Shown: positions 1-64,000 of the stretch, piece after piece | Position numbering within the stretch: position 1 is the first letter of the stretch | Layout of the letters: each line of letters opens with the position of its first letter | Source of the DNA: Coriobacteriia bacterium | GTDB taxonomy: Bacteria; Actinomycetota; Coriobacteriia; Anaerosomatales; Anaerosomataceae | Assembly: GCA_016938135.1 (NCBI GenBank) | Contig: JAFGVD010000030.1 | Location: forward strand, 1 to 64,000 | Length of the DNA: 64,000 nucleotides | Direction of reading: 5' to 3' | The notes under the pieces: model-generated | What the model saw: only the letters and a program-made list of their open reading frames with translations | Database searches by the model: none | Told to the model about the DNA's origin: nothing | Translations under genes and position numbers: made by a program

Positions 1-205
1 ACGCGGTGTGCGTCACGACCGGGCCGATCCCGAGAAGCTCCCTCGTGACCCTGAACTCCTCGGCCACCTTCGGGTCGAGTGACCGCGCATGCCACTGCCG
101 TGGGCTCTTGGCAAAGACCTGGATGCACTCCGCGCCAACGCTCCGGGCGTACTCAAGAGCCTGTGGATAACCGCCACTGACGCCGACATGTGCACCGATG
201 AGCAT
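1..205 (-). CDS. nfo: Endonuclease IV (AP endonuclease), N-terminal part, cut by window edge
   Basis: Only the first 68 codons lie in the window; the gene continues past its left edge. The visible residues start MLIGAHVGVSGG and include CIQVFAKSPRQW, the typical opening of the TIM-barrel endonuclease IV family, which cuts DNA 5' of abasic sites in base excision repair using a metal cluster. The start is supported by a GGGAGG ribosome binding site six bases upstream. It is divergent from dinB across 78 bases, so two DNA-damage genes share one intergenic region. The metal ligands lie outside the window and cannot be checked. Confidence 0.9.
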   Translation of the reverse strand, partial: MLIGAHVGVSGGYPQALEYARSVGAECIQVFAKSPRQWHARSLDPKVAEEFRVTRELLGIGPVVTHTA

Positions 206-271
206 CGTGAACCTCCCTGAGTGTTGTCAACGCAGTGTAGCGGTCTTGTGGCGGCGAAGACCACCCGGCCT

Positions 272-277
272 TAGACT
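272..277 (+). promoter_or_regulatory. Possible -10 element for a leaderless dinB transcript
   Basis: TAGACT lies with six bases between it and the dinB ATG, so the A of the ATG would be at or next to +1. There is no good ribosome binding site before this ATG. Leaderless mRNAs are common in actinobacteria. No convincing -35 is visible (the best, TTGTGG at 246-251, is 20 bases away), so this is a weak assignment. Confidence 0.3.
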
Positions 278-283
278 GAGAAT

Positions 284-1519
284 ATGGATGACACCCTACA
301 CTTCGCCTGGGCGGGTCGTGCGATCATGCATCTGGATATGGATGCGTTCTTCGCCGCTGTGGAGCAGCTTGACCATCCTGAGTGGCGGGGCCGACCCGTC
401 ATCGTGGGTGGGTCCCCCGACGGCCGCGGAGTGGTCTCGACCGCCAGCTATGAGGCCCGGGTCTTCGGTGTGCACTCGGCGATGCCTGCCGCACAGGCGG
501 CGCGCCTGTGTCCCTCCGCCATCTGGGCCCGTCCCCGCTTCAGCCGCTACGAGGAGATCTCCCGCTCGGTCAGAGACATCATGCGTGACGTGACGCCGTA
601 CGTGCACCCCACTTCCATCGATGAGGCGTATCTGGATATCACTCCGGGTGTAAATGGCGTCGATCCTGTGAACATCGCCCGCCGGATTCAGGCCGACGTG
701 GCACGTCTCGGCGTGACCTGCTCGATAGGGCTGGCCACGTCCAGGACGGTCGCCAAGATCGCCTCTGAGGCCGATAAACCCCGCGGACTCACGGTGGTCC
801 GGCCGGGCGCCGAGCCCGGGTTCCTTGCTCCGATGCCGGTGAAGGCTCTGCCTGGTGTGGGACGGGCCACAGAAGAGCGTCTTCGCACGGTTGGTGTCCG
901 CACGCTGGGAGACCTCGCCGCGCTGGACGAACGCTCGGCAGACCAGCTCCTGGGCAGCCACGGAATCGATCTTGTGATGCGCGCACGCGGGATTGACGCA
1001 CGGCCGGTGTCCGGTGGAAGCGAGCGAAAATCCGTCTCGGCGGAACACACGTTCAGGAGCGACATCCGCACCAGAGAAGAGGTGGAAGCAGAGCTTCGCC
1101 GTCTGGTGGAACGCGTGGCAAGACGGATGAGGGCACACGGGCTTTCAGGCCGCACATTCACGGTAAAACTGCGGTATGCGGACTTCAGCACGCGTACCGT
1201 GAGTAGGACGGTAGCCGTGCCGGCGGACATCGACGCCGACATCCTGCCGGTAGCCGTCACCATGCTCTCGGAGGTCTGGACGCCCGGTGCAGGGCTGCGG
1301 CTCCTTGGCTTCGGTGTGGCCGGTTTCGGGCAACAGACGCAGCAACTTGAACTGCTCGACGAATCCGTACAAGCTGATACAAGCAAGCCCCGTGCGCTTG
1401 TCGAAGGGCTTGATAGGATCAAAGAGCGGTTCGGTGATGACGTGCTCGGGTTTGGGGTACGAGGGTTGAGGGCTCCGATCCGGGAGAATAAGGGGGAAGA
1501 GGACGATGATCCGGTCTAG
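284..1519 (+). CDS. dinB: DNA polymerase IV (Y-family translesion polymerase)
   Basis: A 411-residue Y-family polymerase that copies past damaged template bases. The palm motif HLDMDAFFAAVE (residues 16-27) holds the first metal aspartate, and SIDEAYLDIT (111-120) the second acidic pair. A helix-hairpin-helix thumb (PGVGRATEERL, about 190-200) and the little-finger domain follow. QLELLD at 354-359 resembles a beta-clamp binding motif. The start at 284 gives 14 residues before the conserved core; an internal ATG at 326 is possible. The 3' end overlaps the next gene by 14 bases, so the two are probably co-transcribed. No SOS box is visible upstream, unlike the converging dnaE unit. Confidence 0.93.
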   Translation: MDDTLHFAWAGRAIMHLDMDAFFAAVEQLDHPEWRGRPVIVGGSPDGRGVVSTASYEARVFGVHSAMPAAQAARLCPSAIWARPRFSRYEEISRSVRDIMRDVTPYVHPTSIDEAYLDITPGVNGVDPVNIARRIQADVARLGVTCSIGLATSRTVAKIASEADKPRGLTVVRPGAEPGFLAPMPVKALPGVGRATEERLRTVGVRTLGDLAALDERSADQLLGSHGIDLVMRARGIDARPVSGGSERKSVSAEHTFRSDIRTREEVEAELRRLVERVARRMRAHGLSGRTFTVKLRYADFSTRTVSRTVAVPADIDADILPVAVTMLSEVWTPGAGLRLLGFGVAGFGQQTQQLELLDESVQADTSKPRALVEGLDRIKERFGDDVLGFGVRGLRAPIRENKGEEDDDPV

Positions 1520-1940
1520 GACTTTGAGCGTGATCTTCGCGGTGGCCTTGATGGGTGTGTTCGTTGCCGGTTGTTCGGCTGAGCCTGCTCCGGTCGATGA
1601 GCCTGCGGTCGCTGACACGGAGGAAGAAGCCGCACCGACCGGCTCCTTCGATGTCGGGTTGAACACGCTGGACGACGGACGATCCCGCGCAGTGGGTGTT
1701 TTGGGCTACGTCGAGCTAGAAGGCGGCTTCTGGGCGCTCTACGACACTGATCCCGGTGAAGTTCCGGAGGATGCACCCGTTGTCGCCGTTGTCGCGAACA
1801 TGGGGGAACTGGATGTCTCGGCTTGCACACTGAAAGGCAAGCTCGTGGCGGCCGACGGCGTGATGAGTGATGGCGTTTCCATCCGCATGGCCGGACCTGA
1901 GATCATCGCTGATGACGTCTACGAGGTGCCTGCCGAGTAA
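1506..1940 (+). CDS. Small secreted lipoprotein of unknown function
   Basis: This 144-residue protein has a lipoprotein signal: RSR, a hydrophobic stretch, then the lipobox VAGC, so Cys23 would be lipidated and the protein anchored outside the membrane. An acidic, Ala/Pro/Glu-rich linker (about 24-47) precedes a compact domain of about 95 residues in which I recognise no family. It starts inside the end of dinB, suggesting translational coupling, and ends one base before the stop of the converging dnaE gene. A link to DNA repair is not evident; the pairing with dinB may be incidental. Confidence 0.75.
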   Translation: MIRSRTLSVIFAVALMGVFVAGCSAEPAPVDEPAVADTEEEAAPTGSFDVGLNTLDDGRSRAVGVLGYVELEGGFWALYDTDPGEVPEDAPVVAVVANMGELDVSACTLKGKLVAADGVMSDGVSIRMAGPEIIADDVYEVPAE

Positions 1941-1941
1941 G

Positions 1942-4900
1942 TCACGCTTTGGTGAGTGCGTCTTCCCACGACTCCTCTTCCGGTGCTCCGGCACCGGGGC
2001 GCGTGGGGCCCATCGGTCCCAGGCCGACGCCCCGGCGCAGCCTCACGTTCTCGCCTGCGTCGGTACGCACGATGTAGGGCGCGACCTTCTCGGCGACGAT
2101 CGCCAGTCCGCGCTCGTGATTGTTTTGCAAGATGCCGTCTACCAGATACGCCCGATGCTTGACGATGGTCTCCCCTGCCCGGTTGAGCGCATCTTCGAAG
2201 ACGACGACGTCGAGCAGACCCGTGGGGTCTTCCAGCGTCAGAAAGCACGTCCGCTTGCCCGAGCGGGTCCGCGGTGTCTGTGCACGCTCCCGCACGCCGG
2301 TGACGCGCACGCGGGTGCGATCCGGCAGCGTCCGCAGGTCGCGCGCCCACGTGACGCCACGGCGCTCTAAGTCCGCAGTAGCCAGCTCCAGCGGATGAGC
2401 GGTGATGGACAGGCCGAGAAGCTCCAGTTCCGCCCCCAGCCGCCGGGCTGCGTTCCAGCCTGAGACGTGGCCGGCGTCTTCACGCTCCCGCGCACGCGCA
2501 GGTGCGATCAGCAGCGTGTCATCACCGGCCACGCCCTCTCTGGCGATGACCGCCTTGAGCTCGGGCAGCAGCGCGAGCATCTCATCGCGCGTGGGCGGCC
2601 GCCCGGCATCGGTCACCCCCAGTCCGTCGAGAGCCCCTACGCGTATGAGGCTGCTAGCGGCTGGCTCCTCGGCGCGCGTCCTGCGCAAGAAGTCTGCGAG
2701 GTCGGCAAACGGGCGTACGCCCCGTTCGGCGGCCATTGTATCGAGCAGGCGCGAGGTCATGTGGAGGATGTCTTTGAGCCCGACGCGTATCGCGGCCCCT
2801 TCGTCTTCCACTGTGAACTCCGCCGAGGAGGCATTCACATGCGGCGGCAACACGCCGATACCGTGTCGCCGTGCATCGTTGAGGACCAGCCGGGGGCTGT
2901 AGAAGCCCATCGGCTCATTGTTCAAGATCGCGGCCGTGAACTCGGCCGGATAGTAGACGCGCAGCCATGCGCTTGCGTAGGTGACGACGGCGAAGCACGC
3001 CGCATGCGCTTTGCAGAAGCCATACGCGGCAAAGCCTTCAAGCTGCCTGAAGACCTCCCCGGCGATCGGGAGTTCCACCCCAAGGCCACATGCGCGCTCC
3101 AAGAAGTGCTCCCGGATGCGCTCCATCGCCTCGCGGCTGCGGCCCTTGGTCATGGCACGGCGCAGCAGGTCCGCCTCGGCAAGCGTGAAACCGGCGACCG
3201 ACTGCGCCACGCGCAGCACTTGCTCCTGGTAGATGATGACCCCGTAGGTGTCGGTCAGATGCGGGGTCATCATCGGATGAGGCACAGTGACCGGCTCCAC
3301 GCCGTGGCGGCGCCGGATGAACGGCGTGATCATCTCGGCCTCCAGAGGACCCGGCCGGAAGAGGGAGATCGCCGCGATGATGTCGTCGAAGGTGCGCTCC
3401 TTGAGGCGCGAGGCGAGGTTGCGCTGTCCGCTGCTCTCCAGCTGGAACATCCCTACCGTATCCGCCGAGGAGATCATGTCGTAGACCCGGGGATCGTCGC
3501 GCGGCTCGATGGTGAACGGCTCAGGCACGGCATCCGTGCCCACACGTGCGCGCGCCATCTCCACCGCGTCGCTTATGGCCGAGTGCATCCGCAGGCCCAA
3601 GATGTCCATCTTCACCAGGCCGAGCGCCTCGATGTCGTCTTTGTCGTATTGCGAGACGACCACGCCTTTTGCGGCCCACTGCAGCGGCATCCAGGAGTCG
3701 ATAGGCTCGCGCGTGATGATGAAGCCGCCCAGGTGCGTGCCCAGGTGCATCGGCGTGGCGTCCAGCTCAGCGGCGAGCTCTACGATCAGCCCGCAGCGTT
3801 CGTGGTCTTTAAGCGGATGATTCGCACACTCCGGGTAGGTCTCCAGCACCTCCGGTAGATGTCGTGCGCCTACCCAGGGCAGGTGCCTGGAGAGGGCATT
3901 CACCTCGGCGATGGGCAGGCTGAAGGCCCGTGCGGCTGTGCGTACTGCCGAACGCGCCGTCATCGTGTTCACGGTAGCCACCATCGCGACGTGATCGTGC
4001 CCGAAGCGCTCGTAGATGTAGGCGATGATCTCGTCTCGGCGGCGGGAATCGAAGTCCACGTCGATATCGGGCATCTGACGTCGCTCAGGGTTGAGAAAGC
4101 GCTCGAACAAAAGGTCGTGTTCGATAGGATCCGCATCGGTGATGCCCAGCGCGTACGTGACGATGGAGTCTCCCGCACTCCCCCGTCCGCTGTAGCGGAT
4201 GCCGCGGCTCTTTGCGAAGTCCACGATGTCTTTGACGACGAGGAAGTACTCGGGAAATCCCAGCTGCTGGATGATGGCGAGCTCATGTTGCAGCCGCTCC
4301 ACCGCTTCGGGCGTCATGGGACGATAGCGTTGTTCCAGCCCGCGCCATGCCGCTTTTGAAAGAACCGAGTACGGCGTCTCGCCTTTAGGGACTTCAACGC
4401 CCGGGAAATGAAAGCTCCCAAGCCCGAGGTCCAGGTTGCAGCGTTCGGCGATCTCCAGTGTGGCGTCACATGCCTCGGGAACGCCCGAGAACAGGCGGCG
4501 CATGTCACCGGCAGGCTTAAGCCACAGCTCGGCGTTCGTGCGTCCGTACGGACCGGGAAGACCCGTCTTCGCTCCTGCCGAGGCAAGCACATCATGGATG
4601 CGGAAATCCTCAGGTCGTACGTAGTGCACGTTGTTGGTGGCGACGACCGGGAGTCCCAGTCGCTTTGCGATGGCGACCAGTCCCGCGACGTAACGGGGGC
4701 TGTCAGGGGTGAGTAGATGCATGAGCTCGATGTAGAAGTCACCCGGCGAAAAACAGTGCGAAAGACGACTCACTGCCTGTTCAGCACGATAGCCCAGGTC
4801 CGCCAACACCGCCGCGCCCACCTCGCCGTTGGGGCAGCCGGAGAGCCCGATAAGCCCCTCCGAGTGACGCGTCAGCTCAGCCAGCGTCACCAAAGAGGGC

Positions 4901-5301
4901 TCATCGGCGCTTATCACATGCGCGCGGGCAAGCAGCCTGCACAGATTGCGATAACCGGTGATGTCTTTGACGAGCAGTGTCAGATGAAAACCCTGACCCG
5001 CGGCTCGCCCGAAACCGACGGAAGCGGATGGCGGTATGCGCTCGTCAGGAGGAAGATCGCATTCCTCACCTGTGATACCGGCTGCCTGGACCACGACCTC
5101 GGCGCCGAGTATCGGCTTGAGGCCCGCCTCACGAGCTTTCCGGTAGAAGCGTATGGCGCCGTAGAGACCCTGATGGTCGGTGAGCGCGAGAGCCGACATC
5201 CCCATCTCTAGCGCACGGGTGATGAGATCGGGGATGCCAGATGCACCATCCATGAAGCTGAAATGGGAGTGGGTGTGCAGATGTACGAAGCCACTGTTCA
5301 T
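1942..5301 (-). CDS. dnaE2: Error-prone DNA polymerase III alpha subunit (DnaE2/ImuC type)
   Basis: A 1119-residue C-family polymerase. The N-terminus is a PHP domain (HLHTHSHFSFMDG at 7-19, ALTDHQGLYGA following). The palm has PDIDVDFDSRRRDE, with the catalytic aspartates. A helix-hairpin-helix region and an OB fold (RVRVTGVRER... TCFLTLEDPTG) form the C-terminus. I call it DnaE2 type rather than the replicative enzyme because it is short for a replicative DnaE, follows a DUF6504 gene by six bases, and the pair is driven by a promoter with a LexA box. In this family the enzyme carries out damage-induced mutagenic synthesis. No imuA or imuB is present; the converging dinB is the only other translesion polymerase here. 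Confidence 0.88.
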   Translation of the reverse strand: MNSGFVHLHTHSHFSFMDGASGIPDLITRALEMGMSALALTDHQGLYGAIRFYRKAREAGLKPILGAEVVVQAAGITGEECDLPPDERIPPSASVGFGRAAGQGFHLTLLVKDITGYRNLCRLLARAHVISADEPSLVTLAELTRHSEGLIGLSGCPNGEVGAAVLADLGYRAEQAVSRLSHCFSPGDFYIELMHLLTPDSPRYVAGLVAIAKRLGLPVVATNNVHYVRPEDFRIHDVLASAGAKTGLPGPYGRTNAELWLKPAGDMRRLFSGVPEACDATLEIAERCNLDLGLGSFHFPGVEVPKGETPYSVLSKAAWRGLEQRYRPMTPEAVERLQHELAIIQQLGFPEYFLVVKDIVDFAKSRGIRYSGRGSAGDSIVTYALGITDADPIEHDLLFERFLNPERRQMPDIDVDFDSRRRDEIIAYIYERFGHDHVAMVATVNTMTARSAVRTAARAFSLPIAEVNALSRHLPWVGARHLPEVLETYPECANHPLKDHERCGLIVELAAELDATPMHLGTHLGGFIITREPIDSWMPLQWAAKGVVVSQYDKDDIEALGLVKMDILGLRMHSAISDAVEMARARVGTDAVPEPFTIEPRDDPRVYDMISSADTVGMFQLESSGQRNLASRLKERTFDDIIAAISLFRPGPLEAEMITPFIRRRHGVEPVTVPHPMMTPHLTDTYGVIIYQEQVLRVAQSVAGFTLAEADLLRRAMTKGRSREAMERIREHFLERACGLGVELPIAGEVFRQLEGFAAYGFCKAHAACFAVVTYASAWLRVYYPAEFTAAILNNEPMGFYSPRLVLNDARRHGIGVLPPHVNASSAEFTVEDEGAAIRVGLKDILHMTSRLLDTMAAERGVRPFADLADFLRRTRAEEPAASSLIRVGALDGLGVTDAGRPPTRDEMLALLPELKAVIAREGVAGDDTLLIAPARAREREDAGHVSGWNAARRLGAELELLGLSITAHPLELATADLERRGVTWARDLRTLPDRTRVRVTGVRERAQTPRTRSGKRTCFLTLEDPTGLLDVVVFEDALNRAGETIVKHRAYLVDGILQNNHERGLAIVAEKVAPYIVRTDAGENVRLRRGVGLGPMGPTRPGAGAPEEESWEDALTKA

Positions 5302-5307
5302 GGCGGC

Positions 5308-5724
5308 TCAGTCCACGATGCCGATGAGCGTCCATCGGCGTTCAAGGCGGTCGTACGCAAGGTCATAGACGCCTCCGCGAGCCAGTACACGGAAGCAACG
5401 ACGGCTCACGCGGCGGCGGCGGTCCCACCATGAACGTTCAAGCGTCCATGTCTGGATGAGCGCATCCACCGAAAAACGCTTCTGTCTGTCGGTGAAAGAG
5501 ACGGGGCAGCGACGTGCACCGTCCCAGACGACATCGATCTCCCTCTCTACATGTTTGCCGCTCGACCCTGATGCGTGGTCAGGAAGCTCCGAGGCGCGCA
5601 GTATCCATGGACTCTTGAGCAGTTCCAAGACGACAGGAAGGCGTGCGTCGTTCTCGGTGAACAGATCAAGAGAGTGTCCGGTCTTGCGAGGATCAAACTG
5701 TTTGATAGCGCGATTCCGGCTCAT
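5308..5724 (-). CDS. DUF6504 family protein, SOS cassette partner of DnaE2
   Basis: A 138-residue protein whose C-terminal half carries a Trp-rich pattern ending VYDLAYDRLERRWTLIGIVD. This matches my recollection of DUF6504, a small actinobacterial family found beside DnaE2 and Y-family polymerases. Its biochemical role is unknown to me. The core (about residues 60-138) includes WDGARRCPVSF and WWDRRRRVSRRCFRV; the first 50 residues look less conserved. It is first in a two-gene unit directly behind the LexA-regulated promoter, six bases before dnaE2, so it should be induced with the polymerase. A GGAAGG site lies about ten bases before the ATG. Confidence 0.7.
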   Translation of the reverse strand: MSRNRAIKQFDPRKTGHSLDLFTENDARLPVVLELLKSPWILRASELPDHASGSSGKHVEREIDVVWDGARRCPVSFTDRQKRFSVDALIQTWTLERSWWDRRRRVSRRCFRVLARGGVYDLAYDRLERRWTLIGIVD

Positions 5725-5795
5725 GGGAGACTGCCTTCCGAGGGTGAGATGCCAGGCGCGGAAGGAGCATTCATGGGTCCACGCCCAGCCTCATC

Positions 5796-5824
5796 AGTAT
5801 AGCGAACATATGTTCGGTATACAA
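5796..5824 (-). promoter_or_regulatory. SOS promoter: -35/-10 pair with a LexA box in the spacer
   Basis: Read on the minus strand, TTGTAT (5824-5819) and TATACT (5801-5796) are exactly 17 bases apart. The spacer holds the perfect palindrome CGAACATATGTTCG (5803-5816), identical to the actinobacterial/Gram-positive SOS box core GAAC-N4-GTTC. LexA bound there would block RNA polymerase. The start of transcription should be about 70 bases before the DUF6504 start codon, so it drives DUF6504-dnaE2. Confidence 0.88.
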
Positions 5825-5882
5825 GACAGCACTGACAACCACTGGCGAGCAAAAAGGGTTTATCGGGCAGACTGTCCGGTGA

Positions 5883-7901
5883 TCATCGGGCCAGTCCCGG
5901 GAGGACGTGCGCGAACACGCTTCCAGCCGCCACGCCGACCACGATGGTGAATCCAACGATCGCCGATGTACGCCACCAACCGTGCTCTCTGGCAAGCACA
6001 GCGATAGTGGAGACGCATGGTACGGCGATGGTGTTCACGAGCGCATAGACGAACAGATTCGTGGGCGTCATGAACAAAGTGAGGTCGGTGGCACCCGCCC
6101 CCATCACGGCCACGGCCATCACGATGAGCAGCTGGAGGGCGAGCTCTTTGCGAAGCGTACCTATGAGCAACGTGAGACCGGCAACCGCCGGCAAGCCGAG
6201 CCAGCCTTCAACGACCGGCGCAAGGGGTTCGCTCAACCGTGTGAGTAGACCGGTCTCATACAGGCCGCCCAGTATGAGGCTTCCCACGACCACGATCGGC
6301 GTGGCCACGAAGAGGAACTCCCTGAACTGCCCCCAGGCCTTACGGAGCACCCCGCGGACGGACGGGCGCCTGAACGGGAACACCTCCATCACCAGGCCGG
6401 CCGACTTGCCCGGCAACACCATGTTCAGACCGAGACCGGTCAGCACCCAGAGAACGAAGACCACTGCGAGGACCCCTAGCGCCGGTCCCATACCGATGTA
6501 GTGACCGACAGCTCCAAGAACCACCGCCGTACGTGCGCTGCACGGCACGAGCGCCACAAGCGTTGATGCGATCAGCCTCTCTCGGCGGTCCGGCAAGGAT
6601 CTGACGGCCAGGATCGCCGGCACGTTGCAGCCGGCAGCGGCCACCAAAGGTATCAACGCATGACCGTGCAGGCCCATCCTGTGCATAGCGCGGTCAGCCA
6701 GAAACGCGAGCGCGTTGAGATAGCCCGTATCCTCCAAGACACCGAGGATGACGTAGAACGTGAGGATATAGGGCAGGCCGATGGCAAGGGACGCTTCGAT
6801 GCCTGAGTCCAGACCCCACAGGAGCGTACGTCCAAGACTCCCGTCTCCGGCCACTGCCGTGACCGCGCTCCTGATCAGCGGGGAGACGCTTCCCGCCCAG
6901 AGTGCCGAGAAGCCCCCGGCGAGCAGGTCACCTATGAAGAACAGGAAGGCGAATACACACCCCAGGACGAGAAGCAGCAGAGGGACACCGGTCAGAGGCG
7001 AGGTCGCTATGCGCCACCCGTCAACGCGGCGGCGCGGCTCCGCGTGCATGACGCACTCCGCCGCGAGTCCCTCGGCGACGGTGGAGCGTTCTCGCGAAAG
7101 CCAGACGGTCACAGGCTCGTCGTGGCGGATCACGAGGTCGCCCCGCAATACCTCAGCCTCACCCGTCAGCCGCGCAGCTTCACTACCTTCATCGAACAAG
7201 ACCGAGAAGTCCTCTACGCCCGATATGAGCTGCAGGGCAAGGGCTCGCGGACTGAGGCCGTAGGGCAACGCGGAGAACGCACTAGCGGATACAGCCAGGG
7301 GTCCAAGCGCGGCTTCCAGCGCAGGGGTGTAGCGTGGCGGCGGCGGGTCTCCTCCGTCGATGGCGTGAAGTGCCCTGGTCACAAGCTCGCGGATGCCTAG
7401 CCCCTGCGTGGCTACCGTCTGTACCACTTGAACGCCAAGACGCGACGAGAGCTTCTCGGTATCCACGCCGATCCCGGCCCGTTCGGCCTCATCCACCAGG
7501 TTGACCGCCAGAACACACGGCAACCCAAGGTCAAGCACCTCCAGCACAAGCCTGAGGTTCCTGCCAAGATTGCCGGCATCCACTACCACGACGACAGCAT
7601 CAGGCCGGATATCCAGCAACGCACGTCTGGAGACCCAGCTCTCCTCGGTATCGGTGTAAAGCGAGTACGCGCCCGGCAGGTCGGCCAGGGTGAATTCCGT
7701 ATCACCGAACGTGGAACGCCCGAACTGTACCTCGCGGGTGGTACCGGGATAATGCGCCGTGGAGACCCCTAACCCCGTGATGGAGTTGAACAGCGTCGAC
7801 TTCCCCACGTTGGGGTTGCCAAGAAGGGCCACCAGCTGCTCCGCATCAGGCGGTCTGACCAGCCGTGTACGGTCACGATTGTCGGCCGGCGCGTTTGTCA
7901 C
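5883..7901 (-). CDS. feoB: Ferrous iron transport protein B
   Basis: A 672-residue FeoB: a cytosolic GTPase domain (G1 motif GNPNVGKST at 28-36, DLPGAYSLY as G3, NLVDEAERAG as G4), a helical linker, then a membrane domain from about residue 305 with paired Gate motifs (AAGCNVPAI, and the C-terminal AVPCVSTIAVLA). It imports Fe(II) across the cytoplasmic membrane. It is four bases downstream of a DtxR-type regulator gene, forming a two-gene operon. There is no separate feoA gene; the only FeoA-like SH3 domain nearby is the C-terminus of that regulator. Length and motifs look complete. Confidence 0.95.
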   Translation of the reverse strand: MTNAPADNRDRTRLVRPPDAEQLVALLGNPNVGKSTLFNSITGLGVSTAHYPGTTREVQFGRSTFGDTEFTLADLPGAYSLYTDTEESWVSRRALLDIRPDAVVVVVDAGNLGRNLRLVLEVLDLGLPCVLAVNLVDEAERAGIGVDTEKLSSRLGVQVVQTVATQGLGIRELVTRALHAIDGGDPPPPRYTPALEAALGPLAVSASAFSALPYGLSPRALALQLISGVEDFSVLFDEGSEAARLTGEAEVLRGDLVIRHDEPVTVWLSRERSTVAEGLAAECVMHAEPRRRVDGWRIATSPLTGVPLLLLVLGCVFAFLFFIGDLLAGGFSALWAGSVSPLIRSAVTAVAGDGSLGRTLLWGLDSGIEASLAIGLPYILTFYVILGVLEDTGYLNALAFLADRAMHRMGLHGHALIPLVAAAGCNVPAILAVRSLPDRRERLIASTLVALVPCSARTAVVLGAVGHYIGMGPALGVLAVVFVLWVLTGLGLNMVLPGKSAGLVMEVFPFRRPSVRGVLRKAWGQFREFLFVATPIVVVGSLILGGLYETGLLTRLSEPLAPVVEGWLGLPAVAGLTLLIGTLRKELALQLLIVMAVAVMGAGATDLTLFMTPTNLFVYALVNTIAVPCVSTIAVLAREHGWWRTSAIVGFTIVVGVAAGSVFAHVLPGLAR

Positions 7902-7905
7902 CCGG

Positions 7906-8589
7906 TTATGACTTCCGTCTAGCTTCGATGTCCTTCTCGCTCACCGAAGGCTTCACGACTATCTTCGACGCCACGTCTCGGCCGAGCGCATACCGGGACT
8001 GCCCCACCTCGATCATCAGCGGCCCGTTGAACGGCGCGACATCGCACACGAAGACCGAGGTGCCGGGGTACATGCCCAGACTCGCGAGGTAGGACAACAG
8101 ACTGTCATCCTCATCCTCCACGCGTACTATCTCCACCGAGGCGCCTTCACCGTAGTCGCACAGCGGTTCGCCGCTGACCACGGCAACGGTGCCGTCGCTG
8201 CTGGGGATAGGATGTCCATGTGGGCAGAAAGCGGGGTTCTCCAAGAAGACCTCAAGCGCGGACTGCACCTTGGGTGAGAGCGCATGCTCAAGCAGGCATG
8301 CCTCTTCGTGGACCTCGTCCCAGGAAAGCCCAAGCGCATCCACCAAGAAGCGCTCAGCCAGGCGGTGCCGACGAACGATGCTGATCGCTTCCGCAGTGCC
8401 CGTTGTCGTCAGGGCAACGCCGTTGTCCGGTCGTGTGATCAGATCCTTTGCCTGGAGCCGTTTCAGCGTCGCGGTGACCGTCGGCCCCGAAACGCCCATG
8501 GCTTCGGCGATCTGAGCAGGACGCACCTCTCCCCGTTCGGCGAGTTTATAGATAGTCTCCAGGTATTCTTCGAGGGTCGCACTCGGCAT
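7906..8589 (-). CDS. DtxR/IdeR-family metal-dependent repressor with FeoA-like domain
   Basis: A 227-residue regulator: winged helix-turn-helix (1-65), dimerisation/metal domain (66-135), and a C-terminal SH3-like FeoA domain (about 145-218). HEEACLLEH (94-102) matches the DtxR pattern, with Cys98, Glu101 and His102 aligning with the DtxR primary site (C102, E105, H106). In the first metal ligand position, where DtxR has Met10, I see Glu8 in LEEYLETIY, closer to the Asp8 of MntR, so iron rather than manganese specificity is likely but not certain. It shares an operon with feoB, which it presumably represses when iron is replete. GGAGG lies six bases before the ATG. Confidence 0.9.
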   Translation of the reverse strand: MPSATLEEYLETIYKLAERGEVRPAQIAEAMGVSGPTVTATLKRLQAKDLITRPDNGVALTTTGTAEAISIVRRHRLAERFLVDALGLSWDEVHEEACLLEHALSPKVQSALEVFLENPAFCPHGHPIPSSDGTVAVVSGEPLCDYGEGASVEIVRVEDEDDSLLSYLASLGMYPGTSVFVCDVAPFNGPLMIEVGQSRYALGRDVASKIVVKPSVSEKDIEARRKS

Positions 8590-8638
8590 CTGGCACCTCC
8601 GGGTCGATCCAGCCGGGGAAGTACATGTTGATTCATTT

Positions 8639-8664
8639 TCTTAGGCAATGCTAAAGGCTAAGAC
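8639..8664 (-). promoter_or_regulatory. Candidate DtxR/IdeR-type operator before the regulator-feoB operon
   Basis: The region contains TTAGGCAATGCTAA (8641-8654) followed by AGGCTAAG, an AT-rich imperfect inverted repeat about 50 bases upstream of the regulator start. It partly matches the iron box TTAGGTTAGSCTAACCTAA: one half is good, the other poor. Position and content suggest autoregulation. I cannot define the promoter with confidence. Confidence 0.35.
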
Positions 8665-8736
8665 ATGCCGAGACAACCCCCACCGTGGTCCCGAACACGA
8701 TTTCCCCGAGCAAGATGCCGTCCCACACCCATCATT

Positions 8737-8788
8737 CCGTTCAGCAAGCGAGTGCTACCGTTCAGCACAGGCGAGCAGCCGTTCAGCG
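8737..8788 (+). repeat. Three direct repeats CCGTTCAGCR with an exact 21-bp period
   Basis: CCGTTCAGCA starts at 8737 and 8758, and CCGTTCAGCG at 8779. The 11-base spacers are unrelated in sequence. The 21-bp spacing is two helical turns, so all copies face the same side of the DNA. The last copy ends 28 bases before the -35 of the promoter at 8817. This is the arrangement expected for an activator or cooperative regulator of the RNA gene downstream. The rest of 8665-8816 shows nothing else. Confidence 0.6.
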
Positions 8789-8816
8789 CATATTGCGACA
8801 ATCTCCCTAAAACGCC

Positions 8817-8845
8817 TTGACGGTGGTCTGACGCTGTCGTAGAGT
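8817..8845 (+). promoter_or_regulatory. Sigma-70-type promoter for the probable ncRNA
   Basis: TTGACG (8817-8822) and TAGAGT (8840-8845) are separated by exactly 17 bases. This is one of the best promoter matches in the window. It points into a 249-base region with no plus-strand open reading frame. The predicted transcription start is at about 8851-8853, exactly where a long-range RNA stem begins. Confidence 0.7.
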
Positions 8846-8850
8846 CATAG

Positions 8851-9064
8851 GCGTCCCAAGAAGTCGGACCGAGCGGACCTCGAAAAGTAGCGTACCAGCA
8901 GCTGCTCGCGAGGGTTTCGGAGCGAAGGTTAGCGTAAGCAGGCCGGAGCCGAGAGATTTCTCAAGAGTGTGAAACGGGAAGCTATGGAGTAGGGATCTTG
9001 CAGGCGAGATCTCTTGGGACATCTCTTTGCAGCAACGAAGACGGCTCCCACGGGGCCGTCTTCT
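8851..9064 (+). ncRNA. Probable structured non-coding RNA, about 210 nt, class unknown
   Basis: The transcript would begin with GTCCCAAGA (8853-8861), which pairs perfectly with TCTTGGGAC (9012-9020), closing a domain of about 170 nt. Directly inside the 3' arm a seven-pair hairpin GATCTTG-CAGG-CGAGATC (8994-9011) stacks on it. A strong terminator hairpin follows at 9037-9063. It has its own promoter and no downstream gene on the same strand (queD converges), so it is not a riboswitch of a neighbour. Size and rod-like closure recall 6S RNA, but I recognise no conserved 6S sequence. It lacks the signature elements of tmRNA, RNase P RNA and SRP RNA. Confidence 0.6.
9037..9063. terminator. Strong hairpin between ncRNA and queD, probably bidirectional
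   Basis: GAAGACGGC (9037-9045) pairs with GCCGTCTTC (9055-9063), with three further inner pairs and a three-base loop. There is no clear U-tract on either side, as is common for actinobacterial terminators. It sits between two converging transcripts and could serve both. Confidence 0.7.
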
Positions 9065-9094
9065 GGTTACCCGGGCGGCCTGCTCCCCTGACCG

Positions 9095-9460
9095 CTACCG
9101 ACGGTATGTGATCTTCGCTATCGGTGACTCCCAAACAGCGACTTCTTTGACGGTCACTTCTTTGCCCACGACCTCACCCAGACGTTCATAGACCACTCGT
9201 GAGAGGTTCTCGGCGGTCGGGCTGAGCACATCGAACGGCGGCACCTCGTTCAGATACGCATGATCGTACTGTTCGAGAACAGCGCCAAGGTCCGCTTTGA
9301 GCTGTTTGAAGTCGTAGACGATGTCGATGCCGTCAAGATCCTCGCCCTGGACCGTCACCTCGACGTCCCACGTATGTCCGTGCAGGTTCTTGCACTCGCC
9401 AGGGTATCCCCGCAGTGCGTGAGCAGCATCAAAGTGGCCCTTGACCGTGAGTTCGTACAT
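9095..9460 (-). CDS. queD: 6-carboxy-5,6,7,8-tetrahydropterin synthase (QueD/PTPS family)
   Basis: A 121-residue enzyme of the PTPS/QueD family, which converts dihydroneopterin triphosphate to 6-carboxytetrahydropterin for queuosine and other deazapurines. HFDAAHAL and LHGHTWDV supply the zinc histidines; GECKNLHGH has the catalytic Cys. PTAENLSR is also conserved. The start with AGGAG five bases upstream gives MYELTVKGHFDAAH; a longer reading into the upstream gene is not needed. It lies eight bases after the RNase H-like gene, in the same minus-strand cluster. No other queuosine genes are in the window. Confidence 0.9.
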   Translation of the reverse strand: MYELTVKGHFDAAHALRGYPGECKNLHGHTWDVEVTVQGEDLDGIDIVYDFKQLKADLGAVLEQYDHAYLNEVPPFDVLSPTAENLSRVVYERLGEVVGKEVTVKEVAVWESPIAKITYRR

Positions 9461-9468
9461 GTCGGCTC

Positions 9469-9933
9469 CTAACCGAAGAGCGTTCCCTGGCCGCCGTCGC
9501 ACGCGGGCCAGACCGCATCGCCTACCGTTGCTTGCGCATCCATCGCCCTGTTGGCGAGGTCATCCGCTTCTTTGTTGAGTTCACGACGTACGTGGACGTA
9601 TTCGACTGAACCGATCTTGGCCGCTGCAGCACGCGCACGTTCGTAGAGAGGCTTCAGACCGGGATGCTTGACCCGGTATAGGCCCTTCATCTGCTTGACC
9701 ACGAGCTCACTGTCGGCCTTAACCGTCAGCCGCTGCACCCCATGGGACGCCGCGCTCTCCAAGCCCCAGATGAGCGCCTCGTACTCGGCCACGTTGTTGG
9801 TGACCTCTCCAAGGTAGCGACCCCCCTCGCAGGTGATGATGCCGGTGGGGTCCGTAAGCACGATGCCGGCCCCTGCCGGGCCCGGATTGCCTCTCGATCC
9901 GCCGTCCGTGTGGAGAGTGAACGCGGAGCTCAT
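9469..9933 (-). CDS. RNase HI-family protein
   Basis: A 154-residue RNase H fold protein. It begins MSSAFTLHTDGGSRGNPGPAG; TDGG gives the first catalytic Asp and AEYEALIWGL the Glu, followed by KADSELVVKQM with the next Asp and KEADDLANRAMD with the last. The family degrades RNA in RNA-DNA hybrids. The ATG overlaps the TGA of the upstream zinc-ribbon gene (ATGA), so translation is probably coupled. It resembles the short, free-standing RNase HI-like proteins found beside zinc-ribbon coiled-coil genes in actinobacteria. Whether it is the main RNase H of the cell cannot be told. Confidence 0.88.
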   Translation of the reverse strand: MSSAFTLHTDGGSRGNPGPAGAGIVLTDPTGIITCEGGRYLGEVTNNVAEYEALIWGLESAASHGVQRLTVKADSELVVKQMKGLYRVKHPGLKPLYERARAAAAKIGSVEYVHVRRELNKEADDLANRAMDAQATVGDAVWPACDGGQGTLFG

Positions 9934-10658
9934 TCGTGGTCCTCGGCAACACGCACGACCAGCAGACGCTTGCAGTTGGGGCAGACCGCGACGTCGGGAC
10001 CTGACTCCAGCGCCTGGACCCGTTCTGAGGGAAGCTCCATGCGGCAGGCGCTGCAAGACCCTGAACGCAAGACGCCTACACCGATGCCGTGCTTGGTCTC
10101 CCGTGCATGTTCATAGCGCTCCATCAGATCACCGGACAGCCCCTTGGCAAGAGCATCGCGTTTGCCCTTCATGACGGCGATCTCGTGCTGGAGTGCGCCG
10201 CCTTTTGCCTGGAACTCCCTGATTAGCGCCGCTTCCTTCTCGTGGGCCATCGCGATGGCCTTGTCGATCTTGGCCAGCTGCGCGGTGCCGTTCTCGAGTT
10301 TCTCCATCACGCCGATGGTGGTGTTCTCAAGCTTGTCCTTGCGACGCCTGAGCGCGTCGAGTTCCCGGCTGAGGTTCTGAAGCTCTTTGGGGTTGGTGAT
10401 AGCGCCCGAGATGATCTTCGCCTGCTCGGTCTCGATCTTCTCATCGAGAGAGGCTGCTTCGTCTTCGTCCTTGGAGACCATGCGGCGCGCCTCGTCCACA
10501 TACGCCTGGGCCTTGACCCTCACTCCCTCGAACTCACGGATCTTCTTGCGTAGTTCGAGCACAGCGTGCTTCTCGGGAATCTCATCCAGACGCTTCTGGG
10601 CTCGCACGATCCCGAGGTCTTGCTCGGAGAGTGAAAGCAGTCCGCGCGCTTTGTTCAT
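9930..10658 (-). CDS. Coiled-coil protein with C4 zinc ribbon (CT398/zf-RING_7 family)
   Basis: A 242-residue protein: residues about 5-185 are long, charged heptad-like helices predicted to form an antiparallel coiled coil. The C-terminus is a four-cysteine zinc ribbon (CSAC and CPNC about 25 residues apart). This matches the CT398/HP0958-like family, whose members act as RNA- or protein-binding adaptors; the Helicobacter homologue serves flagellar assembly, but the family is far wider. It is three bases downstream of the Nif3-like gene and overlaps the RNase H gene by four bases. The partnership with RNase H suggests nucleic acid handling, which is inference. Confidence 0.82.
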   Translation of the reverse strand: MNKARGLLSLSEQDLGIVRAQKRLDEIPEKHAVLELRKKIREFEGVRVKAQAYVDEARRMVSKDEDEAASLDEKIETEQAKIISGAITNPKELQNLSRELDALRRRKDKLENTTIGVMEKLENGTAQLAKIDKAIAMAHEKEAALIREFQAKGGALQHEIAVMKGKRDALAKGLSGDLMERYEHARETKHGIGVGVLRSGSCSACRMELPSERVQALESGPDVAVCPNCKRLLVVRVAEDHE

Positions 10659-10661
10659 GCG

Positions 10662-11777
10662 TCAGCGCCTTTCAGTCGTCCACCAGTCGATGGTGGGTTG
10701 TTCTTCATGAACGGTGATGTCTGCACCGAGAACGCGCTGCGCGGCTTTCGCCAGAACGGATACGAGAGGCCATTCGGACGCATCATGCCCGACCTCGATG
10801 ACAGCCAGTCCCGCTTCCAGTGCAGCACGTGCGTCATGATACCGTACCTCGCCGGCAAGAAGGACATCCGCGTTCAAGGCCACCGCCGCGCCGATGAGAG
10901 ATCCCGCGGAGCCGTTGCCCACAGCGACAAGCCGCACGGCGCGTTCCGCCTGACCCCACACGCGTGCCCGGACTCCCAGGGCGGATGCGCACCGCGAGGC
11001 GAGCGTGCCCAGTGTCTCAGCGGCACCCAGGTCGCACAGCCTGCCCAGACGCGCGGCGCCACGGCTCAAGCCGGCGCTTACAGTGGTGATGACAGGCTCC
11101 TCGTAGGGATGGTGTGCCCGGATCGCCGAGACGACAGCGCCCACGAGCGCTTGCGGGCATGTGGTCTCGATACGAACCTCGCTTACGGTGTTCTCCCCCA
11201 TCTCGCCGGACGCAGGATCGCTGCCTTCGAGTCCGGTGAAGTGTCCGGAACCGTCACCCGTGAACGCGCAGCCGGAATAGAGACCCACACGACCCGCCCC
11301 TGCGCCTTCGAGTGCCGCTATAAGCCCGTTCGCCGCCACAGGTGGAGCGAACGTCGATACCACTGCCACGGGCTGCTGAGCCGCCTCCAAGGGCTTCAGT
11401 GTGTGGAAGCCCAGGAGGTCAGGCAATGCCTGTGCCCCTGAGGGAGAGCGATCGAGGTTGGTGTGGAACGAGACGAGTGATACGCCAGCGGCGAGCGCAT
11501 CGACCAGCACCGCCGTCTTGCCGTCAGCCAGAAGCGGCAGCGAGACGTCCAACGCTGCGGGATGATGCGTAAGCAAGACATCGTGCCCGCCCTCGATCGC
11601 CCTGCGGACAGCCGCACGATCGGCATCGAGCGTGACCAGCACCGAGTGTATCGGAGCGTCGGAATCGCCGGCCACCAGGCCCACGCGATCCCATTCTTCG
11701 GCCCACTCAAGCGGGAACTCGGCCGACAGCCCCGAAACGAGCTCCCGCACAGTGATGACTGCCGGTGTGGATGTCAC
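10662..11777 (-). CDS. Nif3-like dinuclear metal centre protein (YbgI/YqfO family)
   Basis: A 371-residue member of the Nif3/DUF34 family. LLTHHPAALDVS and SFHTNLDRSP supply metal-binding His residues, and the C-terminal part ends with [27 protein letters not shown], another metal motif. The central segment (about 135-240) corresponds to the extra PII-like domain of the longer YqfO form. The family forms hexameric rings with two metals per subunit; GTP cyclohydrolase I type 2 activity has been proposed, but the role is not settled. It overlaps the upstream PHP gene by four bases. Confidence 0.88.
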   Translation of the reverse strand: MTSTPAVITVRELVSGLSAEFPLEWAEEWDRVGLVAGDSDAPIHSVLVTLDADRAAVRRAIEGGHDVLLTHHPAALDVSLPLLADGKTAVLVDALAAGVSLVSFHTNLDRSPSGAQALPDLLGFHTLKPLEAAQQPVAVVSTFAPPVAANGLIAALEGAGAGRVGLYSGCAFTGDGSGHFTGLEGSDPASGEMGENTVSEVRIETTCPQALVGAVVSAIRAHHPYEEPVITTVSAGLSRGAARLGRLCDLGAAETLGTLASRCASALGVRARVWGQAERAVRLVAVGNGSAGSLIGAAVALNADVLLAGEVRYHDARAALEAGLAVIEVGHDASEWPLVSVLAKAAQRVLGADITVHEEQPTIDWWTTERR

Positions 11778-12589
11778 AGCCCCACCTCCTGCAAGACGCG
11801 CGACCTGAAGTAGCAGACGCTGGAGTAACCTGCCTCCCTCAGCGCTTCTACGGCCAGGTCATACCCGTATCCGACCTCCTCGGGACTGTGTGCATCAGAG
11901 CCGATGGTAGCGGGCACTCCTGCATCGAAGAACGCTTTCAGAAGCGGCAGCGCCGGATACAGCTCGGCACATGGTTTTCTCAGTCCGGCCGTGTTGACCT
12001 CGATGGCCACGCCAGCCTCGGCAAGCGCGCCTGCAAGTGTGCGATAACGCTCGTCGTTTCCATCCTCCGGGATGTAGCCGAACTTCTTGACAAGATCCGT
12101 GTGCCCCATGACGTCGAACAAGCCAGAAGCGGCCGCTTGGGCGACTTGGGCGAAATACCTGTCCCACAGCTCACCGATGTCCCAGCGTGCATAGTCTTCC
12201 ATGCGCTCGGGATCATCGAATGCCCAGCCGTCGATCATGTGCACTGACCCGAGAACGACGTCGAACGGGTACTGCTCAAGAAGCCGCGAGACGTGCGCCT
12301 CTTCACCAGGGATATGATCGGCCTCTATGCCGAGAAGGACCGTCGGGCCCCCGTCGAGCGCTGCGGCATCACGTGCCTTGAGGACGTCTTGTACGTAGTC
12401 CGCAAGCTCCTGCTCGGCCATCGCATATCCGGCGGCGCGGGGATTGACTGCGAGTAAAGACGGGGGCAGTGGCAGATGGTCTGTCATGGCCACCACATCC
12501 ATGCCGATCCGGTCAGCATTGCGTATGTAGTCCGGCACATCGCCGTACGCGTGACCACATCTGGCAGTATGAACGTGTAGGTCTATCAT
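11774..12589 (-). CDS. PHP-domain phosphatase, histidinol-phosphatase-like
   Basis: A 271-residue PHP-domain protein beginning MIDLHVHTARCGHA, the HxH metal motif, with TDHLPLPP and IGSDAHSPEEVGYGYD as further metal motifs. Architecture and length fit the HisJ/HisK-type histidinol-phosphatases, which remove phosphate from histidinol phosphate in histidine synthesis, but related PHP enzymes hydrolyse other phosphoesters. The start is chosen from GGAGG upstream and the conserved N-terminus. No other his gene is nearby; hisC lies 16 kb away. The 3' end overlaps the Nif3-like gene (ATGA). Confidence 0.82.
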   Translation of the reverse strand: MIDLHVHTARCGHAYGDVPDYIRNADRIGMDVVAMTDHLPLPPSLLAVNPRAAGYAMAEQELADYVQDVLKARDAAALDGGPTVLLGIEADHIPGEEAHVSRLLEQYPFDVVLGSVHMIDGWAFDDPERMEDYARWDIGELWDRYFAQVAQAAASGLFDVMGHTDLVKKFGYIPEDGNDERYRTLAGALAEAGVAIEVNTAGLRKPCAELYPALPLLKAFFDAGVPATIGSDAHSPEEVGYGYDLAVEALREAGYSSVCYFRSRVLQEVGL

Positions 12590-12635
12590 CAAGCCTCCGT
12601 AGACTGAAGCGCTTCCGGTCCGCGAAACCGTGCAC

Positions 12636-13340
12636 TCATAGTATGCCCGGGGATTCTGTCGACATCGTCTCGCCCGAACGGAGCAACGCGACCATATCTC
12701 CGGCATCGATGCCTTTGGCAGGAACGAGCACCGTCAAGACCTGCTCGTGGGTCAATCTTTCACGATGATACATGGTGCGCAGGTCTTCGAGGCTGTCGAT
12801 CGATATGGTGCGCATATCAGCCGCGTGCCGTCCTTGACGAATGGCGACCGTGAACTCTTGGGCCGTCTGCTGACCCTCTACTATGAACAGGACGCTTGGT
12901 GGGGCTCCCTGTATGGACTGTATACCGCGAGACACCTCGGAAACGAAATGGGCGGCCGCAGCAAGCGAAGAAGGACGCTCAACGGTTCGCGACATGATGG
13001 ATACCCCGGTCTTAGAGAGCCACATCCCGTTGGCACAGACCTCAAGACCAAGTCCACGAGCACCAGCTTCTGCGCGCTGCCGAAACTCCTTGCGAAGGCG
13101 CTTCACATCTTCTGAGTGCGGCGTCGGTGGCGACAACACCACATCGGGAAGCGCTTGATGGACATCCTCTTGCGTGGCCTGCCGTTGCGAACCCACGAGC
13201 TCCCTGACATCGGAAGTCAGTGCTTGTCTGGCATCCATCGTGAGCAGTTCGGCGAGCCTGGGGTTACTCACCTGCATCTTCAGACCGAACACGTTGAGAA
13301 CCTGGTGCCGTTGTGGATCTTCGTTGTCGTCCTGTTGCAT
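12636..13340 (-). CDS. Protein of unknown function
   Basis: A 234-residue soluble protein that I do not recognise. The N-terminal third (VLNVFGLKMQVSNPRLAELL and LTSDVRELVG) is predicted alpha-helical; a basic, Arg/Lys-rich helix follows (VKRLRKEFRQRAEAGARG), then an alpha/beta segment with VLFIVEGQQTAQEFTVAIR. It has no signal peptide or membrane segment. AGGAG eight bases before the ATG supports the start. A TTGACA at 13383-13388 (minus strand) with a poor -10 near 13362 could be its promoter. It is 46 bases upstream of the PHP gene and may be co-transcribed with it. Confidence 0.65.
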   Translation of the reverse strand: MQQDDNEDPQRHQVLNVFGLKMQVSNPRLAELLTMDARQALTSDVRELVGSQRQATQEDVHQALPDVVLSPPTPHSEDVKRLRKEFRQRAEAGARGLGLEVCANGMWLSKTGVSIMSRTVERPSSLAAAAHFVSEVSRGIQSIQGAPPSVLFIVEGQQTAQEFTVAIRQGRHAADMRTISIDSLEDLRTMYHRERLTHEQVLTVLVPAKGIDAGDMVALLRSGETMSTESPGIL

Positions 13341-13604
13341 GAGATGCGCTCCTGATCCTCGTTAAACCGTCACATCTCCCCCTGTCAAGGGTAACGTAAT
13401 GCGGGTATCGGGTGAAGCGCTCCTTCCATCCGGCGATGAGTGCCTTTTGCCATCACATTCAAACCGTCCAGCGAATCGAACATGCGGCCGCTTGTCCAAG
13501 ACACGACTGCATGATAGGTTGTTCTCCCGCTCCTGGGAGCGCTATGTGATCGGACATCCATGGTTGATAGCCACAGGATGGCGAGAGCCCACTGGATTGC
13601 CTAG
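13341..13604. other. Intergenic stretch with no gene seen
   Basis: No credible coding frame is present on either strand. It holds the probable promoter region of the unknown gene ending at 13340. The remainder (13400-13600) shows no repeat or strong secondary structure that I can support. Confidence 0.5.
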
Positions 13605-13644
13605 CAAGAAGCCCACGTCGTAGAGATACGGCGTGGGCTTCTTG
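13605..13644 (-). terminator. Terminator hairpin after ribH
   Basis: CAAGAAGCCCACG (13605-13617) pairs perfectly over 13 bases with CGTGGGCTTCTTG (13632-13644); a further three-pair stem lies inside the 14-base loop. It begins 18 bases past the ribH stop and closes the riboflavin operon. There is no long U-tract. Confidence 0.75.
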
Positions 13645-13662
13645 GTGTTCAGCGGTAGGACA

Positions 13663-14127
13663 TCAGCCCAAGGAACGCATCAGATTCGCCATCTCGATGC
13701 CGCTCGTTGCGGCATCCCATCCCTTGTTCCCGGCCTTCGTGCCGGCACGCTCGACCGCCTGCTCGATGGTATCGGCGGTGATCACACCGAACATCACGGG
13801 GACACCGGAGTCCAGAGCAACCTTGGCCACGCCCTTTGAGACCTCTGACGAGACGTACTCGAAGTGAGGTGTGCCTCCACGGATCACGACACCCAGGGCC
13901 AGGACCACATCATAGCGGCCTGAATCGGCCATCCGACGTGCCAGGAGCGGTATCTCGAACGCTCCGGGAACCCAGGCGATATCCACGTCGTCTGTGGCAA
14001 CTCCATGGCGTCCAAGTGCATCCTGTGCGCCGCTGAGCAGTCGACCGGACAAAAGCTCGTTGAACCTGCTGATCACGATGCCGACCCTGAGGCCGGTACC
14101 GATCAGGTTCCCTTCGTAAACGCTCAT
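13663..14127 (-). CDS. ribH: 6,7-dimethyl-8-ribityllumazine synthase
   Basis: A 154-residue lumazine synthase, which condenses 5-amino-6-ribitylaminouracil with 3,4-dihydroxybutanone 4-phosphate. [39 protein letters not shown] and [21 protein letters not shown] are the conserved substrate-binding segments, including the catalytic His of HFEYV. The start MSVYEGNL has GAGGAG close upstream, and the ATG overlaps the ribBA stop (ATGA). It is last in ribD-ribE-ribBA-ribH and is followed by a strong hairpin. Confidence 0.96.
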
Positions 14128-15362
14128 TTCTTCTCCTCTCGTGAGACCTCGTCCGGAAGATCGAGACGATGGTTCATCTTCTCCTTCTTTGTACGTAGAT
14201 ACTCGATGTTGTCCACACAGCATCCCACCTGCAGCGTCACCTGTTCGGTGACTGTGAGCCCGTAGCCTTCAAGGCCGACGATCTTGGTAGGGTTGTTCGT
14301 GAGAAGCCGCATGGTGGTCAGTCCCAGGTCTACGAGGACCTGGGCCCCGACGCCGTAATCCCTGAGGTCAGCAGGGAAACCCAATGCAACATTCGCCTCG
14401 ACGGTGTCCGCGCCCTGGTCCTGAAGCTCGTAGGCCCGCAGCTTGTTGGCAAGACCGATCCCCCGGCCTTCATGGCCTACGATATAGAGGATCACACCGA
14501 GCCCCTCTTCATCTATCAGTCTCATGGCTTCTTCAAGCTGGTCGCCGCAGTCGCACCGTAGCGAGTGGAACGTGTCGCCTGTCAGACACTCCGAGTGGAC
14601 ACGGACAAGCACGTCACTTGCGCCCGCCACATCTCCTTTGACAAGGGCGATATGAGTTGATCCGTCGATCTTGGACTGATACCCGTACGCTGTGAACTCT
14701 CCCTGTCGGGTAGGCATACGTACCGTCGCGATCCGCTCAACAAGGTGCTCCGTGCGCCGGCGGTACCGGATAAGGTCGGCCACGGTCACCATCAGGAGCC
14801 CGTGCTCGCGCGCAACCGCCTCAAGCTGCGGGCGTCGTGCCATCGTGCCGTCCGGATTCATGATCTCGCAGATAACGCCGCCGGGATATAGGCCGGCAAG
14901 AAGGGCAAAATCAACCGCCGCCTCCGTGTGTCCTGCGCGCTCAAGCACGCCGCCCGGACGGGCCCGCAACGGGAAGACGTGACCCGGCATGGATATACCT
15001 TCCGGTTTCGTCTCGGCATCGATGGCGGTGAGCACCGTGATGGCCCTGTCGGCAGCTGAGATACCCGTCGTGATCTTGCCTTTGGCACCGATGGAGACAT
15101 GGAACGCGGTTCCCTGTTCCGAGGTGTTGTGACCCGTCATAGGAGGTATGTGCAGTTCATCGAGGCGTTCGCCCGTCAGAGGCATGCAGATGAGCCCGCG
15201 ACCGTGCTGGGCCATGAAGTTGATGGCCTCAGGAGTCACCTTCTCCGCTGCCATGACGAAGTCGCCCTCGTTCTCGCGATCCTCATCGTCAACCACTATT
15301 ACCATGCGTCCGGCTGCTATCTCAGCAACCGCGTCTTCGACACTAGCGAAGATATCACCCAT
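14124..15362 (-). CDS. ribBA: Bifunctional 3,4-dihydroxy-2-butanone 4-phosphate synthase / GTP cyclohydrolase II
   Basis: A 412-residue fusion that provides both precursors of riboflavin. The N-terminal RibB domain has [16 protein letters not shown] (acidic metal site) and the [17 protein letters not shown] signature. The C-terminal RibA domain (from about 205) has [24 protein letters not shown], with the zinc cysteines, and [15 protein letters not shown]. The start [12 protein letters not shown] is chosen by similarity; GGAAGG lies about ten bases upstream, and the upstream ribE stop is four bases away. It is the third gene of the operon. Confidence 0.96.
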
Positions 15363-15366
15363 CACG

Positions 15367-16035
15367 TTATCGTCCTTCCGAGAATTCACGTAGCATATCG
15401 CCCAGGCCGCGGTGCTGCGAGCGGGCAGAAGGTTCGTCAACGCCCATGTAACCGGCCACGAAGCGCTTCACGTACTTGGCGAACATATCCGCCTCAAGGT
15501 TGACCGCGGCACCTACAGCCTTCTCCTTCAAGGTCGTGCTGGATTCAGTCTGAGGGATGACTGCACAGGTGAATCCCTCGTCGCCCACCTTGGCAACCGT
15601 CAGCGAGATGCCGTCTATGGCGACAGAGCCCTTCTCGACGATGTACTCCATGATCGATGCAGGAGCACCGAACTGGTACACGGTGAACTTGCCTGCCGGC
15701 TGTCGGAGCTGAAGGGTACCGACCCCGTCGATGTGACCTGAGACGATATGACCGCCGAGACGGTCTGAGAGCCGCAAAGCGCGCTCCAGGTTGACCTTCC
15801 CGCCTTGGCGCAGTCCGCCCAGCGTGGAACGATCCAGCGTCTCCCCGCTCACATCCGCAAGAAAAGCCCCTCTGATGAACTTAGCGACCGTGAGGCAGAC
15901 CCCGTCCACCGCGATCGAGTCTCCGATAGCCATGTCACGCCCGAACTCGGGCGCGTATACCTCCAGTCGCATTCCACCTGATACGCGTTCAGCCCGCGTG
16001 ATCACGCCCTCGCACTCGATAAGACCAGTGAACAT
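15367..16035 (-). CDS. ribE: Riboflavin synthase alpha subunit
   Basis: A 222-residue enzyme that dismutates two lumazines to riboflavin. It begins [12 protein letters not shown], the invariant family N-terminus, and shows the two tandem lumazine-binding barrels ([13 protein letters not shown] in the first, [15 protein letters not shown] in the second). [11 protein letters not shown] links them. The C-terminal tail of about 25 residues is typical of the trimerisation helix. It lies 15 bases after ribD. Confidence 0.96.
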
Positions 16036-16050
16036 CCCTACTCCTTCCGG

Positions 16051-17184
16051 CTAACCAAGAGTCTTTGCGTCCAGCGGTCTCCACACGACGACCGCATCAT
16101 TACCCGATATCCCGCTTTCGACAGCCCTCATGGGCGGGGCGAGGTCATATCCCGTAGCATCAGCGCTACCCAGGTACAACGGCGGCGCCGCGTTGCCTGC
16201 CATGCCCCCTGCTTGCACGACGACGAGCTCATCTATCAGCCTGTCCGTCCATAGTGCACTGAACAGGCCGGGGCCGGCCTCTACGAGGACATCATCGACG
16301 CCCGTGGATGCCAACGTGCGCAATGCGCCACGTATGCCGTCTCGGTACTCGTAGCGGAAGACATCCACGCCAAGCTGCTGCAGCTTGAGGACAGACTCGT
16401 TGTCCGTGAGGCTGCTCGTGAGCAGAACCGTAGAGGGCGGGTCTTGCGAGAAGACTGCCCGTTCCAGCGGCGGCACAGACGTGCGAGAGACGACAACCCG
16501 CAGCGGCTGACGGTTTGCCGGCACTCCCCGGTCGTCACGAACCGTGAGCTTAGGGTCGTCGACATCCACGGTTGCAGCGCCCACCGCGACCGCAGTCGAT
16601 GCGGCCCGAAGTCGGCGAGTGATGGCCGAGCCGCCGGTTCCTGTGATCTTCGAACGACGACGCGACCGCATAGATGCCCGGGCGTCGACCGTGAGCGCGA
16701 GCTTGACGCGAACCCACGGCAGACCGCTGTCCTGACGCTTGAGCCAGGCCTCGTTCTGCTCGGCGAAAGGCGTGGCGTCGGTGGCAAACTCGACTTGAAT
16801 ACCCTGGCTGCGCAGATACTCCGCGCCCCAGCCGGAAACGTCGGCGTTGGGATCGGGCATGCCTATGACCACCCGCGCGATGCCAGCATCGAGCAGCGCT
16901 GACGTACACGGAGGGGTCTTGCCAAAGTGATTGCATGGCTCAAGCGTCACGTACGCAGTGGCACCAGAAGCAGATGGCCCGGCATCGGCCAGGGCAACGA
17001 CCTCGGCGTGCGGGCCGCCGGCACGTTCGTGATATCCTTCGCCGACGATGACGCCGTCGGCGACGATGACGCAACCGACCATGGGATTGGGGCTGGTGGT
17101 ACCGCGGCCCTGCTCGGCAAGCGCGTATGCGCGCCGCAACATCGGGTCGCTCACAGAGACTGTGGCGTCAGAGAACAAACGCAA
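16051..17184 (-). CDS. ribD: Bifunctional diaminohydroxyphosphoribosylaminopyrimidine deaminase / 5-amino-6-(5-phosphoribosylamino)uracil reductase
   Basis: Deaminase domain with TSPNPMVGCVIV, HAEVVAL (zinc His plus catalytic Glu) and LEPCNHFGKTPPCTSALLDAG (zinc Cys residues). A reductase domain follows (WVRVKLALTVDARA). I choose a TTG start at 17184, giving 377 residues: it has GGAAGG six bases upstream (17196-17191). The ATG at 17205 lies inside the riboswitch core, so it is unlikely to be used; an internal ATG at 17142 is the other option. The ribosome binding site is part of the riboswitch P1 stem, so FMN should shut off translation directly. Confidence 0.92.
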   Translation of the reverse strand: MRLFSDATVSVSDPMLRRAYALAEQGRGTTSPNPMVGCVIVADGVIVGEGYHERAGGPHAEVVALADAGPSASGATAYVTLEPCNHFGKTPPCTSALLDAGIARVVIGMPDPNADVSGWGAEYLRSQGIQVEFATDATPFAEQNEAWLKRQDSGLPWVRVKLALTVDARASMRSRRRSKITGTGGSAITRRLRAASTAVAVGAATVDVDDPKLTVRDDRGVPANRQPLRVVVSRTSVPPLERAVFSQDPPSTVLLTSSLTDNESVLKLQQLGVDVFRYEYRDGIRGALRTLASTGVDDVLVEAGPGLFSALWTDRLIDELVVVQAGGMAGNAAPPLYLGSADATGYDLAPPMRAVESGISGNDAVVVWRPLDAKTLG

Positions 17185-17190
17185 CCTGAA

Positions 17191-17306
17191 CCTTCCTTCT
17201 ACCATCCGGACTATACCGTCGGCCCCGGAATCTCACCGGGTCGGCCCCTTGCGGGGTTCGCGGGCTGTCACCGCCGGTGGGGAATCTCACCCCGCCCTGA
17301 AGAAAG
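17191..17306 (-). promoter_or_regulatory. FMN riboswitch (RFN element)
   Basis: The conserved RFN pattern is complete on the minus strand: GGGCGGGGTGAGATTCCCC, CCGGCGGTGACAGCCCGCGA, CCGGTGAGATTCCGG and GGTATAGTCCGGATGG. The P1 stem is CTTTCTTC (17306-17299) paired with GAAGGAAG (17199-17192). The 3' arm of P1 contains the ribD ribosome binding site, so ligand-stabilised P1 hides it; I see no separate terminator hairpin. The element starts 11 bases after the rpe stop. TAGAAT (17320-17315), which includes the rpe stop codon, could be a -10 for a transcript starting at P1, though no -35 is clear. Confidence 0.95.
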
Positions 17307-17317
17307 CAATGCCTATT

Positions 17318-17992
17318 CTACACGACGCGGGTCTGCGCGCTACTCCGTATGGCGCCCACGGCGGCCGCGGGATCGTCTGCGCAGAACACCGCGCTTCCCG
17401 CGATCAACATGGTCGCACCGGCGGCCGTGACCAGTGGTGCGGTCACCGTATCGATACCACCGTCTACAGCGATCCGTGCAGCAGAACCGGTCTCATCGAT
17501 CATACGTGAAATGGCGCGGATCCTGTCAGTCGATTCCGGAATGAACGCTTGCCCGCCAAAGCCGGGGTTCACCGACATCACAAGGACGAGGTCCAGATCG
17601 CGGATGATCGCGCGCAAGGACTCCACGGGGGTGCCGGGGTTGAGAGAGACGCCCGCCCTGGCTCCAGCCTGGTGGATCGTCTGGATGACACGGTGCAGAT
17701 GATTGCAGGCCTCCACGTGTACGGTGACCATGTCGGCGCCCGCGTCAAGGTACCAGCCCACGCTCGCCTCGGCGTTCGATATCATCAGGTGCACATCCAA
17801 AGGCACTGCAGTGACGCGCTTGAGAGCCTTGATCACGGGCGGTCCGATGGTCAGGTTGGGCACGAAGTGACCGTCCATGACGTCCACATGTATGAAGTCC
17901 GCACCGGCGTCGGTGACAAGCCGGACGGCGTCGCCTAGCTGCATGAAGTCAGCCGAAAGGATCGATGGTGCGATGAGGACGTTTCTGGACAT
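17318..17992 (-). CDS. rpe: Ribulose-phosphate 3-epimerase
   Basis: A 224-residue TIM-barrel enzyme interconverting ribulose 5-phosphate and xylulose 5-phosphate in the pentose phosphate pathway. IAPSILSADFMQLGDAV, FIHVDVMDGHFVPNLTIGP, DVHLMISNAE and VLVMSVNPGFGGQAFIPE are the canonical motifs, with metal-binding His and Asp residues. The C-terminal VDGGIDTVTAP and LIAGSAVF bind phosphate. It follows gpsA by 14 bases and precedes the FMN riboswitch and ribD, so it supplies pentose phosphate chemistry just upstream of riboflavin synthesis; a functional link is plausible only. Confidence 0.96.
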   Translation of the reverse strand: MSRNVLIAPSILSADFMQLGDAVRLVTDAGADFIHVDVMDGHFVPNLTIGPPVIKALKRVTAVPLDVHLMISNAEASVGWYLDAGADMVTVHVEACNHLHRVIQTIHQAGARAGVSLNPGTPVESLRAIIRDLDLVLVMSVNPGFGGQAFIPESTDRIRAISRMIDETGSAARIAVDGGIDTVTAPLVTAAGATMLIAGSAVFCADDPAAAVGAIRSSAQTRVV

Positions 17993-18006
17993 GCGTCGCT
18001 CCCCTT

Positions 18007-19023
18007 TCAGTCTTGGATGAGGTCCATGCCGTGTAGCTCGTCTCGGGCGCTACGGCCCATCAGCAGGACGCGCGCGTCGTCAGGGCTGGCGCCCTCGTAG
18101 AGTGCGGCCTTCACCTGATGGGTGATGGGGAGCTCGATCCCTACGCTACACGCGAGTTCGTACACGCTCACCGCGCTGCGGGCACCTTCGGCGACCATAT
18201 GCGTCTTCTCGGCATAGCTGTCTACCGTGCCACCCTCGGCCACCCACTGACCCAGCGCACGGTTGCGGCTGTGTTGTGATGTGCAGGTGGCGATAAGGTC
18301 GCCCATCCCGGCCAGTCCCATATAGGTGAGAGGGTTTGCCCCGAGGTGGCGACCCAGACGGCTCATCTCGGCAAGTCCGCGAGTCATCAGGGTGGCTTTG
18401 GTGTTGTCACCGAAGCCGAGGCCATCAGACATCCCCGCCGCTACCGCGATGACGTTTTTCGACGCCCCGCCCAGTTCGACTCCGATGATATCGGTGTTGG
18501 TGTAGACGCGGAACGATGGTGCCATGAACAGCTCCTGGAACATCCGTGCGACGCTGTCTTCATAGGCGGCGATGACCGTGGCTGATGGTACGCCTTTGGA
18601 GACCTCCTCGGCGTGATTGGGACCGGAGAGCGCGGCCAGCCGCTCGCGACCGCCGATGACATCCTCGACCACCTGCGTCATGCGCATGAGGGTGCCGCCC
18701 TCGACGCCCTTGGCAAGGTTGATGACTGGAATGTCGCTTCCCAGGTGAGGCTTCATCGCCCCGGCGGTCTCTCGCACGCCATGGCTTGGTGTGACGATGA
18801 CGACAGCCTCGGCGCCGCGCAGGACTTCTTCCATGTCATGCGATGCGCGCACGGACTGAGGGAGAACGACCTCGGGGAGATAGACGGGGTTATGGTGCTC
18901 CTCGTTGATGCCAAGCGCTATCTCAGGTTCCCGTGCCCACATGGAGACGTGGATGCCCTTGCCCGAGAGAAGCCAACTGATGGCGGTGCCCCATGATCCA
19001 GCACCGATGACCGCGACTTGCAT
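18007..19023 (-). CDS. gpsA: Glycerol-3-phosphate dehydrogenase [NAD(P)+]
   Basis: A 338-residue enzyme that makes sn-glycerol 3-phosphate from dihydroxyacetone phosphate for phospholipid synthesis. The N-terminal Rossmann motif is VAVIGAGSWGTAIS; LAALSGPNHAEEV and the catalytic Lys region GVELGGASKNVIAVAAG follow, with the C-terminal helical domain at GLAGMGDLIATCTS. The start at MQVAVIG has a GGGGGA site upstream; plsY ends one base before it. Together with plsY and plsC in the same run it covers the first steps of phosphatidic acid formation. Confidence 0.96.
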   Translation of the reverse strand: MQVAVIGAGSWGTAISWLLSGKGIHVSMWAREPEIALGINEEHHNPVYLPEVVLPQSVRASHDMEEVLRGAEAVVIVTPSHGVRETAGAMKPHLGSDIPVINLAKGVEGGTLMRMTQVVEDVIGGRERLAALSGPNHAEEVSKGVPSATVIAAYEDSVARMFQELFMAPSFRVYTNTDIIGVELGGASKNVIAVAAGMSDGLGFGDNTKATLMTRGLAEMSRLGRHLGANPLTYMGLAGMGDLIATCTSQHSRNRALGQWVAEGGTVDSYAEKTHMVAEGARSAVSVYELACSVGIELPITHQVKAALYEGASPDDARVLLMGRSARDELHGMDLIQD

Positions 19024-19024
19024 G

Positions 19025-19699
19025 CTATTTCCCCCGCTCTCGGTTCTTGCGCCAGCCAGTCTCGTCAAGAAGCCGTCTTCTGAAGGTTATCTTCGTCTCT
19101 TCTTTACGCATGATACGTCCGATGTTGGCTCGATGCCTCCATACCACCAAGATCGCCGTGGCCACCGCGAAGGCGAGCAGTGTGTATCTACCCGGATAGA
19201 GCAGCGCTGTGGTGACCGGAAACAGGCACGCGATGGCCATCGAACCCAATGACACCATGCGGCTGAGCGCTGTGACCGCCAGAAACGCCAGGACCATGAA
19301 CGGTATGACCCGTGGCGCCAGCACGATGATCGCACCGGCTGCCGTGGCTACGCCTTTGCCGCCTCGAAAACCGATGAAGGGCGAGAACGAATGCCCCGCG
19401 ATAGCGCCAAGAGCGCCTATGACGCGGAACCAGTCCTGACCCTCCGGCCCGAACGCCAGAGGGACGAACAACGCGGCCAGATAGACCGCCGCAGACCCTT
19501 TTGCCATATCGAGCGCAAGAACGGTGAACCCCGGAGCAGGACCGAACACGCGCAACACATTGGTCGCGCCTGTGTTACCGGAGCCGTGCTCGCGGATGTC
19601 GACACCCCAAAAGAGCTTGCCCACTATCAGTGCGAACGGGATCGAACCGATCAGGTATGCGGTGAGTGCAGCTGAGGGTATGCGCCAGAGCAGCTCCAC
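19025..19699 (-). CDS. plsY: Glycerol-3-phosphate acyltransferase PlsY
   Basis: A 224-residue multi-pass membrane enzyme that transfers an acyl group from acyl phosphate to glycerol 3-phosphate. GSGNTGATNVLR and GHSFSPFIGFRGGKGVATAAG are its signature loops, and AYLIGSIPFALIVGKLFWGVDIR is the typical N-terminus. Five to six hydrophobic segments are visible. The basic C-terminal tail after about residue 195 is somewhat longer than usual. It lies one base after der and one base before gpsA. Confidence 0.95.
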   Translation of the reverse strand: MELLWRIPSAALTAYLIGSIPFALIVGKLFWGVDIREHGSGNTGATNVLRVFGPAPGFTVLALDMAKGSAAVYLAALFVPLAFGPEGQDWFRVIGALGAIAGHSFSPFIGFRGGKGVATAAGAIIVLAPRVIPFMVLAFLAVTALSRMVSLGSMAIACLFPVTTALLYPGRYTLLAFAVATAILVVWRHRANIGRIMRKEETKITFRRRLLDETGWRKNRERGK

Positions 19700-19700
19700 A

Positions 19701-21008
19701 TCAGCCCTTACTCTTGAACTTCAAGATGACAGGCGTCCCCTCTAGATCGAAGCTCTCGCGCAGCCTGTTCTCCACATACCGTCTGTAATTGTCGTCGACC
19801 AACCGGGGATGATTGGCGAAGAACGTGAAGCCCGGTGGCTTCTGTCTGGTCTGTGTGGCGTACTGTAGACGGAGATGGACGCCATGCTTGGAGATGGTAT
19901 GCCCTGTCGCCCGCAGCTCAGTGAGCAGCTTATTGAGCGCCGGCGTGGATATGCTGCACGTGTATGAGTCGTAGACGCGTTCCATGATGCCGAAGAGTTT
20001 ATGCACGCCGGAACCGGTCAGCGCGCTGATACGGATGAGCGGTGCGTAGCCTACAAACCCGAGCTTCTCGCCCACCTGCTCCACGATCAGCGCCTTCGCC
20101 TCAGGTCCTTCGACCAGGTCCCACTTGTTCAGCACGACCACCAGAGCGCATCCACGCTCAGCAGCGAATCGAGCCACACGTTGGTCCTGGTCCGTGACAC
20201 CCAACGGCGAGTCGATCACCAGCAGGGCGATATCGGCACGGTCGATCGCACGCATAGCGCGAACAAAGCTGTAGTACTCGACGGACTCGTCTATCTGAGA
20301 CTTCCGCCTGAGACCGGCGGTGTCCACGAGGCGATAGTTTGTCTCCCCTACCTGGAGCATCGTGTCCAGCGCGTCGCGGGTGGTGCCCGCCACATCGGAC
20401 ACGATGGAGCGCTCCTGCCCAAGGATGCGGTTGAACAACGACGACTTGCCAGCGTTCGGGCGGCCTATGATGGCCACGTCGATGGCGTCCACGCTCTCTT
20501 CCCGTTCAGACTCCGGCAGAGCATCGACCAACGCATCCAGCAGATCGCCGGTGCCGTGACCGTGCAACGCCGAGACGGCCCAGGGCGTGCCTATGCCGAG
20601 GGCCCAGAAGTCGTGGATCTCACTGTCCCTGCCGGGAGTGTCCATCTTGTTGACCGTGAGGAATACAGGCTTGCTGACACGCTTGAGCAGCCGTGCGACC
20701 TCTTCATCTCCCGGCGTGATGCCGGTTTGGCCGTCTACCAGCAGTATGATGACGTCGGCTTCTTCGGCAGCCATCACCGCCTGTTTACGGATGGAGTCTC
20801 CAAAGGCGTCCTCCGAGGAGAACTCGATGCCTCCGGTGTCGATGAGCATGAACTCCACGCCGTTCCAGTCGGCCTTGTGGTAGCTCCTGTCACGCGTGAC
20901 TCCGCTGGCCGCATGGACGATGGCGTCCTGGGTCTGCATCAGTCTGTTCACAAAGGTCGATTTGCCGACGTTCGGACGGCCAACGACCGCAATCACGGGA
21001 AGTGTCAC
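19701..21008 (-). CDS. der: Ribosome assembly GTPase Der (EngA)
   Basis: A 435-residue tandem GTPase. The first G domain has GRPNVGKSTFVNRL and VNKMD; the second has GRPNAGKSSLFNRIL, DTAGLRRK and LNKWDLVEG. The C-terminal KH-like domain ends the protein (KPPGFTFFANHPRLVDDNYRRYVENRLR). Der helps mature the 50S subunit. It is 28 bases downstream of the DUF512 radical SAM gene, a neighbour pair that recurs in many bacteria. Confidence 0.97.
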   Translation of the reverse strand: MTLPVIAVVGRPNVGKSTFVNRLMQTQDAIVHAASGVTRDRSYHKADWNGVEFMLIDTGGIEFSSEDAFGDSIRKQAVMAAEEADVIILLVDGQTGITPGDEEVARLLKRVSKPVFLTVNKMDTPGRDSEIHDFWALGIGTPWAVSALHGHGTGDLLDALVDALPESEREESVDAIDVAIIGRPNAGKSSLFNRILGQERSIVSDVAGTTRDALDTMLQVGETNYRLVDTAGLRRKSQIDESVEYYSFVRAMRAIDRADIALLVIDSPLGVTDQDQRVARFAAERGCALVVVLNKWDLVEGPEAKALIVEQVGEKLGFVGYAPLIRISALTGSGVHKLFGIMERVYDSYTCSISTPALNKLLTELRATGHTISKHGVHLRLQYATQTRQKPPGFTFFANHPRLVDDNYRRYVENRLRESFDLEGTPVILKFKSKG

Positions 21009-21036
21009 CGTCTCACAGCCTCTCTAAAGGTATCAA

Positions 21037-22350
21037 TCATCGTCCGCAGACGGCCTGCACGAGCGCGCTGGCATCGGAACCCATGATGCGCACGTCCTTG
21101 CCGGTGATCGCCGACAGAGCATCTGCCGGGGTGTCATCAAGCATCAGTCCGTCGGAGTTTACTACAACGTCGGGAACCAGGAACGGTCCATCGCCCGCAT
21201 ACTGCTGTATCGCCTCGCAGATGTCGGTTCCGCCGAGAAGCCCCGTGACCGTCACGCCGCCACCGAGCAGACCGTTGCTGACGGGCAGAACAGCCACCCA
21301 CTCATTCATGCCCACATCACGGAGCGCCTGCTCAAGAAGCGGTGCGAACAGCGTCCCGGTCACGGCGGTCACGCTCGTTAGGGGTTCACACGCCGATGCA
21401 GCCTCGCCCAGTTCGTCGATGAAGGCACGCACCATGCCGATCCCGTTCTCGTAGTGCGGAAAGTCGCCGTAGGCGTCGGCTTCGGGTACCTGTGTTCGGG
21501 CGTTGAGATAGAACTCGTCGGCAAGTTGCAGCCAGGTACCGCGACGCTGAGTCACCGCCGCGCGAAGGGCGTGCACGTGGTCGATGACCGCTCCCGCAGC
21601 GTCCGGATCCTCAAACGACTGCGTGAAACGCGTCTGGTGACCCGTATAGCCCAGAGGCACGACACCTACCGAGAGGACACCCTGGCGCTTTGCCAGCCAT
21701 GCGATCGTCTCGGCGAGGATAGCGCCGTCATTGACGCCCGGAACGAGCACTATCTGCGCGTGGACCTCGATACCTGCGTCCAGCAGCTCATCGAGACGCT
21801 CCAGCGCAAGGTCTTCCACAGTGGGACAGACCAGGCGCGCACGAACGGAGGGATCGACGGCGTGCAAAGAGACGTAGAGCGGAGAGAGCCTCTGCTCCAC
21901 GATCCTGGTGACATCATCGTCCGTGAGGTTCGTGAGAGTGACGAAAGTACCGCTCAGAAACGAGAGCCGGAAATCATCGTCGCGCACATAGAGCGAGGAG
22001 CGCAGACCCGGTGGAAGCTGGCCTACAAAGCAGAAGACGCATGCGTTGTCGCACTCCCGCACGCCATCGAAGAGGATGTCAGCAAACAAGACCCCGAGTG
22101 GGCGACCGGCGTGACGCTCCACTTCCAGCTGTCGCTTGGCCCCGTCTCGCTCCAGGGTGACCACGAAGTCCGGCTCTTCAGTGAGCCACTGCCAGTCCAA
22201 GATGTCGCGAACGGGCTCACCATCCACGGCGAGAACTCGGTCTCCGGCGAGCATTCCTGCATGTGCGGCGTCGGAGTCGCTGGCGACCCGGGTCACCACC
22301 GCGCCGAGGTCCGGAGCTGCATGCGCGGTGCCGTACACCTCACGCGCCAT
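21037..22350 (-). CDS. PDZ/radical SAM protein of the DUF512 family
   Basis: A 437-residue protein. An N-terminal PDZ-like domain (about 10-75, AHAGMLAGDRVLAVDGEPV) is followed by a radical SAM core with C100-x3-C104-x2-C107 in CDNACVFCFVG. The DUF512 domain is at the C-terminus (from about 250). The family is widespread in anaerobes and cyanobacteria, commonly beside der. Its reaction is unknown. The first codons overlap the ispH stop by 11 bases, so it is probably translated with ispH and der. Confidence 0.9.
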   Translation of the reverse strand: MAREVYGTAHAAPDLGAVVTRVASDSDAAHAGMLAGDRVLAVDGEPVRDILDWQWLTEEPDFVVTLERDGAKRQLEVERHAGRPLGVLFADILFDGVRECDNACVFCFVGQLPPGLRSSLYVRDDDFRLSFLSGTFVTLTNLTDDDVTRIVEQRLSPLYVSLHAVDPSVRARLVCPTVEDLALERLDELLDAGIEVHAQIVLVPGVNDGAILAETIAWLAKRQGVLSVGVVPLGYTGHQTRFTQSFEDPDAAGAVIDHVHALRAAVTQRRGTWLQLADEFYLNARTQVPEADAYGDFPHYENGIGMVRAFIDELGEAASACEPLTSVTAVTGTLFAPLLEQALRDVGMNEWVAVLPVSNGLLGGGVTVTGLLGGTDICEAIQQYAGDGPFLVPDVVVNSDGLMLDDTPADALSAITGKDVRIMGSDASALVQAVCGR

Positions 22351-23185
22351 GAGAGCTCATGGCCTCGATAGCAGCGATGACGCCGCGGATCTGGACGTCG
22401 GGCGTTGATGCTCCTGCAGTGACCCCGACCACGTCGGTGTCGTTGAACCAGTCGGCGGAAAGCTCTTCTGATGTCTCAACGTGATGGACGCGCTCGTTCA
22501 CTTCCCGGCAGATCTCGGCTAGACGGGTGGTGTTGCCGGAGTTGTGACCTCCAACGACCACCATCACATCGACGGTACGCGCGAGTTCGTCTGCAGCGCG
22601 CTGACGCTTGGCCGTGGCACTGCATATCGTGTTGCACACGCGGAGTTCGGTGACACGCGGAAGCAGAGCCGTGACAACCTCTTCAAGCCTGGCGGCAGAC
22701 TGCGTGGTCTGCACGACCACGCCCACACGACGCGACGGGAGCCTCTCGGGAAGTTCATCGGCGCGCTGCACGATCACCGCGTTGCCGCCCGCGTGCGCCT
22801 GGATGCCTTCGACCTCGGGATGGTCGGCCTCTCCTACGATGACGACGCTGTAGCCCGTCTCCGTGAGCTCCGCCGCGCACGTATGCGCGGCGCCAACGAA
22901 CGGACATGTGGCGTCTACCACCTCGAGGCCCTTGTCTGCAGCCGCCCGGATGATGGAAGGATCGACCCCATGGGAGCGAATAACAACCGTCCCGCTCTCG
23001 ATCTCGTCCAGTCCGGAAGCGACGTCCACGCCCCGGCCCTTGAGTTCGGCCACGGCTTGCGGGTTATGGATGAGCGGACCCAGAGTGTGCACGTTGTCAC
23101 TGGTCGCCGCAGCCTCACCGGCGAGACGCAGCGCACGTTCGACGCCGTAACAGACACCGGCATGTTCCGCGATAACAACCTTCAT
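22340..23185 (-). CDS. ispH: 4-hydroxy-3-methylbut-2-enyl diphosphate reductase
   Basis: A 281-residue iron-sulfur enzyme, last step of the MEP isoprenoid pathway. The three cluster cysteines are visible in AGVCYGVERA (Cys12), DATCPFVGAAH and NTICSATAKRQ. The conserved HxxxP and active-site segments (LGPLIHNPQAV, IRSHGVDPS, VVGGHNSGNT, VGVTAGASTP) are present. Length is normal for the short IspH form without S1 domains. The start codon shares a base with the plsC stop. Confidence 0.96.
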   Translation of the reverse strand: MKVVIAEHAGVCYGVERALRLAGEAAATSDNVHTLGPLIHNPQAVAELKGRGVDVASGLDEIESGTVVIRSHGVDPSIIRAAADKGLEVVDATCPFVGAAHTCAAELTETGYSVVIVGEADHPEVEGIQAHAGGNAVIVQRADELPERLPSRRVGVVVQTTQSAARLEEVVTALLPRVTELRVCNTICSATAKRQRAADELARTVDVMVVVGGHNSGNTTRLAEICREVNERVHHVETSEELSADWFNDTDVVGVTAGASTPDVQIRGVIAAIEAMSSHGA

Positions 23186-23814
23186 CAGTGCAGCTCCCTT
23201 GCGCGTTCGATCTGGGCAGATATCCCGGACATGACCGCCTGCGTCATGTCTGCAACGCGTTGTTTTCGACCGCCCTCGGTGAAGGACCGGGGATAGATCG
23301 GTTCGCCGTACACGACGGTCACACGGCGCAGCCGTGGAAAACGCTTGCCCTTAGGCATGACATCCTGCGTGCCGAGAAACGCGGCCGGGACCACCGGAAC
23401 GTCAGCACGCATCGCGATGAACGCCGCCCCACCGTGTGCCTCTCCAAGGGCTTCGGGATCCTCGCCGCGCGTGCCCTCCGGGAATATGCCCACCAGATCG
23501 CCGTCTTTCAAGTACTTCGTGGCGGTCTCTATGGCAGCGCGATCCGCGCCGCCGCGGTTGACCGGGAAGGCCCACAGCCTCGGAAGCAGCCATCCCAGAA
23601 AGGTGCTGTCCCATAGTTCTCGCTTCGCCATGAAGTGGATAGGTCGAGGAGCGCCGCACCACAGGAGGATCGGATCCATATGAGAGATGTGGTTGCCTGC
23701 GATGATCGCACCATCGGCCGGGACGTTATGCTCGTCGTGGATGCGCACTTTGAACGCCAGCAAGAAGAGCTGGCCCAAAGTGGGTCGCAAGATCTTGCCG
23801 AGCGTCTGGTTCAT
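23185..23814 (-). CDS. plsC: 1-acyl-sn-glycerol-3-phosphate acyltransferase
   Basis: A 209-residue acyltransferase making phosphatidic acid from lysophosphatidic acid. The catalytic NHxxxxD box is AGNHISHMDPILLW, and FPEGTRGEDPEAL is the phosphate-binding EGTR block. PVVPAAFLGT is also conserved. An N-terminal amphipathic stretch (LGQLFLLAFKVRIH) probably binds the membrane. The start overlaps the cmk stop by four bases. With plsY and gpsA it gives the complete path from dihydroxyacetone phosphate to phosphatidic acid. Confidence 0.94.
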   Translation of the reverse strand: MNQTLGKILRPTLGQLFLLAFKVRIHDEHNVPADGAIIAGNHISHMDPILLWCGAPRPIHFMAKRELWDSTFLGWLLPRLWAFPVNRGGADRAAIETATKYLKDGDLVGIFPEGTRGEDPEALGEAHGGAAFIAMRADVPVVPAAFLGTQDVMPKGKRFPRLRRVTVVYGEPIYPRSFTEGGRKQRVADMTQAVMSGISAQIERARELH

Positions 23815-24479
23815 CGGACTCCCCTGACCAGCTCGACGACTCGCTGTGCGACCTCCTCGATGCTCATCCCGGTCGTGTCGAGCTTGATAGCATCGTCGGC
23901 TACGGCAAGGGGGCTCGCCTCACGCTGGGAGTCCACCGCATCGCGTCGATCCAGACCCTCCCGGACCGTGGAACTCTCCACGGCATGCCCGGCATCCGAG
24001 AGCTCATAATGCCTGCGACGAGCACGCTCTTCTGCGGAGGCCGTGAGATAGAGTTTCATCTCCGCGTCGGGGAACACCACGGTGCCGATATCACGGCCTT
24101 CAACGACCGCGTTGTCTCCGCCCGCAAGGCGTCGCTGCTGCGCGACCATGGCGGTGCGCACCTCCGGGACGCGCGCGACAAGGCTGACCGCAGCGTCCAC
24201 CTCCGGCGTGCGTATAGCCACCGTGACGTCGAGTCCGGACACCCAGACCGCGCTTTGCACCGGGTCTCCCGCTTCGTAGCTGAAAGTCACCGGCTCGTTG
24301 GCTGCCAGTTCGGCAAGCGCGTCCGCGTCATGCAAGTCGACCTCACGCCGGATAGCGAGTGCCGCGATGGCGCGATACATCGCGCCGGTATCCAGGTAGT
24401 GGTATCCGAGTCTCCGGGCGACGGTCTTGGCGACCGTTGACTTGCCGGAGGCAGCGGGACCATCTATTGCCACGATCAT
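23811..24479 (-). CDS. cmk: Cytidylate kinase
   Basis: A 222-residue P-loop kinase phosphorylating CMP and dCMP. The Walker A motif is IDGPAASGKSTVAK (residues 5-18), followed by YHYLDTGAMYRAIA and the CMP-binding insert; VVEGRDIGTVVFPDAE is the other hallmark. The start at 24479 is set by the conserved MIVAIDGPAASGK; upstream in-frame sequence is not homologous. It sits in the common aroA-cmk-plsC-ispH/der order, so the run is ancestral rather than unusual. Confidence 0.95.
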   Translation of the reverse strand: MIVAIDGPAASGKSTVAKTVARRLGYHYLDTGAMYRAIAALAIRREVDLHDADALAELAANEPVTFSYEAGDPVQSAVWVSGLDVTVAIRTPEVDAAVSLVARVPEVRTAMVAQQRRLAGGDNAVVEGRDIGTVVFPDAEMKLYLTASAEERARRRHYELSDAGHAVESSTVREGLDRRDAVDSQREASPLAVADDAIKLDTTGMSIEEVAQRVVELVRGVR

Positions 24480-24550
24480 GTGCTGCTCTCTTCTATCAGG
24501 CGTTAACGCAAAGGATTCTAGCACGGTCGTCTGTCGCGAGTGCCCGGTTC

Positions 24551-25867
24551 TTACTCGGATGCCGAGAGTAGCAGAGCTTGAAGATCGCCCAGAAAGCCGG
24601 GATAGGACACGTCGACCGACTCGAAGCGATCGATAGACACCGGGCCCTTGGCGACAAGAGCAGCTACCGTGTAGGCCATCGCAAGTCTGTGATCGCCCAG
24701 CGAATCCAGCTCCGCAGAGCCCAGCGCGCACGGACCATCCACCTCAAGCCAGTCTTCGCCGGTCCGAACCGTGCAGCCCAGGGCGGTCAGCGCACCTGCA
24801 ACAGCGGTCAGCCTGTCGGACTCCTTGACGCGTAGTTCGGCGATATCCTCGAAGCGCGTCGTTCCCTCGGCTGCGCTGGCAATGACTGCAAGCACCGGGA
24901 TCTCATCGATAAGAGACGGGATTTCCTCGGCGGATACGGTGGTGGAGTGAAGCGGAAGGCTTCCGCGGACATGCAGGGTGCCCACCCGCTCGCCGCCGCT
25001 CTCTTCGCCAAGGTCCACGCCCACGTGAGCGCCCATGCGCGCCAGGACCTTCAGAAAACCGGTCCTGGTGGGGTTCACGGCGACATCAGGCAACGCGATG
25101 TCGCTATGCGGGACCAGGACACCCGCAGCCACAAGGAAGGCTGCCGAGGAAGGGTCAGCCGGGACGGCCACGTCTGTGGCGGTGAGATACGCTGGGCCGT
25201 CGACCCAGGCGCTGTTGGCCGCCGCACCCGTCCCTACCGGGATGCCGAAGGCGGGAAGCATCCGTTCAGTGTGATCGCGGCTGGCGCCCGGCTCGATGAC
25301 CAGCGTGCGGCCTTCGGTCCGGATCCCAGCAAGGAGTAGAGCTGTCTTGACCTGCGCGCTTGCGATGTTCAGGTGATGCTCGGTGCTCTTGAGCAGTCCG
25401 CCGCGGACGCTGATGGGCAGCAGCCCGCCGCGGGTCTCGAACTCGGCACCCATCTTCTCAAGCGGCTCGGTGACGCGCCCCATGGGACGGCGGGACAGCG
25501 ACTCGTCTCCCTGCAAGACCACATGGCGGTCCCAGCCAGCCAACACCCCCAAGAGCAATCTGGCGGTGGTACCGCTGTTCCCGCAATCGATCGCCTCAAG
25601 CGGCTCCCGGGGACCGTCGCCACCCCAGCCTGTGACCTCCAGCTCAAGACCGGTCTCGCTGTGTCCGGTCTGTGTCACCTGTGCCCCAAGGGCGGTGACA
25701 GCATCGATCGTGCTACGCACATCGGCGCTGTCCAAGACGCCCTGGAGGTGCGAGGTACCCTGCGCCATCGCCGAGAAGAGCACCGCTCGGTGCGATACGG
25801 ACTTGTCACCGGGGACGCGGACCTCGCCTGTGAGCGGAGCTGTGGCGGGCTTGGCGTGGTATTTCAT
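24551..25867 (-). CDS. aroA: 3-phosphoshikimate 1-carboxyvinyltransferase (EPSP synthase)
   Basis: A 438-residue enzyme of the shikimate pathway joining phosphoenolpyruvate to shikimate 3-phosphate. VPGDKSVSHRAVLFSAMAQG is the N-terminal substrate loop; CGNSGTTARLLLGVLAG and LRVKESDRLTAVAGAL are the other signatures. The start MKYHAKPATAPLTGEV overlaps the tyrA stop by four bases (ATGA). Downstream cmk starts 71 bases later, a rare gap in this cluster with no visible terminator. Confidence 0.96.
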   Translation of the reverse strand: MKYHAKPATAPLTGEVRVPGDKSVSHRAVLFSAMAQGTSHLQGVLDSADVRSTIDAVTALGAQVTQTGHSETGLELEVTGWGGDGPREPLEAIDCGNSGTTARLLLGVLAGWDRHVVLQGDESLSRRPMGRVTEPLEKMGAEFETRGGLLPISVRGGLLKSTEHHLNIASAQVKTALLLAGIRTEGRTLVIEPGASRDHTERMLPAFGIPVGTGAAANSAWVDGPAYLTATDVAVPADPSSAAFLVAAGVLVPHSDIALPDVAVNPTRTGFLKVLARMGAHVGVDLGEESGGERVGTLHVRGSLPLHSTTVSAEEIPSLIDEIPVLAVIASAAEGTTRFEDIAELRVKESDRLTAVAGALTALGCTVRTGEDWLEVDGPCALGSAELDSLGDHRLAMAYTVAALVAKGPVSIDRFESVDVSYPGFLGDLQALLLSASE

Positions 25868-27030
25868 CTCTCGACACCCTCCTCGAGTGGACGCAACTGG
25901 GGATGGAAGCCGCGCTGTTGCAGCCCCCGCATCAGACCTTCCACATCGCCCTCGTCTGTAAGCACGAGGCGCAGGACTGCTGCGTCTTCGGACTGATGGT
26001 CGATCTCGATATCCTCGATGTTGCAGCCTGCCCGACCAACCGCAGTGGTCACCGAGGAGATCACCCCGGGACGGTCGCTCACAGGCAATGAGAGCTCGGA
26101 GAGCCGACTTGTAGCAGGAACCCACTGTGCCGGGATCGCCCGACGAACATCAGCCGCTCCGGCAAGCCACTGCTGGATGCCACTGACATCTCGCGTGGAG
26201 ACGAGCTGCTCGAATCGGGCGATGACCTCTCGCAAGCCGGCTAGACCGGAGGCCACGGCATCCGCGTTGTCCATGCAGATCCCGGTCCATAGCTCCGGGC
26301 TTCCCGCAGCGATCCGGGTCATGTCCTTGAAACCGCCGGCAGCCAGGCGAAGCAGATCTTCCCCGCCCTCAGCGGCGCGCTGACTCGCAAGCTCCACGAG
26401 TGCGGCTGCAGCCACATGCGGGACGTGGCTGATTATGGCCACGGCGTCATCATGGGCGGCGGGCTCCACAGAGACAACCCGGGCACCAAGAGAGGACACG
26501 AACGCGTGCAGAGCGGCGAACTCCTTGGCGCCAGCAGCGCTGCCGGGTGTGAGCATGTAGTATGCGCCGTCGAACAGGTCGCCGCGTGCGGCATCGATGC
26601 CGCTGCGCTCCGAACCTGCCATGGGGTGACCGCCGATGAAGGTGAACGCAGCTCCTTCGAGCTTCTCGGCAGTGTCTACCACCCGGGACTTCGTGGAAGC
26701 CACGTCGGTCACCACCCCGCGGTAACCGGCGCGGGCAAGCTCGGCCAGCCATTCCACCGTCCGGTCCACCGGGGTGGCAAGCACGATCAGGTCGACCTCA
26801 TCTCCTGAGAGCCAGCCACTCTGAAGCGCTATGTCGGGCTGCGCCGCAGCATCGACCAGACCGTGCTCCACTGCGAACAACAGCGTGTCAGGATCGACGT
26901 CCACGCCGTAGATGACGGGCGTAGGATCGAGCCTGCGTGCAGCTGCCGCTATCGAACCGCCGATAAGACCGAGACCGACGACCAGCAACGAGTCGAAGCT
27001 CTCAACTCCGCGTATGGGTTCAGCGCTCAT
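25864..27030 (-). CDS. tyrA: Prephenate dehydrogenase with C-terminal ACT domain
   Basis: A 388-residue enzyme converting prephenate to 4-hydroxyphenylpyruvate for tyrosine. The Rossmann motif VVGLGLIGGSIAAAAR and GGHPMAGSERSG are characteristic; AHDDAVAIISHVPHVAAAALV carries the catalytic His region. Residues from about 310 form an ACT domain (SLPVSDRPGVISSVTTAVG), the usual site of feedback by tyrosine. The ATG at 27030 overlaps the aroF stop (ATGA); a second ATG five codons earlier is possible. Confidence 0.94.
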   Translation of the reverse strand: MSAEPIRGVESFDSLLVVGLGLIGGSIAAAARRLDPTPVIYGVDVDPDTLLFAVEHGLVDAAAQPDIALQSGWLSGDEVDLIVLATPVDRTVEWLAELARAGYRGVVTDVASTKSRVVDTAEKLEGAAFTFIGGHPMAGSERSGIDAARGDLFDGAYYMLTPGSAAGAKEFAALHAFVSSLGARVVSVEPAAHDDAVAIISHVPHVAAAALVELASQRAAEGGEDLLRLAAGGFKDMTRIAAGSPELWTGICMDNADAVASGLAGLREVIARFEQLVSTRDVSGIQQWLAGAADVRRAIPAQWVPATSRLSELSLPVSDRPGVISSVTTAVGRAGCNIEDIEIDHQSEDAAVLRLVLTDEGDVEGLMRGLQQRGFHPQLRPLEEGVER

Positions 27031-28052
27031 GAGGGCAGACCCCACCGGTTGCCATCAAGATGGACGAGCGGCTCGATATCGCTCATGAGCCGTGCGAATC
27101 CATCGGGGGTAAGCGACTGCGGCCCGTCACAGCGCGCGTGCTCCGGATCGATATGGACCTCCACCATCAGCCCATCGGCACCTGACGCCAGCGCCGCTCT
27201 GCACATGGGAGCGACGAGGTCGCGACGGCCGGTGGCATGAGACGGATCGGCGATGACAGGCAAGTGCGTCAACTGCTTGAGCGCAGCCACCGCCGCCAGG
27301 TCGAGCGTGTTCCGGGTGTAGGTCTCAAACGTCCGGATACCGCGCTCGCACAAGATCACGTCGCGATTACCACCCTTGAGGATGTATTCGGCTGCCGAGA
27401 GAAGCTCTTCTATGGTGGCCGAGAGTCCTCTCTTGAGCAGGATAGGACGCTGCATCTTTCCTAGCTCCTCGAGCATCATGAAGTTCTGCATGTTGCGGGC
27501 ACCCACCTGCAAGACGTCCGCATAGCCGGCCACCTTCTCGGCATCTCGCACGTCAAGAACCTCGGTGACCACCGGGAGTCCAGTGACGCGACCCGCCTCG
27601 GCCAACAGACGAAGTCCCTCCTCGCCCATCCCCTGGAAGGCATACGGGCTCGTTCTGGGCTTGTAGGCGCCGCCGCGAAGCATCGTGGCGCCGGAGGCCT
27701 TCACAGCCTCAGCGGTGCGCATCAGTTGCTCTTCGGACTCGATGGAGCAGGGTCCGGCCATCACGGCGATGGCGCCGCCGCCTATAGAAGAGCCCTTCAC
27801 GGTGACGACGGTGTCTTCGGGCTGGAAGTCCCGGGAAACGAGCTTGTAGGGCTTCAGCACCCGGATGACCTGCTCGACACCGGGCATCCCCTCCATGTCG
27901 AGGGAGTAGATGACCTCACGGTCACCGATGACGCCGATGATGGTCTTGACCTCGCCGTCGGACAGGTGTGCCTCGGCTCCGGCCTCATGCAACCTGGTGA
28001 CTACGTGGTCGACCTCTTGCTTGGATGCGTGATCACGCATGATGACGAGCAT
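27027..28052 (-). CDS. aroF: 3-deoxy-7-phosphoheptulonate synthase (DAHP synthase)
   Basis: A 341-residue type I DAHP synthase of the Thermotoga form: a ferredoxin-like regulatory domain (1-70, MLVIMRDHASKQEV...) precedes the TIM barrel. VMAGPCSIES, ATMLRGGAYKPRTSPYAFQG, PILLKRG, GIRTFETYTRNTLD and IADPSHATGRRDLV are the catalytic segments. It performs the first committed step of aromatic synthesis and is the second gene of hisC-aroF-tyrA-aroA. The N-terminal domain usually gives feedback inhibition by tyrosine or phenylalanine. Confidence 0.96.
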   Translation of the reverse strand: MLVIMRDHASKQEVDHVVTRLHEAGAEAHLSDGEVKTIIGVIGDREVIYSLDMEGMPGVEQVIRVLKPYKLVSRDFQPEDTVVTVKGSSIGGGAIAVMAGPCSIESEEQLMRTAEAVKASGATMLRGGAYKPRTSPYAFQGMGEEGLRLLAEAGRVTGLPVVTEVLDVRDAEKVAGYADVLQVGARNMQNFMMLEELGKMQRPILLKRGLSATIEELLSAAEYILKGGNRDVILCERGIRTFETYTRNTLDLAAVAALKQLTHLPVIADPSHATGRRDLVAPMCRAALASGADGLMVEVHIDPEHARCDGPQSLTPDGFARLMSDIEPLVHLDGNRWGLPS

Positions 28053-28124
28053 GTTCCCTCACTCCTTCACAAGCGCGACTGCGCGCGCCGGTCAGCGGAT
28101 GTCGATGGCCGCTGTGGAGCCGGG

Positions 28125-29225
28125 CTAGATAGAGCCAAGCCGTGCAGCGACCGCTTCAAGTGCCGCGATCGTCATGAACGTGTCCTCGGGAGTACCAATA
28201 CCCACTCGCAGAGCGGGAGCGTCTCCGAAGTCACGCACGATCACGCCCTCCTCAAGAAGGGCCTCGAACACTTCGACCGGTCGGTCCGTCATGAAGTAGA
28301 CGAAGTTGGTCTCGGAAGGCACATACGAGACGCCGAGCCGGTCGAAGCACGAATACAGATAGACCTTCTGTTCCTGGTTCTCCTGGCGGCGCCTGCGTAC
28401 CTCTGCGTGGTCGTCGAGCGAGTAGTACGCGGCTATCTGACCGACCGTGTTCACGTTGAACGGCTCGCGCACCTTGTCGATGGCGCAAACAAGCGGCTCA
28501 GGCATGAACCCGTATCCGACCCGCAGTCCTGCAAGCGAGTAGATCTTGGAGAACGTCCTGGTCACAACCACAGGCCGCTCACCGTCGAACCAATCAAGCC
28601 CGTCAGGGTAATCCGCGCTTGTCGCGAACTCGAAGTAGGCTTCATCGATGACGACGACCACGTGTGGTGGCACGGCGTCCATGAACTGGGCGAACGCCTC
28701 GCGGCCGTAGATCGCGCCGGTGGGGTTATTGGGATTGCACAGGAACACGAGCCGGGTGCGCTCTGTGATCGCTGCGAGGATCGCATCAAGATCGTTAGCA
28801 AAAGCGCCGTCAAGCGGCACCTGTACGTGTGTGGCGGCGAACATGTCCGCGACCATCTTGTACACAACGAACGATGGCCACGGGTAGACGATCTCGTCTC
28901 CGGGCCGGATGAGCACTTGAGCGAGCAAACGCAGCAGCTCGTTGGAGCCATTGGAGACGACGACTTGCTCGAAGGGAACACCGTGGATGTCTGCGAGCTT
29001 GTGCCGGAGCGCGTTGACTCCACCGTCCGGGTATCGGTTCATCCTGGGAAGGACGGCTTTCATGGCCTCGACGGCCATGGGGACCGGTCCGCAGGGGTGC
29101 TCATTGCTTGAGAGCTTGAGAACCACGTCTTTGCCCGAGCGCTCACGCACCTGGCTCGCACGTAGCCCGGGGGCGTACGGTGCGAGCGGTGCTAGGTCGG
29201 GCCGGATGATGTCATCCCAAGACAT
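28125..29225 (-). CDS. hisC: Histidinol-phosphate aminotransferase family
   Basis: A 366-residue fold-type I aminotransferase. The PLP lysine is in TFSKIYSLAGLRVGYG; NPNNPTGAIYGREAF and RPVVVTRTFSK are typical HisC blocks, as is SSNEHPCGPVPMAVEAM near the N-terminus. It stands at the head of an aromatic amino acid operon, so it may act as the phenylalanine/tyrosine aminotransferase, a known second activity of HisC paralogues. AGGAGG lies upstream of the ATG. A weak promoter TTGCTT-17-GACAAT (29287-29259, minus strand) could start this unit. Confidence 0.9.
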   Translation of the reverse strand: MSWDDIIRPDLAPLAPYAPGLRASQVRERSGKDVVLKLSSNEHPCGPVPMAVEAMKAVLPRMNRYPDGGVNALRHKLADIHGVPFEQVVVSNGSNELLRLLAQVLIRPGDEIVYPWPSFVVYKMVADMFAATHVQVPLDGAFANDLDAILAAITERTRLVFLCNPNNPTGAIYGREAFAQFMDAVPPHVVVVIDEAYFEFATSADYPDGLDWFDGERPVVVTRTFSKIYSLAGLRVGYGFMPEPLVCAIDKVREPFNVNTVGQIAAYYSLDDHAEVRRRRQENQEQKVYLYSCFDRLGVSYVPSETNFVYFMTDRPVEVFEALLEEGVIVRDFGDAPALRVGIGTPEDTFMTIAALEAVAARLGSI

Positions 29226-29292
29226 AGTGCCTCCTCGGCGGCTCAGAGGTTGACGAGGATTGTCCCGCAGCAAGCACCGGGAAGCAAGCGGC

Positions 29293-29895
29293 TTAGAGGA
29301 TCAGGTCCGGTCTGACACCGAATTGACGCAGTCCGACCCAGTCGTCATCGACCGTCAGCGACACCGCGGTGGCGTTCGCGATCGTGAAGCGCACAACGGC
29401 CTGCCGGGGCACACCAAGCCACAGATGCAACAACGCGCGCACGATTCCGCCGTGTGCCACAACGAGCGTGCGGCCCTGCTGACGTACGATCTCATCCGCT
29501 ACGCCGCGCACGCGCGTCACGAACTGCTCCCAGGTCTCGCCGACGGGGACAGAACCCAGTTTAGGCTCCAGCCACAGGTGATCTGCCGAAAGGTTGAGCG
29601 CTGTCATCTCGGCGTAGGTCATCCCTTCGGCAAGTCCGAAGTCGACCTCTCTGAGCTCGTCTCGGACTATGAGGGGCACACCGCAGCCCGCCACAGGAGT
29701 AGCGACGTCGAGCGCCCGGTGCAACGGAGAGGAGTACACGCGGTCGGGGCGCCACTCCCCCAATCCGATGACGAGGTCTCTTGCCTGTTGAGTGCCCAGA
29801 GCAGTGTAAGGAGACTCGCCGCGCCCGACGAACCGCTGCGAGATGTTCGCCTCTGTCTGAGGATGACGGACCAGGAGAATGTGTGCGGTTTCCAT
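29293..29895 (-). CDS. cobC: Histidine phosphatase, probable alpha-ribazole phosphatase
   Basis: A 200-residue phosphoglycerate mutase-like phosphatase. LLVRHPQTEAN holds the catalytic RH motif (with Pro instead of the usual Gly after it), SSPLHRALDVATPVA the second Arg, and TLVVAHGGIVRALLH the second His. Alone this family is broad, but its place one codon after cobS in a cobU-cobT-cobS run makes alpha-ribazole phosphatase, which releases the lower-ligand riboside for cobalamin assembly, the likely role. Confidence 0.85.
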   Translation of the reverse strand: METAHILLVRHPQTEANISQRFVGRGESPYTALGTQQARDLVIGLGEWRPDRVYSSPLHRALDVATPVAGCGVPLIVRDELREVDFGLAEGMTYAEMTALNLSADHLWLEPKLGSVPVGETWEQFVTRVRGVADEIVRQQGRTLVVAHGGIVRALLHLWLGVPRQAVVRFTIANATAVSLTVDDDWVGLRQFGVRPDLIL

Positions 29896-30636
29896 CTACG
29901 CTCCAACCATCGCAGCGAAGACCAGGACGGCCGTCTCGACCAGCAGGATGCCGGCTCCAAGCGTGTCGCCGGTTATACCACCTACCGTGCGGGCCAGGAA
30001 TCGCGGTACCAGCAATGCCAGAACCACCCCGAACACCACCACCGCCAGACGTGTGACCGAGAAGAACGTCAGGGTCCCAACCGCGCTGAGCGCCGCGATA
30101 ATGACCTCACCGGGTCGCGGTGAGCCGGCAACCGACGCGCCGAGTCCGTCAGCACGCGCAGGCGTGAGGGTCCATGAGGCGATGGTGGCCGATAGCCGTC
30201 CAAAGACCGGTGCGGCGACAAACGTCCACCAGAGGTGTGATTCCAGCAACACAGCTACTGCGCTGACCTGCAGAAACGCGACTAGCACAACCCCGATGAT
30301 CGCGAAGGCTCCACTTCGGGAGTCCCGCATGATCTCCAGCCGTCGTGATGGTGAAGAGCCGCCCCAGATGGCGTCAGCGGTATCCGCAAGGCCGTCCCAG
30401 TGCAGCAGACGGCTTGCCACGGCCCATGCCGCGACGATGAGCACTGCCACCACGAGCGTCTGCAGCATGGACGTATCGAACAGCGACACGACCCATGCCA
30501 TGCCAGAAGCCGCCGCGCCCAAGATCCAGCCTACCCACGACAGCCAGGCGGTAGGACGGGCGTCTTCACGGACTGCACCGACCGGAAAGAGCGTCAACAG
30601 ACCGATGGCACTGCGTATGTCGGCTATTGGATGCAT
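29896..30636 (-). CDS. cobS: Adenosylcobinamide-GDP ribazoletransferase (cobalamin synthase)
   Basis: A 246-residue membrane protein with six to seven hydrophobic segments. LLHWDGLADTADAIWGGSSPSRRLEIMRDSRSGAFAIIGV is the signature acidic loop of CobS, binding metal and substrates. It joins adenosylcobinamide-GDP to alpha-ribazole, the last condensation of cobalamin. It abuts cobT and cobC without gaps. Confidence 0.95.
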   Translation of the reverse strand: MHPIADIRSAIGLLTLFPVGAVREDARPTAWLSWVGWILGAAASGMAWVVSLFDTSMLQTLVVAVLIVAAWAVASRLLHWDGLADTADAIWGGSSPSRRLEIMRDSRSGAFAIIGVVLVAFLQVSAVAVLLESHLWWTFVAAPVFGRLSATIASWTLTPARADGLGASVAGSPRPGEVIIAALSAVGTLTFFSVTRLAVVVFGVVLALLVPRFLARTVGGITGDTLGAGILLVETAVLVFAAMVGA

Positions 30637-31704
30637 CTACTCTTCTCGGTTGCTCACACCGGCATCGCCGAAGGTGGCCATACCGCTCATGACCTTGCAC
30701 GAGGCTTCGATGACGCCCATCGCCAGCGCCGCGCCCGTACCCTCGCCCAATCGCATATCAAGCTCAAGAACGGGCTTGAGCGCGAGCGCTTCTAAGATCG
30801 CCGCGTGTCCGGGCTCGACCGAGCGGTGCGAGGGGAACGCGTACGGAGCGCATGCAGGACAGATGCGCGTGGCCGCGAGCAAAGCGGCTCCGGAGATGAA
30901 TCCGTCCGAGACTGAAGCGATGCCGGCCGCGGCCGCGCCGATGAACACTCCGGCCATCGCAGCGATCTCCAGCCCGCCAACTGCGGCCAGCACGCCCAGC
31001 GCATCCAGGTCCGAGACCGCGTTGACATCGAGCGCGCGAGCGATGACCTCTGCCTTGTGAGCGACCCCCGCATCATCCAGTCCGGTCCCTCTGCCCACGA
31101 CATCGGCTGGGTCCAGCCCGGCGTAGGCCGCAGCAAGGGCCGAAGCCGCAGTGGTGTTCCCGATGCCCATCTCTCCGGTGCCGATCGTGCGTACACCGGC
31201 CCCGGCAAGCTCCCGGGCAAGATCGACACCCACGAGCATGGCCTGCGAGACCTCCTCGCGCGTCATCGCGGGCTCCTGGGCCATGTTCCGGGTACCGGCA
31301 CGTACCTTGGCGTGTCGCACGCCGGCAGTCCGCATCAAGTCACCTATCACGCCCACGTCCACCAGAATCAAACGGGCACCCACATGCTCTGCAAGCTGAT
31401 TGATAGCCGCTCCGCCTGCCGAGAAGTTCGCGACCATCTGAGCGGTGACGTCTTGCGGGTACGGGCTGACACCCTCTGCCACAACGCCGTGGTCGCCGGC
31501 CATGAGCGCGATCGCCATGGGCCCGGCGACGGGTTTGGTGCAGTGTTGTATCACCGCCATGCGTGCGGCCAGCTCCTCAAGCTTGCCAAGGGACCGCGGC
31601 GGCTTCGTGAGACTATCCAAACGCGTCCACGCATCGGTAGCGTAGCTCGCATCCGGCGGGGTGATGGAGTCGACGACGGTTTGCAGGCGGATCTCGTGGG
31701 TCAC
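30637..31704 (-). CDS. cobT: Nicotinate-nucleotide--dimethylbenzimidazole phosphoribosyltransferase
   Basis: A 355-residue enzyme activating the lower ligand base. LTKPPRSLGKLEELA, MAGDHGVVAEGVSPYPQDVT, GEMGIGNTTAASALAAA and SDGFISGAALLA are the CobT blocks; the catalytic Glu lies near the C-terminus (LDMRLGEGTGA). I use the GTG at 31704, with GAGGAG five bases upstream and a GTGA overlap with the cobU stop; another GTG at 31731 would add nine residues. Confidence 0.95.
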   Translation of the reverse strand: MTHEIRLQTVVDSITPPDASYATDAWTRLDSLTKPPRSLGKLEELAARMAVIQHCTKPVAGPMAIALMAGDHGVVAEGVSPYPQDVTAQMVANFSAGGAAINQLAEHVGARLILVDVGVIGDLMRTAGVRHAKVRAGTRNMAQEPAMTREEVSQAMLVGVDLARELAGAGVRTIGTGEMGIGNTTAASALAAAYAGLDPADVVGRGTGLDDAGVAHKAEVIARALDVNAVSDLDALGVLAAVGGLEIAAMAGVFIGAAAAGIASVSDGFISGAALLAATRICPACAPYAFPSHRSVEPGHAAILEALALKPVLELDMRLGEGTGAALAMGVIEASCKVMSGMATFGDAGVSNREE

Positions 31705-32285
31705 TTGCTCTCCTCTATCAGGTTCTGCCACGCAAGAGTACGCGGCTTATCGGTCAGTTCGATGCACCTGCCGGCGACGATCAGCCAGGCGCTATCAGCG
31801 CTGTCCACAAGGCGAGCCGTGGCTCTTCCAAGCACATCACGAAACAATCGCCCTACCGGTGTAGCAGGGACCACGCCCCATGCGACCTCATTGGAGATGA
31901 CGATAGTGTCGCCCTCACGCTCCCGGAGTCCGCGGACAAGCTCATCCACCTTCATGCCGAGAAGGGTCTCAGCCTGCAGTGAAGCGTGAGCCGAGTCGTC
32001 CCACACAAGCTCTTCCATCATCCTGGAGACGAGAGTGCCAAGGCACTCGACAACCGCACACTCGGAGTCTGTGACATCACCGAGCCACGTGATGGCGTCA
32101 TCCACCTCAAGGGTGCGCCAGTCTGCCGGTCGATCCGCCCTGTGCTGGGCGATCCTTCGGGCCATCTCGGGATCGGTCTCACGACCTCCGACCACCACCA
32201 CCACGGACTTGCCGCTTGATGACGCGAGTTCGCTGGCAACCCTGGACTTCCCGCTGCGTGCGGGTCCGGTGACCACGATGAGCAT
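31701..32285 (-). CDS. cobU: Adenosylcobinamide kinase / adenosylcobinamide-phosphate guanylyltransferase
   Basis: A 194-residue P-loop enzyme. VTGPARSGKSRVAS is the Walker A loop; HRADRPADWRTLE carries the guanylylated His, and VISNEVAWGVVPATPVGRLFRD is the conserved core. It phosphorylates and guanylylates adenosylcobinamide. First gene of cobU-cobT-cobS-cobC, directly after rluB (no gap). No cobalamin riboswitch precedes it in the sequence I can see, which fits a salvage or late-assembly operon expressed with its neighbours. Confidence 0.95.
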   Translation of the reverse strand: MLIVVTGPARSGKSRVASELASSSGKSVVVVVGGRETDPEMARRIAQHRADRPADWRTLEVDDAITWLGDVTDSECAVVECLGTLVSRMMEELVWDDSAHASLQAETLLGMKVDELVRGLREREGDTIVISNEVAWGVVPATPVGRLFRDVLGRATARLVDSADSAWLIVAGRCIELTDKPRTLAWQNLIEESK

Positions 32286-33041
32286 CTAGACCTCTCTTCC
32301 TACCGATGCCGCCTCAAGCAGCGCAGCCACCTCGGCGGGCTCCAGGGCACGGACGTCCCCTTCAGGCAGATCTCCCAGGCTCAGCGGACCGAACCGCTCA
32401 CGGTGCAACTTGAGGACCTTGTGCCTGATGTGCGAGAACATCCTGCGCACCTGTCGCTTACGACCCTCCGAGATGGTCATCCGGACATCGGTCCAGCCGT
32501 CGCCACGGGTCACCCGCGCCACCTGCGCGGGCGCGGTCATGCCGTCGTCGAGCTCAATGCCCTTTCTCAGCCTCCGCAAGGCCGCGTCACTGGGATAGCC
32601 GATGACGCGTGCAAGATAGGTCTTGCTCACGTGATAGCGCGGGTGCATGAGGCGGTTTGCGAAATCCCCGTCGTCAGTCAGCAGAAGCAGTCCTGTGGTG
32701 TCCTTGTCGAGCCGTCCCACCGTGAACAGTCGCTTACCGTCCGGTGGGAAGAGATGTACCACCGTGGGACGTCCCTGCGGGTCATCCATAGTCGTCACGT
32801 ACCCGGCAGGCTTGTGCAGCACGTAGTACGCGTGGGCCGCGGGCGGCAAGACCTCCTTGCCATCCAACGTCACTACATCGACGCCGGACAGGACACGGAC
32901 TCCAAGCTCGACGCATACCGCGCCGTTGATAGAGACACGACCGGCCAAGATCAGTTCCTCGCTCGCTCGCCGGGAAGCGACGCCGCAGCGTGCAAGGTAC
33001 TTCTGGAGCCGCTCCCCTTCGCGAGGGGCGTCATTCGTCAT
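32286..33041 (-). CDS. rluB: 23S rRNA pseudouridine synthase, RsuA/RluB family
   Basis: A 251-residue enzyme: N-terminal S4 domain (RLQKYLARCGVASRRASEELI) followed by a pseudouridine synthase domain, with the catalytic Asp in GRLDKDTTGLLLLTDDG. EGRKRQVRRMFSHIRHKVLKLHRERFGP closes the core. The start MTNDAPREGERLQKY overlaps the scpB 3' end by 11 bases. The scpA-scpB-rluB order is widely conserved in Gram-positives. It modifies 23S rRNA, probably at the RluB site. Confidence 0.94.
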   Translation of the reverse strand: MTNDAPREGERLQKYLARCGVASRRASEELILAGRVSINGAVCVELGVRVLSGVDVVTLDGKEVLPPAAHAYYVLHKPAGYVTTMDDPQGRPTVVHLFPPDGKRLFTVGRLDKDTTGLLLLTDDGDFANRLMHPRYHVSKTYLARVIGYPSDAALRRLRKGIELDDGMTAPAQVARVTRGDGWTDVRMTISEGRKRQVRRMFSHIRHKVLKLHRERFGPLSLGDLPEGDVRALEPAEVAALLEAASVGREV

Positions 33042-33678
33042 CGTCAACCGGGTCCTCCTGCAGACATTCCTCATCATCCGCATCGAGTTCATCTTCAAGA
33101 GTGGGGCCATCCAACGCGTTGAGGCGTTCACGGATGGCACGTTCGGTGTCCGGATCCGGAGCGAACTCCTCTAGTGGCGGCAGCTCTGTGAGGTCTTTCA
33201 AGCTGAACTTCTCAAGGAAAGCCTTGGTGGTGCCGTACAAGATCGCGTTGCCCGCGTTCTTGTCCCGACCGACCTCACGGACAAGCCCCTTCTCAACAAG
33301 CGACGCGATGACCGCTTCGCTGTTAACACCGCGGACGGCATTGACGCCCGCACGCATGACCGGCTGGTGATACGCGATGACGGCGAGCGCCTCGAGAGCC
33401 GCCTGCGACAGTCGGCGAGTGTCCCACGAGAGCACGAACTGCTCGATATACGGGTGGTGAGCAGGGTGCGTGTACATACGCCAGCCGCCGGCGACCTCGC
33501 GCAGCTGAAAGCCTCGTTCTTCATCGGCGTACTCATCCGAGAGCTCACGCAAGGCCTTCTCGACCTCGGACTGGCCCACCTCGAGTATCTTGGCGAGTCT
33601 CATGGCATTCACGGGCTCGTCCGAGACGAACAACAACGCCTCAAGCGGCCCGCGGAGTTCCTCGGTCCGATCGCTCAT
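33031..33678 (-). CDS. scpB: Segregation and condensation protein B
   Basis: A 215-residue protein with two winged-helix domains: LRGPLEALLFVSDEPVNAMRLAKILEV and LSQAALEALAVIAYHQPVMRAGVNAVRGV are the family signatures. It is part of the SMC-ScpA-ScpB condensin that organises the chromosome. The acidic C-terminal tail (from about 178) is unusually rich in Asp and Glu. Its ATG overlaps the scpA stop. Confidence 0.95.
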   Translation of the reverse strand: MSDRTEELRGPLEALLFVSDEPVNAMRLAKILEVGQSEVEKALRELSDEYADEERGFQLREVAGGWRMYTHPAHHPYIEQFVLSWDTRRLSQAALEALAVIAYHQPVMRAGVNAVRGVNSEAVIASLVEKGLVREVGRDKNAGNAILYGTTKAFLEKFSLKDLTELPPLEEFAPDPDTERAIRERLNALDGPTLEDELDADDEECLQEDPVDDDE

Positions 33679-34421
33679 CGGTCCTCCTTCTCGATACTGG
33701 CGATCTCGATGTCGCCGAAGAGTGCGTCCTGTGTGATCTTGACCACGCCCCGTTTATACAGCTCGAGAATGGCCAGGAAGGTGACCACGAGCTCCTCGCG
33801 AGTGGCTCCAGCGCCCATGAGCTCCGAGAACATCGCGTGCCCACGGTTGCGCAAGGTTCGAGCGACGCCTTCGACGTGAGCCTCAAGGCTGATGGGCGCA
33901 GAGGCGATGTGCTCGGCCTCGAGCAAGAACACCTCGCGTCGGTAGACAAGGTCGGCGCATATCACGGCAAGCCCCCGCAACGTGACGCCTTCAAGATAGT
34001 CCGGCATGAGGCGCAAGAAACGCTCCTCGAGCCCCGCGGCCCGCGAGTGCATGCGCGAGGTGGACTCGAAGCGCGCAGCCAGCTCGGCAGACGCGTTCTT
34101 GAACTGCTTGTAAGCGAGCAGCCGGGTGACCAGCAGCTCACGCGCCTCCTCGGCCGGCACATCGTCGAACTCATCGAGCTCGGGCATGGTGTCCTGAGGC
34201 AGCAGCGAAGCAGCTTTGAGCTCAAGCAGGGTCGCCGCCACAAGCAGGAAGTCGCTAGCGACATCCAGATCGAGCTCACGCATGCCATCGACGTAGGCGA
34301 GGTACTGGTCGGCGATCTCCGAGATGGACAGCTCTGCGATGTCCACCTTCTGGCGTGCCACAAGGTGGAGGAGCAAGTCGAACGGCCCCTCGAAGATATC
34401 CGTCTTTACCGTGTAACCCAT
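33675..34421 (-). CDS. scpA: Segregation and condensation protein A
   Basis: A 248-residue kleisin. FEGPFDLLLHLVARQKVDIAELSISEIADQYLAYV is the N-terminal helix bundle that binds the SMC neck, and EELVVTFLAILELYKRGVVKITQDALFGDI the C-terminal winged helix that binds the SMC head. DFLLVAATLLELKAASLLP is also conserved. No smc gene is in the window. It overlaps scpB by four bases and follows trpS by six. Confidence 0.96.
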   Translation of the reverse strand: MGYTVKTDIFEGPFDLLLHLVARQKVDIAELSISEIADQYLAYVDGMRELDLDVASDFLLVAATLLELKAASLLPQDTMPELDEFDDVPAEEARELLVTRLLAYKQFKNASAELAARFESTSRMHSRAAGLEERFLRLMPDYLEGVTLRGLAVICADLVYRREVFLLEAEHIASAPISLEAHVEGVARTLRNRGHAMFSELMGAGATREELVVTFLAILELYKRGVVKITQDALFGDIEIASIEKEDR

Positions 34422-34427
34422 GTCGCG

Positions 34428-35423
34428 TCAGCCGGCGGTGATATGAAGGGCCCTGCGGACGTCCGACATCAGATCGTCGACGACCGGACTGACACGCTCA
34501 GCGCCATCGGCAAGCACTTCCCAGGCGTAGTCCGGGGAAGCTGCAAGCTCCAGCCGTCGCTGCCTGAACGAAGCGAGATAATCGTTGAGGTCCTCCACGA
34601 GCTTGCGCTTGTGCGCAACACAGCCACATTCCGCGACGCGACAACACCTGTCGAACTCGGCTACGTCTTCGGGCCGTCCCACAAGCTTGTGAATCTGATG
34701 GAGGGGGCAGATATCGGGGTCACCGGGGTCGGTCTTCAGCTTGCGGGCCGGATCGGTCACCATGCTCATGACCTTCTTGCTGGTCTCATCGGCGGTGTCC
34801 GAGAGGTATATCGCGTTGCCGTAGGACTTCGACATCTTCCTACCGTCGGTGCCGGGAACACGGGCGCCCTGTTTGGCGATGATGGCTGCGGGCTCGGTGA
34901 GAAGGTCTCCGTACGTGTTGTTGAAGCGGCGGGTTATCTCCCGGGTGAGCTCAAGATGCGGCAGCTGGTCCTCTCCTACCGGTACCACGTCTCCACGTAC
35001 CAACAGGATGTCGGCCGCCATCATCAACGGGTACATGAAGAAGCCCGCGTTGCTGAGGTCCTTGTCGGTGATCTGCTCGCGCTGCTCTTTGTAGCTGGGA
35101 ACGCGCTCAAGCCACGCCATGGGTGTGGCCATGGCCAGATACATCGTGAGCTCAGCCACTTCGGGGACGTCAGACTGGCGATAGACCGTCGCCTTGGCGG
35201 GGTCGATGCCCGCGGCCACCCAGTCAAGCACCATCTCTTCGGTGAACTTGCGGACCGAAGACGTGTCAGCCCAATCAGAAGTCAGCGCGTGCCAGTCGGC
35301 CACGAAGTAGAAGGCCTCATACGCTTCCTGAAGCTCCCGCATGTTCATGAGGTTGCCAAACCAATGGCCCAGTGTAAGACGGCCGGTGGGACGATACCCG
35401 GTAAGCACGCGCTTCTTAGTCAT
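34428..35423 (-). CDS. trpS: Tryptophanyl-tRNA synthetase
   Basis: A 331-residue class I aminoacyl-tRNA synthetase. PTGRLTLGHWFGNL is the HIGH-type signature and KMSKSYGNAI the KMSKS loop. YPLMMAADILL and VPVGEDQLPHLELTREI complete the catalytic fold. I start at MTKKRVLTGYRPTGR; GAGGAG is about 12 bases upstream, so a longer form from the ATG at 35468 (15 extra residues) is possible. CGCVAHKRK in the C-terminal part has clustered Cys residues. No T-box or trp leader is visible. Confidence 0.95.
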   Translation of the reverse strand: MTKKRVLTGYRPTGRLTLGHWFGNLMNMRELQEAYEAFYFVADWHALTSDWADTSSVRKFTEEMVLDWVAAGIDPAKATVYRQSDVPEVAELTMYLAMATPMAWLERVPSYKEQREQITDKDLSNAGFFMYPLMMAADILLVRGDVVPVGEDQLPHLELTREITRRFNNTYGDLLTEPAAIIAKQGARVPGTDGRKMSKSYGNAIYLSDTADETSKKVMSMVTDPARKLKTDPGDPDICPLHQIHKLVGRPEDVAEFDRCCRVAECGCVAHKRKLVEDLNDYLASFRQRRLELAASPDYAWEVLADGAERVSPVVDDLMSDVRRALHITAG

Positions 35424-35501
35424 GTGCGGAACGATCTCCTCGGTCTGGAACGGGTCGGTCAGTATCATACCGCAGCAATCCTACGATGCATGCCGGTAAC
35501 G

Positions 35502-36179
35502 CTAGCCGAACGATGCGCCCGTGAGCAGCTGCAAGATAGGGTCAACGGTCCAATCGAGATACGCGCCCACGACGTCGATATTGAAGAGCTGGGGCAAGAT
35601 GAGCAGCGAGCCGAAGACGATCAGGATGCCGTACCGCTCGAAGCGGTGATAACGGTACAGCGCCTCATCGCTCAGGAACACGGGGAGCACCCGTGAGCCA
35701 TCCAGAGGCGGGATCGGTATAAGGTTGAAGAACATGAGGACGAGATTGAAATAGGCCACCAGGAAGAACGCGATCCACAACCAATCCAGCACGCCGCCCG
35801 CGGCGGCTCCGGTCAGATCCATGTAGAGTCCAAGTGCCCTGGTGACCAGCCCGGCGAAGCTAGCCAGGATCAGGTTGGTGGCCGGGCCCGCAAGGCCCGT
35901 CATGAGCATCCCCTTCCGGTAGTCCTTGAAGTAGCCGGGGTTGATGGGCACGGGCTTGGCGTAACCGAACGGAGGCAGCCCTCCGACGAGGAGCAGAAGC
36001 GGCAGCAGGACGGTCCCGAACGGGTCCACGTGCTTTATGGGGTTGAGCGACAGGCGGCCCCGGGACTTGGCGGTAGGATCCCCGAGCCGAAACGCGACAT
36101 AGCCGTGTGCGACCTCGTGGAAGACGATGGAGGGTATGGCGATGGCGAACATCAGGATACGTATCGCAAGGTCAGACAT
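35502..36179 (-). CDS. Site-2 protease-like M50 metallopeptidase
   Basis: A 225-residue membrane protein of the compact M50B group. FHEVAHGYVAFRLGD is the zinc HExxH motif on the first helix, and NLIPIPPLDGSRVLP carries the third ligand Asp. Four to five membrane helices are visible and there is no PDZ domain. Such short relatives are common in bacteria and archaea; substrates are unknown. The ATG at 36179 starts 19 bases after the large nucleotidyltransferase gene. Confidence 0.9.
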   Translation of the reverse strand: MSDLAIRILMFAIAIPSIVFHEVAHGYVAFRLGDPTAKSRGRLSLNPIKHVDPFGTVLLPLLLLVGGLPPFGYAKPVPINPGYFKDYRKGMLMTGLAGPATNLILASFAGLVTRALGLYMDLTGAAAGGVLDWLWIAFFLVAYFNLVLMFFNLIPIPPLDGSRVLPVFLSDEALYRYHRFERYGILIVFGSLLILPQLFNIDVVGAYLDWTVDPILQLLTGASFG

Positions 36180-36198
36180 GGATGTGGTGCCTTTCGGG

Positions 36199-38832
36199 TC
36201 AGCCGTCAGAGTTCTTGCGCACAAGACGGCGTAGGTTCGTGAGTTCAGCCTGACGGCCGACGGCGCGTCCGTCCAACCTGTCAGAGAGAGCTTGGCCAAG
36301 GATACCAGAGAAGCGTGGTCCGGGCGTGAGCCCCAACTCGACCAGATCGTCACCCGACACCGCGGTCTGGATCTGCGACAGCACGTTCACATAGCGTTCC
36401 ACGCGATCGCGTCCCGTTATGTCGCTCACAGCCCATATATAGATGAGCGTCTCGGCGGGCAGGTCCGAGAGCAGCGTATAAAGCCGGCTGTCACGCATTC
36501 CCCGCCGGTCACGCAGACGCGAGAGCAGGGCCTGGCGCTTCTCGGCGGCCAGCAGGATGGGTGTTCCGTACTCTCTGCCAAAACGCAGCCAGTGCGCCCA
36601 GTGCTCGGCGACGGGCCTTGTCGCGGAGGCTGCGAACGGAACCAGCAGCGCGATGCGGCGTCGAGGAGGCGTAGGGAAGGAGTCCGCAAGGGCGAGGTAC
36701 GCGATCTCGGTGAGAGCCAGCTCGTCGAGGACCTGCTTCGCACTACTGCCATCCGGTAGCAGCAGTTCCAGTGCGCCAAGCGCATGGAGACGACGCATGA
36801 TGGGAGCCACCGACTCCTCGTCGATGATGTCCAATATCTCCTCACGGATCCGCGCGCCGCTCACTTCATCGAGCATCTGCATGTCCACCGCCTGGCGCAG
36901 GAGCGCCTCAGTGGAAGGGTCGATGGAGAAGCCGTAGCGCCTTTCGAAGCGCGCGGCCCTGAGCACCCGTGTGGGGTCCTCGACGAACGAGAGCGAGTGA
37001 AGCGTGCGGATGACTCCTCGCTCAAGATCATGAAGACCGCCGAAAGGATCGGCGATGATGCCGAAGCAGTCGGGGTTCATGCAAGCGGCCATCGCGTTGA
37101 CCGAGAAGTCCCTGCGGAACAGATCCTGTCGCAATGATGAACGTTCCACGGTGGGGAGTGCTCCCGGCCGGGTGTAGTACTCGGTCCTGGCGCTGGTGAT
37201 GTCCACGTGGAGCGTCTTGCTCAACACCAGCACGGCGGTCCCGAACCGCCTGTGGATGCGCACGCGCGCACCCATGGCGCTGGCCACGCTCTGCGCGAAC
37301 TCCAGTCCGTCACCCTCGATGACGACATCGATGTCGAGGTTGGGCCGGCCCAAGAGCATGTCCCGCACAAAACCCCCGACCACGTGAGCGCGCAACCCCT
37401 GCTCGTCAGCCAATCGTCCCAGTGTCTGCACCGCCGCACGGGCGGCCGCCGGCAGCAAGTGCCGCACAGAGGCCATGAAGCGTTGTGACGCTTCGTCACG
37501 CGCGTGGGTGATGCCGCGATCGAGATAGGCCTCGCCGTGCTCCGCTCTCAAGAAGTCCTTGCGTGTGACGATGCCGATAAGCTCTCCTTGCTCCACAACG
37601 GGCACACGTCCTATTCCCGAGCGGACCAGGAGTCGCTCAAGGTCGGACAGGCTGGCCCCGGAGGTGACGACACGCGGGTCCCGGGCCATGAACCCGGTCA
37701 CGGGAGCATGCTCCAGGCCGTGTCGAACCGCCTTATCCACGTCTTTCCGGGTCACCAACCCGAGCAATCGGCCGCCTTCGACGACCGGCATCCCGCCGTG
37801 ACCCCAGGTTGCCATCAAGTCGCCGGCCTGCGCCATGGTCGTATCGGGCCCGATGGTTCGAACAGGTGAACTCATGATGTCTATAGCGGACAGCGGCGCG
37901 GGCACCTCCAGCTCCAGTGCTTCACGCAGCCGGATCAGCACCTCTTCGGGAGTCCCCTCCTTGAGAGCAGCAGAAGCCGCCTGCGGGTGTCCTCCGCCTC
38001 CCAGGCGCTCAAGAACCGCTCCGATGTCTATCTCGGCGATCCTGGACCTGCCCACGATATGCAATCGCTCGGGCATCCGGACGACGGCCACCGCCACCCG
38101 ATAGCCGAGGTCCTCGCAGATGTAGTGCGTGAGGACGCTGGCCGAGTCGACATACTCATCGGCTATCGCGGTCCCTACGGCGATCTCCTGGCCGTGGACG
38201 TCCCAGACCTGCAGTGAATCCAGCACCGCTTCGAGCAGATCCCGCTGGCCGGGGGTGAGCGCGCGAGCAAGAAAACGGCTGACGACCTCAAGGTCGGCAC
38301 CCGCCGCCATCAAAAACACCACGGCCTCGGCATCGTATGCGGTCGTGTTGGGATATGTGAGCGAACCGGTGTCCTCATGGATACCCAGAAGCATCGCGCT
38401 GGCTTCAAGCGGCGTGATCTCGATACCGCGCTGGCGGATCTCATGGACGAGGATGGAGGTGGTGGCACCGACATCCATGGAGTGGTCATCTGCCACGACA
38501 AGGTCGCCTTCGGCCTTTGGATGATGGTCGTAGATCACCACATAAACGTCAGGATGCGTGCCGTTCCGGCCGATGGGTCCGATGCGCCCGGGGTCATGGG
38601 TGTCCACCACGATCACACGCTCGACGCTGTCAGGGTCGAGCGCCTTCACGTCGATGAAGTCCAAGAAGTCCTCATGAAGGTTGTGGAAGTCGCGCACGTT
38701 GGCGTTCTGGCTGCCCAGGTAGACCGCCTGCGCCCCGCTGTAGAGCTTCGTGGCGGCTATCATGGACCCGTAGGCGTCGAAGTCCGGGTTGGCATGCCCG
38801 ACGACCAGCTGGGTCGCCTGCTGCGGTCGCAT
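36199..38832 (-). CDS. DHH phosphoesterase-CBS pair-tRNA nucleotidyltransferase fusion
   Basis: An 877-residue multidomain protein. Residues 1-310 are a DHH/DHHA1 phosphoesterase (HANPDFDAYGSM, VIYDHHPKAEGD, GGGGHPQAASAAL). Two CBS domains follow (about 325-450). From about 490 a class II poly(A) polymerase/CCA-adding core appears: VGGFVRDMLLGRPNLDIDVV holds the GG...DxD catalytic motif, and FRRDFSVNAMA and RVLRAARFERRYGF follow. The C-terminal 200 residues are the tail domain. This architecture is known in several thermophilic, proteobacterial and actinobacterial lineages, where the enzyme can add A or CCA. The start uses the ATG at 38832; an earlier one would run into deoA. Confidence 0.92.
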   Translation of the reverse strand: MRPQQATQLVVGHANPDFDAYGSMIAATKLYSGAQAVYLGSQNANVRDFHNLHEDFLDFIDVKALDPDSVERVIVVDTHDPGRIGPIGRNGTHPDVYVVIYDHHPKAEGDLVVADDHSMDVGATTSILVHEIRQRGIEITPLEASAMLLGIHEDTGSLTYPNTTAYDAEAVVFLMAAGADLEVVSRFLARALTPGQRDLLEAVLDSLQVWDVHGQEIAVGTAIADEYVDSASVLTHYICEDLGYRVAVAVVRMPERLHIVGRSRIAEIDIGAVLERLGGGGHPQAASAALKEGTPEEVLIRLREALELEVPAPLSAIDIMSSPVRTIGPDTTMAQAGDLMATWGHGGMPVVEGGRLLGLVTRKDVDKAVRHGLEHAPVTGFMARDPRVVTSGASLSDLERLLVRSGIGRVPVVEQGELIGIVTRKDFLRAEHGEAYLDRGITHARDEASQRFMASVRHLLPAAARAAVQTLGRLADEQGLRAHVVGGFVRDMLLGRPNLDIDVVIEGDGLEFAQSVASAMGARVRIHRRFGTAVLVLSKTLHVDITSARTEYYTRPGALPTVERSSLRQDLFRRDFSVNAMAACMNPDCFGIIADPFGGLHDLERGVIRTLHSLSFVEDPTRVLRAARFERRYGFSIDPSTEALLRQAVDMQMLDEVSGARIREEILDIIDEESVAPIMRRLHALGALELLLPDGSSAKQVLDELALTEIAYLALADSFPTPPRRRIALLVPFAASATRPVAEHWAHWLRFGREYGTPILLAAEKRQALLSRLRDRRGMRDSRLYTLLSDLPAETLIYIWAVSDITGRDRVERYVNVLSQIQTAVSGDDLVELGLTPGPRFSGILGQALSDRLDGRAVGRQAELTNLRRLVRKNSDG

Positions 38833-38854
38833 GTCCCCGCGGCGCCCCACCGGG

Positions 38855-40156
38855 TCACACCTCGTGGAACAATGCAAGTGCCTGCACTGGCTCGTCACTC
38901 AACCGGAATGCGCCCACGAAACGCTGCTCGGCCTCTTCTAGACGCCCGGCGTCGCTCGTGTACAGCGTAGCGATGGTGTCGCCCTTCATGACCCGGTCAC
39001 CTACCCGATGAGCCATGACGAGGCCGGCGCCAAGATCGATGTCGTCTTCCTGACGTGCTCTGCCTGCACCAAGCGCCATCGCGGCCCTGCCCACGCTTTC
39101 AGCGTCGAACCCGGCCACGTATCCGTCGTTCTGCGCAAGCACGGCGTGAGTGACGGGAGCGACAGGCAGCAGGCTAGGATCATCTGTCACCAGGGCGTTC
39201 CCCCCCTGAGCAGACACCCAAGCACGAAAGGTCTCAATCGCCCGACCACTTGCGATCGAGGTCAGCAGCGCCGTCCGCGCCTCAACCTGATCGACAGCTA
39301 CTCCGCCTAGCACCAGCATCTTGCTTCCCAGGCAGAGGCACAGCTCCGTGAGGTCGGCGGGGCCTTCACCACGTAGCGTATCGATGGCCTCTCGGACCTC
39401 CAAAGCGTTGCCGACAGCTCGACCCAGAGGCTGGTCCATATCGGTCATGACGCAGACCACGGTGCGGCCCATGAGCTCACCAACGCGGGTCAACTCCGCA
39501 GCGAGTTCCCGCGCATCGGACTCGGTCTTCATAAACGAGCCGGAGCCCACCTTCACGTCAAGAACCATGGCATCTGCTCCACCGGCGATCTTCTTGCTGA
39601 TGATCGAGCTCACAATGAGAGGTATCGAAGGCACAGTACCGGTGACATCGCGCAACGCGTACATCTTCTTGTCGGCCGGGTCCACATCCGCGCTCTGGGC
39701 GATCACCGCCACACCGATCTCTTTGACCTGCTCCACGAAGCGGGCAGGATCGAGGCTGACCGAGAAACCCGGAATGGACTCTAGCTTGTCGAGCGTTCCG
39801 CCCGTGTGGCCCAGTCCCCGGCCACTCATCTTGGCAACCGGAACGCCGCAACTGGCCACCAGCGGAGCCAGGACCATAGTCGTTGTATCACCGACGCCGC
39901 CGGTGGAATGCTTGTCCACCTTGATACCGGGTACGTCCGAGAGATCCACAACCCGTCCCGATGCTGTCATCGCACTGGTGAGCGCCGCCGTCTCTTCACT
40001 TGAGAGACCGTTGAGGAAAGCCGCCATGAGCCAAGCGGACATCTGATAGTCGGGCATCTCGCCAGCGACGAAGGCGTCGACCAATCGCTTCAACTCGCCA
40101 TCGGTGTGCGCTCCCCCATCGCGCTTGAGCTCGATCAGCTCGAGAAGGGTCCTCAT
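38855..40156 (-). CDS. deoA: Pyrimidine-nucleoside (thymidine) phosphorylase
   Basis: A 433-residue enzyme that splits pyrimidine nucleosides with phosphate. SGRVVDLSDVPGIKVDKHSTGGVGDTTTMVLAP is the substrate and phosphate site; AKMSGRGLGHTGGTLDKLESIPGF is the family signature. The C-terminal lobe (YVAGFDAESVGRAAMALG) is present. It follows deoB with an ATGA overlap, so the pair forms a nucleoside-salvage operon feeding ribose or deoxyribose phosphate to central metabolism. Confidence 0.96.
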   Translation of the reverse strand: MRTLLELIELKRDGGAHTDGELKRLVDAFVAGEMPDYQMSAWLMAAFLNGLSSEETAALTSAMTASGRVVDLSDVPGIKVDKHSTGGVGDTTTMVLAPLVASCGVPVAKMSGRGLGHTGGTLDKLESIPGFSVSLDPARFVEQVKEIGVAVIAQSADVDPADKKMYALRDVTGTVPSIPLIVSSIISKKIAGGADAMVLDVKVGSGSFMKTESDARELAAELTRVGELMGRTVVCVMTDMDQPLGRAVGNALEVREAIDTLRGEGPADLTELCLCLGSKMLVLGGVAVDQVEARTALLTSIASGRAIETFRAWVSAQGGNALVTDDPSLLPVAPVTHAVLAQNDGYVAGFDAESVGRAAMALGAGRARQEDDIDLGAGLVMAHRVGDRVMKGDTIATLYTSDAGRLEEAEQRFVGAFRLSDEPVQALALFHEV

Positions 40157-41355
40157 GCTCCGGTCACCTCCGGGAGGAACGAGGCACCTCGTCCGCAGCT
40201 GTTGGGGAGTCTATAGAAGTCCAGGACCGTCTCACCGATATCGGCAAACGTCGCGCGTATGCCAAGATCCACGCCACGATCGACGCCTTTGACTTTCGCG
40301 ATCAACGGCGTGTACTCCCGACTGTGATCGGTGGATGGCATCGTGGGATCACAGCCGTGATCCGCCGTGATTATCAGCAGGTCGCCATCGACCATGGCAT
40401 CGAGCAGCTCAGGCATGCGAGCGTCCACCGCTTCAAGGCCACCCGCGTAGCCGGCTGCGTCGTTGCGATGTCCCCACAACATATCGAAATCCACAAGGTT
40501 GGCGAAGACGAAGCCTTGCTCGGGTCTGCGCACCTCATTCACCAGCTTGGTGAAACCATCCATGTTGTCCGTGACATGCGGCGAGGATGTCACCGCCTGC
40601 CAGTCGAAGATGTCGCCGATCTTACCCACTCCGAACACGTCCACACCTGAATCCTGAAGCAGGTCCAGGACCGTCGGTTCGAAGGGCTTGACGGCGTAGT
40701 CCTTACGGCGGTGGGTACGGGTGTACTGACCGTCCGCGTCGGGGCCTATGAACGGACGCGCGATCACCCGTCCTACGCAGTGGTCTCCCTGGAACACCTC
40801 GCGGGCTACGGCGCAGACCTCGTAAAGACGCTCAAGGCCGAACGCCTCTTCGTGACATGCGACCTGGAACACTGAATCAGCCGAGGTGTACACGATGGGC
40901 TTGCCGGTGGCGACATGTTCGTCGCCCAGATCCTGGATGATGACAGTACCGCTGGCAGCGTAGTTGCCCAGCACGCCGGGCACGCCGGTCTTTGAGATGA
41001 ACTCGTCCAACACGTCTTCGGGGAACCCGTCGGGGTACGTAGGAAACGCTTGTTTGAGCACCAGGCCCATCATCTCCCAGTGTCCGGTGGTGGTGTCTTT
41101 GCCAGCGGATCGCTCGGCATTCCTGCCCCATGACGCCGTTGGAGCCTTGGAAGGAGCGACACCCGCTATCTCAGTGATGTTCCCCAGACCCATGGCGCCA
41201 AGATTGGGCATCTTAAGACCCCCAACGGCGCGCGCGGTGTTTCCGAGAGTATTAGCCCCGGTGTCGCCATACTCTGCGGCGTCAGGAAGCTCACCGGCGC
41301 CCACGCTGTCAAGGACCAACACGATTGCTCGGGGCTCACGTGTAGCGTCGAACAT
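40153..41355 (-). CDS. deoB: Phosphopentomutase
   Basis: A 400-residue enzyme of the alkaline phosphatase superfamily interconverting (deoxy)ribose 1- and 5-phosphate. VLVLDSVGAGELPDAAEYGDTGANTLGN supplies the first metal Asp and the catalytic Thr; DFDMLWGHRNDAAGYAGGLEAVD and ITADHGCDPTMPSTDHSREYTPL the rest. The ATG at 41355 has GGGAG seven bases upstream. It is translated just before deoA and acts on its product. Confidence 0.96.
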   Translation of the reverse strand: MFDATREPRAIVLVLDSVGAGELPDAAEYGDTGANTLGNTARAVGGLKMPNLGAMGLGNITEIAGVAPSKAPTASWGRNAERSAGKDTTTGHWEMMGLVLKQAFPTYPDGFPEDVLDEFISKTGVPGVLGNYAASGTVIIQDLGDEHVATGKPIVYTSADSVFQVACHEEAFGLERLYEVCAVAREVFQGDHCVGRVIARPFIGPDADGQYTRTHRRKDYAVKPFEPTVLDLLQDSGVDVFGVGKIGDIFDWQAVTSSPHVTDNMDGFTKLVNEVRRPEQGFVFANLVDFDMLWGHRNDAAGYAGGLEAVDARMPELLDAMVDGDLLIITADHGCDPTMPSTDHSREYTPLIAKVKGVDRGVDLGIRATFADIGETVLDFYRLPNSCGRGASFLPEVTGA

Positions 41356-41384
41356 GCCCGGACTCCCTTCCAACAGCGAACAGA

Positions 41385-43046
41385 TCAGAAGACGACGCGT
41401 TCGATCTCATCGATGCTCGTGACACCCTGTGCCACCTTGTCCAGCGCGTCGCGACGCATGGTCTGCATGCCATTGGCAAGCGCTGCATCGCGCAGCTGCT
41501 CCGAAGGTGCCTGTTTCAAGAAGAGGCGCCGCACATCATCGGTCATCTCCATGATCTCGAACAGACCGATGCGCCCCCGGTAGCCCGTGCCGAAGCACTC
41601 ATCGCAGCCGACAGGCCCGTACGGTTTGACCGTAGCGGCCTCTTCGGCAGAAAAGCCGATCGCTTCGAGCTGAGCCTTGCTTGTGCGGACCTTCTTCTTG
41701 CAGGCCGGACACAGCCGCCGCGCAAGCCGTTGGGCAACAACTCCCACCAGCGCAGAGCTGGTCACATACGGAGCCACCTCCATATCGACCAGTCGGGTCA
41801 GCGTAGAGGGGGCATCGTTGGTGTGTATCGAGGAGAGCATCAGGTGCCCGGTCAAAGCCGCCCTGATGGCGATCTCCGCGGTCTCCGGATCTCTGATCTC
41901 ACCCACGAGCACGATATCGGGATCCGAGCGCAGAACCGTACGCAGCAGACGCGAGAAGGACAACCCGATGCCGGGGTTCACCGCCATTTGCGTTATCCCG
42001 CCGATCTGATACTCGATGGGGTCCTCGATGGTGATGATCTTGCGCGACTCCTCGTTGAGCATCAGAAGGCCGGCGTAGAGCGAGGTCGTCTTGCCCGAAC
42101 CAGTCGGTCCGGACACGAGGACGGCACCGTAGGGACGGGACAGGAAGCGCTGGACGATCTCTAAGTGGGTCGCCGACATGCCAAGGTCCTCAAGGCTGTG
42201 AACGCGGTCATCCTGATTGAGTATCCGGATGACGATGCTCTCACCTTGCGGTGTAGGAAGCGTTGCGACCCGGAAGTCGATCGCGCGCCCGTCGACCATG
42301 ACCGCGATGCGACCATCCTGCGGCCTGCGCCGCTCAGCGATGTCCATGTCGGCCATGACCTTGATACGACTGATCAGGCCGGCTTTGGCGCTCAGCGGCA
42401 GCTGCATCACTTCATGCAAGACACCGTCGATCCTGTAGCGGATGCGGACGCCCTTATCGCTCGGTTCGATGTGGATGTCGCTAGCATCATCGGCGACACC
42501 TTCGCGAATGAGCTGGTTGACCAGCCGGACGATGGGCACGTCCTCGTCTCCGGTCAGGACCTCATCGGGAACCGGCTCGTCGTCAGCGAGCAAGATGTCT
42601 TGGACGGCATCGGCGGAAGCGATGTACTTGTCGATCGCGTACTGGATCTGCGTGGGGCTTGCAACGACAGGATTCACGCTCATGCCGGTCTGCAGCTTGA
42701 CGTCGTCTATGGCTTCGATGTCCAAAGGATCGGCCATCGCGAGGACGATCGATGTGCCGTCAAAGCCCACGGGGAGCACGAGACGGCGACGCGCGATACG
42801 CTCAGGAATCATGGAGACGGCACTACGGTCCACTGCATACACCGTCAGACTGATGAACGGGTAGCCCTTCTGCTCTGCTAGCGTGCGACCGATGTCCTCC
42901 TCGGTGAGAACGAGCGTACGCACCAGGATCTGCCCCAGCTTGCCCCCCTCGGCGCGCTGACGGGCAAGAGCCTCATCGAGCTGCTCCGGGGTGATAAGAC
43001 CACCCCTGATCAGTATCTCGCCGATCCGTTCACGCGAGTACGGCAC
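41385..43046 (-). CDS. pilB: Type IV pilus/type II secretion assembly ATPase (PilB/GspE)
   Basis: A 553-residue hexameric ATPase. Residues 1-150 form an MshEN/GspE N-terminal domain; some MshEN domains bind c-di-GMP. The core has Walker A GPTGSGKT (313-320), the Asp box ITIEDPIEY, Walker B DPDIVLVGEIRD, and LSSIHTNDAPSTLTRL as His box. The tetracysteine zinc motif CPAC...CDEC is intact. The rest of the pilus cluster is not in the window, so it is an orphan here. It starts 65 bases after a small membrane protein gene. Confidence 0.93.
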   Translation of the reverse strand: MPYSRERIGEILIRGGLITPEQLDEALARQRAEGGKLGQILVRTLVLTEEDIGRTLAEQKGYPFISLTVYAVDRSAVSMIPERIARRRLVLPVGFDGTSIVLAMADPLDIEAIDDVKLQTGMSVNPVVASPTQIQYAIDKYIASADAVQDILLADDEPVPDEVLTGDEDVPIVRLVNQLIREGVADDASDIHIEPSDKGVRIRYRIDGVLHEVMQLPLSAKAGLISRIKVMADMDIAERRRPQDGRIAVMVDGRAIDFRVATLPTPQGESIVIRILNQDDRVHSLEDLGMSATHLEIVQRFLSRPYGAVLVSGPTGSGKTTSLYAGLLMLNEESRKIITIEDPIEYQIGGITQMAVNPGIGLSFSRLLRTVLRSDPDIVLVGEIRDPETAEIAIRAALTGHLMLSSIHTNDAPSTLTRLVDMEVAPYVTSSALVGVVAQRLARRLCPACKKKVRTSKAQLEAIGFSAEEAATVKPYGPVGCDECFGTGYRGRIGLFEIMEMTDDVRRLFLKQAPSEQLRDAALANGMQTMRRDALDKVAQGVTSIDEIERVVF

Positions 43047-43111
43047 TATTGCCCCCCGGTCTCGGTTCTACTGTATCTATGTTGCCCCAACAGCAGGCAG
43101 ACAACCAGTGC

Positions 43112-43399
43112 TTACGCGCTGCGGCGTCTGATGTTGCTGAGGAGCCACTCCGCCACGAGAACGATCCCCACGGTAGATGCGCTGTCGGCTTGAATGACCC
43201 CCGCATAGGGCGTCTTCCATACCGGAAGCCCGAGTGGGAGCGTCACAGCAGACGTGATGGCGACCAGTCGGCCCCCGATTTCCGTGGACGAGAGCGCCCC
43301 GAAGAAGGTGACGACGATACCAACCGTCAGAACGAGCGCGACACCGACCAGCAGGTCCATTAGGACCGTCAGAGCGCGTCGTGGAAACGGACGTAACAT
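43112..43399 (-). CDS. Small membrane protein of unknown function
   Basis: A 95-residue protein starting MLRPFPRRALTVLMDLLVG. A hydrophobic helix lies at about 10-30 and a second at about 40-60, with a final weakly hydrophobic segment (STVGIVLVAEWLL) before a basic end (SNIRRRSA). I recognise no family with confidence; it vaguely recalls YggT-like proteins. The frame continues upstream to a GTG at 43501, but that extension crosses a strong hairpin, so I favour the ATG at 43399 although its ribosome binding site is poor. It lies between the FlgM-like gene and pilB. Confidence 0.5.
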   Translation of the reverse strand: MLRPFPRRALTVLMDLLVGVALVLTVGIVVTFFGALSSTEIGGRLVAITSAVTLPLGLPVWKTPYAGVIQADSASTVGIVLVAEWLLSNIRRRSA

Positions 43400-43461
43400 G
43401 CGGTGTAACCGTCCCTTGATAGGCGATGTCCGAGGTACACGACTGTTGAATCGTAACAGAA

Positions 43462-43485
43462 GAGACGACGCTGCTGCGTCGTCTC
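43462..43485 (-). terminator. Hairpin after the FlgM-like gene
   Basis: GAGACGACGC (43462-43471) and GCGTCGTCTC (43476-43485) form a perfect ten-pair stem with a four-base loop TGCT, 23 bases after the stop of the FlgM-like gene. The downstream minus-strand sequence TCTGTT is mildly T-rich. It probably ends the transcript from the promoter at 43898-43925. Confidence 0.7.
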
Positions 43486-43508
43486 CTGATGACGTGGCCA
43501 CACGCCGA

Positions 43509-43772
43509 TCAGCGGATAGAGTCCGAGAGGATCCTGCCTATGAGCTTGTCCGCTACAACCTGCGTTGACGGCATGGGCCCTGCAAGCAGTTCCCGCGCTT
43601 CAGCAACGCGATCAACCCGCACGTCCGGCAACTGGCACAGGGTGTCTACAACCCTACGCAAGATCAATGCGGTCGCCTCATCAGGTCGGCGGACTATCTC
43701 GGTAGCAGCATATACATCTTGGGTCTGCAGGTATTCCACAGCCAGGCGGACCTGCTCGTCTGAGATTATCAT
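43509..43772 (-). CDS. Small protein with FlgM-like (anti-sigma-28) C-terminal segment
   Basis: An 87-residue protein. The C-terminal half, LPDVRVDRVAEARELLAG followed by VVADKLIGRIL, resembles the FlgM family pattern (VRxDRVAxL...VAxKLL), in which these two helices bind sigma-28. The N-terminal half (VRLAVEYLQTQDVYAATEIVRR) is helical. No flagellar or sigma-28 gene is in the window, so the target is unknown; similar domains occur in actinobacterial proteins unrelated to flagella. It has no clear ribosome binding site. It is preceded by a structured leader and its own promoter. Confidence 0.65.
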   Translation of the reverse strand: MIISDEQVRLAVEYLQTQDVYAATEIVRRPDEATALILRRVVDTLCQLPDVRVDRVAEARELLAGPMPSTQVVADKLIGRILSDSIR

Positions 43773-43892
43773 GGGTCATTTATCGGTTGAATGGACCCGC
43801 CACTTGAGGGTCAGTCCACACAAAGCCAATAAGGGAGCCCCAAGGCCGGCACCTTGAGGCTCAGGGGTAAGGAAATTGCCGAAGCAATCCTT
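43773..43892 (-). promoter_or_regulatory. Structured 5' leader with a duplicated 20-nt motif
   Basis: From the predicted start near 43891 the leader forms three hairpins on the minus strand. The first (43868-43893) has a UUCG loop and two stem blocks, GGTAAGG with CCTTACC and ATTGC with GCAAT. The second (43834-43862) is GAGCC-CAAGG stems. The third (43793-43817) is GGA/CCC pairs. A motif occurs twice: CTGAGCCTCAAGGTGCCGGC (43864-43845) and CTGACCCTCAAGTGGCGGG (43814-43796). GGGTC (43797-43793) could also pair with GACCC (43778-43774) just before the ATG. This looks like a cis-regulatory RNA, but it matches no riboswitch class I know. Confidence 0.45.
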
Positions 43893-43897
43893 ACCGC

Positions 43898-43925
43898 ATT
43901 CTAACACGAAGTGAACGCGAATCAA
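43898..43925 (-). promoter_or_regulatory. Promoter for the FlgM-like gene
   Basis: TTGATT (43925-43920) and TAGAAT (43903-43898) are 16 bases apart on the minus strand. Transcription would start at about 43891, at the foot of the first leader hairpin. The rest of 43926-44023, up to the nuoN stop, has no gene; it holds two ATGCAT sequences and a TTCATGAA palindrome. Confidence 0.55.
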
Positions 43926-43938
43926 GGACTTTGTGAAC
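43911..43938 (-). repeat. GTTCAC direct repeat with 22-bp spacing around the -35
   Basis: On the minus strand GTTCAC occurs at 43938-43933 and 43916-43911. Each copy is preceded by a GATT-type sequence, giving a 12-13 base direct repeat. One copy lies upstream of the -35 and the other in the spacer. Two-turn spaced direct repeats of GTTCAC are typical of OmpR/PhoP-class response regulators, which is an inference here. Confidence 0.35.
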
Positions 43939-44023
43939 GAAATCTCATGCATATGGAAGTTCATGAAACTAGGCCTGTCGATGCATGAACCGACCGTGGC
44001 AAGGTGTCAGGTATGTATCTTCT

Positions 44024-45463
44024 CTAGAGTGTGAACAGCCTGAGGACCTCACTGATGCCGGTGATCAACGGACCGACGCCACCTACTACTACGAGTAGCG
44101 CGGATATCACTGCAACAACCGAGGCCGACGATCCGCCTCTCCCAGAAGGCTCAGGAAGTCCTCCTGCCACCGTGGCGCCGGGCGCGTACATGGCGATCAG
44201 GACCTTGCCGTAGTACCCGAAGGAGATCACCGAGCCCAGCACGCCGGCCACCGCCAGCCACGTGAGCCCTGCCGATATGGCTGATGTGAACACCAGAAGC
44301 TTGCCCCAGAAGCCCAGGAAGAGCGGAATCCCCGTCAAAGACAGAACCGCGACCACCATCGATACAGCCAGGACCGGCACCTCGGCGGCCAGTCCGGCCA
44401 GCCCCGCGATGCTCCCGTCCCACTGAGGACGTCGCTCACGTATAGCTGCGACCGCGAAGAACGCAGCGGCTACACCCAGAGCATATGTGACCGCGAAGAT
44501 GGCGGTCTCCTCGTACCCAATGACTCCCGACGCAAGCCCGATGAGTCCATAGCCTACCTGGGCAACGCCCGAATAGCCCAACATCCTGGTCAGCGAGCTC
44601 TGACGAAGGCCGCCCAGGTTGCCGATGACTATGGATGCAGCAGCCACCACAGCGATAGCCGTTGTCCCGGAGGGAAAACGCTGAGCGTTGAACAGGCCGG
44701 CCGGGAACACCATGAGCAGGGCCATAAGAGCGCCTATCTTGGGCGCAGACGCCAGGAAGGCGGCTGTGGCAGGCTCTGTGACCTCGTAGACATCCGGTGC
44801 CCAGGTATGGAACGGTGCGGCACCCAGTTTGAATGCGAACGCCGAGAGGATCAGCACCATACCAAGTGCCGCCACCCGGGACCCACCGTCGAGGGCGTTG
44901 CAGAGTCCGAGGTAGTTCGTGGAGCCGAAGATGCCGTAGAGGACCGCAAGTCCCAACAGCGTGAAGCCGGTTGCAACCCCGCCCTGGATGAAGTAGCGCA
45001 AAGCGGCCTCATCAGCGCGACGACCACCCGCACCACTGACCAGTGCGTATCCCGCAATTGCTATCGTCTCCAATACGAGGATCGTCGTGAGCAGATCGAG
45101 AGAAGATATCAACACGTGTATGCCAAGCGCGCTAAACGCGGTGATGGCCGCCATGGTGACACCGCGATGCGTGGAGGCCACCTGCCTCCATCCCGAAAGT
45201 ACAGAGAGCGCCGCGATCAGATAGACAACTGATGCCGCGACGGAAAGGACCCCGCCGCTCACGAACGTCACATCCAACAGCGGTGTGGGAGTGAGCGTAA
45301 GGCCGGTCCAACCGCACACGCCGAAGGCAGCCACAAGCGACACGGCGATGATACCGGCTCCTGCAGCGCGATGCCTCAAGGCATCCGCAAGAAGACCGAA
45401 TACCGCACCCGCGACGACGATCGCAGCAGGGATCCACAGCGATATCGGTGTCACGTTCTCCAT
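44024..45463 (-). CDS. nuoN: NADH-quinone oxidoreductase subunit N
   Basis: A 479-residue antiporter-like membrane subunit of complex I with about 14 helices. Conserved charged residues in helices are present, for example in LGAAPFHTWAPDVYEVTEPATAAFLASAPKIGAL, the NuoN/L/M signature region. It pumps protons (or Na+) in the membrane arm. It is last in the nuo operon, directly after nuoM with no gap. The AT-rich intergenic region beyond it has no clear nuo terminator apart from the hairpin at 43868-43893. Confidence 0.95.
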   Translation of the reverse strand: MENVTPISLWIPAAIVVAGAVFGLLADALRHRAAGAGIIAVSLVAAFGVCGWTGLTLTPTPLLDVTFVSGGVLSVAASVVYLIAALSVLSGWRQVASTHRGVTMAAITAFSALGIHVLISSLDLLTTILVLETIAIAGYALVSGAGGRRADEAALRYFIQGGVATGFTLLGLAVLYGIFGSTNYLGLCNALDGGSRVAALGMVLILSAFAFKLGAAPFHTWAPDVYEVTEPATAAFLASAPKIGALMALLMVFPAGLFNAQRFPSGTTAIAVVAAASIVIGNLGGLRQSSLTRMLGYSGVAQVGYGLIGLASGVIGYEETAIFAVTYALGVAAAFFAVAAIRERRPQWDGSIAGLAGLAAEVPVLAVSMVVAVLSLTGIPLFLGFWGKLLVFTSAISAGLTWLAVAGVLGSVISFGYYGKVLIAMYAPGATVAGGLPEPSGRGGSSASVVAVISALLVVVGGVGPLITGISEVLRLFTL

Positions 45464-46912
45464 CTACTGGCCACCTCCCATGGTCAACGCAAGCACTTTA
45501 CTGACCGGGTCGGTGAGCGAAAGCACCGTCGCAGGCCATAGGCCAAGAAACACGATGGGCACTATGAAGGCCGCAGCTATGATGCGCTCGCGTGTTGAGA
45601 GATCGGCGATATCGGTCCACTCGGGCGCCAGAGTGCCGTGAGCAACAGCACGTACCGCGTACAGGTTGTAAGCGGCGGATAGAACGACCCCCACTCCCAC
45701 CGGGGCTATCCACCAGCCGAAGCGACTGAAGCCCTCCAAGACGCTGAGGAGCTCACCCGGGAACCCCGAAAGCCCCGGCAGTCCCAGACTTGCGAGGGCG
45801 GCGAACACGAACGCGCCTCCAAAGACAGGAATCTTCGAACCAAGGCCGCCGAAGCGCGAGATCTCCCGCGTATGGGTTCGTTGGTACACCGCACCGACGA
45901 GGAAGAACGACAGACCGGAGACAAGACCATGACTCACCATGATGAGCATGGCGGCCCCTATCCCGGCGCTGGTTCCGGCGGAGATGGCCAGCAGCATGAA
46001 TCCCATATGCGCTACAGACGAGTACGCCACCAATCGCTTGAGGTCGCTCTGACCGAGGGCGAGCACCGCACCGTACATGATGCCGATGCCACCAAGGACC
46101 GCAAGCACGGGGGCTGCTGCCGAGAATGCCTCGGGAGCCGCCGGGAGCGCCACGCGCAACAGGCCGTAGCCGCCCATCTTGAGCAACACTCCTGCAAGCA
46201 TGATCGAGCCCGCCGTAGGCGCCTCGACATGTGCGTCAGGAAGCCACGTGTGCAGAGGTACCACCGGGACTTTGACCAGCAGACCTGCGGCAAGGAGCCA
46301 GAACACAAGACTCTGGCTCGCCGGATCCGCAGCGCCTACCCCTCCCACGATAGTGAGGGTCTGTACTGACCGTGCAAGGACGATGATGCCGATGAGCATC
46401 AAGGCTGAACCCAGGAACGTGTAGATGAAGAACTTCAACGCTGCCGCTCGACGGTTCTCATGACCCCACACCGAGATCAGGAAGAACATCGGAATCAGCA
46501 CGGCCTCCCACGCCACATAGAACAAGATGAGGTTGTCGGCCAGGAAGACCGCCATCACAGCCGCCTCAAGGCCCAGCAGCAAGGCGTGATGAGCCGTCGG
46601 GCTCTCCCCCACCTCCCAGGAGCTCAAGATGGCAAGACAGGTCAGAAATCCGGTCAGTACGACCAACGGCAGCGACAGGCCGTCTATCGCCAGCATCACG
46701 AACCCGGTGCCAGGGATCGCGGCTTCGATACCCCATCTCAGGGCCTCCGAGCCACCGTCGTGCAAAGCAGCGGCCAGATACAGCGTCACGATGAACGTGG
46801 CCAGCGCGAAGATCGAAGCCAGCAACCTTGACCGGGAGCGGTCTCCCCCGCCGAAGAGAACCACCAAGATCACACCTACAAGAGGAAGAAGGACCGGGAG
46901 CAGTACGCCCAT
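45464..46912 (-). CDS. nuoM: NADH-quinone oxidoreductase subunit M
   Basis: A 482-residue antiporter-like subunit. The start MGVLLPVLLPLVGVIL has GGGAGG close upstream; in-frame sequence further upstream overlaps nuoL and is not homologous. Key blocks are YVAWEAVLIPMFFLISVWG, VKVPVVPLHTWLPDAHVEAPTAGSIMLAGVLLKMGGYGLLR and LVAYSSVAHMGFMLLAI, with the lysines and glutamates of the proton channel. Two bases separate it from nuoL. Confidence 0.96.
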   Translation of the reverse strand: MGVLLPVLLPLVGVILVVLFGGGDRSRSRLLASIFALATFIVTLYLAAALHDGGSEALRWGIEAAIPGTGFVMLAIDGLSLPLVVLTGFLTCLAILSSWEVGESPTAHHALLLGLEAAVMAVFLADNLILFYVAWEAVLIPMFFLISVWGHENRRAAALKFFIYTFLGSALMLIGIIVLARSVQTLTIVGGVGAADPASQSLVFWLLAAGLLVKVPVVPLHTWLPDAHVEAPTAGSIMLAGVLLKMGGYGLLRVALPAAPEAFSAAAPVLAVLGGIGIMYGAVLALGQSDLKRLVAYSSVAHMGFMLLAISAGTSAGIGAAMLIMVSHGLVSGLSFFLVGAVYQRTHTREISRFGGLGSKIPVFGGAFVFAALASLGLPGLSGFPGELLSVLEGFSRFGWWIAPVGVGVVLSAAYNLYAVRAVAHGTLAPEWTDIADLSTRERIIAAAFIVPIVFLGLWPATVLSLTDPVSKVLALTMGGGQ

Positions 46913-46914
46913 CT

Positions 46915-48732
46915 CTACCTCCCTCCCCATCCGATGACAAGTGCGGTGAGCACGACCACACCCGCGGCTACCAGGGCAGCGCCAAGATCGATCTGGCCGG
47001 TTTGGAGCGACGTCGACACGCGTCCGAGGCCCACCGTGAGCCTGGCGACACCGTTCACGATGCCATCGATCAGGCCGCGGTCTGCTCGGCGATAGATCTT
47101 CCCGGAAAGAGAGCGCGCGGGTGTCACGAAGATCGCCACCAGAAGCGCGTCGACGCCAAAAGCCGAAGCCATGGCCGGATATGCGCCGCCCAGACGTCCC
47201 TGAAGCGCTACATCGGAGGCAGGGCCTCGTTTGTAGACCATCCAGCCTGCCGCCACACCGGTCACAGCCACCAGTGCCGAGACGACCGCCACCGTAGGAT
47301 CGAGTCCGGCATGCCCGCCCAACAGCTCCGCAAGCCACTCGCCGGCAAAACCCAATCCCACAGCGCCCGAGGCAAGCACCATCAGCGGAAGGGTCATGCT
47401 CAGCGGTGATTCGTGCGGATGACCCTGCCCGCGGAACTGCCCGCCGAACGCCAGAACGGTTGCGCGAGTGATGTAGAACGCGGTCATCAGACTTGCGAGC
47501 ACCAGGAGTCCGCCCGCGACGGGCGATGCGACGGTCACCGCGTGGATGATGCCGTCTTTGGAGAAGAAGCCGGCCAAAGGCGGTATCCCGGCCAGCGCTC
47601 CGGCACCCAGCACCCATGTGATGGTGGTGACCGGCATATGGCTGCGCAGGCCGCCCATCTCGTGAAGGTCCTGCGTACCGGCGGCGTGGATGACGCTACC
47701 GGATCCCAGGAAGAGCAGCGCTTTGAAAGCCGCATGGGTCACAAGGTGGAACATCGCGATCTGCCACGACCCGGCTCCCAAAGCGGCGAACATGAAGCCC
47801 AGCTGACTGATGGTTGAGTAGGCCAAGACGCGCTTGATGTCACGCTGGGCGACTGCGGCTGCGGCCGCGCCAACCGCGGTCACGAGGCCAATCCAGAGCA
47901 TGACGTACAAGGTGAGTTCCGAGGCGGCGAACACCGGCCACATGCGTGCCACCAGGAACACGCCCGCGGCGACCATGGTGGCCGCGTGGATGAGAGCCGA
48001 CACCGGTGTGGGGCCTTCCATCGCCTCGGGAAGCCAGATGTGCAGCGGGAACTGCGCAGACTTGCCCGCCGCGCCCGCAAACAGCAGTAGGGCGGCAGCG
48101 GTGGCGACGCCGCCCGAAAGCGCCGTGACGCCGGCTCCGATGAGGGCGATATCAGCCGTCCCGGTGCTGGACCACAGCAATGCGATCCCCAGCAGAAATC
48201 CGACGTCGCCCACACGCGTGACGATGAACGCCTTCATCGCGGCGTTCGCGGCCGACGGCTTGTGATACCAGAACCCGATGAGCAGGTAGCTGCAGGCGCC
48301 GACGACCTCCCACGCCGCGAACAGGCCGACCAGCGTGGTGGAGACGACAAGTCCCGTCATCGCCGCACTGAACAGCGAGAGAAGCGCGAAGTACCTGGCC
48401 TGAGCGGGGTCCTCGGCCATATAGCCTATGGAGAACAGCACCACAGAGGCCGAGACAACACCGACGACCACCAGCATGATGGCAGCCAGCGCGTCGACTG
48501 AAGCACCCACCGCGATGGAGCTCGCTCCCTGAGAGAGCCAGGACACAGAGACGACCGGTGCGCTGGTGTGGGCAGACAGTCCGGCGACTCCGGTAGCCAG
48601 CACCAGTGCAGGGCCGATGAGCGCGAACCAACGTGTCACGGGCACCGCACGACGACCCGCAATGGCGATAGCAAGGGCAATAAGGGCCGGAGCGGCCACT
48701 GCGATCCAGGGCTGTTGCAGAAGCTGTGACAT
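46915..48732 (-). CDS. nuoL: NADH-quinone oxidoreductase subunit L
   Basis: A 605-residue distal antiporter subunit. WEVVGACSYLLIGFWYHKPSAANAAMKAFIVTRVGDVGFLLGI and KSAQFPLHIWLPEAMEGPTPVSALIHAATMVAAGVFLVAR are the classic NuoL signatures. KRVLAYSTISQLGFMFAALG follows. The C-terminal part (after about 500) would form the lateral helix. Its start codon shares a base with the nuoK stop. Confidence 0.96.
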   Translation of the reverse strand: MSQLLQQPWIAVAAPALIALAIAIAGRRAVPVTRWFALIGPALVLATGVAGLSAHTSAPVVSVSWLSQGASSIAVGASVDALAAIMLVVVGVVSASVVLFSIGYMAEDPAQARYFALLSLFSAAMTGLVVSTTLVGLFAAWEVVGACSYLLIGFWYHKPSAANAAMKAFIVTRVGDVGFLLGIALLWSSTGTADIALIGAGVTALSGGVATAAALLLFAGAAGKSAQFPLHIWLPEAMEGPTPVSALIHAATMVAAGVFLVARMWPVFAASELTLYVMLWIGLVTAVGAAAAAVAQRDIKRVLAYSTISQLGFMFAALGAGSWQIAMFHLVTHAAFKALLFLGSGSVIHAAGTQDLHEMGGLRSHMPVTTITWVLGAGALAGIPPLAGFFSKDGIIHAVTVASPVAGGLLVLASLMTAFYITRATVLAFGGQFRGQGHPHESPLSMTLPLMVLASGAVGLGFAGEWLAELLGGHAGLDPTVAVVSALVAVTGVAAGWMVYKRGPASDVALQGRLGGAYPAMASAFGVDALLVAIFVTPARSLSGKIYRRADRGLIDGIVNGVARLTVGLGRVSTSLQTGQIDLGAALVAAGVVVLTALVIGWGGR

Positions 48733-49028
48733 CAGCCGGTCACCTCCCCGAACTCATCGACTTGAGAGCGACCGGTACGCTTGAACGCCGCGATGAGCAG
48801 CGCAAGCCCTACTGCCGCCTCGGCAGCCGCCATGACCAGGACCATGAGTCCCAACGACTGGGTAGTGGAGGCGTCTTGGCCACTGACGGTAGCGAGGGCG
48901 ACCAGCAAGACGTTCGCCCCGCCCAGCATGAGCTCCAGTCCTATGAGGACGCCGATGACGTCTCTTCGCGAGAGCACCACGAACAGACCGGCACCGAAGA
49001 CGAAAGCACAGGCGACCAGGATGCTCAT
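48732..49028 (-). CDS. nuoK: NADH-quinone oxidoreductase subunit K
   Basis: A 98-residue subunit with three membrane helices. LIGLELMLGGANVLLVAL contains the conserved intramembrane Glu, and VLVMAAAEAAVGLALLIAAFKR the second. Normal length for the family. It overlaps nuoJ by four bases and nuoL by one. Confidence 0.94.
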   Translation of the reverse strand: MSILVACAFVFGAGLFVVLSRRDVIGVLIGLELMLGGANVLLVALATVSGQDASTTQSLGLMVLVMAAAEAAVGLALLIAAFKRTGRSQVDEFGEVTG

Positions 49029-49519
49029 CGCTCATCCCCCCTGCCCACGATGACAAGCACCGCAAGGACCGCGACGAGCAGGAGCGCACCCGCGATCTCA
49101 AAGGCTGGAAGGTAATGTTCCAACAGGACAGAAGCCATGGCGCCGCTGTCTGCAGCGCCGGGCGCAGGGACCGTGGTTGTGAACTCGGGCGCCAGGACGG
49201 TGACGATGAGTACCGTGACCGCGGACGCGGTCACCGCGGCGGCCCAGTCCCAGCGGACCTCCATCAGCAGCTTGTCCCCATCGCCCCGGCGCACCATCAT
49301 GAGCGCGAAGAGGACCAGGATGAGAACTCCTCCCACATAGACGAATAGCTGTGCCACAGCCAGGAATGCGAGGCCGAAGTAGAGGAAGCTGGCTGCGACG
49401 CCCAGCAAGAACACCCCAAATGACAGCGTCAGCCGCATGGCCTCGCGTGACAGCACGACGCCAAGTGCTCCCGACGTGAGCAGCACGATCACGGCCCAGA
49501 AGGCGATGGTCGAACTCAT
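49025..49519 (-). CDS. nuoJ: NADH-quinone oxidoreductase subunit J
   Basis: A 164-residue subunit with five hydrophobic helices. YFGLAFLAVAQLFVYVGGVLILVLFALMMV is the family signature, including the pi-bulge helix that flips during the catalytic cycle. The C-terminal helix (FEIAGALLLVAVLAVLVIVGRGD) is typical. It overlaps the stop of the upstream NuoI-like fusion (ATGA) and nuoK. Confidence 0.94.
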   Translation of the reverse strand: MSSTIAFWAVIVLLTSGALGVVLSREAMRLTLSFGVFLLGVAASFLYFGLAFLAVAQLFVYVGGVLILVLFALMMVRRGDGDKLLMEVRWDWAAAVTASAVTVLIVTVLAPEFTTTVPAPGAADSGAMASVLLEHYLPAFEIAGALLLVAVLAVLVIVGRGDER

Positions 49520-51570
49520 GGGCGCTCACCCGGCCCTGTGCGAGGTGCTGGACAGACAGGTGAGGTGATTCCATCCAGTCCCGTCGCGCGACTTCCTTGA
49601 TCGCTGCGCAACATCTCCCCCTTGTCGAAGGTCATGAGGTCCCGGTGGTAGAACGACAACTCATACTGTCCCGTATGCTGCAGCGCTCCGGTGGGGCACT
49701 GCTCGGCACAGAGGCCGCAGAAGCAGCACTTCGTGAGGTCCAGCTCGTATGTGGTGAGGCAGCGCGCACCGGGTTGGTCGGTGCGCTCAACCTTGATGGC
49801 GAAGTCAGGGCAGGTGCGCGCGCAGAATGTGCAACCCACGCAGACCTCGGATTCGCAACGAAGACAGCGGGCCGCCTCGGCCATGGCCTGCTCTTTGGTG
49901 AGTCCGGACTCCACCGGACGGAAGTCTGTGGCCCGTTCATCGGGATCCGCCAGCGTCACGACAGCCCTTCTGCGATCAGGTTCCACGTACTCCATGTCCA
50001 CGGGAGCGTACTTCTCGTATACAGGCACGGGACGGGCGATGCGACCCTCGGTAAGCGAGCGACCCTCGAGCTGGCGGTGTATGGACGTGGCGGCTTCGTG
50101 CCCTGTGGCAACGGAGTTGATGGCGCTACCGGGTCCGGTGACCACCTCGCCGCATGCGAACACACCCGGCACCGATGTGGTGCCGTCTGCGCCGTCCACG
50201 ACAAGCTGACCCCTGCCTGAGACGAGCAGATCGGTGCCGCTTACCAGACTGTCCAGCCGTGCCGCCTGACCGATGGCGAAGACCACGACGTCGGTCTCGA
50301 TGTCTTGGGTGTCCTCACCGTAGGTCGGCGAGAACCGACCGGTCTCATCGAACACCGACAAGCACGGCTTCATACGCATGCCGGTGACCTGGTTGTCCTC
50401 CGAGAGCACCTCAACAGGCCCCATCGAGCACATCGCGATGACGCCTTCGTCAACGGCTTCTTCGATCTCCCAGGGATGGCACGGCATCTCCTGGTCGGAC
50501 TCCAGACATGAGAGCCGAACCTCGGTAGCGCCGACGCGCAAGGCACAGCGCGCGACGTCCACCGCGACGTTGCCGCCGCCGATGACCAGCAGGCGCCTGC
50601 CCTTCACGCCTGCGTCGCCCAGGTTGTTGGCCGCCCACAAGAACTCCAGAGCGCCGACGACACCATCGGCATGGGTTCCCGGCAACGGCAGGATACGGCT
50701 GTCTTGGAGGCCTACCGCCAGAAGCACCGCGTCGTTCTCGCGCATGATGCTGGAGAGCATGACGTCTTTGCCCACCTCGGTCTCGCAACGAAGGTCCAGA
50801 CCGAGTGCGACAAGATCGGCGATCTCGCCATAGAGGACGTCGCGCGGGAGGCGGTAGGACGGCACGCCCGTGGATAGCGCGCCGCCTGGCTGCGCTTCTC
50901 GCTCGTACATAGTCACTGTGTAGCCCAGAGACATCAGGTCATACGCGGCGGCCAACCCTGAAGGACCGGAGCCGATGATGGCCACGCGCTGATCACGTGT
51001 CTTGGGCAGAGGCTTGATGCGTTCGGCCGCCACCTTGCGGTACTCCTCGTACGCGAAACGGTGCAGCAAACGGATCGAGATGGGCTCGTCGTAGCGGTTG
51101 CGTCGACAGGCCGACTCACACGGATGGTGGCAGATGCGGCCCAGCACGCCCGGCAAGATGTTGCGCTCCCGCACGAGCTCGTACGCCTCAGGGATGCGAC
51201 CATCTGCGATCAGGAACGCCTGGCCGCGCGCATCGACATTCGCGGGGCAGCTGCCCGTGCACGGCGAGAGGCGATCGTTGCGGTACAGCCCGTCGATCTT
51301 CGCGTTGTACTCATGCGGAGGCGCCGAGACAAGATCGATCTCATCTCGGCCAAGTGCTCCTTTGAGTTGCAGCGCGCCGCGCCAGCGATCGCTGACCGTC
51401 ACCTTCTCCTGTGGATAGCGCACGGTTATAGGCTTGCGCGTGGACGCGCTTGCGGTGATGCCCAGTCCCGTGAGCAGTGATCGAGCACCTTGCATGAAGC
51501 CTTTCACGCCGGGCGCGTACTCATCGGATACGGTCTCCGGGACCGGGAGCCGGTTCTCGTCTACAGCCAT
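49516..51570 (-). CDS. NuoI-like subunit with an inserted GltD-like FAD/NAD(P) oxidoreductase module
   Basis: A 684-residue protein in the nuoI position. Residues 22-70 (including RKPITVRYPQEK and RWRGALQLK) look like the NuoI N-terminus. A GltD/NfnB-type module follows: an N-terminal 4Fe-4S region with C104, C108, C147, C151 and C155, an FAD loop IIGSGPSG (198-205) and an NAD(P) loop GGGNVAVD (331-338), up to about 500. NuoI then resumes: C577-x2-C580-x2-C583-x3-C587 and C615-x2-C618-x2-C621-x3-C625, ending QYELSFYHRDLMTFDK as in NuoI. Inferred role: NAD(P)H (or other donor) oxidation delivered straight to the NuoI clusters, replacing NuoEFG. The ATG at 51570 overlaps nuoH by ten bases. Confidence 0.92.
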   Translation of the reverse strand: MAVDENRLPVPETVSDEYAPGVKGFMQGARSLLTGLGITASASTRKPITVRYPQEKVTVSDRWRGALQLKGALGRDEIDLVSAPPHEYNAKIDGLYRNDRLSPCTGSCPANVDARGQAFLIADGRIPEAYELVRERNILPGVLGRICHHPCESACRRNRYDEPISIRLLHRFAYEEYRKVAAERIKPLPKTRDQRVAIIGSGPSGLAAAYDLMSLGYTVTMYEREAQPGGALSTGVPSYRLPRDVLYGEIADLVALGLDLRCETEVGKDVMLSSIMRENDAVLLAVGLQDSRILPLPGTHADGVVGALEFLWAANNLGDAGVKGRRLLVIGGGNVAVDVARCALRVGATEVRLSCLESDQEMPCHPWEIEEAVDEGVIAMCSMGPVEVLSEDNQVTGMRMKPCLSVFDETGRFSPTYGEDTQDIETDVVVFAIGQAARLDSLVSGTDLLVSGRGQLVVDGADGTTSVPGVFACGEVVTGPGSAINSVATGHEAATSIHRQLEGRSLTEGRIARPVPVYEKYAPVDMEYVEPDRRRAVVTLADPDERATDFRPVESGLTKEQAMAEAARCLRCESEVCVGCTFCARTCPDFAIKVERTDQPGARCLTTYELDLTKCCFCGLCAEQCPTGALQHTGQYELSFYHRDLMTFDKGEMLRSDQGSRATGLDGITSPVCPAPRTGPGERP

Positions 51571-52508
51571 GCGGCGATCACCCCCGCAGCGAAGAGTTGG
51601 ACGATGGCGATGGGCGTGAGGATGGTCCAGCAAAACGTCATGAGCTGGTCTTGCCGGAGACGCGGGAAGGTCCACTTCATCCACATGATGATGGTCATCA
51701 GAACCGCACCGACGGCGATGAAGGCCACCACGCCCCATGCCCCCGGCAACAGCCGGAAACCTCCGAGGAACATCGCGGCGCCGAACAGGCTGGCCGCGAT
51801 CATGCCGCCGTACTCACCCATCATGAAGACCGCCCAGCGGATACCTGCGTAGTCGGCGAAGTAGCCCGCCACAAGCTCGGACTCCGCCTCAGGGATATCG
51901 AAAGGACCCCGGTTCATCTCGGCGATGGAGGAGATCAGATAGACAATGAAGCCCACAAACGTCGCGGGGATCCACCACCACTCCCATGCGTCCATCACGG
52001 CCACCGGGCGCAGCGTCCCGGCCAGCACCAGCACGGAGAGCACTGACAGTGACCGCGGCACTTCGTAGCTGACCATCTGCGCGGCTGCACGCACGCCGCC
52101 GATGGCAGAGAGCGTGTTATGCGACGCCCAGGCCGAGAACAGGATCCCCAGAACCGATATCGAGGGGACCGCCAGGAAGAACAGTGCGCCGGCGGTGGCG
52201 TCGAAGGGCGCCCAGCCCGTAGCGAACGGGATGACGGCCACAGACATCGCTATGGGCGCGAACACCGCTAGCGGCGCGTAGCGGAAGAACGGCTCGTCGG
52301 CTGCGGCAGGGATGATGTCCTCTTTGAAGAGCAGCTTCGGCACGTCCGCGACCATCTGCAAAGATCCGGCCGGGCCGATCTGTTGCGGTCCGAGTCGCAA
52401 TTGGATGCGCGCGGAGACCTTGCGCTCCCACCACACACCGACTATCGCACCGCCGGCGATGACCATGACAGCGGCCACGCCCCACAGCATTCCCCACAAA
52501 AAGCTCAT
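51561..52508 (-). CDS. nuoH: NADH-quinone oxidoreductase subunit H
   Basis: A 315-residue subunit with about eight helices forming part of the quinone chamber. WWERKVSARIQLRLGPQQIGPAGSLQMVADVPKLLFKEDIIP is the hallmark first loop, and EMNRGPFDIPEAESELVAGYFADYAGIRWAVFMMGEY the conserved glutamate-rich loop. RLRQDQLMTFCW ends the core. It overlaps nuoD by four bases and lies directly before the NuoI-like fusion, the usual H-I order. Confidence 0.96.
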   Translation of the reverse strand: MSFLWGMLWGVAAVMVIAGGAIVGVWWERKVSARIQLRLGPQQIGPAGSLQMVADVPKLLFKEDIIPAAADEPFFRYAPLAVFAPIAMSVAVIPFATGWAPFDATAGALFFLAVPSISVLGILFSAWASHNTLSAIGGVRAAAQMVSYEVPRSLSVLSVLVLAGTLRPVAVMDAWEWWWIPATFVGFIVYLISSIAEMNRGPFDIPEAESELVAGYFADYAGIRWAVFMMGEYGGMIAASLFGAAMFLGGFRLLPGAWGVVAFIAVGAVLMTIIMWMKWTFPRLRQDQLMTFCWTILTPIAIVQLFAAGVIAAWL

Positions 52509-53599
52509 CGGTCCACCTCCCCGAACACCGGGTCCAGCGAGCCGAGGATGACGACGAGGTCGGAGAGCGTGTGCCCCTCGGCCAGCATCGGGACCAGCGC
52601 CAGGTTGCAGAAGGCTGGCGAGCGGACCTTCATGCGATACGGACGCGGCGTGCCGTCAGAGACCAGATACACGCCGAGAGAACCACGGGCACCTTCAATG
52701 TGGTCATAGGCTTCGCCGGGTCGCGGCGTGATCAGCCTGGGGACGGCCTCGGCCATCACCGGACCGGGCTCGATCTGGTCGAGGGCCTGCTCGATGATGC
52801 GGCAGCTCTCGATCGCCTCCCATAGCCGCACGCGTGCCCTGTCATAGCAGTCACCGTTGGAGCCAAGCGGGATGTCGAAGTCCAGGCGCGGGTAGACGCT
52901 GTAGCTGTCGTCCCGGCGCAGGTCCCAGCTCACGCCGCTTCCGCGAGCCACCGGCCCCGAAGCGCCCCACGCGACCGCGTCTTCGGGAGCCAAGACGCCG
53001 ATGCCTTTCATGCGCTGGCGAGCGATGACGTTGCCGAACAAGAAGCGATCCACCTCGGCCATCGCCGAGGGGTGCGAGCGGCAGAACGCACGAACGTTGT
53101 CCACCCAGCCCTCAGGCACGTCCATAGAGACGCCACCGGGGCGGACATAGTTGTAGGTAAGGCGGGCGCCGCACAGCTGTTCGAACAGGTCCACGACCTG
53201 CTCGCGTTGGGCGAAGGTGTACATGAACGCCGTGGTGGCACCAACATCGGCACCTGCGGGGCCGACCGACATCATGTGGCTTGCGATGCGCTGCAGCTCA
53301 CAGACGATGACACGCAGGTACTCGGCACGCTCCGGCACACGGATGCCGGCAAGCCGCTCCACCGCCCTGCAGTACGCCCAGTTGGCGTACATCGAGCCAA
53401 CATAGTCCAGACGGTCAGTGAGCGGCACCACTTGCAGGTAGGTGCGGTTCTCGGCCATCTTCTCGATACCGCGGTGCAGATGACCGATGACCACCTCGAC
53501 GTGGCGGACGATCTCGCCATCCAGAGTCGTGACCATGCGGCACACACCGTGAGTAGAGGGGTGCGACGGACCTATGTTCACAACGAGTTCTTCAGTCAA
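52505..53599 (-). CDS. nuoD: NADH-quinone oxidoreductase subunit D
   Basis: A 364-residue 49-kDa-type subunit lining the quinone site. NIGPSHPSTHGVCRM holds the conserved His of the quinone pocket, followed by GYLHRGIEKM-like GHLHRGIEKMAENRTYLQ and RPGGVSMDVPEGW. I choose a TTG start at 53599: AGGAGG is eight bases upstream, whereas a GTG nine bases earlier is only one base from that site. NuoC and NuoD are separate genes here. Confidence 0.95.
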   Translation of the reverse strand: MTEELVVNIGPSHPSTHGVCRMVTTLDGEIVRHVEVVIGHLHRGIEKMAENRTYLQVVPLTDRLDYVGSMYANWAYCRAVERLAGIRVPERAEYLRVIVCELQRIASHMMSVGPAGADVGATTAFMYTFAQREQVVDLFEQLCGARLTYNYVRPGGVSMDVPEGWVDNVRAFCRSHPSAMAEVDRFLFGNVIARQRMKGIGVLAPEDAVAWGASGPVARGSGVSWDLRRDDSYSVYPRLDFDIPLGSNGDCYDRARVRLWEAIESCRIIEQALDQIEPGPVMAEAVPRLITPRPGEAYDHIEGARGSLGVYLVSDGTPRPYRMKVRSPAFCNLALVPMLAEGHTLSDLVVILGSLDPVFGEVDR

Positions 53600-53611
53600 C
53601 GCGCACACCTC

Positions 53612-54073
53612 CTAGATGTAGTCGGGACGGCGGATCATCCGCTCGTCTTCGTAGTCTTTACGGAGCGGATAGCCCACCCAGTCGTCGGTCAGCAGGATGC
53701 GCCGCAAATCGGGATGGCCGTCAAATACGATCCCGAACATGTCATAGACCTCGCGCTCGTGCCAGTTGGCCGCGGGCCACAGATCGCACAGCGACTTGAT
53801 ATGCGGGTCTTCTCTAGGCACCTCTGCTTTCAGAAATATGCCGGCGCGCATCTCTCGGGATGTAACGCGGTAGACAAGCTCAAAAGTCTCGCCACGATCG
53901 ACCGCCGTAACCATGCCGAGCCGGTCGAATCCAAGGTCACGCATGTCTGATGCCGCCGAGTAGAGACGCTCAGCTGCAACCGTGAGAGAGCCGTCCCCGA
54001 ACTCGACCGAGAACAAAGGACACAGGTCCGGATACTCGCTACACAGGTGCTCGCGGAGTTCGTTGATGTTCAC
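53612..54073 (-). CDS. nuoC: NADH-quinone oxidoreductase subunit C
   Basis: A 153-residue 30-kDa-type subunit. WPAANWHEREVYDMFGIVFDGHPDLRRILLTDDWVGYPLRKDY is the unmistakable signature. It is structural, in the connecting module with NuoB, D and I. The N-terminal region is short. The ATG overlaps the nuoB stop (ATGA); nuoD starts 12 bases after it. Confidence 0.96.
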   Translation of the reverse strand: MNINELREHLCSEYPDLCPLFSVEFGDGSLTVAAERLYSAASDMRDLGFDRLGMVTAVDRGETFELVYRVTSREMRAGIFLKAEVPREDPHIKSLCDLWPAANWHEREVYDMFGIVFDGHPDLRRILLTDDWVGYPLRKDYEDERMIRRPDYI

Positions 54074-54666
54074 TTGCGCCCACCGCCGTCTCTCAGAGCC
54101 TGGATACGGTCGCCCGCGCGCGGGTCTCCGGGAAGCGGCAGCACATATTCCACATCACGCACCCGACCCGGAGCGACGGACTCAGAGTCCACCTTCTTGC
54201 GCAACTGGAAGATCGCGTCTTGCAGCGCTTCGGGACGCGGAGGGCATCCGGCGATGTAGACATCCACGGGCAAGAACTCGTCCACGCCGCGAACGACCGA
54301 GTACGTGTCGTAGTAGAAGATGCCGCCTGAGACCGCGCAGTTGCCCATGGCGATGACCCACTTGGGGTCCGGCATCTGATCGTAGAGACGCTGGACAGCC
54401 GGCGCCATCTTGTACGTGATGGTCCCAGCCACCACCATCACGTCGGTGTGGCGAGGATCGGCGCGCGGGATGGTGCCGTGCCTGTCGAAGTCGAACTTCG
54501 AGAAAGAAGCGGCGATGAGCTCCATCGCACAGCACGCAGTACCCATCGGCATAGTCCACAAAGACTTGCCTCGAGACCAATCCATGATGGCGTCCACACT
54601 TGTGAGGATGACACTCCCGCCGGGAGAACTATCCAGAGCTTTTCCGAGGTCGTCTATGAGGGCCAA
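54070..54666 (-). CDS. nuoB: NADH-quinone oxidoreductase subunit B
   Basis: A 198-residue subunit carrying cluster N2, the last before quinone. The tandem cysteines are in GTACCAMELIA, the others in GNCAVSGG and AGCPPRPEAL. A TTG start at 54666 is favoured because AAGGGAG lies seven bases upstream; it makes the gene overlap nuoA by 13 bases. The next in-frame ATG is too far inside. DFDRHGTIPRADPRHTDVMVVAG is also well conserved. Confidence 0.95.
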   Translation of the reverse strand: MALIDDLGKALDSSPGGSVILTSVDAIMDWSRGKSLWTMPMGTACCAMELIAASFSKFDFDRHGTIPRADPRHTDVMVVAGTITYKMAPAVQRLYDQMPDPKWVIAMGNCAVSGGIFYYDTYSVVRGVDEFLPVDVYIAGCPPRPEALQDAIFQLRKKVDSESVAPGRVRDVEYVLPLPGDPRAGDRIQALRDGGGRK

Positions 54667-55022
54667 CGCAGTGCTCCCTTCTGCCAGGCGTAGTACAGAC
54701 CGAAGCCGAGGAACACCGCAAAGGAGCCGACCTCTATGGCGCCGATGACGGAGCCACGTACGGCGGGAGCGACGGCAAACAGCAGGACCGTCTCGGCATC
54801 GAAGATCACGAATAGAAGCGCGATGGTGGAGAACCTGAGGTTGACCGGGACCCATGGCGAGCCGCCCTGGGGGATCCCGCACTCGAAGGCTTCATGCTTG
54901 GCCTCACCGGGTGAACGAGGCGCCAGAACGCGGTTCACCACCAACAAGATGAGCAGGAAGACGACCGGGCCTGCTGCCAGGCCCATGACAAACAGTACGC
55001 TGTCCGAAGAAGCAAACTGCAC
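54654..55022 (-). CDS. nuoA: NADH-quinone oxidoreductase subunit A
   Basis: A three-helix subunit of about 122 residues. KHEAFECGIPQGGSPWVPVNLRFSTIALLFVIFDAETVLLFAVA holds the conserved Cys loop and the FDxE helix. I use the GTG at 55022, with GGGGGA four bases upstream; a TTG at 55034 is possible and adds four residues. First gene of the 11-gene operon. A Rex-like operator and a putative promoter are 36-75 bases upstream. Confidence 0.93.
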   Translation of the reverse strand: MQFASSDSVLFVMGLAAGPVVFLLILLVVNRVLAPRSPGEAKHEAFECGIPQGGSPWVPVNLRFSTIALLFVIFDAETVLLFAVAPAVRGSVIGAIEVGSFAVFLGFGLYYAWQKGALRWPS

Positions 55023-55057
55023 CGAGTCCCCCAATCCCCTCGTTCGGGTTTTCGGCT

Positions 55058-55086
55058 ATATTGCACGAAACTCAGGAGATTGTAAA
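55058..55086 (-). promoter_or_regulatory. Putative nuo operon promoter
   Basis: On the minus strand TTTACA (55086-55081) is followed 17 bases later by CAATAT (55063-55058). The -35 is good and the -10 poor. The leader to nuoA would be roughly 30 bases. The -35 lies within the Rex-like palindrome. Confidence 0.4.
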
Positions 55087-55097
55087 CTTTGTTACAA
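55080..55097. promoter_or_regulatory. Rex-like operator (18-bp inverted repeat) before nuoA
   Basis: TTGTAAACTTTGTTACAA is an 18-bp inverted repeat with the TTGT-N10-ACAA frame of Rex sites (consensus TTGTGAAN4TTCACAA) and perfect six-base arms TTGTAA/TTACAA. It overlaps the putative -35 of the nuo promoter. Rex senses the NADH/NAD+ ratio and is known to control the nuo operon in Streptomyces. No rex gene is in the window. Confidence 0.55.
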
Positions 55098-55122
55098 AGT
55101 CAGGTTTCGTCAGACTCATCGC

Positions 55123-57114
55123 TTACTCGTTGGCTACCCTCTCCAGCTCCTCCATCGCATGCAACCACGCCTCTTCAAGCTTTGGCAGGTTCCTCTTCAC
55201 ATCGTTGTAGGCGCCCATGGTCTGGGTGAATACCTTCTTGTCAGCGTACACCTCGGGCTCTGCAAGCTCCGCGAGCAGCTTCTCATGCAGAGCTTGCGCA
55301 TCGTTGAGCGCCTTCTCGGCGTCTTTGGCGGCCTTCTTGACGTCTTTACCTGCACGGTACAGCCTGTTGCGCGCATCGGCCTCTGCGCGTTTCTGCTCCT
55401 TGGTCTTGGGTCCAGAGGACAGCTTGGCCACGGGTGCGGACGCTGTGGCCGTTGCGGCAGGCACACGCGATGACGTCGGAGGCGATGAGGCCTCCTCGGC
55501 GGCACGGTTCATCTGTTCGCGTTTGAACAGGTAGTAGTCGTAATCACCGTCGTAGACAGTCACGCTGCCGTTGCTCACTTCCACGATCTTGTTGGCGACG
55601 GCGCGGATCAGGTGTCTGTCATGCGTGATGAGCGCGATGGTGCCGGTGTAGCCCACCAAAGCTTGCTCCAAGACGTCGTTGGACGCGATGTCGAGGTGGT
55701 TGGTGGGCTCGTCAAGACACAGCAGTGACGCAGGATGCACCAGCATCTTGGCCAGCGCCAGACGGCCACGCTCCCCTCCCGAGAGCACCCGCACCTTCTT
55801 CATGACATCGTTTCCGTGGAACAGGAAAGCGCCTAGAAGCCGACGGGCCTCCTGTTGCGTCCAACCGGGAGCCGCCTTGTCCAGCTCGTCCAGCACCGTG
55901 TTGCGCCCATCAAGCGCCTCCAGCTGATGCTGCGCGAAGTACGAGACGGTGACCTTGTGGCCCAGACGCCGTGTACCTGAATCGGGCGAAAGCTCGCCTG
56001 CAAGCATGCGCAGCAGCGTGGACTTGCCGGCGCCATTAGGGCCCACCAACGCCACTTTGTCTCCGCGGTACAAGGCAAAGTCGAGATGGTCGTAGACTAC
56101 GAGGTCGTCATAGGCCTTCCGAACGCCCTCCAGCCTCACTACCTCATCGCCGGTACGCTGGGGCTGCGGGAATGCGAAGTTGACCGTCTTGCGCTCCTCG
56201 GGAAGCTCGATAATCTCAAGCTTCTCAAGCATCTTCACGCGACTCTGCACCTGCTTGGCTTTGGTGTCTTTGTAGCGGAAGCGATCGATGAACTTCTGGG
56301 TGTCCGCGATCTTGCGTTGCTGCTGAGCGTAAGCCGCTTTGAGCTGCTCGAGCGCAAGCTCCTTCGCGTCGAGATACTGCTGATAGTTACCCTTGTAGAC
56401 CACGAGTTTGCGCTGGTCTATCTCAGCAACGTGGTCCACGAACCCGTCCATGAATGCGCGATCGTGACTGACCAGGACTATGCCGCCATCATAACCGCGC
56501 AAGAATCCCTCAAGCCACGTCACAGACTCCAGATCGAGGTGGTTGGTGGGCTCGTCAAGGAGCAGCAGATCGGGCTGCTGCAAGAGCAGCTTGGCCATTG
56601 CGATGCGCATGAGCCAACCGCCGGAGAACTCGCCTGTATCGCGCACAAGGTCTGACTCTTTGAAGCCGAGGCCCATGAGGACCGTTCGAGCGTCGGACTC
56701 AAGGGTGTAACCGCCCAGGTGCTCGAAGCGGTCGCGGATCCTGCCGTACTCATTGAGCAGATGATCCAGGTCCTCGCCCTCGGGGGTGATGGCGATGTCC
56801 TCTTCCAGCACGTGGATCCGGTGTTCAAGCGAGGTGACATGCGAAGCCACGCTCATGACCTCAGCAAGCACCGCAGAGCCAGTCATCTCGATGGCCTCCT
56901 GGCGCAGATAGCCGATGACGACGTCTTTAGGAGTGGTGACCCTGCCCTCGTCACAATCCTGGCCACCAGACATGATCTCAAGCAGCGTCGTCTTGCCGGC
57001 GCCATTGGGGCCCACAAGCGCCACGCGGTCCCTGCCACCAACGCGAAGAAACGCGTCCTTGAACAGGACACGCTCGCCGAAGGTTTTCGTGACGTTGTTG
57101 ATGGTGATAATCAC
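55123..57114 (-). CDS. ABC-F family ATPase
   Basis: A 663-residue soluble protein with two ABC domains and no membrane segment. Walker [17 protein letters not shown] and [16 protein letters not shown]; signatures [15 protein letters not shown] and [15 protein letters not shown]; Walker [13 protein letters not shown] and [13 protein letters not shown] charged interdomain linker (about 235-310) is the P-site tRNA-interaction motif. The Ala/Pro-rich stretch and C-terminal coiled coil (from about 575) recall Uup/YdiF types. Members act on ribosomes to rescue stalled translation or resist antibiotics; which applies cannot be told. It is divergent from the next gene across 32 bases. Confidence 0.92.
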
Positions 57115-57146
57115 GTCGAACAGTCTACCACCCCCGGGAGTCTCAG

Positions 57147-58493
57147 ATGACCGTACCCATGGATGCTCTCGTCATCGGCGGAGGGACCGCTGGAAACGCC
57201 GCCTCACGTGCCCTTGCAGCAAAAGGCCTGACCGTTGCGGTGGCCGAACCGGGCAAGGTTGGCGGCACCTGCCTATGGAACGGCTGCATGCCCAAAAAGG
57301 CGCTCTATAACTCGGCTATGGCGTATCAAGACGTCAAACGCGCCGAGGAGTTCGGTGTGCTCGCCCGCGGAGTGGAGCTGGATTGGCCAAGCGTGCTTGC
57401 CTGGAAGTGGCACTCGCAGGAGACCTACGCGGGAGACCAGGAAGGCGTCATGGCGTCGCGCGGTATCAAGCACCTCAGTGCAGCGGCGCGATTCATCTCC
57501 CCTACCGAGCTCCAGGTTGGAACCGAGGTGTTCTCTCCGGGCGCCGTGATCGTGGCCACGGGGTCACGCGCGGTGATTCCATCCATTCCCGGTGTGGAGC
57601 TTGCTGACACCAGTGACGAAGCATTGAGATTTCCGGAGCTTCCGGCCTCCCTCATCATCATCGGCGCCGGCTACATCGGGATGGAGTTTGCCGGAATCTA
57701 TGCATCTTTCGGCACGGAAGTGACCATGCTGGTGCGTGATTCAGTGCTGGCATCGTTTGATGCGGAATGCGTCGCCATCGCCGTATCCGAACTTCAGGCC
57801 CTGGGGGTGAGGTTTGTATATGACGCATCCGTCACGCAGATAGAAGGGGTGCGCGGAGACCTTATCGTGCGATTCACCACGAGCGGTGACAGCCAGGACA
57901 GGGTGTCTGCTGAGAGAGTACTGGTGGCCACCGGTCGACTCCCGGCGCTTGATGAGCTGAACCTGGACGCTGCGGACGTCCACCGAGACGAACTCGGGCT
58001 CCCGGTCCTGGACGCGTCACTGCGCTCCACCAACCCAAGAGTCTGGTTCGCCGGCGACGCAACCGGTCAGAAGATGCTGACTCCTGTCGCCCACACGCAG
58101 GGAGTCCACGTTGCGCAGTCGATCATCACCGGACAACCCACCGCGCCGGACACATCGGCGATACCCACGGCATGCTTCACCGTCCCTGCGCTGGCGCAGG
58201 TAGGCATCAATGAGGCAGAAGCGACAGCCCGTGGCATCAGCCATCGGGTGATCCGGGGCACCCCGGAGTACGTGGGTGCAGCGATCATCACGGACCGTCG
58301 GGCTGGACTCGTGAAAGTCCTCGTGACGCAAGACGGCATCGTGCTAGGGGCGCATATCGCCGGACACGATGCCGCTGACCTGGTGTATCCCTACGCGCTG
58401 GCCATCAGGGCAGGCCTGTCGATCGCTCAGTTGGCCGGAACATCGGCGATCCATCCCGCGTTGACCGAGCTGATCAACTGGACAGTCACCTAG
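57147..58493 (+). CDS. Dihydrolipoamide dehydrogenase-like FAD disulfide oxidoreductase
   Basis: A 448-residue class I pyridine nucleotide-disulfide reductase. [16 protein letters not shown] binds [16 protein letters not shown] carries the redox pair Cys42-Cys47; [13 protein letters not shown] binds NAD(P); [16 protein letters not shown] is the second FAD motif. The C-terminal catalytic dyad is His436-Glu441 in IHPALTEL. No 2-oxo acid dehydrogenase genes are nearby, so the partner may be lipoamide, mycothiol-type thiols or another disulfide. GGGAG lies six bases before the ATG. Its stop overlaps the converging gene by four bases. Confidence 0.88.
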
Positions 58494-58864
58494 TTCTGAT
58501 TGCTGCGAACCCTGAGCAACACACGCTCCATCTCAGAGAAGTGAGTGGCTGTCACGTGTGCCGGTGTCCCCCATGTCACGGACTTCTCCCGCAGGTACTC
58601 AGCGACCTCGTACAACGAGTCGCGATCAGGCTTCTCGAAGTCGCCCTTCGCCTGCCTGAACGCGATTCTGAGGATACCTTTGATGCTCCGCCGTACGTCG
58701 GCTTCTTCGGCACTCACGCCAAGAAGTCTCTTGGTGTGCGCATAATGCGGACCGTGTACAGTTGCAAAGCAATCCACCATGATGTCTCGTGCGCGTTCGG
58801 GTGATATCTCACTCGGAAGGCGCTCTTCAAGAGCCCACTCCCGATAGAGCCGTTCCCGCGCCAT
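58490..58864 (-). CDS. Conserved-looking protein of unknown function
   Basis: A 124-residue soluble protein I do not recognise. It is mostly helical and charged (SPERARDIMVDCFATVHGPHYAHTKRLLG; DVRRSIKGILRIAFRQAKGDF), with His-rich positions around HGPHYAH that could bind metal or a cofactor. The ATG at 58864 has GGAGG nine bases upstream; a TTG two codons earlier is possible. It converges with the oxidoreductase gene. The 102 bases upstream (58871-58972) contain only a short GCCC/GGGC hairpin. Confidence 0.6.
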   Translation of the reverse strand: MARERLYREWALEERLPSEISPERARDIMVDCFATVHGPHYAHTKRLLGVSAEEADVRRSIKGILRIAFRQAKGDFEKPDRDSLYEVAEYLREKSVTWGTPAHVTATHFSEMERVLLRVRSNQN

Positions 58865-58972
58865 AGTCAAACGCCTCCGTTAGCTGATGCCCGTCTATGG
58901 GCTGTCCTCAGTCGACCTCAGTAGTTGTGATCAGCTGCCTTCCCCATATACATCGGTATCAGATGAACGATT

Positions 58973-59530
58973 CTAAAGGACAGACTCCAATGAAGGCCCG
59001 GAATCCTCCACTCCTTCATCCGGGTCGACGGTTTCGTCGGGCGCAGGCGCTTCCGGAGTGAGACCCAACCAGGTCATGAACTTCGAGTAAGCATGCACGA
59101 GGCCCGGTGGAAGCGCCCTCTTGGTACCGTTGAGCACCTTCTGCTGTGCGCGCGCCAGATTGGCCTCGATCCGCGTCAGCGCATTGCTCACGCCGGTCTT
59201 CTTGGGCTCAACGGCGCCAGAACCATCCTCGGAGGCCATGACCTGCTCGCGATGCTTGTTCTTGTACGCCTTGTTCTGGGACCGCTCATCTTGGGTGGCG
59301 TCTTCAGCTGGATCAGCGACGTCATCGCCGTCCTCGGAGTCAATCGCATCCACGCCCTTGTCAGGCTTTTGCGACTTGGCACCCGGCTCGACCGGCGCCT
59401 CTTTCTTAGCCTGCCCCGGCGGAATGCTCTTGACCTTGCCGTTGCCGCCCTTGAACGCGAACGCGGTACTTGGGAATGCAAGCACCGCCATCAACACGGC
59501 CGCTGTCAGTACTGCGACGAGCTTCCTCAT
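58973..59530 (-). CDS. Secreted Lys/Asp/Glu-rich protein
   Basis: A 185-residue protein with a clear signal peptide: MRKLVAVLTAAVLMAVLAFPSTAFA, cleaved after AFA. The mature part is low-complexity and charged (GNGKVKSIPPGQAKK, then acidic SEDGDDVADPAEDATQDE), with a helical segment SNALTRIEANLARAQQKVLNGT and an acidic Pro-rich end. No domain is recognised. GGGGG lies upstream of the ATG. A CRP-like palindrome is 86 bases before the start. It probably resides at the cell surface or in the medium. Confidence 0.75.
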   Translation of the reverse strand: MRKLVAVLTAAVLMAVLAFPSTAFAFKGGNGKVKSIPPGQAKKEAPVEPGAKSQKPDKGVDAIDSEDGDDVADPAEDATQDERSQNKAYKNKHREQVMASEDGSGAVEPKKTGVSNALTRIEANLARAQQKVLNGTKRALPPGLVHAYSKFMTWLGLTPEAPAPDETVDPDEGVEDSGPSLESVL

Positions 59531-59615
59531 ACGGACTACCCCCCATGCCACACAGCGACATCACCCTGAATCGGGCAACATGAAAGTCCATCGTGTTATG
59601 GGTACCCGCATCTGA

Positions 59616-59629
59616 GTGACCGCGGTCAC
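59616..59629. promoter_or_regulatory. CRP-family-like palindrome
   Basis: GTGACCGCGGTCAC is a perfect 14-base palindrome with the GTGA-N6-TCAC frame of CRP/FNR-family operators, extended by GAG/CTC on its flanks. It lies 86-99 bases upstream of the secreted protein start, between that gene and the collagen-like gene. Nothing else stands out in 59531-59666. Confidence 0.4.
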
Positions 59630-59666
59630 CACTCATCGCATAGTCAGACAAGCGGCATAGAGTGCC

Positions 59667-61151
<1,485 letters not shown>

Positions 61152-61159
61152 ATCGTCAC

Positions 61160-61234
61160 TGGTGGGCGATACAGGATTTGAACCTGTGACTTCTTCCGTG
61201 TGAAGGAAGCGCTCTCCCACTGAGCTAATCGCCC
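61160..61234 (-). tRNA. tRNA-Val (anticodon CAC)
   Basis: A complete 75-nt cloverleaf. The acceptor stem is GGGCGAT paired with ATCGCCC; discriminator A and CCA are encoded. The D arm is AGCTCAGTGGGAGAGCG-like; the anticodon arm CTTCC-TTCACAC-GGAAG gives CAC (reads GTG, valine); the T arm has GGTTCAAATC. A TAGAAT at 61274-61269 is a possible -10, with a leader of about 28 bases. No integrase or duplicated tRNA end suggests use as an attachment site. Confidence 0.97.
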
Positions 61235-61310
61235 GTTCTTGGTGGCCGCCCAAAGAGCGGCGACGACCATTCTAGCGTGTTCACGCTGCGAGGGGTACCC
61301 CGATTTCAGC

Positions 61311-62984
61311 CTAAGGCAGAAGCTTGTCCAGCGACGTCACGACTGCGGGGGTGACGGCGTCCTCTCCGCCGTACACCTCGACCCTGATCAAATCGTCGGT
61401 GTGGCTCTTTACGAATGTGGACACGGAGCCGGACAGCGCATCCGGACGCGTCAAGAGCAGCGCACCCGTACGGCATCCGCACACCACACCACCACCCAGA
61501 CCGTCCGGGAAGTTGACACCTGTGGCTACACCCAGGTACACAGCTGACGTCAACGAGTGCTTGATGCCCCAGTCTGCGATCGCTTTGGACGTGGCGTACC
61601 GGTCACTGCCGCTCAGACGCTCAACGCACAGTATGGAGGGCAGCTTCTTGATCGCTGCCTCTACACCGGTGCTGACCGCAGTGGCTCCACCGGCGATGAC
61701 AACATCGGAGACGTTGTACTTGTCCATGAATGCGCGGGTCTCACTGGACAGGGTGCCGGAATCGGTCAGCAAGACGGGATACTGCTTATTGAACGCGATG
61801 GGGCCTATTGAGAGCGCGTCTGCGAACGCGTCACCGCGTGTGACGAAAGCAGTGCCGGTCCAACTCTGCCCGGACTTCTGGACGACACGGCGAGCTATCG
61901 CCACAGCTGTAGCGTAGCGGTTCTCTCCCTTGAGCCTTTCCACGGTCCGGCCGGACGCCTTGATCGCCGTATCCACCGAAGACGATACAGCACTGGTGCC
62001 GCCCACGATGATGACCTTTGTCGCGCCGAGACGACCGAGTTCGGTCAGCACTCCACTGCTCAAAGAGGCTTTCGCTGTCAGCAGCAAAGGACATTCATAG
62101 GCGCCAGCCAGCGGTGAAGCGGCCAGAGCATCAGGAAAGTCCTCGCCGGTGGCCAGAATGACCGTCTTTGCGCTACCTGCGGCAAAAGTCGCCTCGGACA
62201 GGGCGATGGCCGTTGCGTATCGATTGCCGCCTTGCAGCCGGACGACGTCGCCGACGGTAGGCGTCAAGGAGCGCTCCCATTGGAGCGTGTACGCGCCCGA
62301 ACCGGCAGCAGTCCTGGTCTCGAAGTAGTACGCGCCGGCGGTCTTCACATCCAGCACGAGGCTCTCTGAAGACGTCGGGCCGTTGGAGTACGCGATGGGG
62401 ACGTTGACGGCAAGGTCAGCAGGATCAGGCCCATAGACATAGAGATCTAAGTCGGTGCCCGCGTCTCCTGACAACGACAACGTCACGCGCTCGCCCGCAG
62501 CCAGCATCATGAACACCGCATCGTTGACGTCAGTGGAGATGTTCAGCGTGTCCGCGATCGGTCCTGTCAGCCATTGTGTGGCGCCGGCGATCGTATCGTC
62601 GCTGCCGAGCGTGGGTATATCGAACGTCTCCAAGACCAGCGTATAGGCCGCCGCGCCTTGTGTCGCGACGATGGCGAGACTGTACGTCGCCGCGGAAGCA
62701 GACGTGTTGTCGAACGTGAACGTCTCAACGGCATCGTCCGTCATCGTCCCGCGAAGCGGAGGATCCACATCGATGGAGGTGGCATACGGGTAGAAGAGAT
62801 ACGCGTCGGCAAGCAGCAACGTGGGATCAGCGCTCAGCGTGACACGGATCCTCTTGCCCGCACCTATGCTCACCGCATAGACGTCGGCTCGATCGGTGGC
62901 AAAGCTCAGCGAATCGGTGTACGTCCCGTCACTCAGCGGCACGGCTCCCGAGATGTCGTTTCCAGGGTCCGCCTGCGCCGACAC
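61311..62984 (-). CDS. Cell-wall protein with pre-peptidase-like domains and three CWB2 repeats (5'-interrupted)
   Basis: The readable 557 residues comprise two PPC-like beta domains (about 10-120 and 135-255, for example GTYTDSLSFATDRADVYAVSI and GTDLDLYVYGPDPADL), then three cell-wall-binding repeat 2 units, each opening with a variant of VxRLxGxxRYATAxAI (about 258, 355 and 455). CWB2 triplets attach proteins to secondary wall polymers in monoderms. The frame has no signal peptide of its own, and the first available start (GTG 62984) has a poor ribosome binding site. The true 5' end is the separate fragment at 63045-63164, in the same frame but cut off by one TGA. Confidence 0.85.
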   Translation of the reverse strand: MSAQADPGNDISGAVPLSDGTYTDSLSFATDRADVYAVSIGAGKRIRVTLSADPTLLLADAYLFYPYATSIDVDPPLRGTMTDDAVETFTFDNTSASAATYSLAIVATQGAAAYTLVLETFDIPTLGSDDTIAGATQWLTGPIADTLNISTDVNDAVFMMLAAGERVTLSLSGDAGTDLDLYVYGPDPADLAVNVPIAYSNGPTSSESLVLDVKTAGAYYFETRTAAGSGAYTLQWERSLTPTVGDVVRLQGGNRYATAIALSEATFAAGSAKTVILATGEDFPDALAASPLAGAYECPLLLTAKASLSSGVLTELGRLGATKVIIVGGTSAVSSSVDTAIKASGRTVERLKGENRYATAVAIARRVVQKSGQSWTGTAFVTRGDAFADALSIGPIAFNKQYPVLLTDSGTLSSETRAFMDKYNVSDVVIAGGATAVSTGVEAAIKKLPSILCVERLSGSDRYATSKAIADWGIKHSLTSAVYLGVATGVNFPDGLGGGVVCGCRTGALLLTRPDALSGSVSTFVKSHTDDLIRVEVYGGEDAVTPAVVTSLDKLLP

Positions 62985-63044
62985 GTCCTGTGCGGAGACT
63001 CCCGTCGATGATATGAGCCCAGCCGACGACTTCCAGTCGGCAGG

Positions 63045-63164
63045 TCAGGGCACATAGGATTCGGGAACCGCAACTGCCGTGACCACAGGCATCTGAACAC
63101 ACACCAACGCCACGAGAACGACCATCGGAATCAGACGTCTTGACGCATGCCGAATGAAGCGCAT
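63045..63164 (-). pseudogene. Signal-peptide fragment of the CWB2 protein gene, ended by in-frame TGA
   Basis: The ATG at 63164 has an excellent GGGGGAG site five to six bases upstream and encodes 39 residues. They form a textbook signal peptide: basic MRFIRHASRR, a hydrophobic core, and the cleavage site VTAVA. Codon 40 is TGA (63047-63045). The frame then runs open through PADWKSSAGLISS into the CWB2 protein. Either one base change broke the gene, or the stop is read through, or there is a sequence error. A six-pair hairpin (GCCGAC with GTCGGC) begins three bases after the TGA. The upstream 109 bases repeat GGGGGAGTA twice and hold no other gene. Confidence 0.75.
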
Positions 63165-63273
63165 TGATACTCCCCCGGTACTCCCCCACTTGCGCAAGAA
63201 CAACCGCGCGAAATCTCCCCCTTGAAGACCTCGCTTCGCATTATTCCGCAACGCAGCGACACAGACTCCGGAG

Positions 63274-64000
63274 CTAGCGCACGGCATCCATCTCGTCGCG
63301 ATGCGGGATCGACCCCATTGCGCCACGGCGCAACGTAGCCAGTGCCGCTGCACGCACAGCCCACTCGGTTGCCTCCACGTAGTTCTTGCCGTCAAGCAGC
63401 CCGTCCACAAGGGCAGCACAGAAGGTGTCACCTGCAGCCGTAGCATCGATGGCATCCACCGCCACAGCAGGCACGTGGACCGTCTGCCCGCTCTCGACCA
63501 CAAGAGCGCCACCCTCGCCCATCGTGATGACAATCGCTGCCGGTCCCGCCAGTCCGCGGGCCAGCGCACCGAGCACATGCGGATCGTCGGTGCGAGGCGC
63601 GCCGCAGAGCGAAGTCAGCTCATGGCGGTTAGGCACCAAGACATCCACCCGGGACAGCACTTCGGACGATATGGGACGCGAAGGAGCGGGGTTCAGCACG
63701 AACAGGCCAGTCGCAAGCTCTGCAGCACGCGCCACGACCTCCTCGGCGATCTCTTGTTGCACCAGTACGCATCTGGCCGAGGAGACCACGTCGCGCACGG
63801 CCTCCAGATCCTCGGTGGAGTACACCCAGTTGGCCCCGGGAGCCACCACGATGGTGCTCTCGCCGTCGGGCTCTACGCAGATGACTGCCTGGCCCGTCGC
63901 CTCATCAAGACGGCGTACAGCGGCGATGTCGACGCCCTCGGCGGTCAGCAGATCAAGCATATAGGTGCCATCAGCGTCATCTCCCACAGCACCCACCATG
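63274..64000 (-). CDS. rbsK: Ribokinase (PfkB family), 5' end beyond the window
   Basis: The last 241 residues of a PfkB carbohydrate kinase; the N-terminal part lies past the right edge. MVGAVGDDADGTYMLDLLTAEGVDI is an internal family block, not the start. NPAPSRPIS, LVPNRHELTSL and the C-terminal ATAAGDTFCAALVDGLL with the catalytic Asp are typical of ribokinases, which make ribose 5-phosphate from ribose. Substrate could be another sugar. It would fit with deoA-deoB as nucleoside and ribose salvage, though it is 22 kb away. Confidence 0.85.
   Translation of the reverse strand, partial: MVGAVGDDADGTYMLDLLTAEGVDIAAVRRLDEATGQAVICVEPDGESTIVVAPGANWVYSTEDLEAVRDVVSSARCVLVQQEIAEEVVARAAELATGLFVLNPAPSRPISSEVLSRVDVLVPNRHELTSLCGAPRTDDPHVLGALARGLAGPAAIVITMGEGGALVVESGQTVHVPAVAVDAIDATAAGDTFCAALVDGLLDGKNYVEATEWAVRAAALATLRRGAMGSIPHRDEMDAVR

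Follow-up and report, generated by a model that had tools for sequence, protein, structure and literature searches.

An apparently uncatalogued structured RNA of the Anaerosomatales with LytTR-like repeats upstream of its promoter

We found that the 64,000-nucleotide stretch of DNA analysed here (the window) carries a conserved, structured RNA element of about 169 nt, which has its own promoter and is preceded by phased LytTR-like direct repeats (Table 1). That 8853-9020 is a real, stand-alone noncoding RNA gene of an uncatalogued family is well supported by the comparison of homologues. A sequence-only reading of the same DNA had proposed a new noncoding RNA with its own promoter, and the proposal held: there was no Rfam match, the covariation was strong and the promoter was kept in 57/57 non-redundant copies. 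That reading included neither the LytTR-like array nor how deeply the RNA is conserved. Strongly conserved large structured RNAs missing from Rfam are uncommon, and the Anaerosomatales are an order of wide distribution, largely subsurface. The covariance model and the conserved core, along with a candidate regulator, now make the function of the RNA testable.

Table 1. Features of the RNA locus, in window coordinates
Feature	Coordinates	Strand	Remarks
dtxR/mntR-family metal-dependent repressor	7906..8589	-	divergent neighbour
LytTR-like half site 1 TCCGTTCAG (-117)	8736..8744	+	21-bp phase; -117 sites in 21 copies
LytTR-like half site 2 ACCGTTCAG (-96)	8757..8765	+	21-bp phase
LytTR-like half site 3 GCCGTTCAG (-75)	8778..8786	+	21-bp phase
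Degenerate fourth repeat, A/T-rich, in register (weak, -54)	8799..8807	+	~10 bp upstream of -35
-35 box TTGACG	8817..8822	+	TTG(A/C) at expected place in 57/57 copies
-10 box TAGAGT	8840..8845	+	TA..GT: T, A, G, T kept at 93, 93, 80, 93%
Structured RNA element	8853..9020	+	conserved; covariance model R1, 152.7 bits
Closing helix P1, 5′ arm	8853..8865	+	helix 1: 13 pairs, 99.6% of cells paired, compensatory changes
Core GUACCAG	8892..8898	+	57/57 in order, 18/20 in second class
Apical hairpin GC-GUAA-GC, GNRA tetraloop	8932..8939	+	GNRA in 57/57
Core GAAACGGGAAG	8971..8981	+	GAAANGGRA in 57/57 (order), 20/20 (second class)
Closing helix P1, 3′ arm	9008..9020	+	helix 1
Pyrimidine-rich tail ATCTCTTT, directly 3′ of P1	9021..9028	+	conserved; U-rich in second class
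12-pair hairpin, probable terminator without U-run	9037..9063	+	sequence not conserved
queD	9095..9502	-	convergent neighbour

When the region was compared with 61 relatives using blastn, 58 matched at E<=1, mostly strongly and over query bases 3-180. In almost all of them the terminal hairpin lay beyond the conserved part, and for this reason the conserved element was taken to be 8853-9020. The search of known families by covariance model that had been suggested as a check gave no match over the RNA in Rfam 15, either across the window at the gathering score or within 8780-9120 at E up to 10, and 19 homologue loci likewise gave zero matches over the RNA. No earlier description of the RNA was found in Rfam 15 or in a library of open-access papers. 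Coding on either strand was rejected, since element lengths were mixed modulo 3 and stops occurred in every frame; for the same reasons a 71-aa minus-strand frame (8807-9022) is no conserved gene. The claim that there is no open reading frame thus stands in the sense that none is conserved among homologues.

A covariance model was built from the copies of the order and then run on sampled genomes. It found the RNA in 59 of the 61 Anaerosomatales genomes sampled, with 1-3 copies each, and in 0/237 other genomes of class Coriobacteriia. In a phylum-wide draw of 396 genomes, the full-length matches outside the class scored 52-95 bits and all belonged to one second actinobacterial class, in which a broader model detected the RNA in 26/36 genomes. 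A mobile element was considered and rejected, as zero matches were found in viral contigs or in plasmid and phage collections. Some genomes also gave weak second matches of 36-55 bits, mostly shorter (G528:C14:21907, G480:C20:3431, G509:C127:11608 and G372:C4:120004), perhaps paralogues of the RNA that have diverged.

Single-sequence folding was unremarkable (z -1.65 for 8851-9068 and -0.88 for 8851-9025), and the case for structure therefore rests on homologues. In an alignment of 57 non-redundant copies from the order, with a mean identity of 70%, the RNAalifold consensus was a rod composed of a 13-pair closing helix (P1), short helices with purine-rich internal loops and a short apical hairpin, with an energy of -95.5 compared to -36.6 ± 3.9 in column-shuffled alignments of the 57 copies. 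Pairs were counted in an alignment that was not fitted to structure. For 46 pairs, 93.4% of cells were paired, 24 of the 46 showed double changes and 0/500 shuffles equalled the observed pairing values, while sliding the partners by 1-3 columns as a control lowered pairing to 32-46%; the covariation test in homologues that had been proposed as a check thus came out in favour of the RNA. A conservative tree-based permutation null gave 0 pairs at E<0.05 over all column pairs, and its ranking was topped by 39-137, 41-135 and 10-168, which are proposed pairs with double changes. When 20 second-class sequences were folded alone the same architecture was obtained (-77.6 vs -13.3 ± 2.5). Collectively, these comparisons indicate that the predicted structure is well supported and that the RNA family is old, its shape and core letters being common to two distantly related Actinomycetota classes.

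The consensus also bore on particular helices. The complementary ends noticed earlier, GTCCCAAGA (8853-8861) and TCTTGGGAC (9012-9020), do pair with each other. The hairpin thought to stack on the 3′ arm (~8994-9013) had to be given up: only in this one sequence could it form locally, its pairs mostly fail in homologues, and there the bases of the 3′ strand pair long-range with the 5′ side instead (columns 18/170: CG 45, GC 4, UA 3). A classic sarcin-ricin module (AGUA/GAA) is not claimed, since GAA was common but RAGUA occurred in only 28/57 copies.

The promoter, TTGACG-17-TAGAGT, is present at 8817-8845 as had been read from the sequence (1 found, 0.4 expected). The 12-pair terminator fared less well: a hairpin does exist at 9037-9063, but it has no U-run, the terminator search returned 0 and its sequence is not conserved. 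In one second-class family (L229-L231, L234) an additional conserved hairpin, CCCCCATGGTTAATAGAGGCACGGGTCTCGAGAACCCACTGGGGG, was seen directly 3′ of the RNA, and ARAGORN identified it as neither tRNA nor tmRNA.

Direct repeats of the form ACCGTTCRK, in an exact 21-bp phase, precede the promoter in nearly all copies of the order. The region upstream of the RNA gave an autocorrelation peak at 21 bp in the 57 copies, and when these were anchored on the -35 box the CCGTT cores fell at -80, -59 and -38, with CC 93-100% conserved; at the position of the fourth repeat, A/T was conserved at -17 to -13 relative to the -35 box. Upstream box matches numbered 108, compared to 10.9 ± 2.9 in shuffled sequence and 7 on the opposite strand, and were piled at -117/-96/-75. 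Within the 64-kb window, half-site pairs 1-2 and 2-3 score highest of all 21-bp pairs, with 25.1 and 25.8 bits against 18.0 for the next, and perfect box-pair matches in the host genome occur only at the two overlapping pairs of the RNA. The form of the array, direct repeats at 21-bp spacing upstream of a promoter, fits published LytTR repeats such as CCCGCTTGG-12-ACCGCTTAG (PMC6193735). The ACCGTTCRK repeats look like binding sites of a LytTR response regulator, and with such putative sites upstream the RNA is probably a regulated structural RNA.

LytTR-to-RNA wiring is familiar from Firmicutes, and the array would extend it to Actinomycetota. VR-RNA (VirR, Clostridium perfringens) is one RNA in a LytTR regulon; the likeness lies in an RNA under a LytTR-type regulon, which here is putative and taken from the upstream repeats. 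RNAIII also codes for delta-haemolysin, whereas the RNA described here has no conserved frame, and to our knowledge SpoZ has no sequence relation to it. RNAIII of Staphylococcus aureus (agr P3, AgrA) is a stand-alone regulatory RNA with LytTR-type direct repeats before its promoter (PMC4227749), an arrangement common to both RNAs, although no Rfam similarity to RNAIII was detectable. SpoZ (RgaR, Clostridioides difficile) has VirR/LytTR-type repeats with a key G at -72 and -51 (PMC10602386). With the first G of GTCCC as the reference point, the G of our third repeat falls at -72; SpoZ comes from a different phylum, and the array described here consists of three clear repeats plus a fourth that is degenerate.

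Wiring like that of AgrA-RNAIII (PMC4227749) and RgaR-SpoZ (PMC10602386) would suit a base-pairing sRNA, whose rod would open in its variable parts and let these pair with target mRNAs, as in RNAIII or other LytTR-driven sRNAs. We regard this as unlikely, because the strongest conservation is found at paired or internal-loop core positions, a GNRA tetraloop (in five loop sequences across the 57 copies) sits at the apex, and unpaired conserved runs are 3 nt at most, a length that favours protein or tertiary contacts at the core over a long seed; a variable stretch of the RNA could nonetheless pair with targets. Letters kept at >=97% across both classes cluster in P1 and the core GUACCAG / GAAA.GG.AA. 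We infer a protein partner and action in trans. The reading that we prefer, and consider fairly probable, is that the structured RNA binds protein and acts in trans, and that in this order a LytTR regulator determines its dose. Its own sigma-70-type promoter would drive the RNA, and the transcript would end shortly after the closing helix. Acting in trans, the rod would serve as a scaffold or decoy that binds protein, and the invariant internal-loop core GUACCAG / GAAANGGRA would make the contact. A LytTR-domain response regulator would bind the phased repeats in Anaerosomatales and set the RNA dose, and from established knowledge of LytTR regulators it would be expected to activate transcription.

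The host genome encodes two proteins of the REC-LytTR response regulator type, and one candidate regulator is an orphan REC-LytTR protein (G000:C13:38831-39115). LytTR proteins were found in 51/52 genomes, and with both LytTR families near universal across the order, co-occurrence cannot single out the regulator; in several genera, the orphan LytTR gene itself has boxes at a distance of 2-3.5 kb. LytTR regulation of the RNA is suggested by what is established for LytTR regulators, and the identity of the regulator is putative. Among relatives, the box pattern was over-represented compared to a reversed control in most, not all, genomes, and boxes precede HD-GYP, adhesin, subtilase (protease), cytochrome and recombinase genes, examples that were hand-picked from the pattern hits. 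Boxes before surface-protein genes and before HD-GYP genes, which probably encode c-di-GMP phosphodiesterases, suggest that a regulon for surface attachment or signalling would include the RNA; LytTR control of cyclic-di-GMP turnover via HD-GYP genes is possible. Three genera (L216, L217, L220) had LytTR-like box pairs ahead of HD-GYP genes.

In the second class the array is lacking and its place is taken by A/T-rich tracts, with promoters close to consensus, suggesting that LytTR control lies outside the core function of the RNA. These upstream regions, together with near universality in the order and conserved synteny, would fit a constitutive housekeeping RNP RNA (ribozyme or scaffold) to which LytTR control is a minor local addition. 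Since most of the phylum is without the RNA and the array is retained in nearly every copy of the order, we find this somewhat unlikely. Broader than our preferred reading of a LytTR-dosed, protein-binding RNA is a proposal that we advance only tentatively: an ancient actinobacterial RNP RNA class with a unique purine-rich core and GNRA cap, ancestral to the two classes and standing like 6S or raiA. In Anaerosomatales, a two-component LytTR system would have captured its transcription. If true, the capture would tie a structural RNA to surface attachment and to signalling by cyclic-di-GMP.

The likeness to 6S RNA pointed out in the sequence-only reading stands for size and closure and goes no further. 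Its size, paired ends, own promoter and rod shape might suit a second RNA of the 6S type, one that would hold RNA polymerase, yet this is very unlikely: the RF00013 covariance model was unmatched here and has a separate match in the genome (G000:C27:4128-4298, 48.3 bits), no Rfam similarity appeared even at E 10, and the RNA differs in its invariant core and GNRA cap. The large central bubble of 6S RNA mimics open promoter DNA, whereas the conserved part here has small internal loops only in the folds of both classes. SRP RNA (RF00169) was also rejected, with no match at the RNA and the true SRP RNA elsewhere (G000:C3:81685-81780, 71 bits). As the genome has both elsewhere, the RNA is neither 6S nor SRP.

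Because queD is on the opposite strand, the statement that no gene follows on the strand of the RNA proved right. Of the 63 distinct copies from the order, 31 are flanked by dtxR (divergent) and queD (convergent), and 18 stand behind gatB and form one clade; the remaining 14 include several with flipped or tandem dtxR neighbours and several with short flanks. In many second-class loci queD or rnhA again adjoins the RNA, and the queD-rnhA neighbourhood conserved in both classes points to vertical inheritance. The age of the neighbourhood with queD and dtxR might suggest a cis-acting, riboswitch-like leader of one of them, and in a few genomes (L025, L043) the RNA does precede dtxR on the same strand. 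These are exceptions, since in the main contexts the genes downstream lie on the opposite strand rather than following directly on the same strand as for a riboswitch; with queD commonly convergent, dtxR divergent and other copies behind gatB, a cis leader is very unlikely. The RNA was seen to be duplicated around dtxR, in tandem or inverted, at L015, L039 and L043.

Several other features were observed. The sequence TTAGGCAATGCTAAAGGCTAAG at window 8640-8663, upstream of dtxR, resembles, by eye, an operator of the DtxR/iron-box type. A neighbouring zinc-ribbon protein bears the NCBIfam name CdsZ, for which the literature search gave Chlamydia and unrelated papers only. The third-best LytTR-like 21-bp box pair of the window (18.0 bits) is located at 13421-13473 (+), and an FMN riboswitch was detected at 17190-17308 (-) with 117.6 bits.

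Follow-up and report, generated by a model that had tools for sequence, protein, structure and literature searches.

Many complex I-like enzymes lack NuoEFG, and the donor that supplies them with electrons is a long-standing open question. The nuo operon described here raises this question again, and the answer appears to be written in one polypeptide. It is located in a 64,000-nucleotide stretch of DNA (the window) from a genome of the Anaerosomatales, mostly uncultured actinobacteria of which some are known as subsurface anaerobes. The nuoABCD-HIJKLMN gene set is common to this operon and to other complex I-like enzymes without nuoEFG. For the latter, the accessible portions of the literature describe no NuoI insert and seek the donor outside the complex, with ferredoxin, hydrogenase or FpoF as proposals (PMC11238625, PMC4959651), whereas here a putative FAD/NAD(P)H module is present inside NuoI.

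A nuo operon with an interrupted NuoI

The operon comprises 11 genes on the minus strand in the order nuoABCDH-[fusion]-JKLMN. The fusion is preceded by nuoA (54654..55022, PF00507), nuoB (54070..54654, PF01058), nuoC (53612..54073, PF00329), nuoD (52505..53608, PF00346) and nuoH (51561..52508, PF00146). It is followed by nuoJ (49025..49519, PF00499), nuoK (48732..49028, PF00420), nuoL (46915..48732; TIGR01974, PF00361 and PF00662), nuoM (45464..46963, TIGR01972; start approximate, a longer frame beginning within nuoL) and nuoN (44024..45463; TIGR01770 and PF00361). NuoB contains the four N2 cysteines. NuoD contains GPxHPSTHG and DRLDY, which we take to be quinone-site motifs, and does not possess the CxxC of NiFe enzymes; together with the N2 cysteines this presumably indicates a quinone-reducing complex I.

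The fusion gene (49516..51570, minus strand) occupies the nuoI position between nuoH and nuoJ and encodes 684 residues. Its start codon (ATG at 51570) overlaps the stop codon of nuoH. The open frame is found where the initial annotation had placed it, yet on the minus strand; read on the plus strand, 49516-51570 contains several stops in frame 1. The protein is a NuoI in which the N-terminal segment (residues 30–70; 51361..51483), ending just past the RWRG motif, is separated from the first cysteine motif at residue 577 by an insert. A linker (residues 71–97; 51280..51360), outside the Pfam matches and those of our own NuoI model, leads to a GltD core (residues 98–505; 50056..51279). Further downstream are a permuted GltD segment (residues 532–573; 49852..49977) and the NuoI domain for two [4Fe-4S] clusters (residues 574–652; 49615..49851), with two CxxCxxCxxxCP motifs and the NuoI tail.

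In a whole-genome search, the NCBI NuoI model TIGR01971 matched the fusion frame twice and colinearly. Positions 1–42 match 51343-51468 (24.7 bits, E 2.1e-5) and positions 40–120 match the C-terminal domain (74.7 bits). An internal insertion, as opposed to an end-to-end fusion, is thus confirmed, but the limits proposed for it (about residues 80–560) have to be moved to nearer 71–573. The whole protein scores 94.7 bits against TIGR01971, below the cut-off of 113.05. The ordinary NuoI of the same genome is also below it (107.2 bits), and a match above it, ordinary NuoI included, was obtained in just 2 of the 41 genomes of the order. We built our own model from 30 ordinary NuoI of Anaerosomatales. 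It matches the N-terminal segment with 27.8 bits and the two-[4Fe-4S] domain with 59.9 bits. Accordingly, the expectation that the N-terminal 80 residues align with NuoI holds for residues 30–70. Two colinear pieces (model positions ~10–50, then ~56–131) are present in 46/46 distinct fusion sequences, although in 6 of the 7 fusions of family f36 the N-terminal piece is weak (E 0.003–0.02). The best of 2300 shuffled N-termini reached 6.9 bits, compared with 11.0–33.4 bits for the 46 real ones. The N-terminal piece is found in 0/20 GltD-type paralogues (three fusion fragments were dropped before this count). N-terminal segment, cysteine motifs, tail and operon place are those of NuoI, and the fusion differs by ~500 residues inserted between model positions ~50 and ~56. 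All eight NuoI-domain cysteines (577–625) are conserved in 46/46 fusions.

Two annotated families share part of this layout. PRK12771/NF009410 ('NAD(P)-binding protein') likewise combines a GltD core with two C-terminal [4Fe-4S] motifs and matches fusion residues 98–631 with 446.9 bits, below its cut-off of 516 (paralogue L092, with 473.3 bits, is also below). Paralogues built in this way have no NuoI N-terminal segment, and their NuoI-domain scores are at most 23.7 bits versus 45–79 in the fusions. The N-terminal piece and this gap in scores rule out a soluble PRK12771-type protein that lies beside nuo genes by chance. PRK13984/NF010590 ('putative oxidoreductase') also unites NuoI-like and GltD parts in a single chain. 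Its positions 24–125 are matched by an ordinary NuoI (L198) and its positions 198–607 by the fusion; judged from these two profile matches only, the parts are arranged end to end with an uninterrupted NuoI-like part first.

No NuoF was found in the genome with PF01512, as the initial annotation had it for the operon, whereas the 14-subunit complex I contains this subunit. The sole PF01512 protein is RnfC (TIGR01945, 504.8 bits), which eliminates it as a hidden NuoF partner. The genome also encodes Rnf and a second complex I. A separate nuoI does exist, but it is an ordinary one inside the second nuo operon.

The inserted flavoprotein module

The insert is, by its motifs, a GltD-type flavoprotein module with its own cluster, FAD and nucleotide sites. 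In the profile search split by segment, both ends of the protein proved to be NuoI and residues 98–573 GltD-like (Pfam Fer4_20, 69.3 bits, gathering threshold 25.8; Pyr_redox_2, 90.6 bits, gathering threshold 26.1). The phmmer matches for these residues are NfnABC, StnC, Nfn, GltS and DPD chains, and conservation also supports the assignment of the core. The module is circularly permuted. The canonical first segment of GltD/NfnB, which ends in RCLRC, is located at the end of the module (EAARCLRC, with C569 and C572), directly before the NuoI clusters. A model of the permuted segment built from fusions matches an NfnB-type protein of 479 residues encoded in this genome, at its residues 20–58 (E 2.5e-17).

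Seven cysteines (C104, C108, C147, C151, C155, C569 and C572) and H170 are present for two [4Fe-4S] clusters, as seen in the alignment only. C104, C108, C147, C151, C155 and H170 are the probable cluster ligands of the GltD core. The five core cysteines and C572 are conserved in 46/46 fusions and C569 in 45/46, with Ser in L080. The two cysteine motifs of the initial annotation are complete NuoI motifs, but C569 and C572, which precede them, are by homology part of the GltD module. At the non-Cys position among the proximal-cluster ligands, 38 of the 46 fusions have His and the other 8 have Lys. H170 aligns without gaps to K170 of StnC (8oh5_C, phmmer alignment), where three cysteines and K170 bind the FAD-proximal cluster according to the available text of PMC10482914. 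StnC and NfnA of StnABC and NfnABC (8oh5, 9bov, 9n5u) are alike in the FAD-containing GltD module, the trailing RCLxC segment and the non-Cys position. They differ by a NuoG-type N-terminus, the bifurcating StnAB partner, their function in a soluble NADPH transhydrogenase and the Lys ligand, which is His in the fusion.

The FAD loop (GSGPSG) and the nucleotide loop (GGGNVAVDVAR, then CLES) of the core are not degenerate, and purifying selection acts on the core (dN 0.11–0.18 versus dS 1.0–1.2 in two comparisons). We take YRR after the second Rossmann loop to be an NADPH-type signature and CLE to be NADH-type. YRR is absent from the target fusion, and all 33 close orthologues have CLE or SLE, which suggests NADH in place of the NADPH of YRR-type relatives. 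CLE is also the usual motif of PRK12771-type paralogues and is thus inherited rather than a special adaptation. Among distant fusions, 7/13 have YRR, and L082, L084 and L085 have GAGD or GGGD instead of GGGN.

An AlphaFold model from a 14-sequence alignment has a mean pLDDT of 53.7, and most of the N-terminal segment and the NuoI domain are below 50. A deeper alignment was sought via viral contigs, where 33 stretches contained no relatives. The best Foldseek matches of this weak model are NfnABC, StnABC and Nfn chains. Because the model is poor, they are taken as support for the GltD fold only, and no cluster distances are claimed.

Distribution and history of the fusions

The search for the same architecture in other genomes showed that it recurs in 34 of the 41 Anaerosomatales genomes searched (two are contig-edge fragments) and, outside the order, in 16 genomes of the phylum that represent nine further families; 14 of these copies are whole, one is frame-broken and one is cut by the contig. 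The frame-broken case, G292, is distant and carries the fusion in two broken frames. The kinship-based search was confined to the phylum; the phylum-wide search scored only two candidates per genome, so its counts are lower bounds. A contig scan with a single protein, which reaches close relatives only, yielded 13 loci, all with actinobacterial titles. This recurrence shows that the fusion is no assembly error. Within the order and beyond, the fusion lies among nuo genes, and in some distant genomes (L082, L084, L085, L209) at a place other than the nuoH/nuoJ interval. A PF01512 match is absent from the fusion genomes G040, G100, G156 and G176. Nine of the 34 Anaerosomatales genomes with the fusion yielded no other NuoI at E <= 1e-18 (two of the nine are only 65% and 73% complete), and there the fusion would have to act as NuoI. 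The seven genomes of the order without the fusion all have a separate NuoI.

Taken together, the GltD cores of the fusions are not monophyletic. The one-clade hypothesis was rejected for 46 fusions and 20 paralogues (p-AU 0.0054) and for a second set of 18 fusions with three split and 11 paralogue sequences (p-AU 4.7e-8). The second set was chosen once the first tree was known and consists of 27 of the 66 sequences of that tree plus five new ones; long branches, above all L057, were kept in both. A single origin of all fusions is thereby rejected. In a NuoD tree of 42 sequences, from which three of unknown kind (L195, L196 and L199) were dropped, 28 fusion operons and two with ordinary NuoI form one clade (support 99/97.8). 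This clade and the scattered GltD cores would fit module swapping and repeated insertion alike. In family f38, a Stn/NfnABC-type module splits NuoI, whose parts are encoded by two genes. It is conceivable, if rather doubtful, that NuoI is a recurrent socket for complete input modules, namely permuted GltD modules from at least two lineages (NADH- and NADPH-type) and the two-gene module of f38, the latter bifurcating if the FMN chemistry of StnB/HydB is kept.

Probable electron input into complex I

The initial annotation had proposed a one-polypeptide electron-input device. Architecture, motifs and the absence of NuoF support this, and electron transfer from the GltD module into complex I is strongly suggested. 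Most likely, the fusion serves an 11-gene complex I both as its NuoI and as its electron-input (N) module, in the manner of a linear, non-bifurcating replacement of NuoEFG. NAD(P)H, most likely NADH, would donate a hydride to the FAD of the permuted module. Single electrons would then pass to the proximal [4Fe-4S] cluster (C108, C147, C151 and probably H170) and to the distal one (C104, C155, C569 and C572). The position of the permuted segment directly before the NuoI clusters suggests that this wire continues via N6a and N6b (eight cysteines, 577–625) to N2 of NuoB, from where quinone at NuoD/NuoH would be reduced and the pump powered. Cluster ligation is assigned by homology, and we infer nucleotide, electron flow, direction, coupling and catalysis from the sequence. 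GltD-like proteins are described, in the accessible part of PMC8097209, as offering NAD(P)H electrons to a second protein or domain. In dihydropyrimidine dehydrogenase the GltD-like domain feeds an 8Fe ferredoxin-like domain (PMC8097209), as proposed for the fusion, but this ferredoxin domain is that of the other subunit, a pyrimidine-reducing FMN domain is present and the enzyme is no part of a complex I. The report in the text seen of PMC9686372 that quinones were undetected in two cultivated Anaerosomatales counts against quinone reduction. The menaquinone-pathway family PF02621 is present in the genome studied here.

The same device could operate mainly in reverse: quinol (from a membrane hydrogenase or formate oxidation) and the proton motive force would reduce NAD+ or NADP+ at the GltD flavin and so supply CO2 fixation. 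Reversibility is known for complex I and for flavins of the GltD type alike. Furthermore, the portions of PMC9686372 available describe growth of cultivated relatives on H2 or formate, group 1i uptake hydrogenases and a putative reductive glycine pathway. No direction is fixed by the sequence, however, and the second complex I and Rnf could equally do this job; we regard reverse operation as unlikely. The same paper, NuoEFG being missing, proposes other donors, reduced ferredoxin among them, and reports pyruvate:ferredoxin oxidoreductases. Ferredoxin would then be the physiological donor, and the GltD module a regulator or a side exit that equilibrates ferredoxin or the NuoI clusters with NAD(P)H. 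This is very improbable: the argument of the paper is the lack of a nucleotide module, yet one exists here, which its accessible text does not mention. Additionally, the GltD motifs are conserved in a core under purifying selection, and the ordinary NuoI of the other complex I is free for ferredoxin.

Bifurcation or confurcation at the GltD FAD, with NAD(P)H and ferredoxin used together as in NfnB, would agree with the Foldseek matches of the weak model and with R240 in PxYRL. This residue is the counterpart of the NfnB arginine at flavin N5, is aligned to R239 of StnC and is invariant in the 14-sequence alignment. Bifurcating NfnB, on the other hand, has a Glu as proximal ligand, which none of the 46 fusions has at the His/Lys position, and an NfnA partner, whereas no NfnA- or HydBC-type gene is present among the nuo genes of the locus. 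StnC has the same permuted layout and an FAD described as non-bifurcating in the part of PMC10482914 seen. Accordingly, bifurcation at this flavin appears highly implausible. The chance of a misassembly, or of a decaying NuoI inactivated by GltD insertion, is negligible. The assembly does consist of 49 contigs, but recurrence as 46 distinct sequences from many genomes contradicts an artefact, as do the single frame without stops, the low dN and the complete cysteines.

A full-text literature search, with subscription papers largely outside its reach, yielded no report of a NuoI-GltD fusion. Read as an N-module, the fusion probably lets NADH (or NADPH) feed the pump with no need for the three-protein NADH module. 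If true, it would add another type of N-module to NuoEFG, FpoF/FqoF and the docking of ferredoxin or flavodoxin, and it would question the reading that Anaerosomatales use ferredoxin as complex I donor. Should the complex of f38 retain the FMN-based bifurcation of StnB/HydB, a proton-pumping complex I would have electron bifurcation as an integral part. As the order has cultivated members, donor, flavin and coupling are directly testable. Just before N6a, complex I accommodates an inserted enzyme of 500 residues, an observation relevant to the way in which the N-module and the quinone module first came together.

An internal flavoprotein module in NuoI

The 684-residue frame of the GltD-NuoI fusion (49516-51570, minus strand) is matched twice and colinearly by the NCBI NuoI model TIGR01971, its positions 1-42 aligning to 51343-51468 and its positions 40-120 to 49615-49854. 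A second NuoI model, built from 30 ordinary NuoI sequences of the order Anaerosomatales, finds two colinear pieces in all 46 distinct fusion sequences, with the break near positions 50-56 of the model. The N-terminal piece is weak (E 0.003-0.02) in six of seven fusions of family f36. With the same model this piece is found in none of the 20 GltD-type paralogues, counted after removal of the fusion fragments L035, L052 and L091, and the NuoI-domain scores are 45-79 bits for fusions versus at most 23.7 bits for paralogues. Shuffled N-termini reach 6.9 bits at best in 2300 trials, whereas the 46 real ones score 11.0-33.4 bits. Neither the whole fusion (94.7 bits) nor the genome's ordinary NuoI (107.2 bits) reaches the TIGR01971 cut-off of 113.05 bits. 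The three tests are concordant with the initial annotation, which had proposed an internal GltD-like insertion; judged from sequence, NuoI is interrupted by the module.

The ATG of the fusion overlaps the stop codon of nuoH in a compact minus-strand operon. It runs from nuoA (54654-55022) through nuoB, nuoC, nuoD and nuoH to the fusion, and on through nuoJ, nuoK, nuoL and nuoM to nuoN, which reaches down to 44024. Each gene is identified by Pfam or NCBIfam, and nuoE, nuoF and nuoG are absent from this operon, as had been claimed. Its NuoD retains the quinone-site motifs and its NuoB the four cluster cysteines. Elsewhere in the window (59667-61016, minus strand), a protein is recognizable by eye in which a repetitive, head-like domain comes after collagen-like G-x-x repeats.

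The only protein of the genome with PF01512, the family used to look for NuoF, is RnfC (TIGR01945, 504.8 bits), encoded in an rnf cluster adjoining NiFe-hydrogenase genes. This cluster (contig 26, L056:6549-15592) also has genes for NAD-binding subunits adjacent to it; by eye, the hydrogenase resembles group 3b sulfhydrogenases. A separate, ordinary nuoI, which might have served the complex of the fusion, does exist (157-residue frame), but it lies in a second nuo operon, whose identified products include NuoD, NuoL, NuoM and NuoN (contig 40, L055:3449-11813, L034). The second operon probably has a different input, possibly ferredoxin. The menaquinone-pathway family PF02621 is present in the genome.

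Layout and cofactor sites of the module

The GltD core comprises residues 98-505. Residues 532-573 correspond to a segment that is N-terminal in ordinary GltD and NfnB proteins; a model of this segment built from fusions matches residues 20-58 of the 479-residue NfnB-type protein of the same genome (E 2.5e-17). Since this segment stands after the core, the module is, by its alignment, circularly permuted, a layout shared with the other 19 paralogues. The motif EAARCLRC closes the module, and the first NuoI cysteine motif follows five residues further.

The FAD loop (GSGPSG) and the NAD(P) loop (GGGNVAVDVAR) ascribed to the module are both found. The second loop is followed by CLE or SLE in all 33 close orthologues. 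At this site YRR is characteristic of NfnB- and StnC-type relatives. The CLE/SLE motif is inherited, since CLE is usual in PRK12771-type paralogues (present in most of them) and YRR occurs in 7 of 13 distant fusions. An acidic residue at this position of the Rossmann fold favours NADH. For the GltD core, dN is 0.11-0.18 and dS 1.0-1.2 in two comparisons, with dS near saturation.

Alignment with known GltD-type chains predicts C104, C108, C147, C151, C155, residue 170, C569 and C572 as ligands of two clusters, presumably paired as in the DPD structure. Residue 170 (51061-51063) is predicted to serve as fourth ligand to the [4Fe-4S] cluster nearest the FAD. It is His in 38 and Lys in 8 of the 46 fusions; the paralogues have Lys (19/20), or Glu in the NfnB-type protein. 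Among known relatives, Glu is the published ligand at the aligned position in both GltS (PMC8097209) and NfnB (PMC10482914), Gln in DPD (PMC8097209) and Lys170 in StnC (PMC10482914). The variants, with His in most fusions, may represent a natural ligand series at one predicted cluster. Cysteines 381 and 403 are present in all 33 close orthologues, but only in 35 and 37 of the 46 fusions, respectively. The predicted structure of the fusion is weak (mean pLDDT 53.7).

Distribution and evolution

The same architecture was sought in other genomes and found across the order and in other families of the phylum. Within Anaerosomatales the fusion is present in 34 of the 41 genomes searched, the window's own included (E ≤ 1e-100; fragments in G024 and G032). 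A separate NuoI (E ≤ 1e-18) is present in 32 of the 41, only partially in G022; the nine genomes lacking one at this threshold all carry the fusion, and the seven without the fusion all have a separate NuoI. A contig scan with the fusion protein gave 13 loci labelled Coriobacteriia, Anaerosomatales, Actinobacteria, Actinomycetes, Actinomycetota and, once, Aeromicrobium. At least 22 of 396 sampled Actinomycetota genomes match (E ≤ 1e-120, two candidates scored per genome): four belong to the window's own family, the fusion is full-length in 13 genomes of other families and frame-broken in one more (G292), and the remaining four have a paralogue only. A NuoD search added two fusions, L209 (f21, whole, with altered gene order) and L206 (f64, ending at the contig end), which brings the fusion genomes from outside the order to at least 16, spread over nine families. 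The nuo genes at L082, L084 and L085 are divided between the two strands.

A single clade of fusion GltD cores is rejected (p-AU 0.0054), also in a second set picked after the first tree (p-AU 4.7e-8); the f36 and f21/f64 fusions are placed apart from the main clade. In the NuoD tree, on the other hand, 28 fusion rows form one clade together with L198 and L200 (support 99/97.8). Together the trees leave two explanations, a swap of the module or a renewed insertion at the same NuoI site, and long branches temper this reading. L198:3836-4342 and L200:5319-5819 (G075 and G123, family f36) encode an ordinary NuoI, and their NuoD is nested among fusion-bearing relatives. Possibly, the insert was lost or replaced there.

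In family f38, two minus-strand genes occupy the place of nuoI at all three loci retrieved (L201:1301-5442, L202:1209-5733 and L204:1505-5706 in G276, G107 and G069, respectively). The first combines the NuoI start through the first cysteine motif (58.7-68.2 bits, NuoI model) with a NuoF/HydB/StnB-type FMN protein (PF01512, PF10589; best solved match for L202, 9bov_B). The second begins with a NuoG-type [2Fe-2S] part, continues through a permuted GltD that carries YRR and then ferredoxin motifs, and ends in a NuoI-like motif with tail (47.0-50.7 bits; best solved match for L202, 9bov_A). A Stn/NfnABC-type module in complex I thus seems to divide NuoI between two polypeptides. The motif of the first protein may pair with the last cysteine motif of the second or with an additional one immediately before it.

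Proposed electron input to complex I

Bifurcation at the FAD of the fusion, with electrons leaving also towards a second acceptor, is unlikely because the operon genes include no second acceptor arm, residue 170 is His or Lys instead of Glu, and StnC, with the same layout, is described as non-bifurcating at its FAD (PMC10482914). A review assigns GltD-like domains the role of making NAD(P)H electrons available to a second protein or domain, and DPD, with a GltD-like domain coupled to an 8Fe ferredoxin domain, is a precedent for the fusion (PMC8097209).

For two cultivated Anaerosomatales, the accessible part of PMC9686372 gives nuo loci without NuoEFG, suggests donors such as ferredoxin, reports respiratory quinones as not detected and makes no mention of a flavoprotein insert in NuoI. 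Full-text literature searches yielded no description of a NuoI-GltD fusion. Input of NAD(P)H electrons through the fusion would proceed by reduction of the FAD of the GltD module, transfer of single electrons over the two GltD clusters into the NuoI clusters N6a and N6b, and passage on to the NuoB cluster N2 and then quinone. Most likely, the fusion is an NAD(P)H input to complex I via FAD and the GltD clusters.
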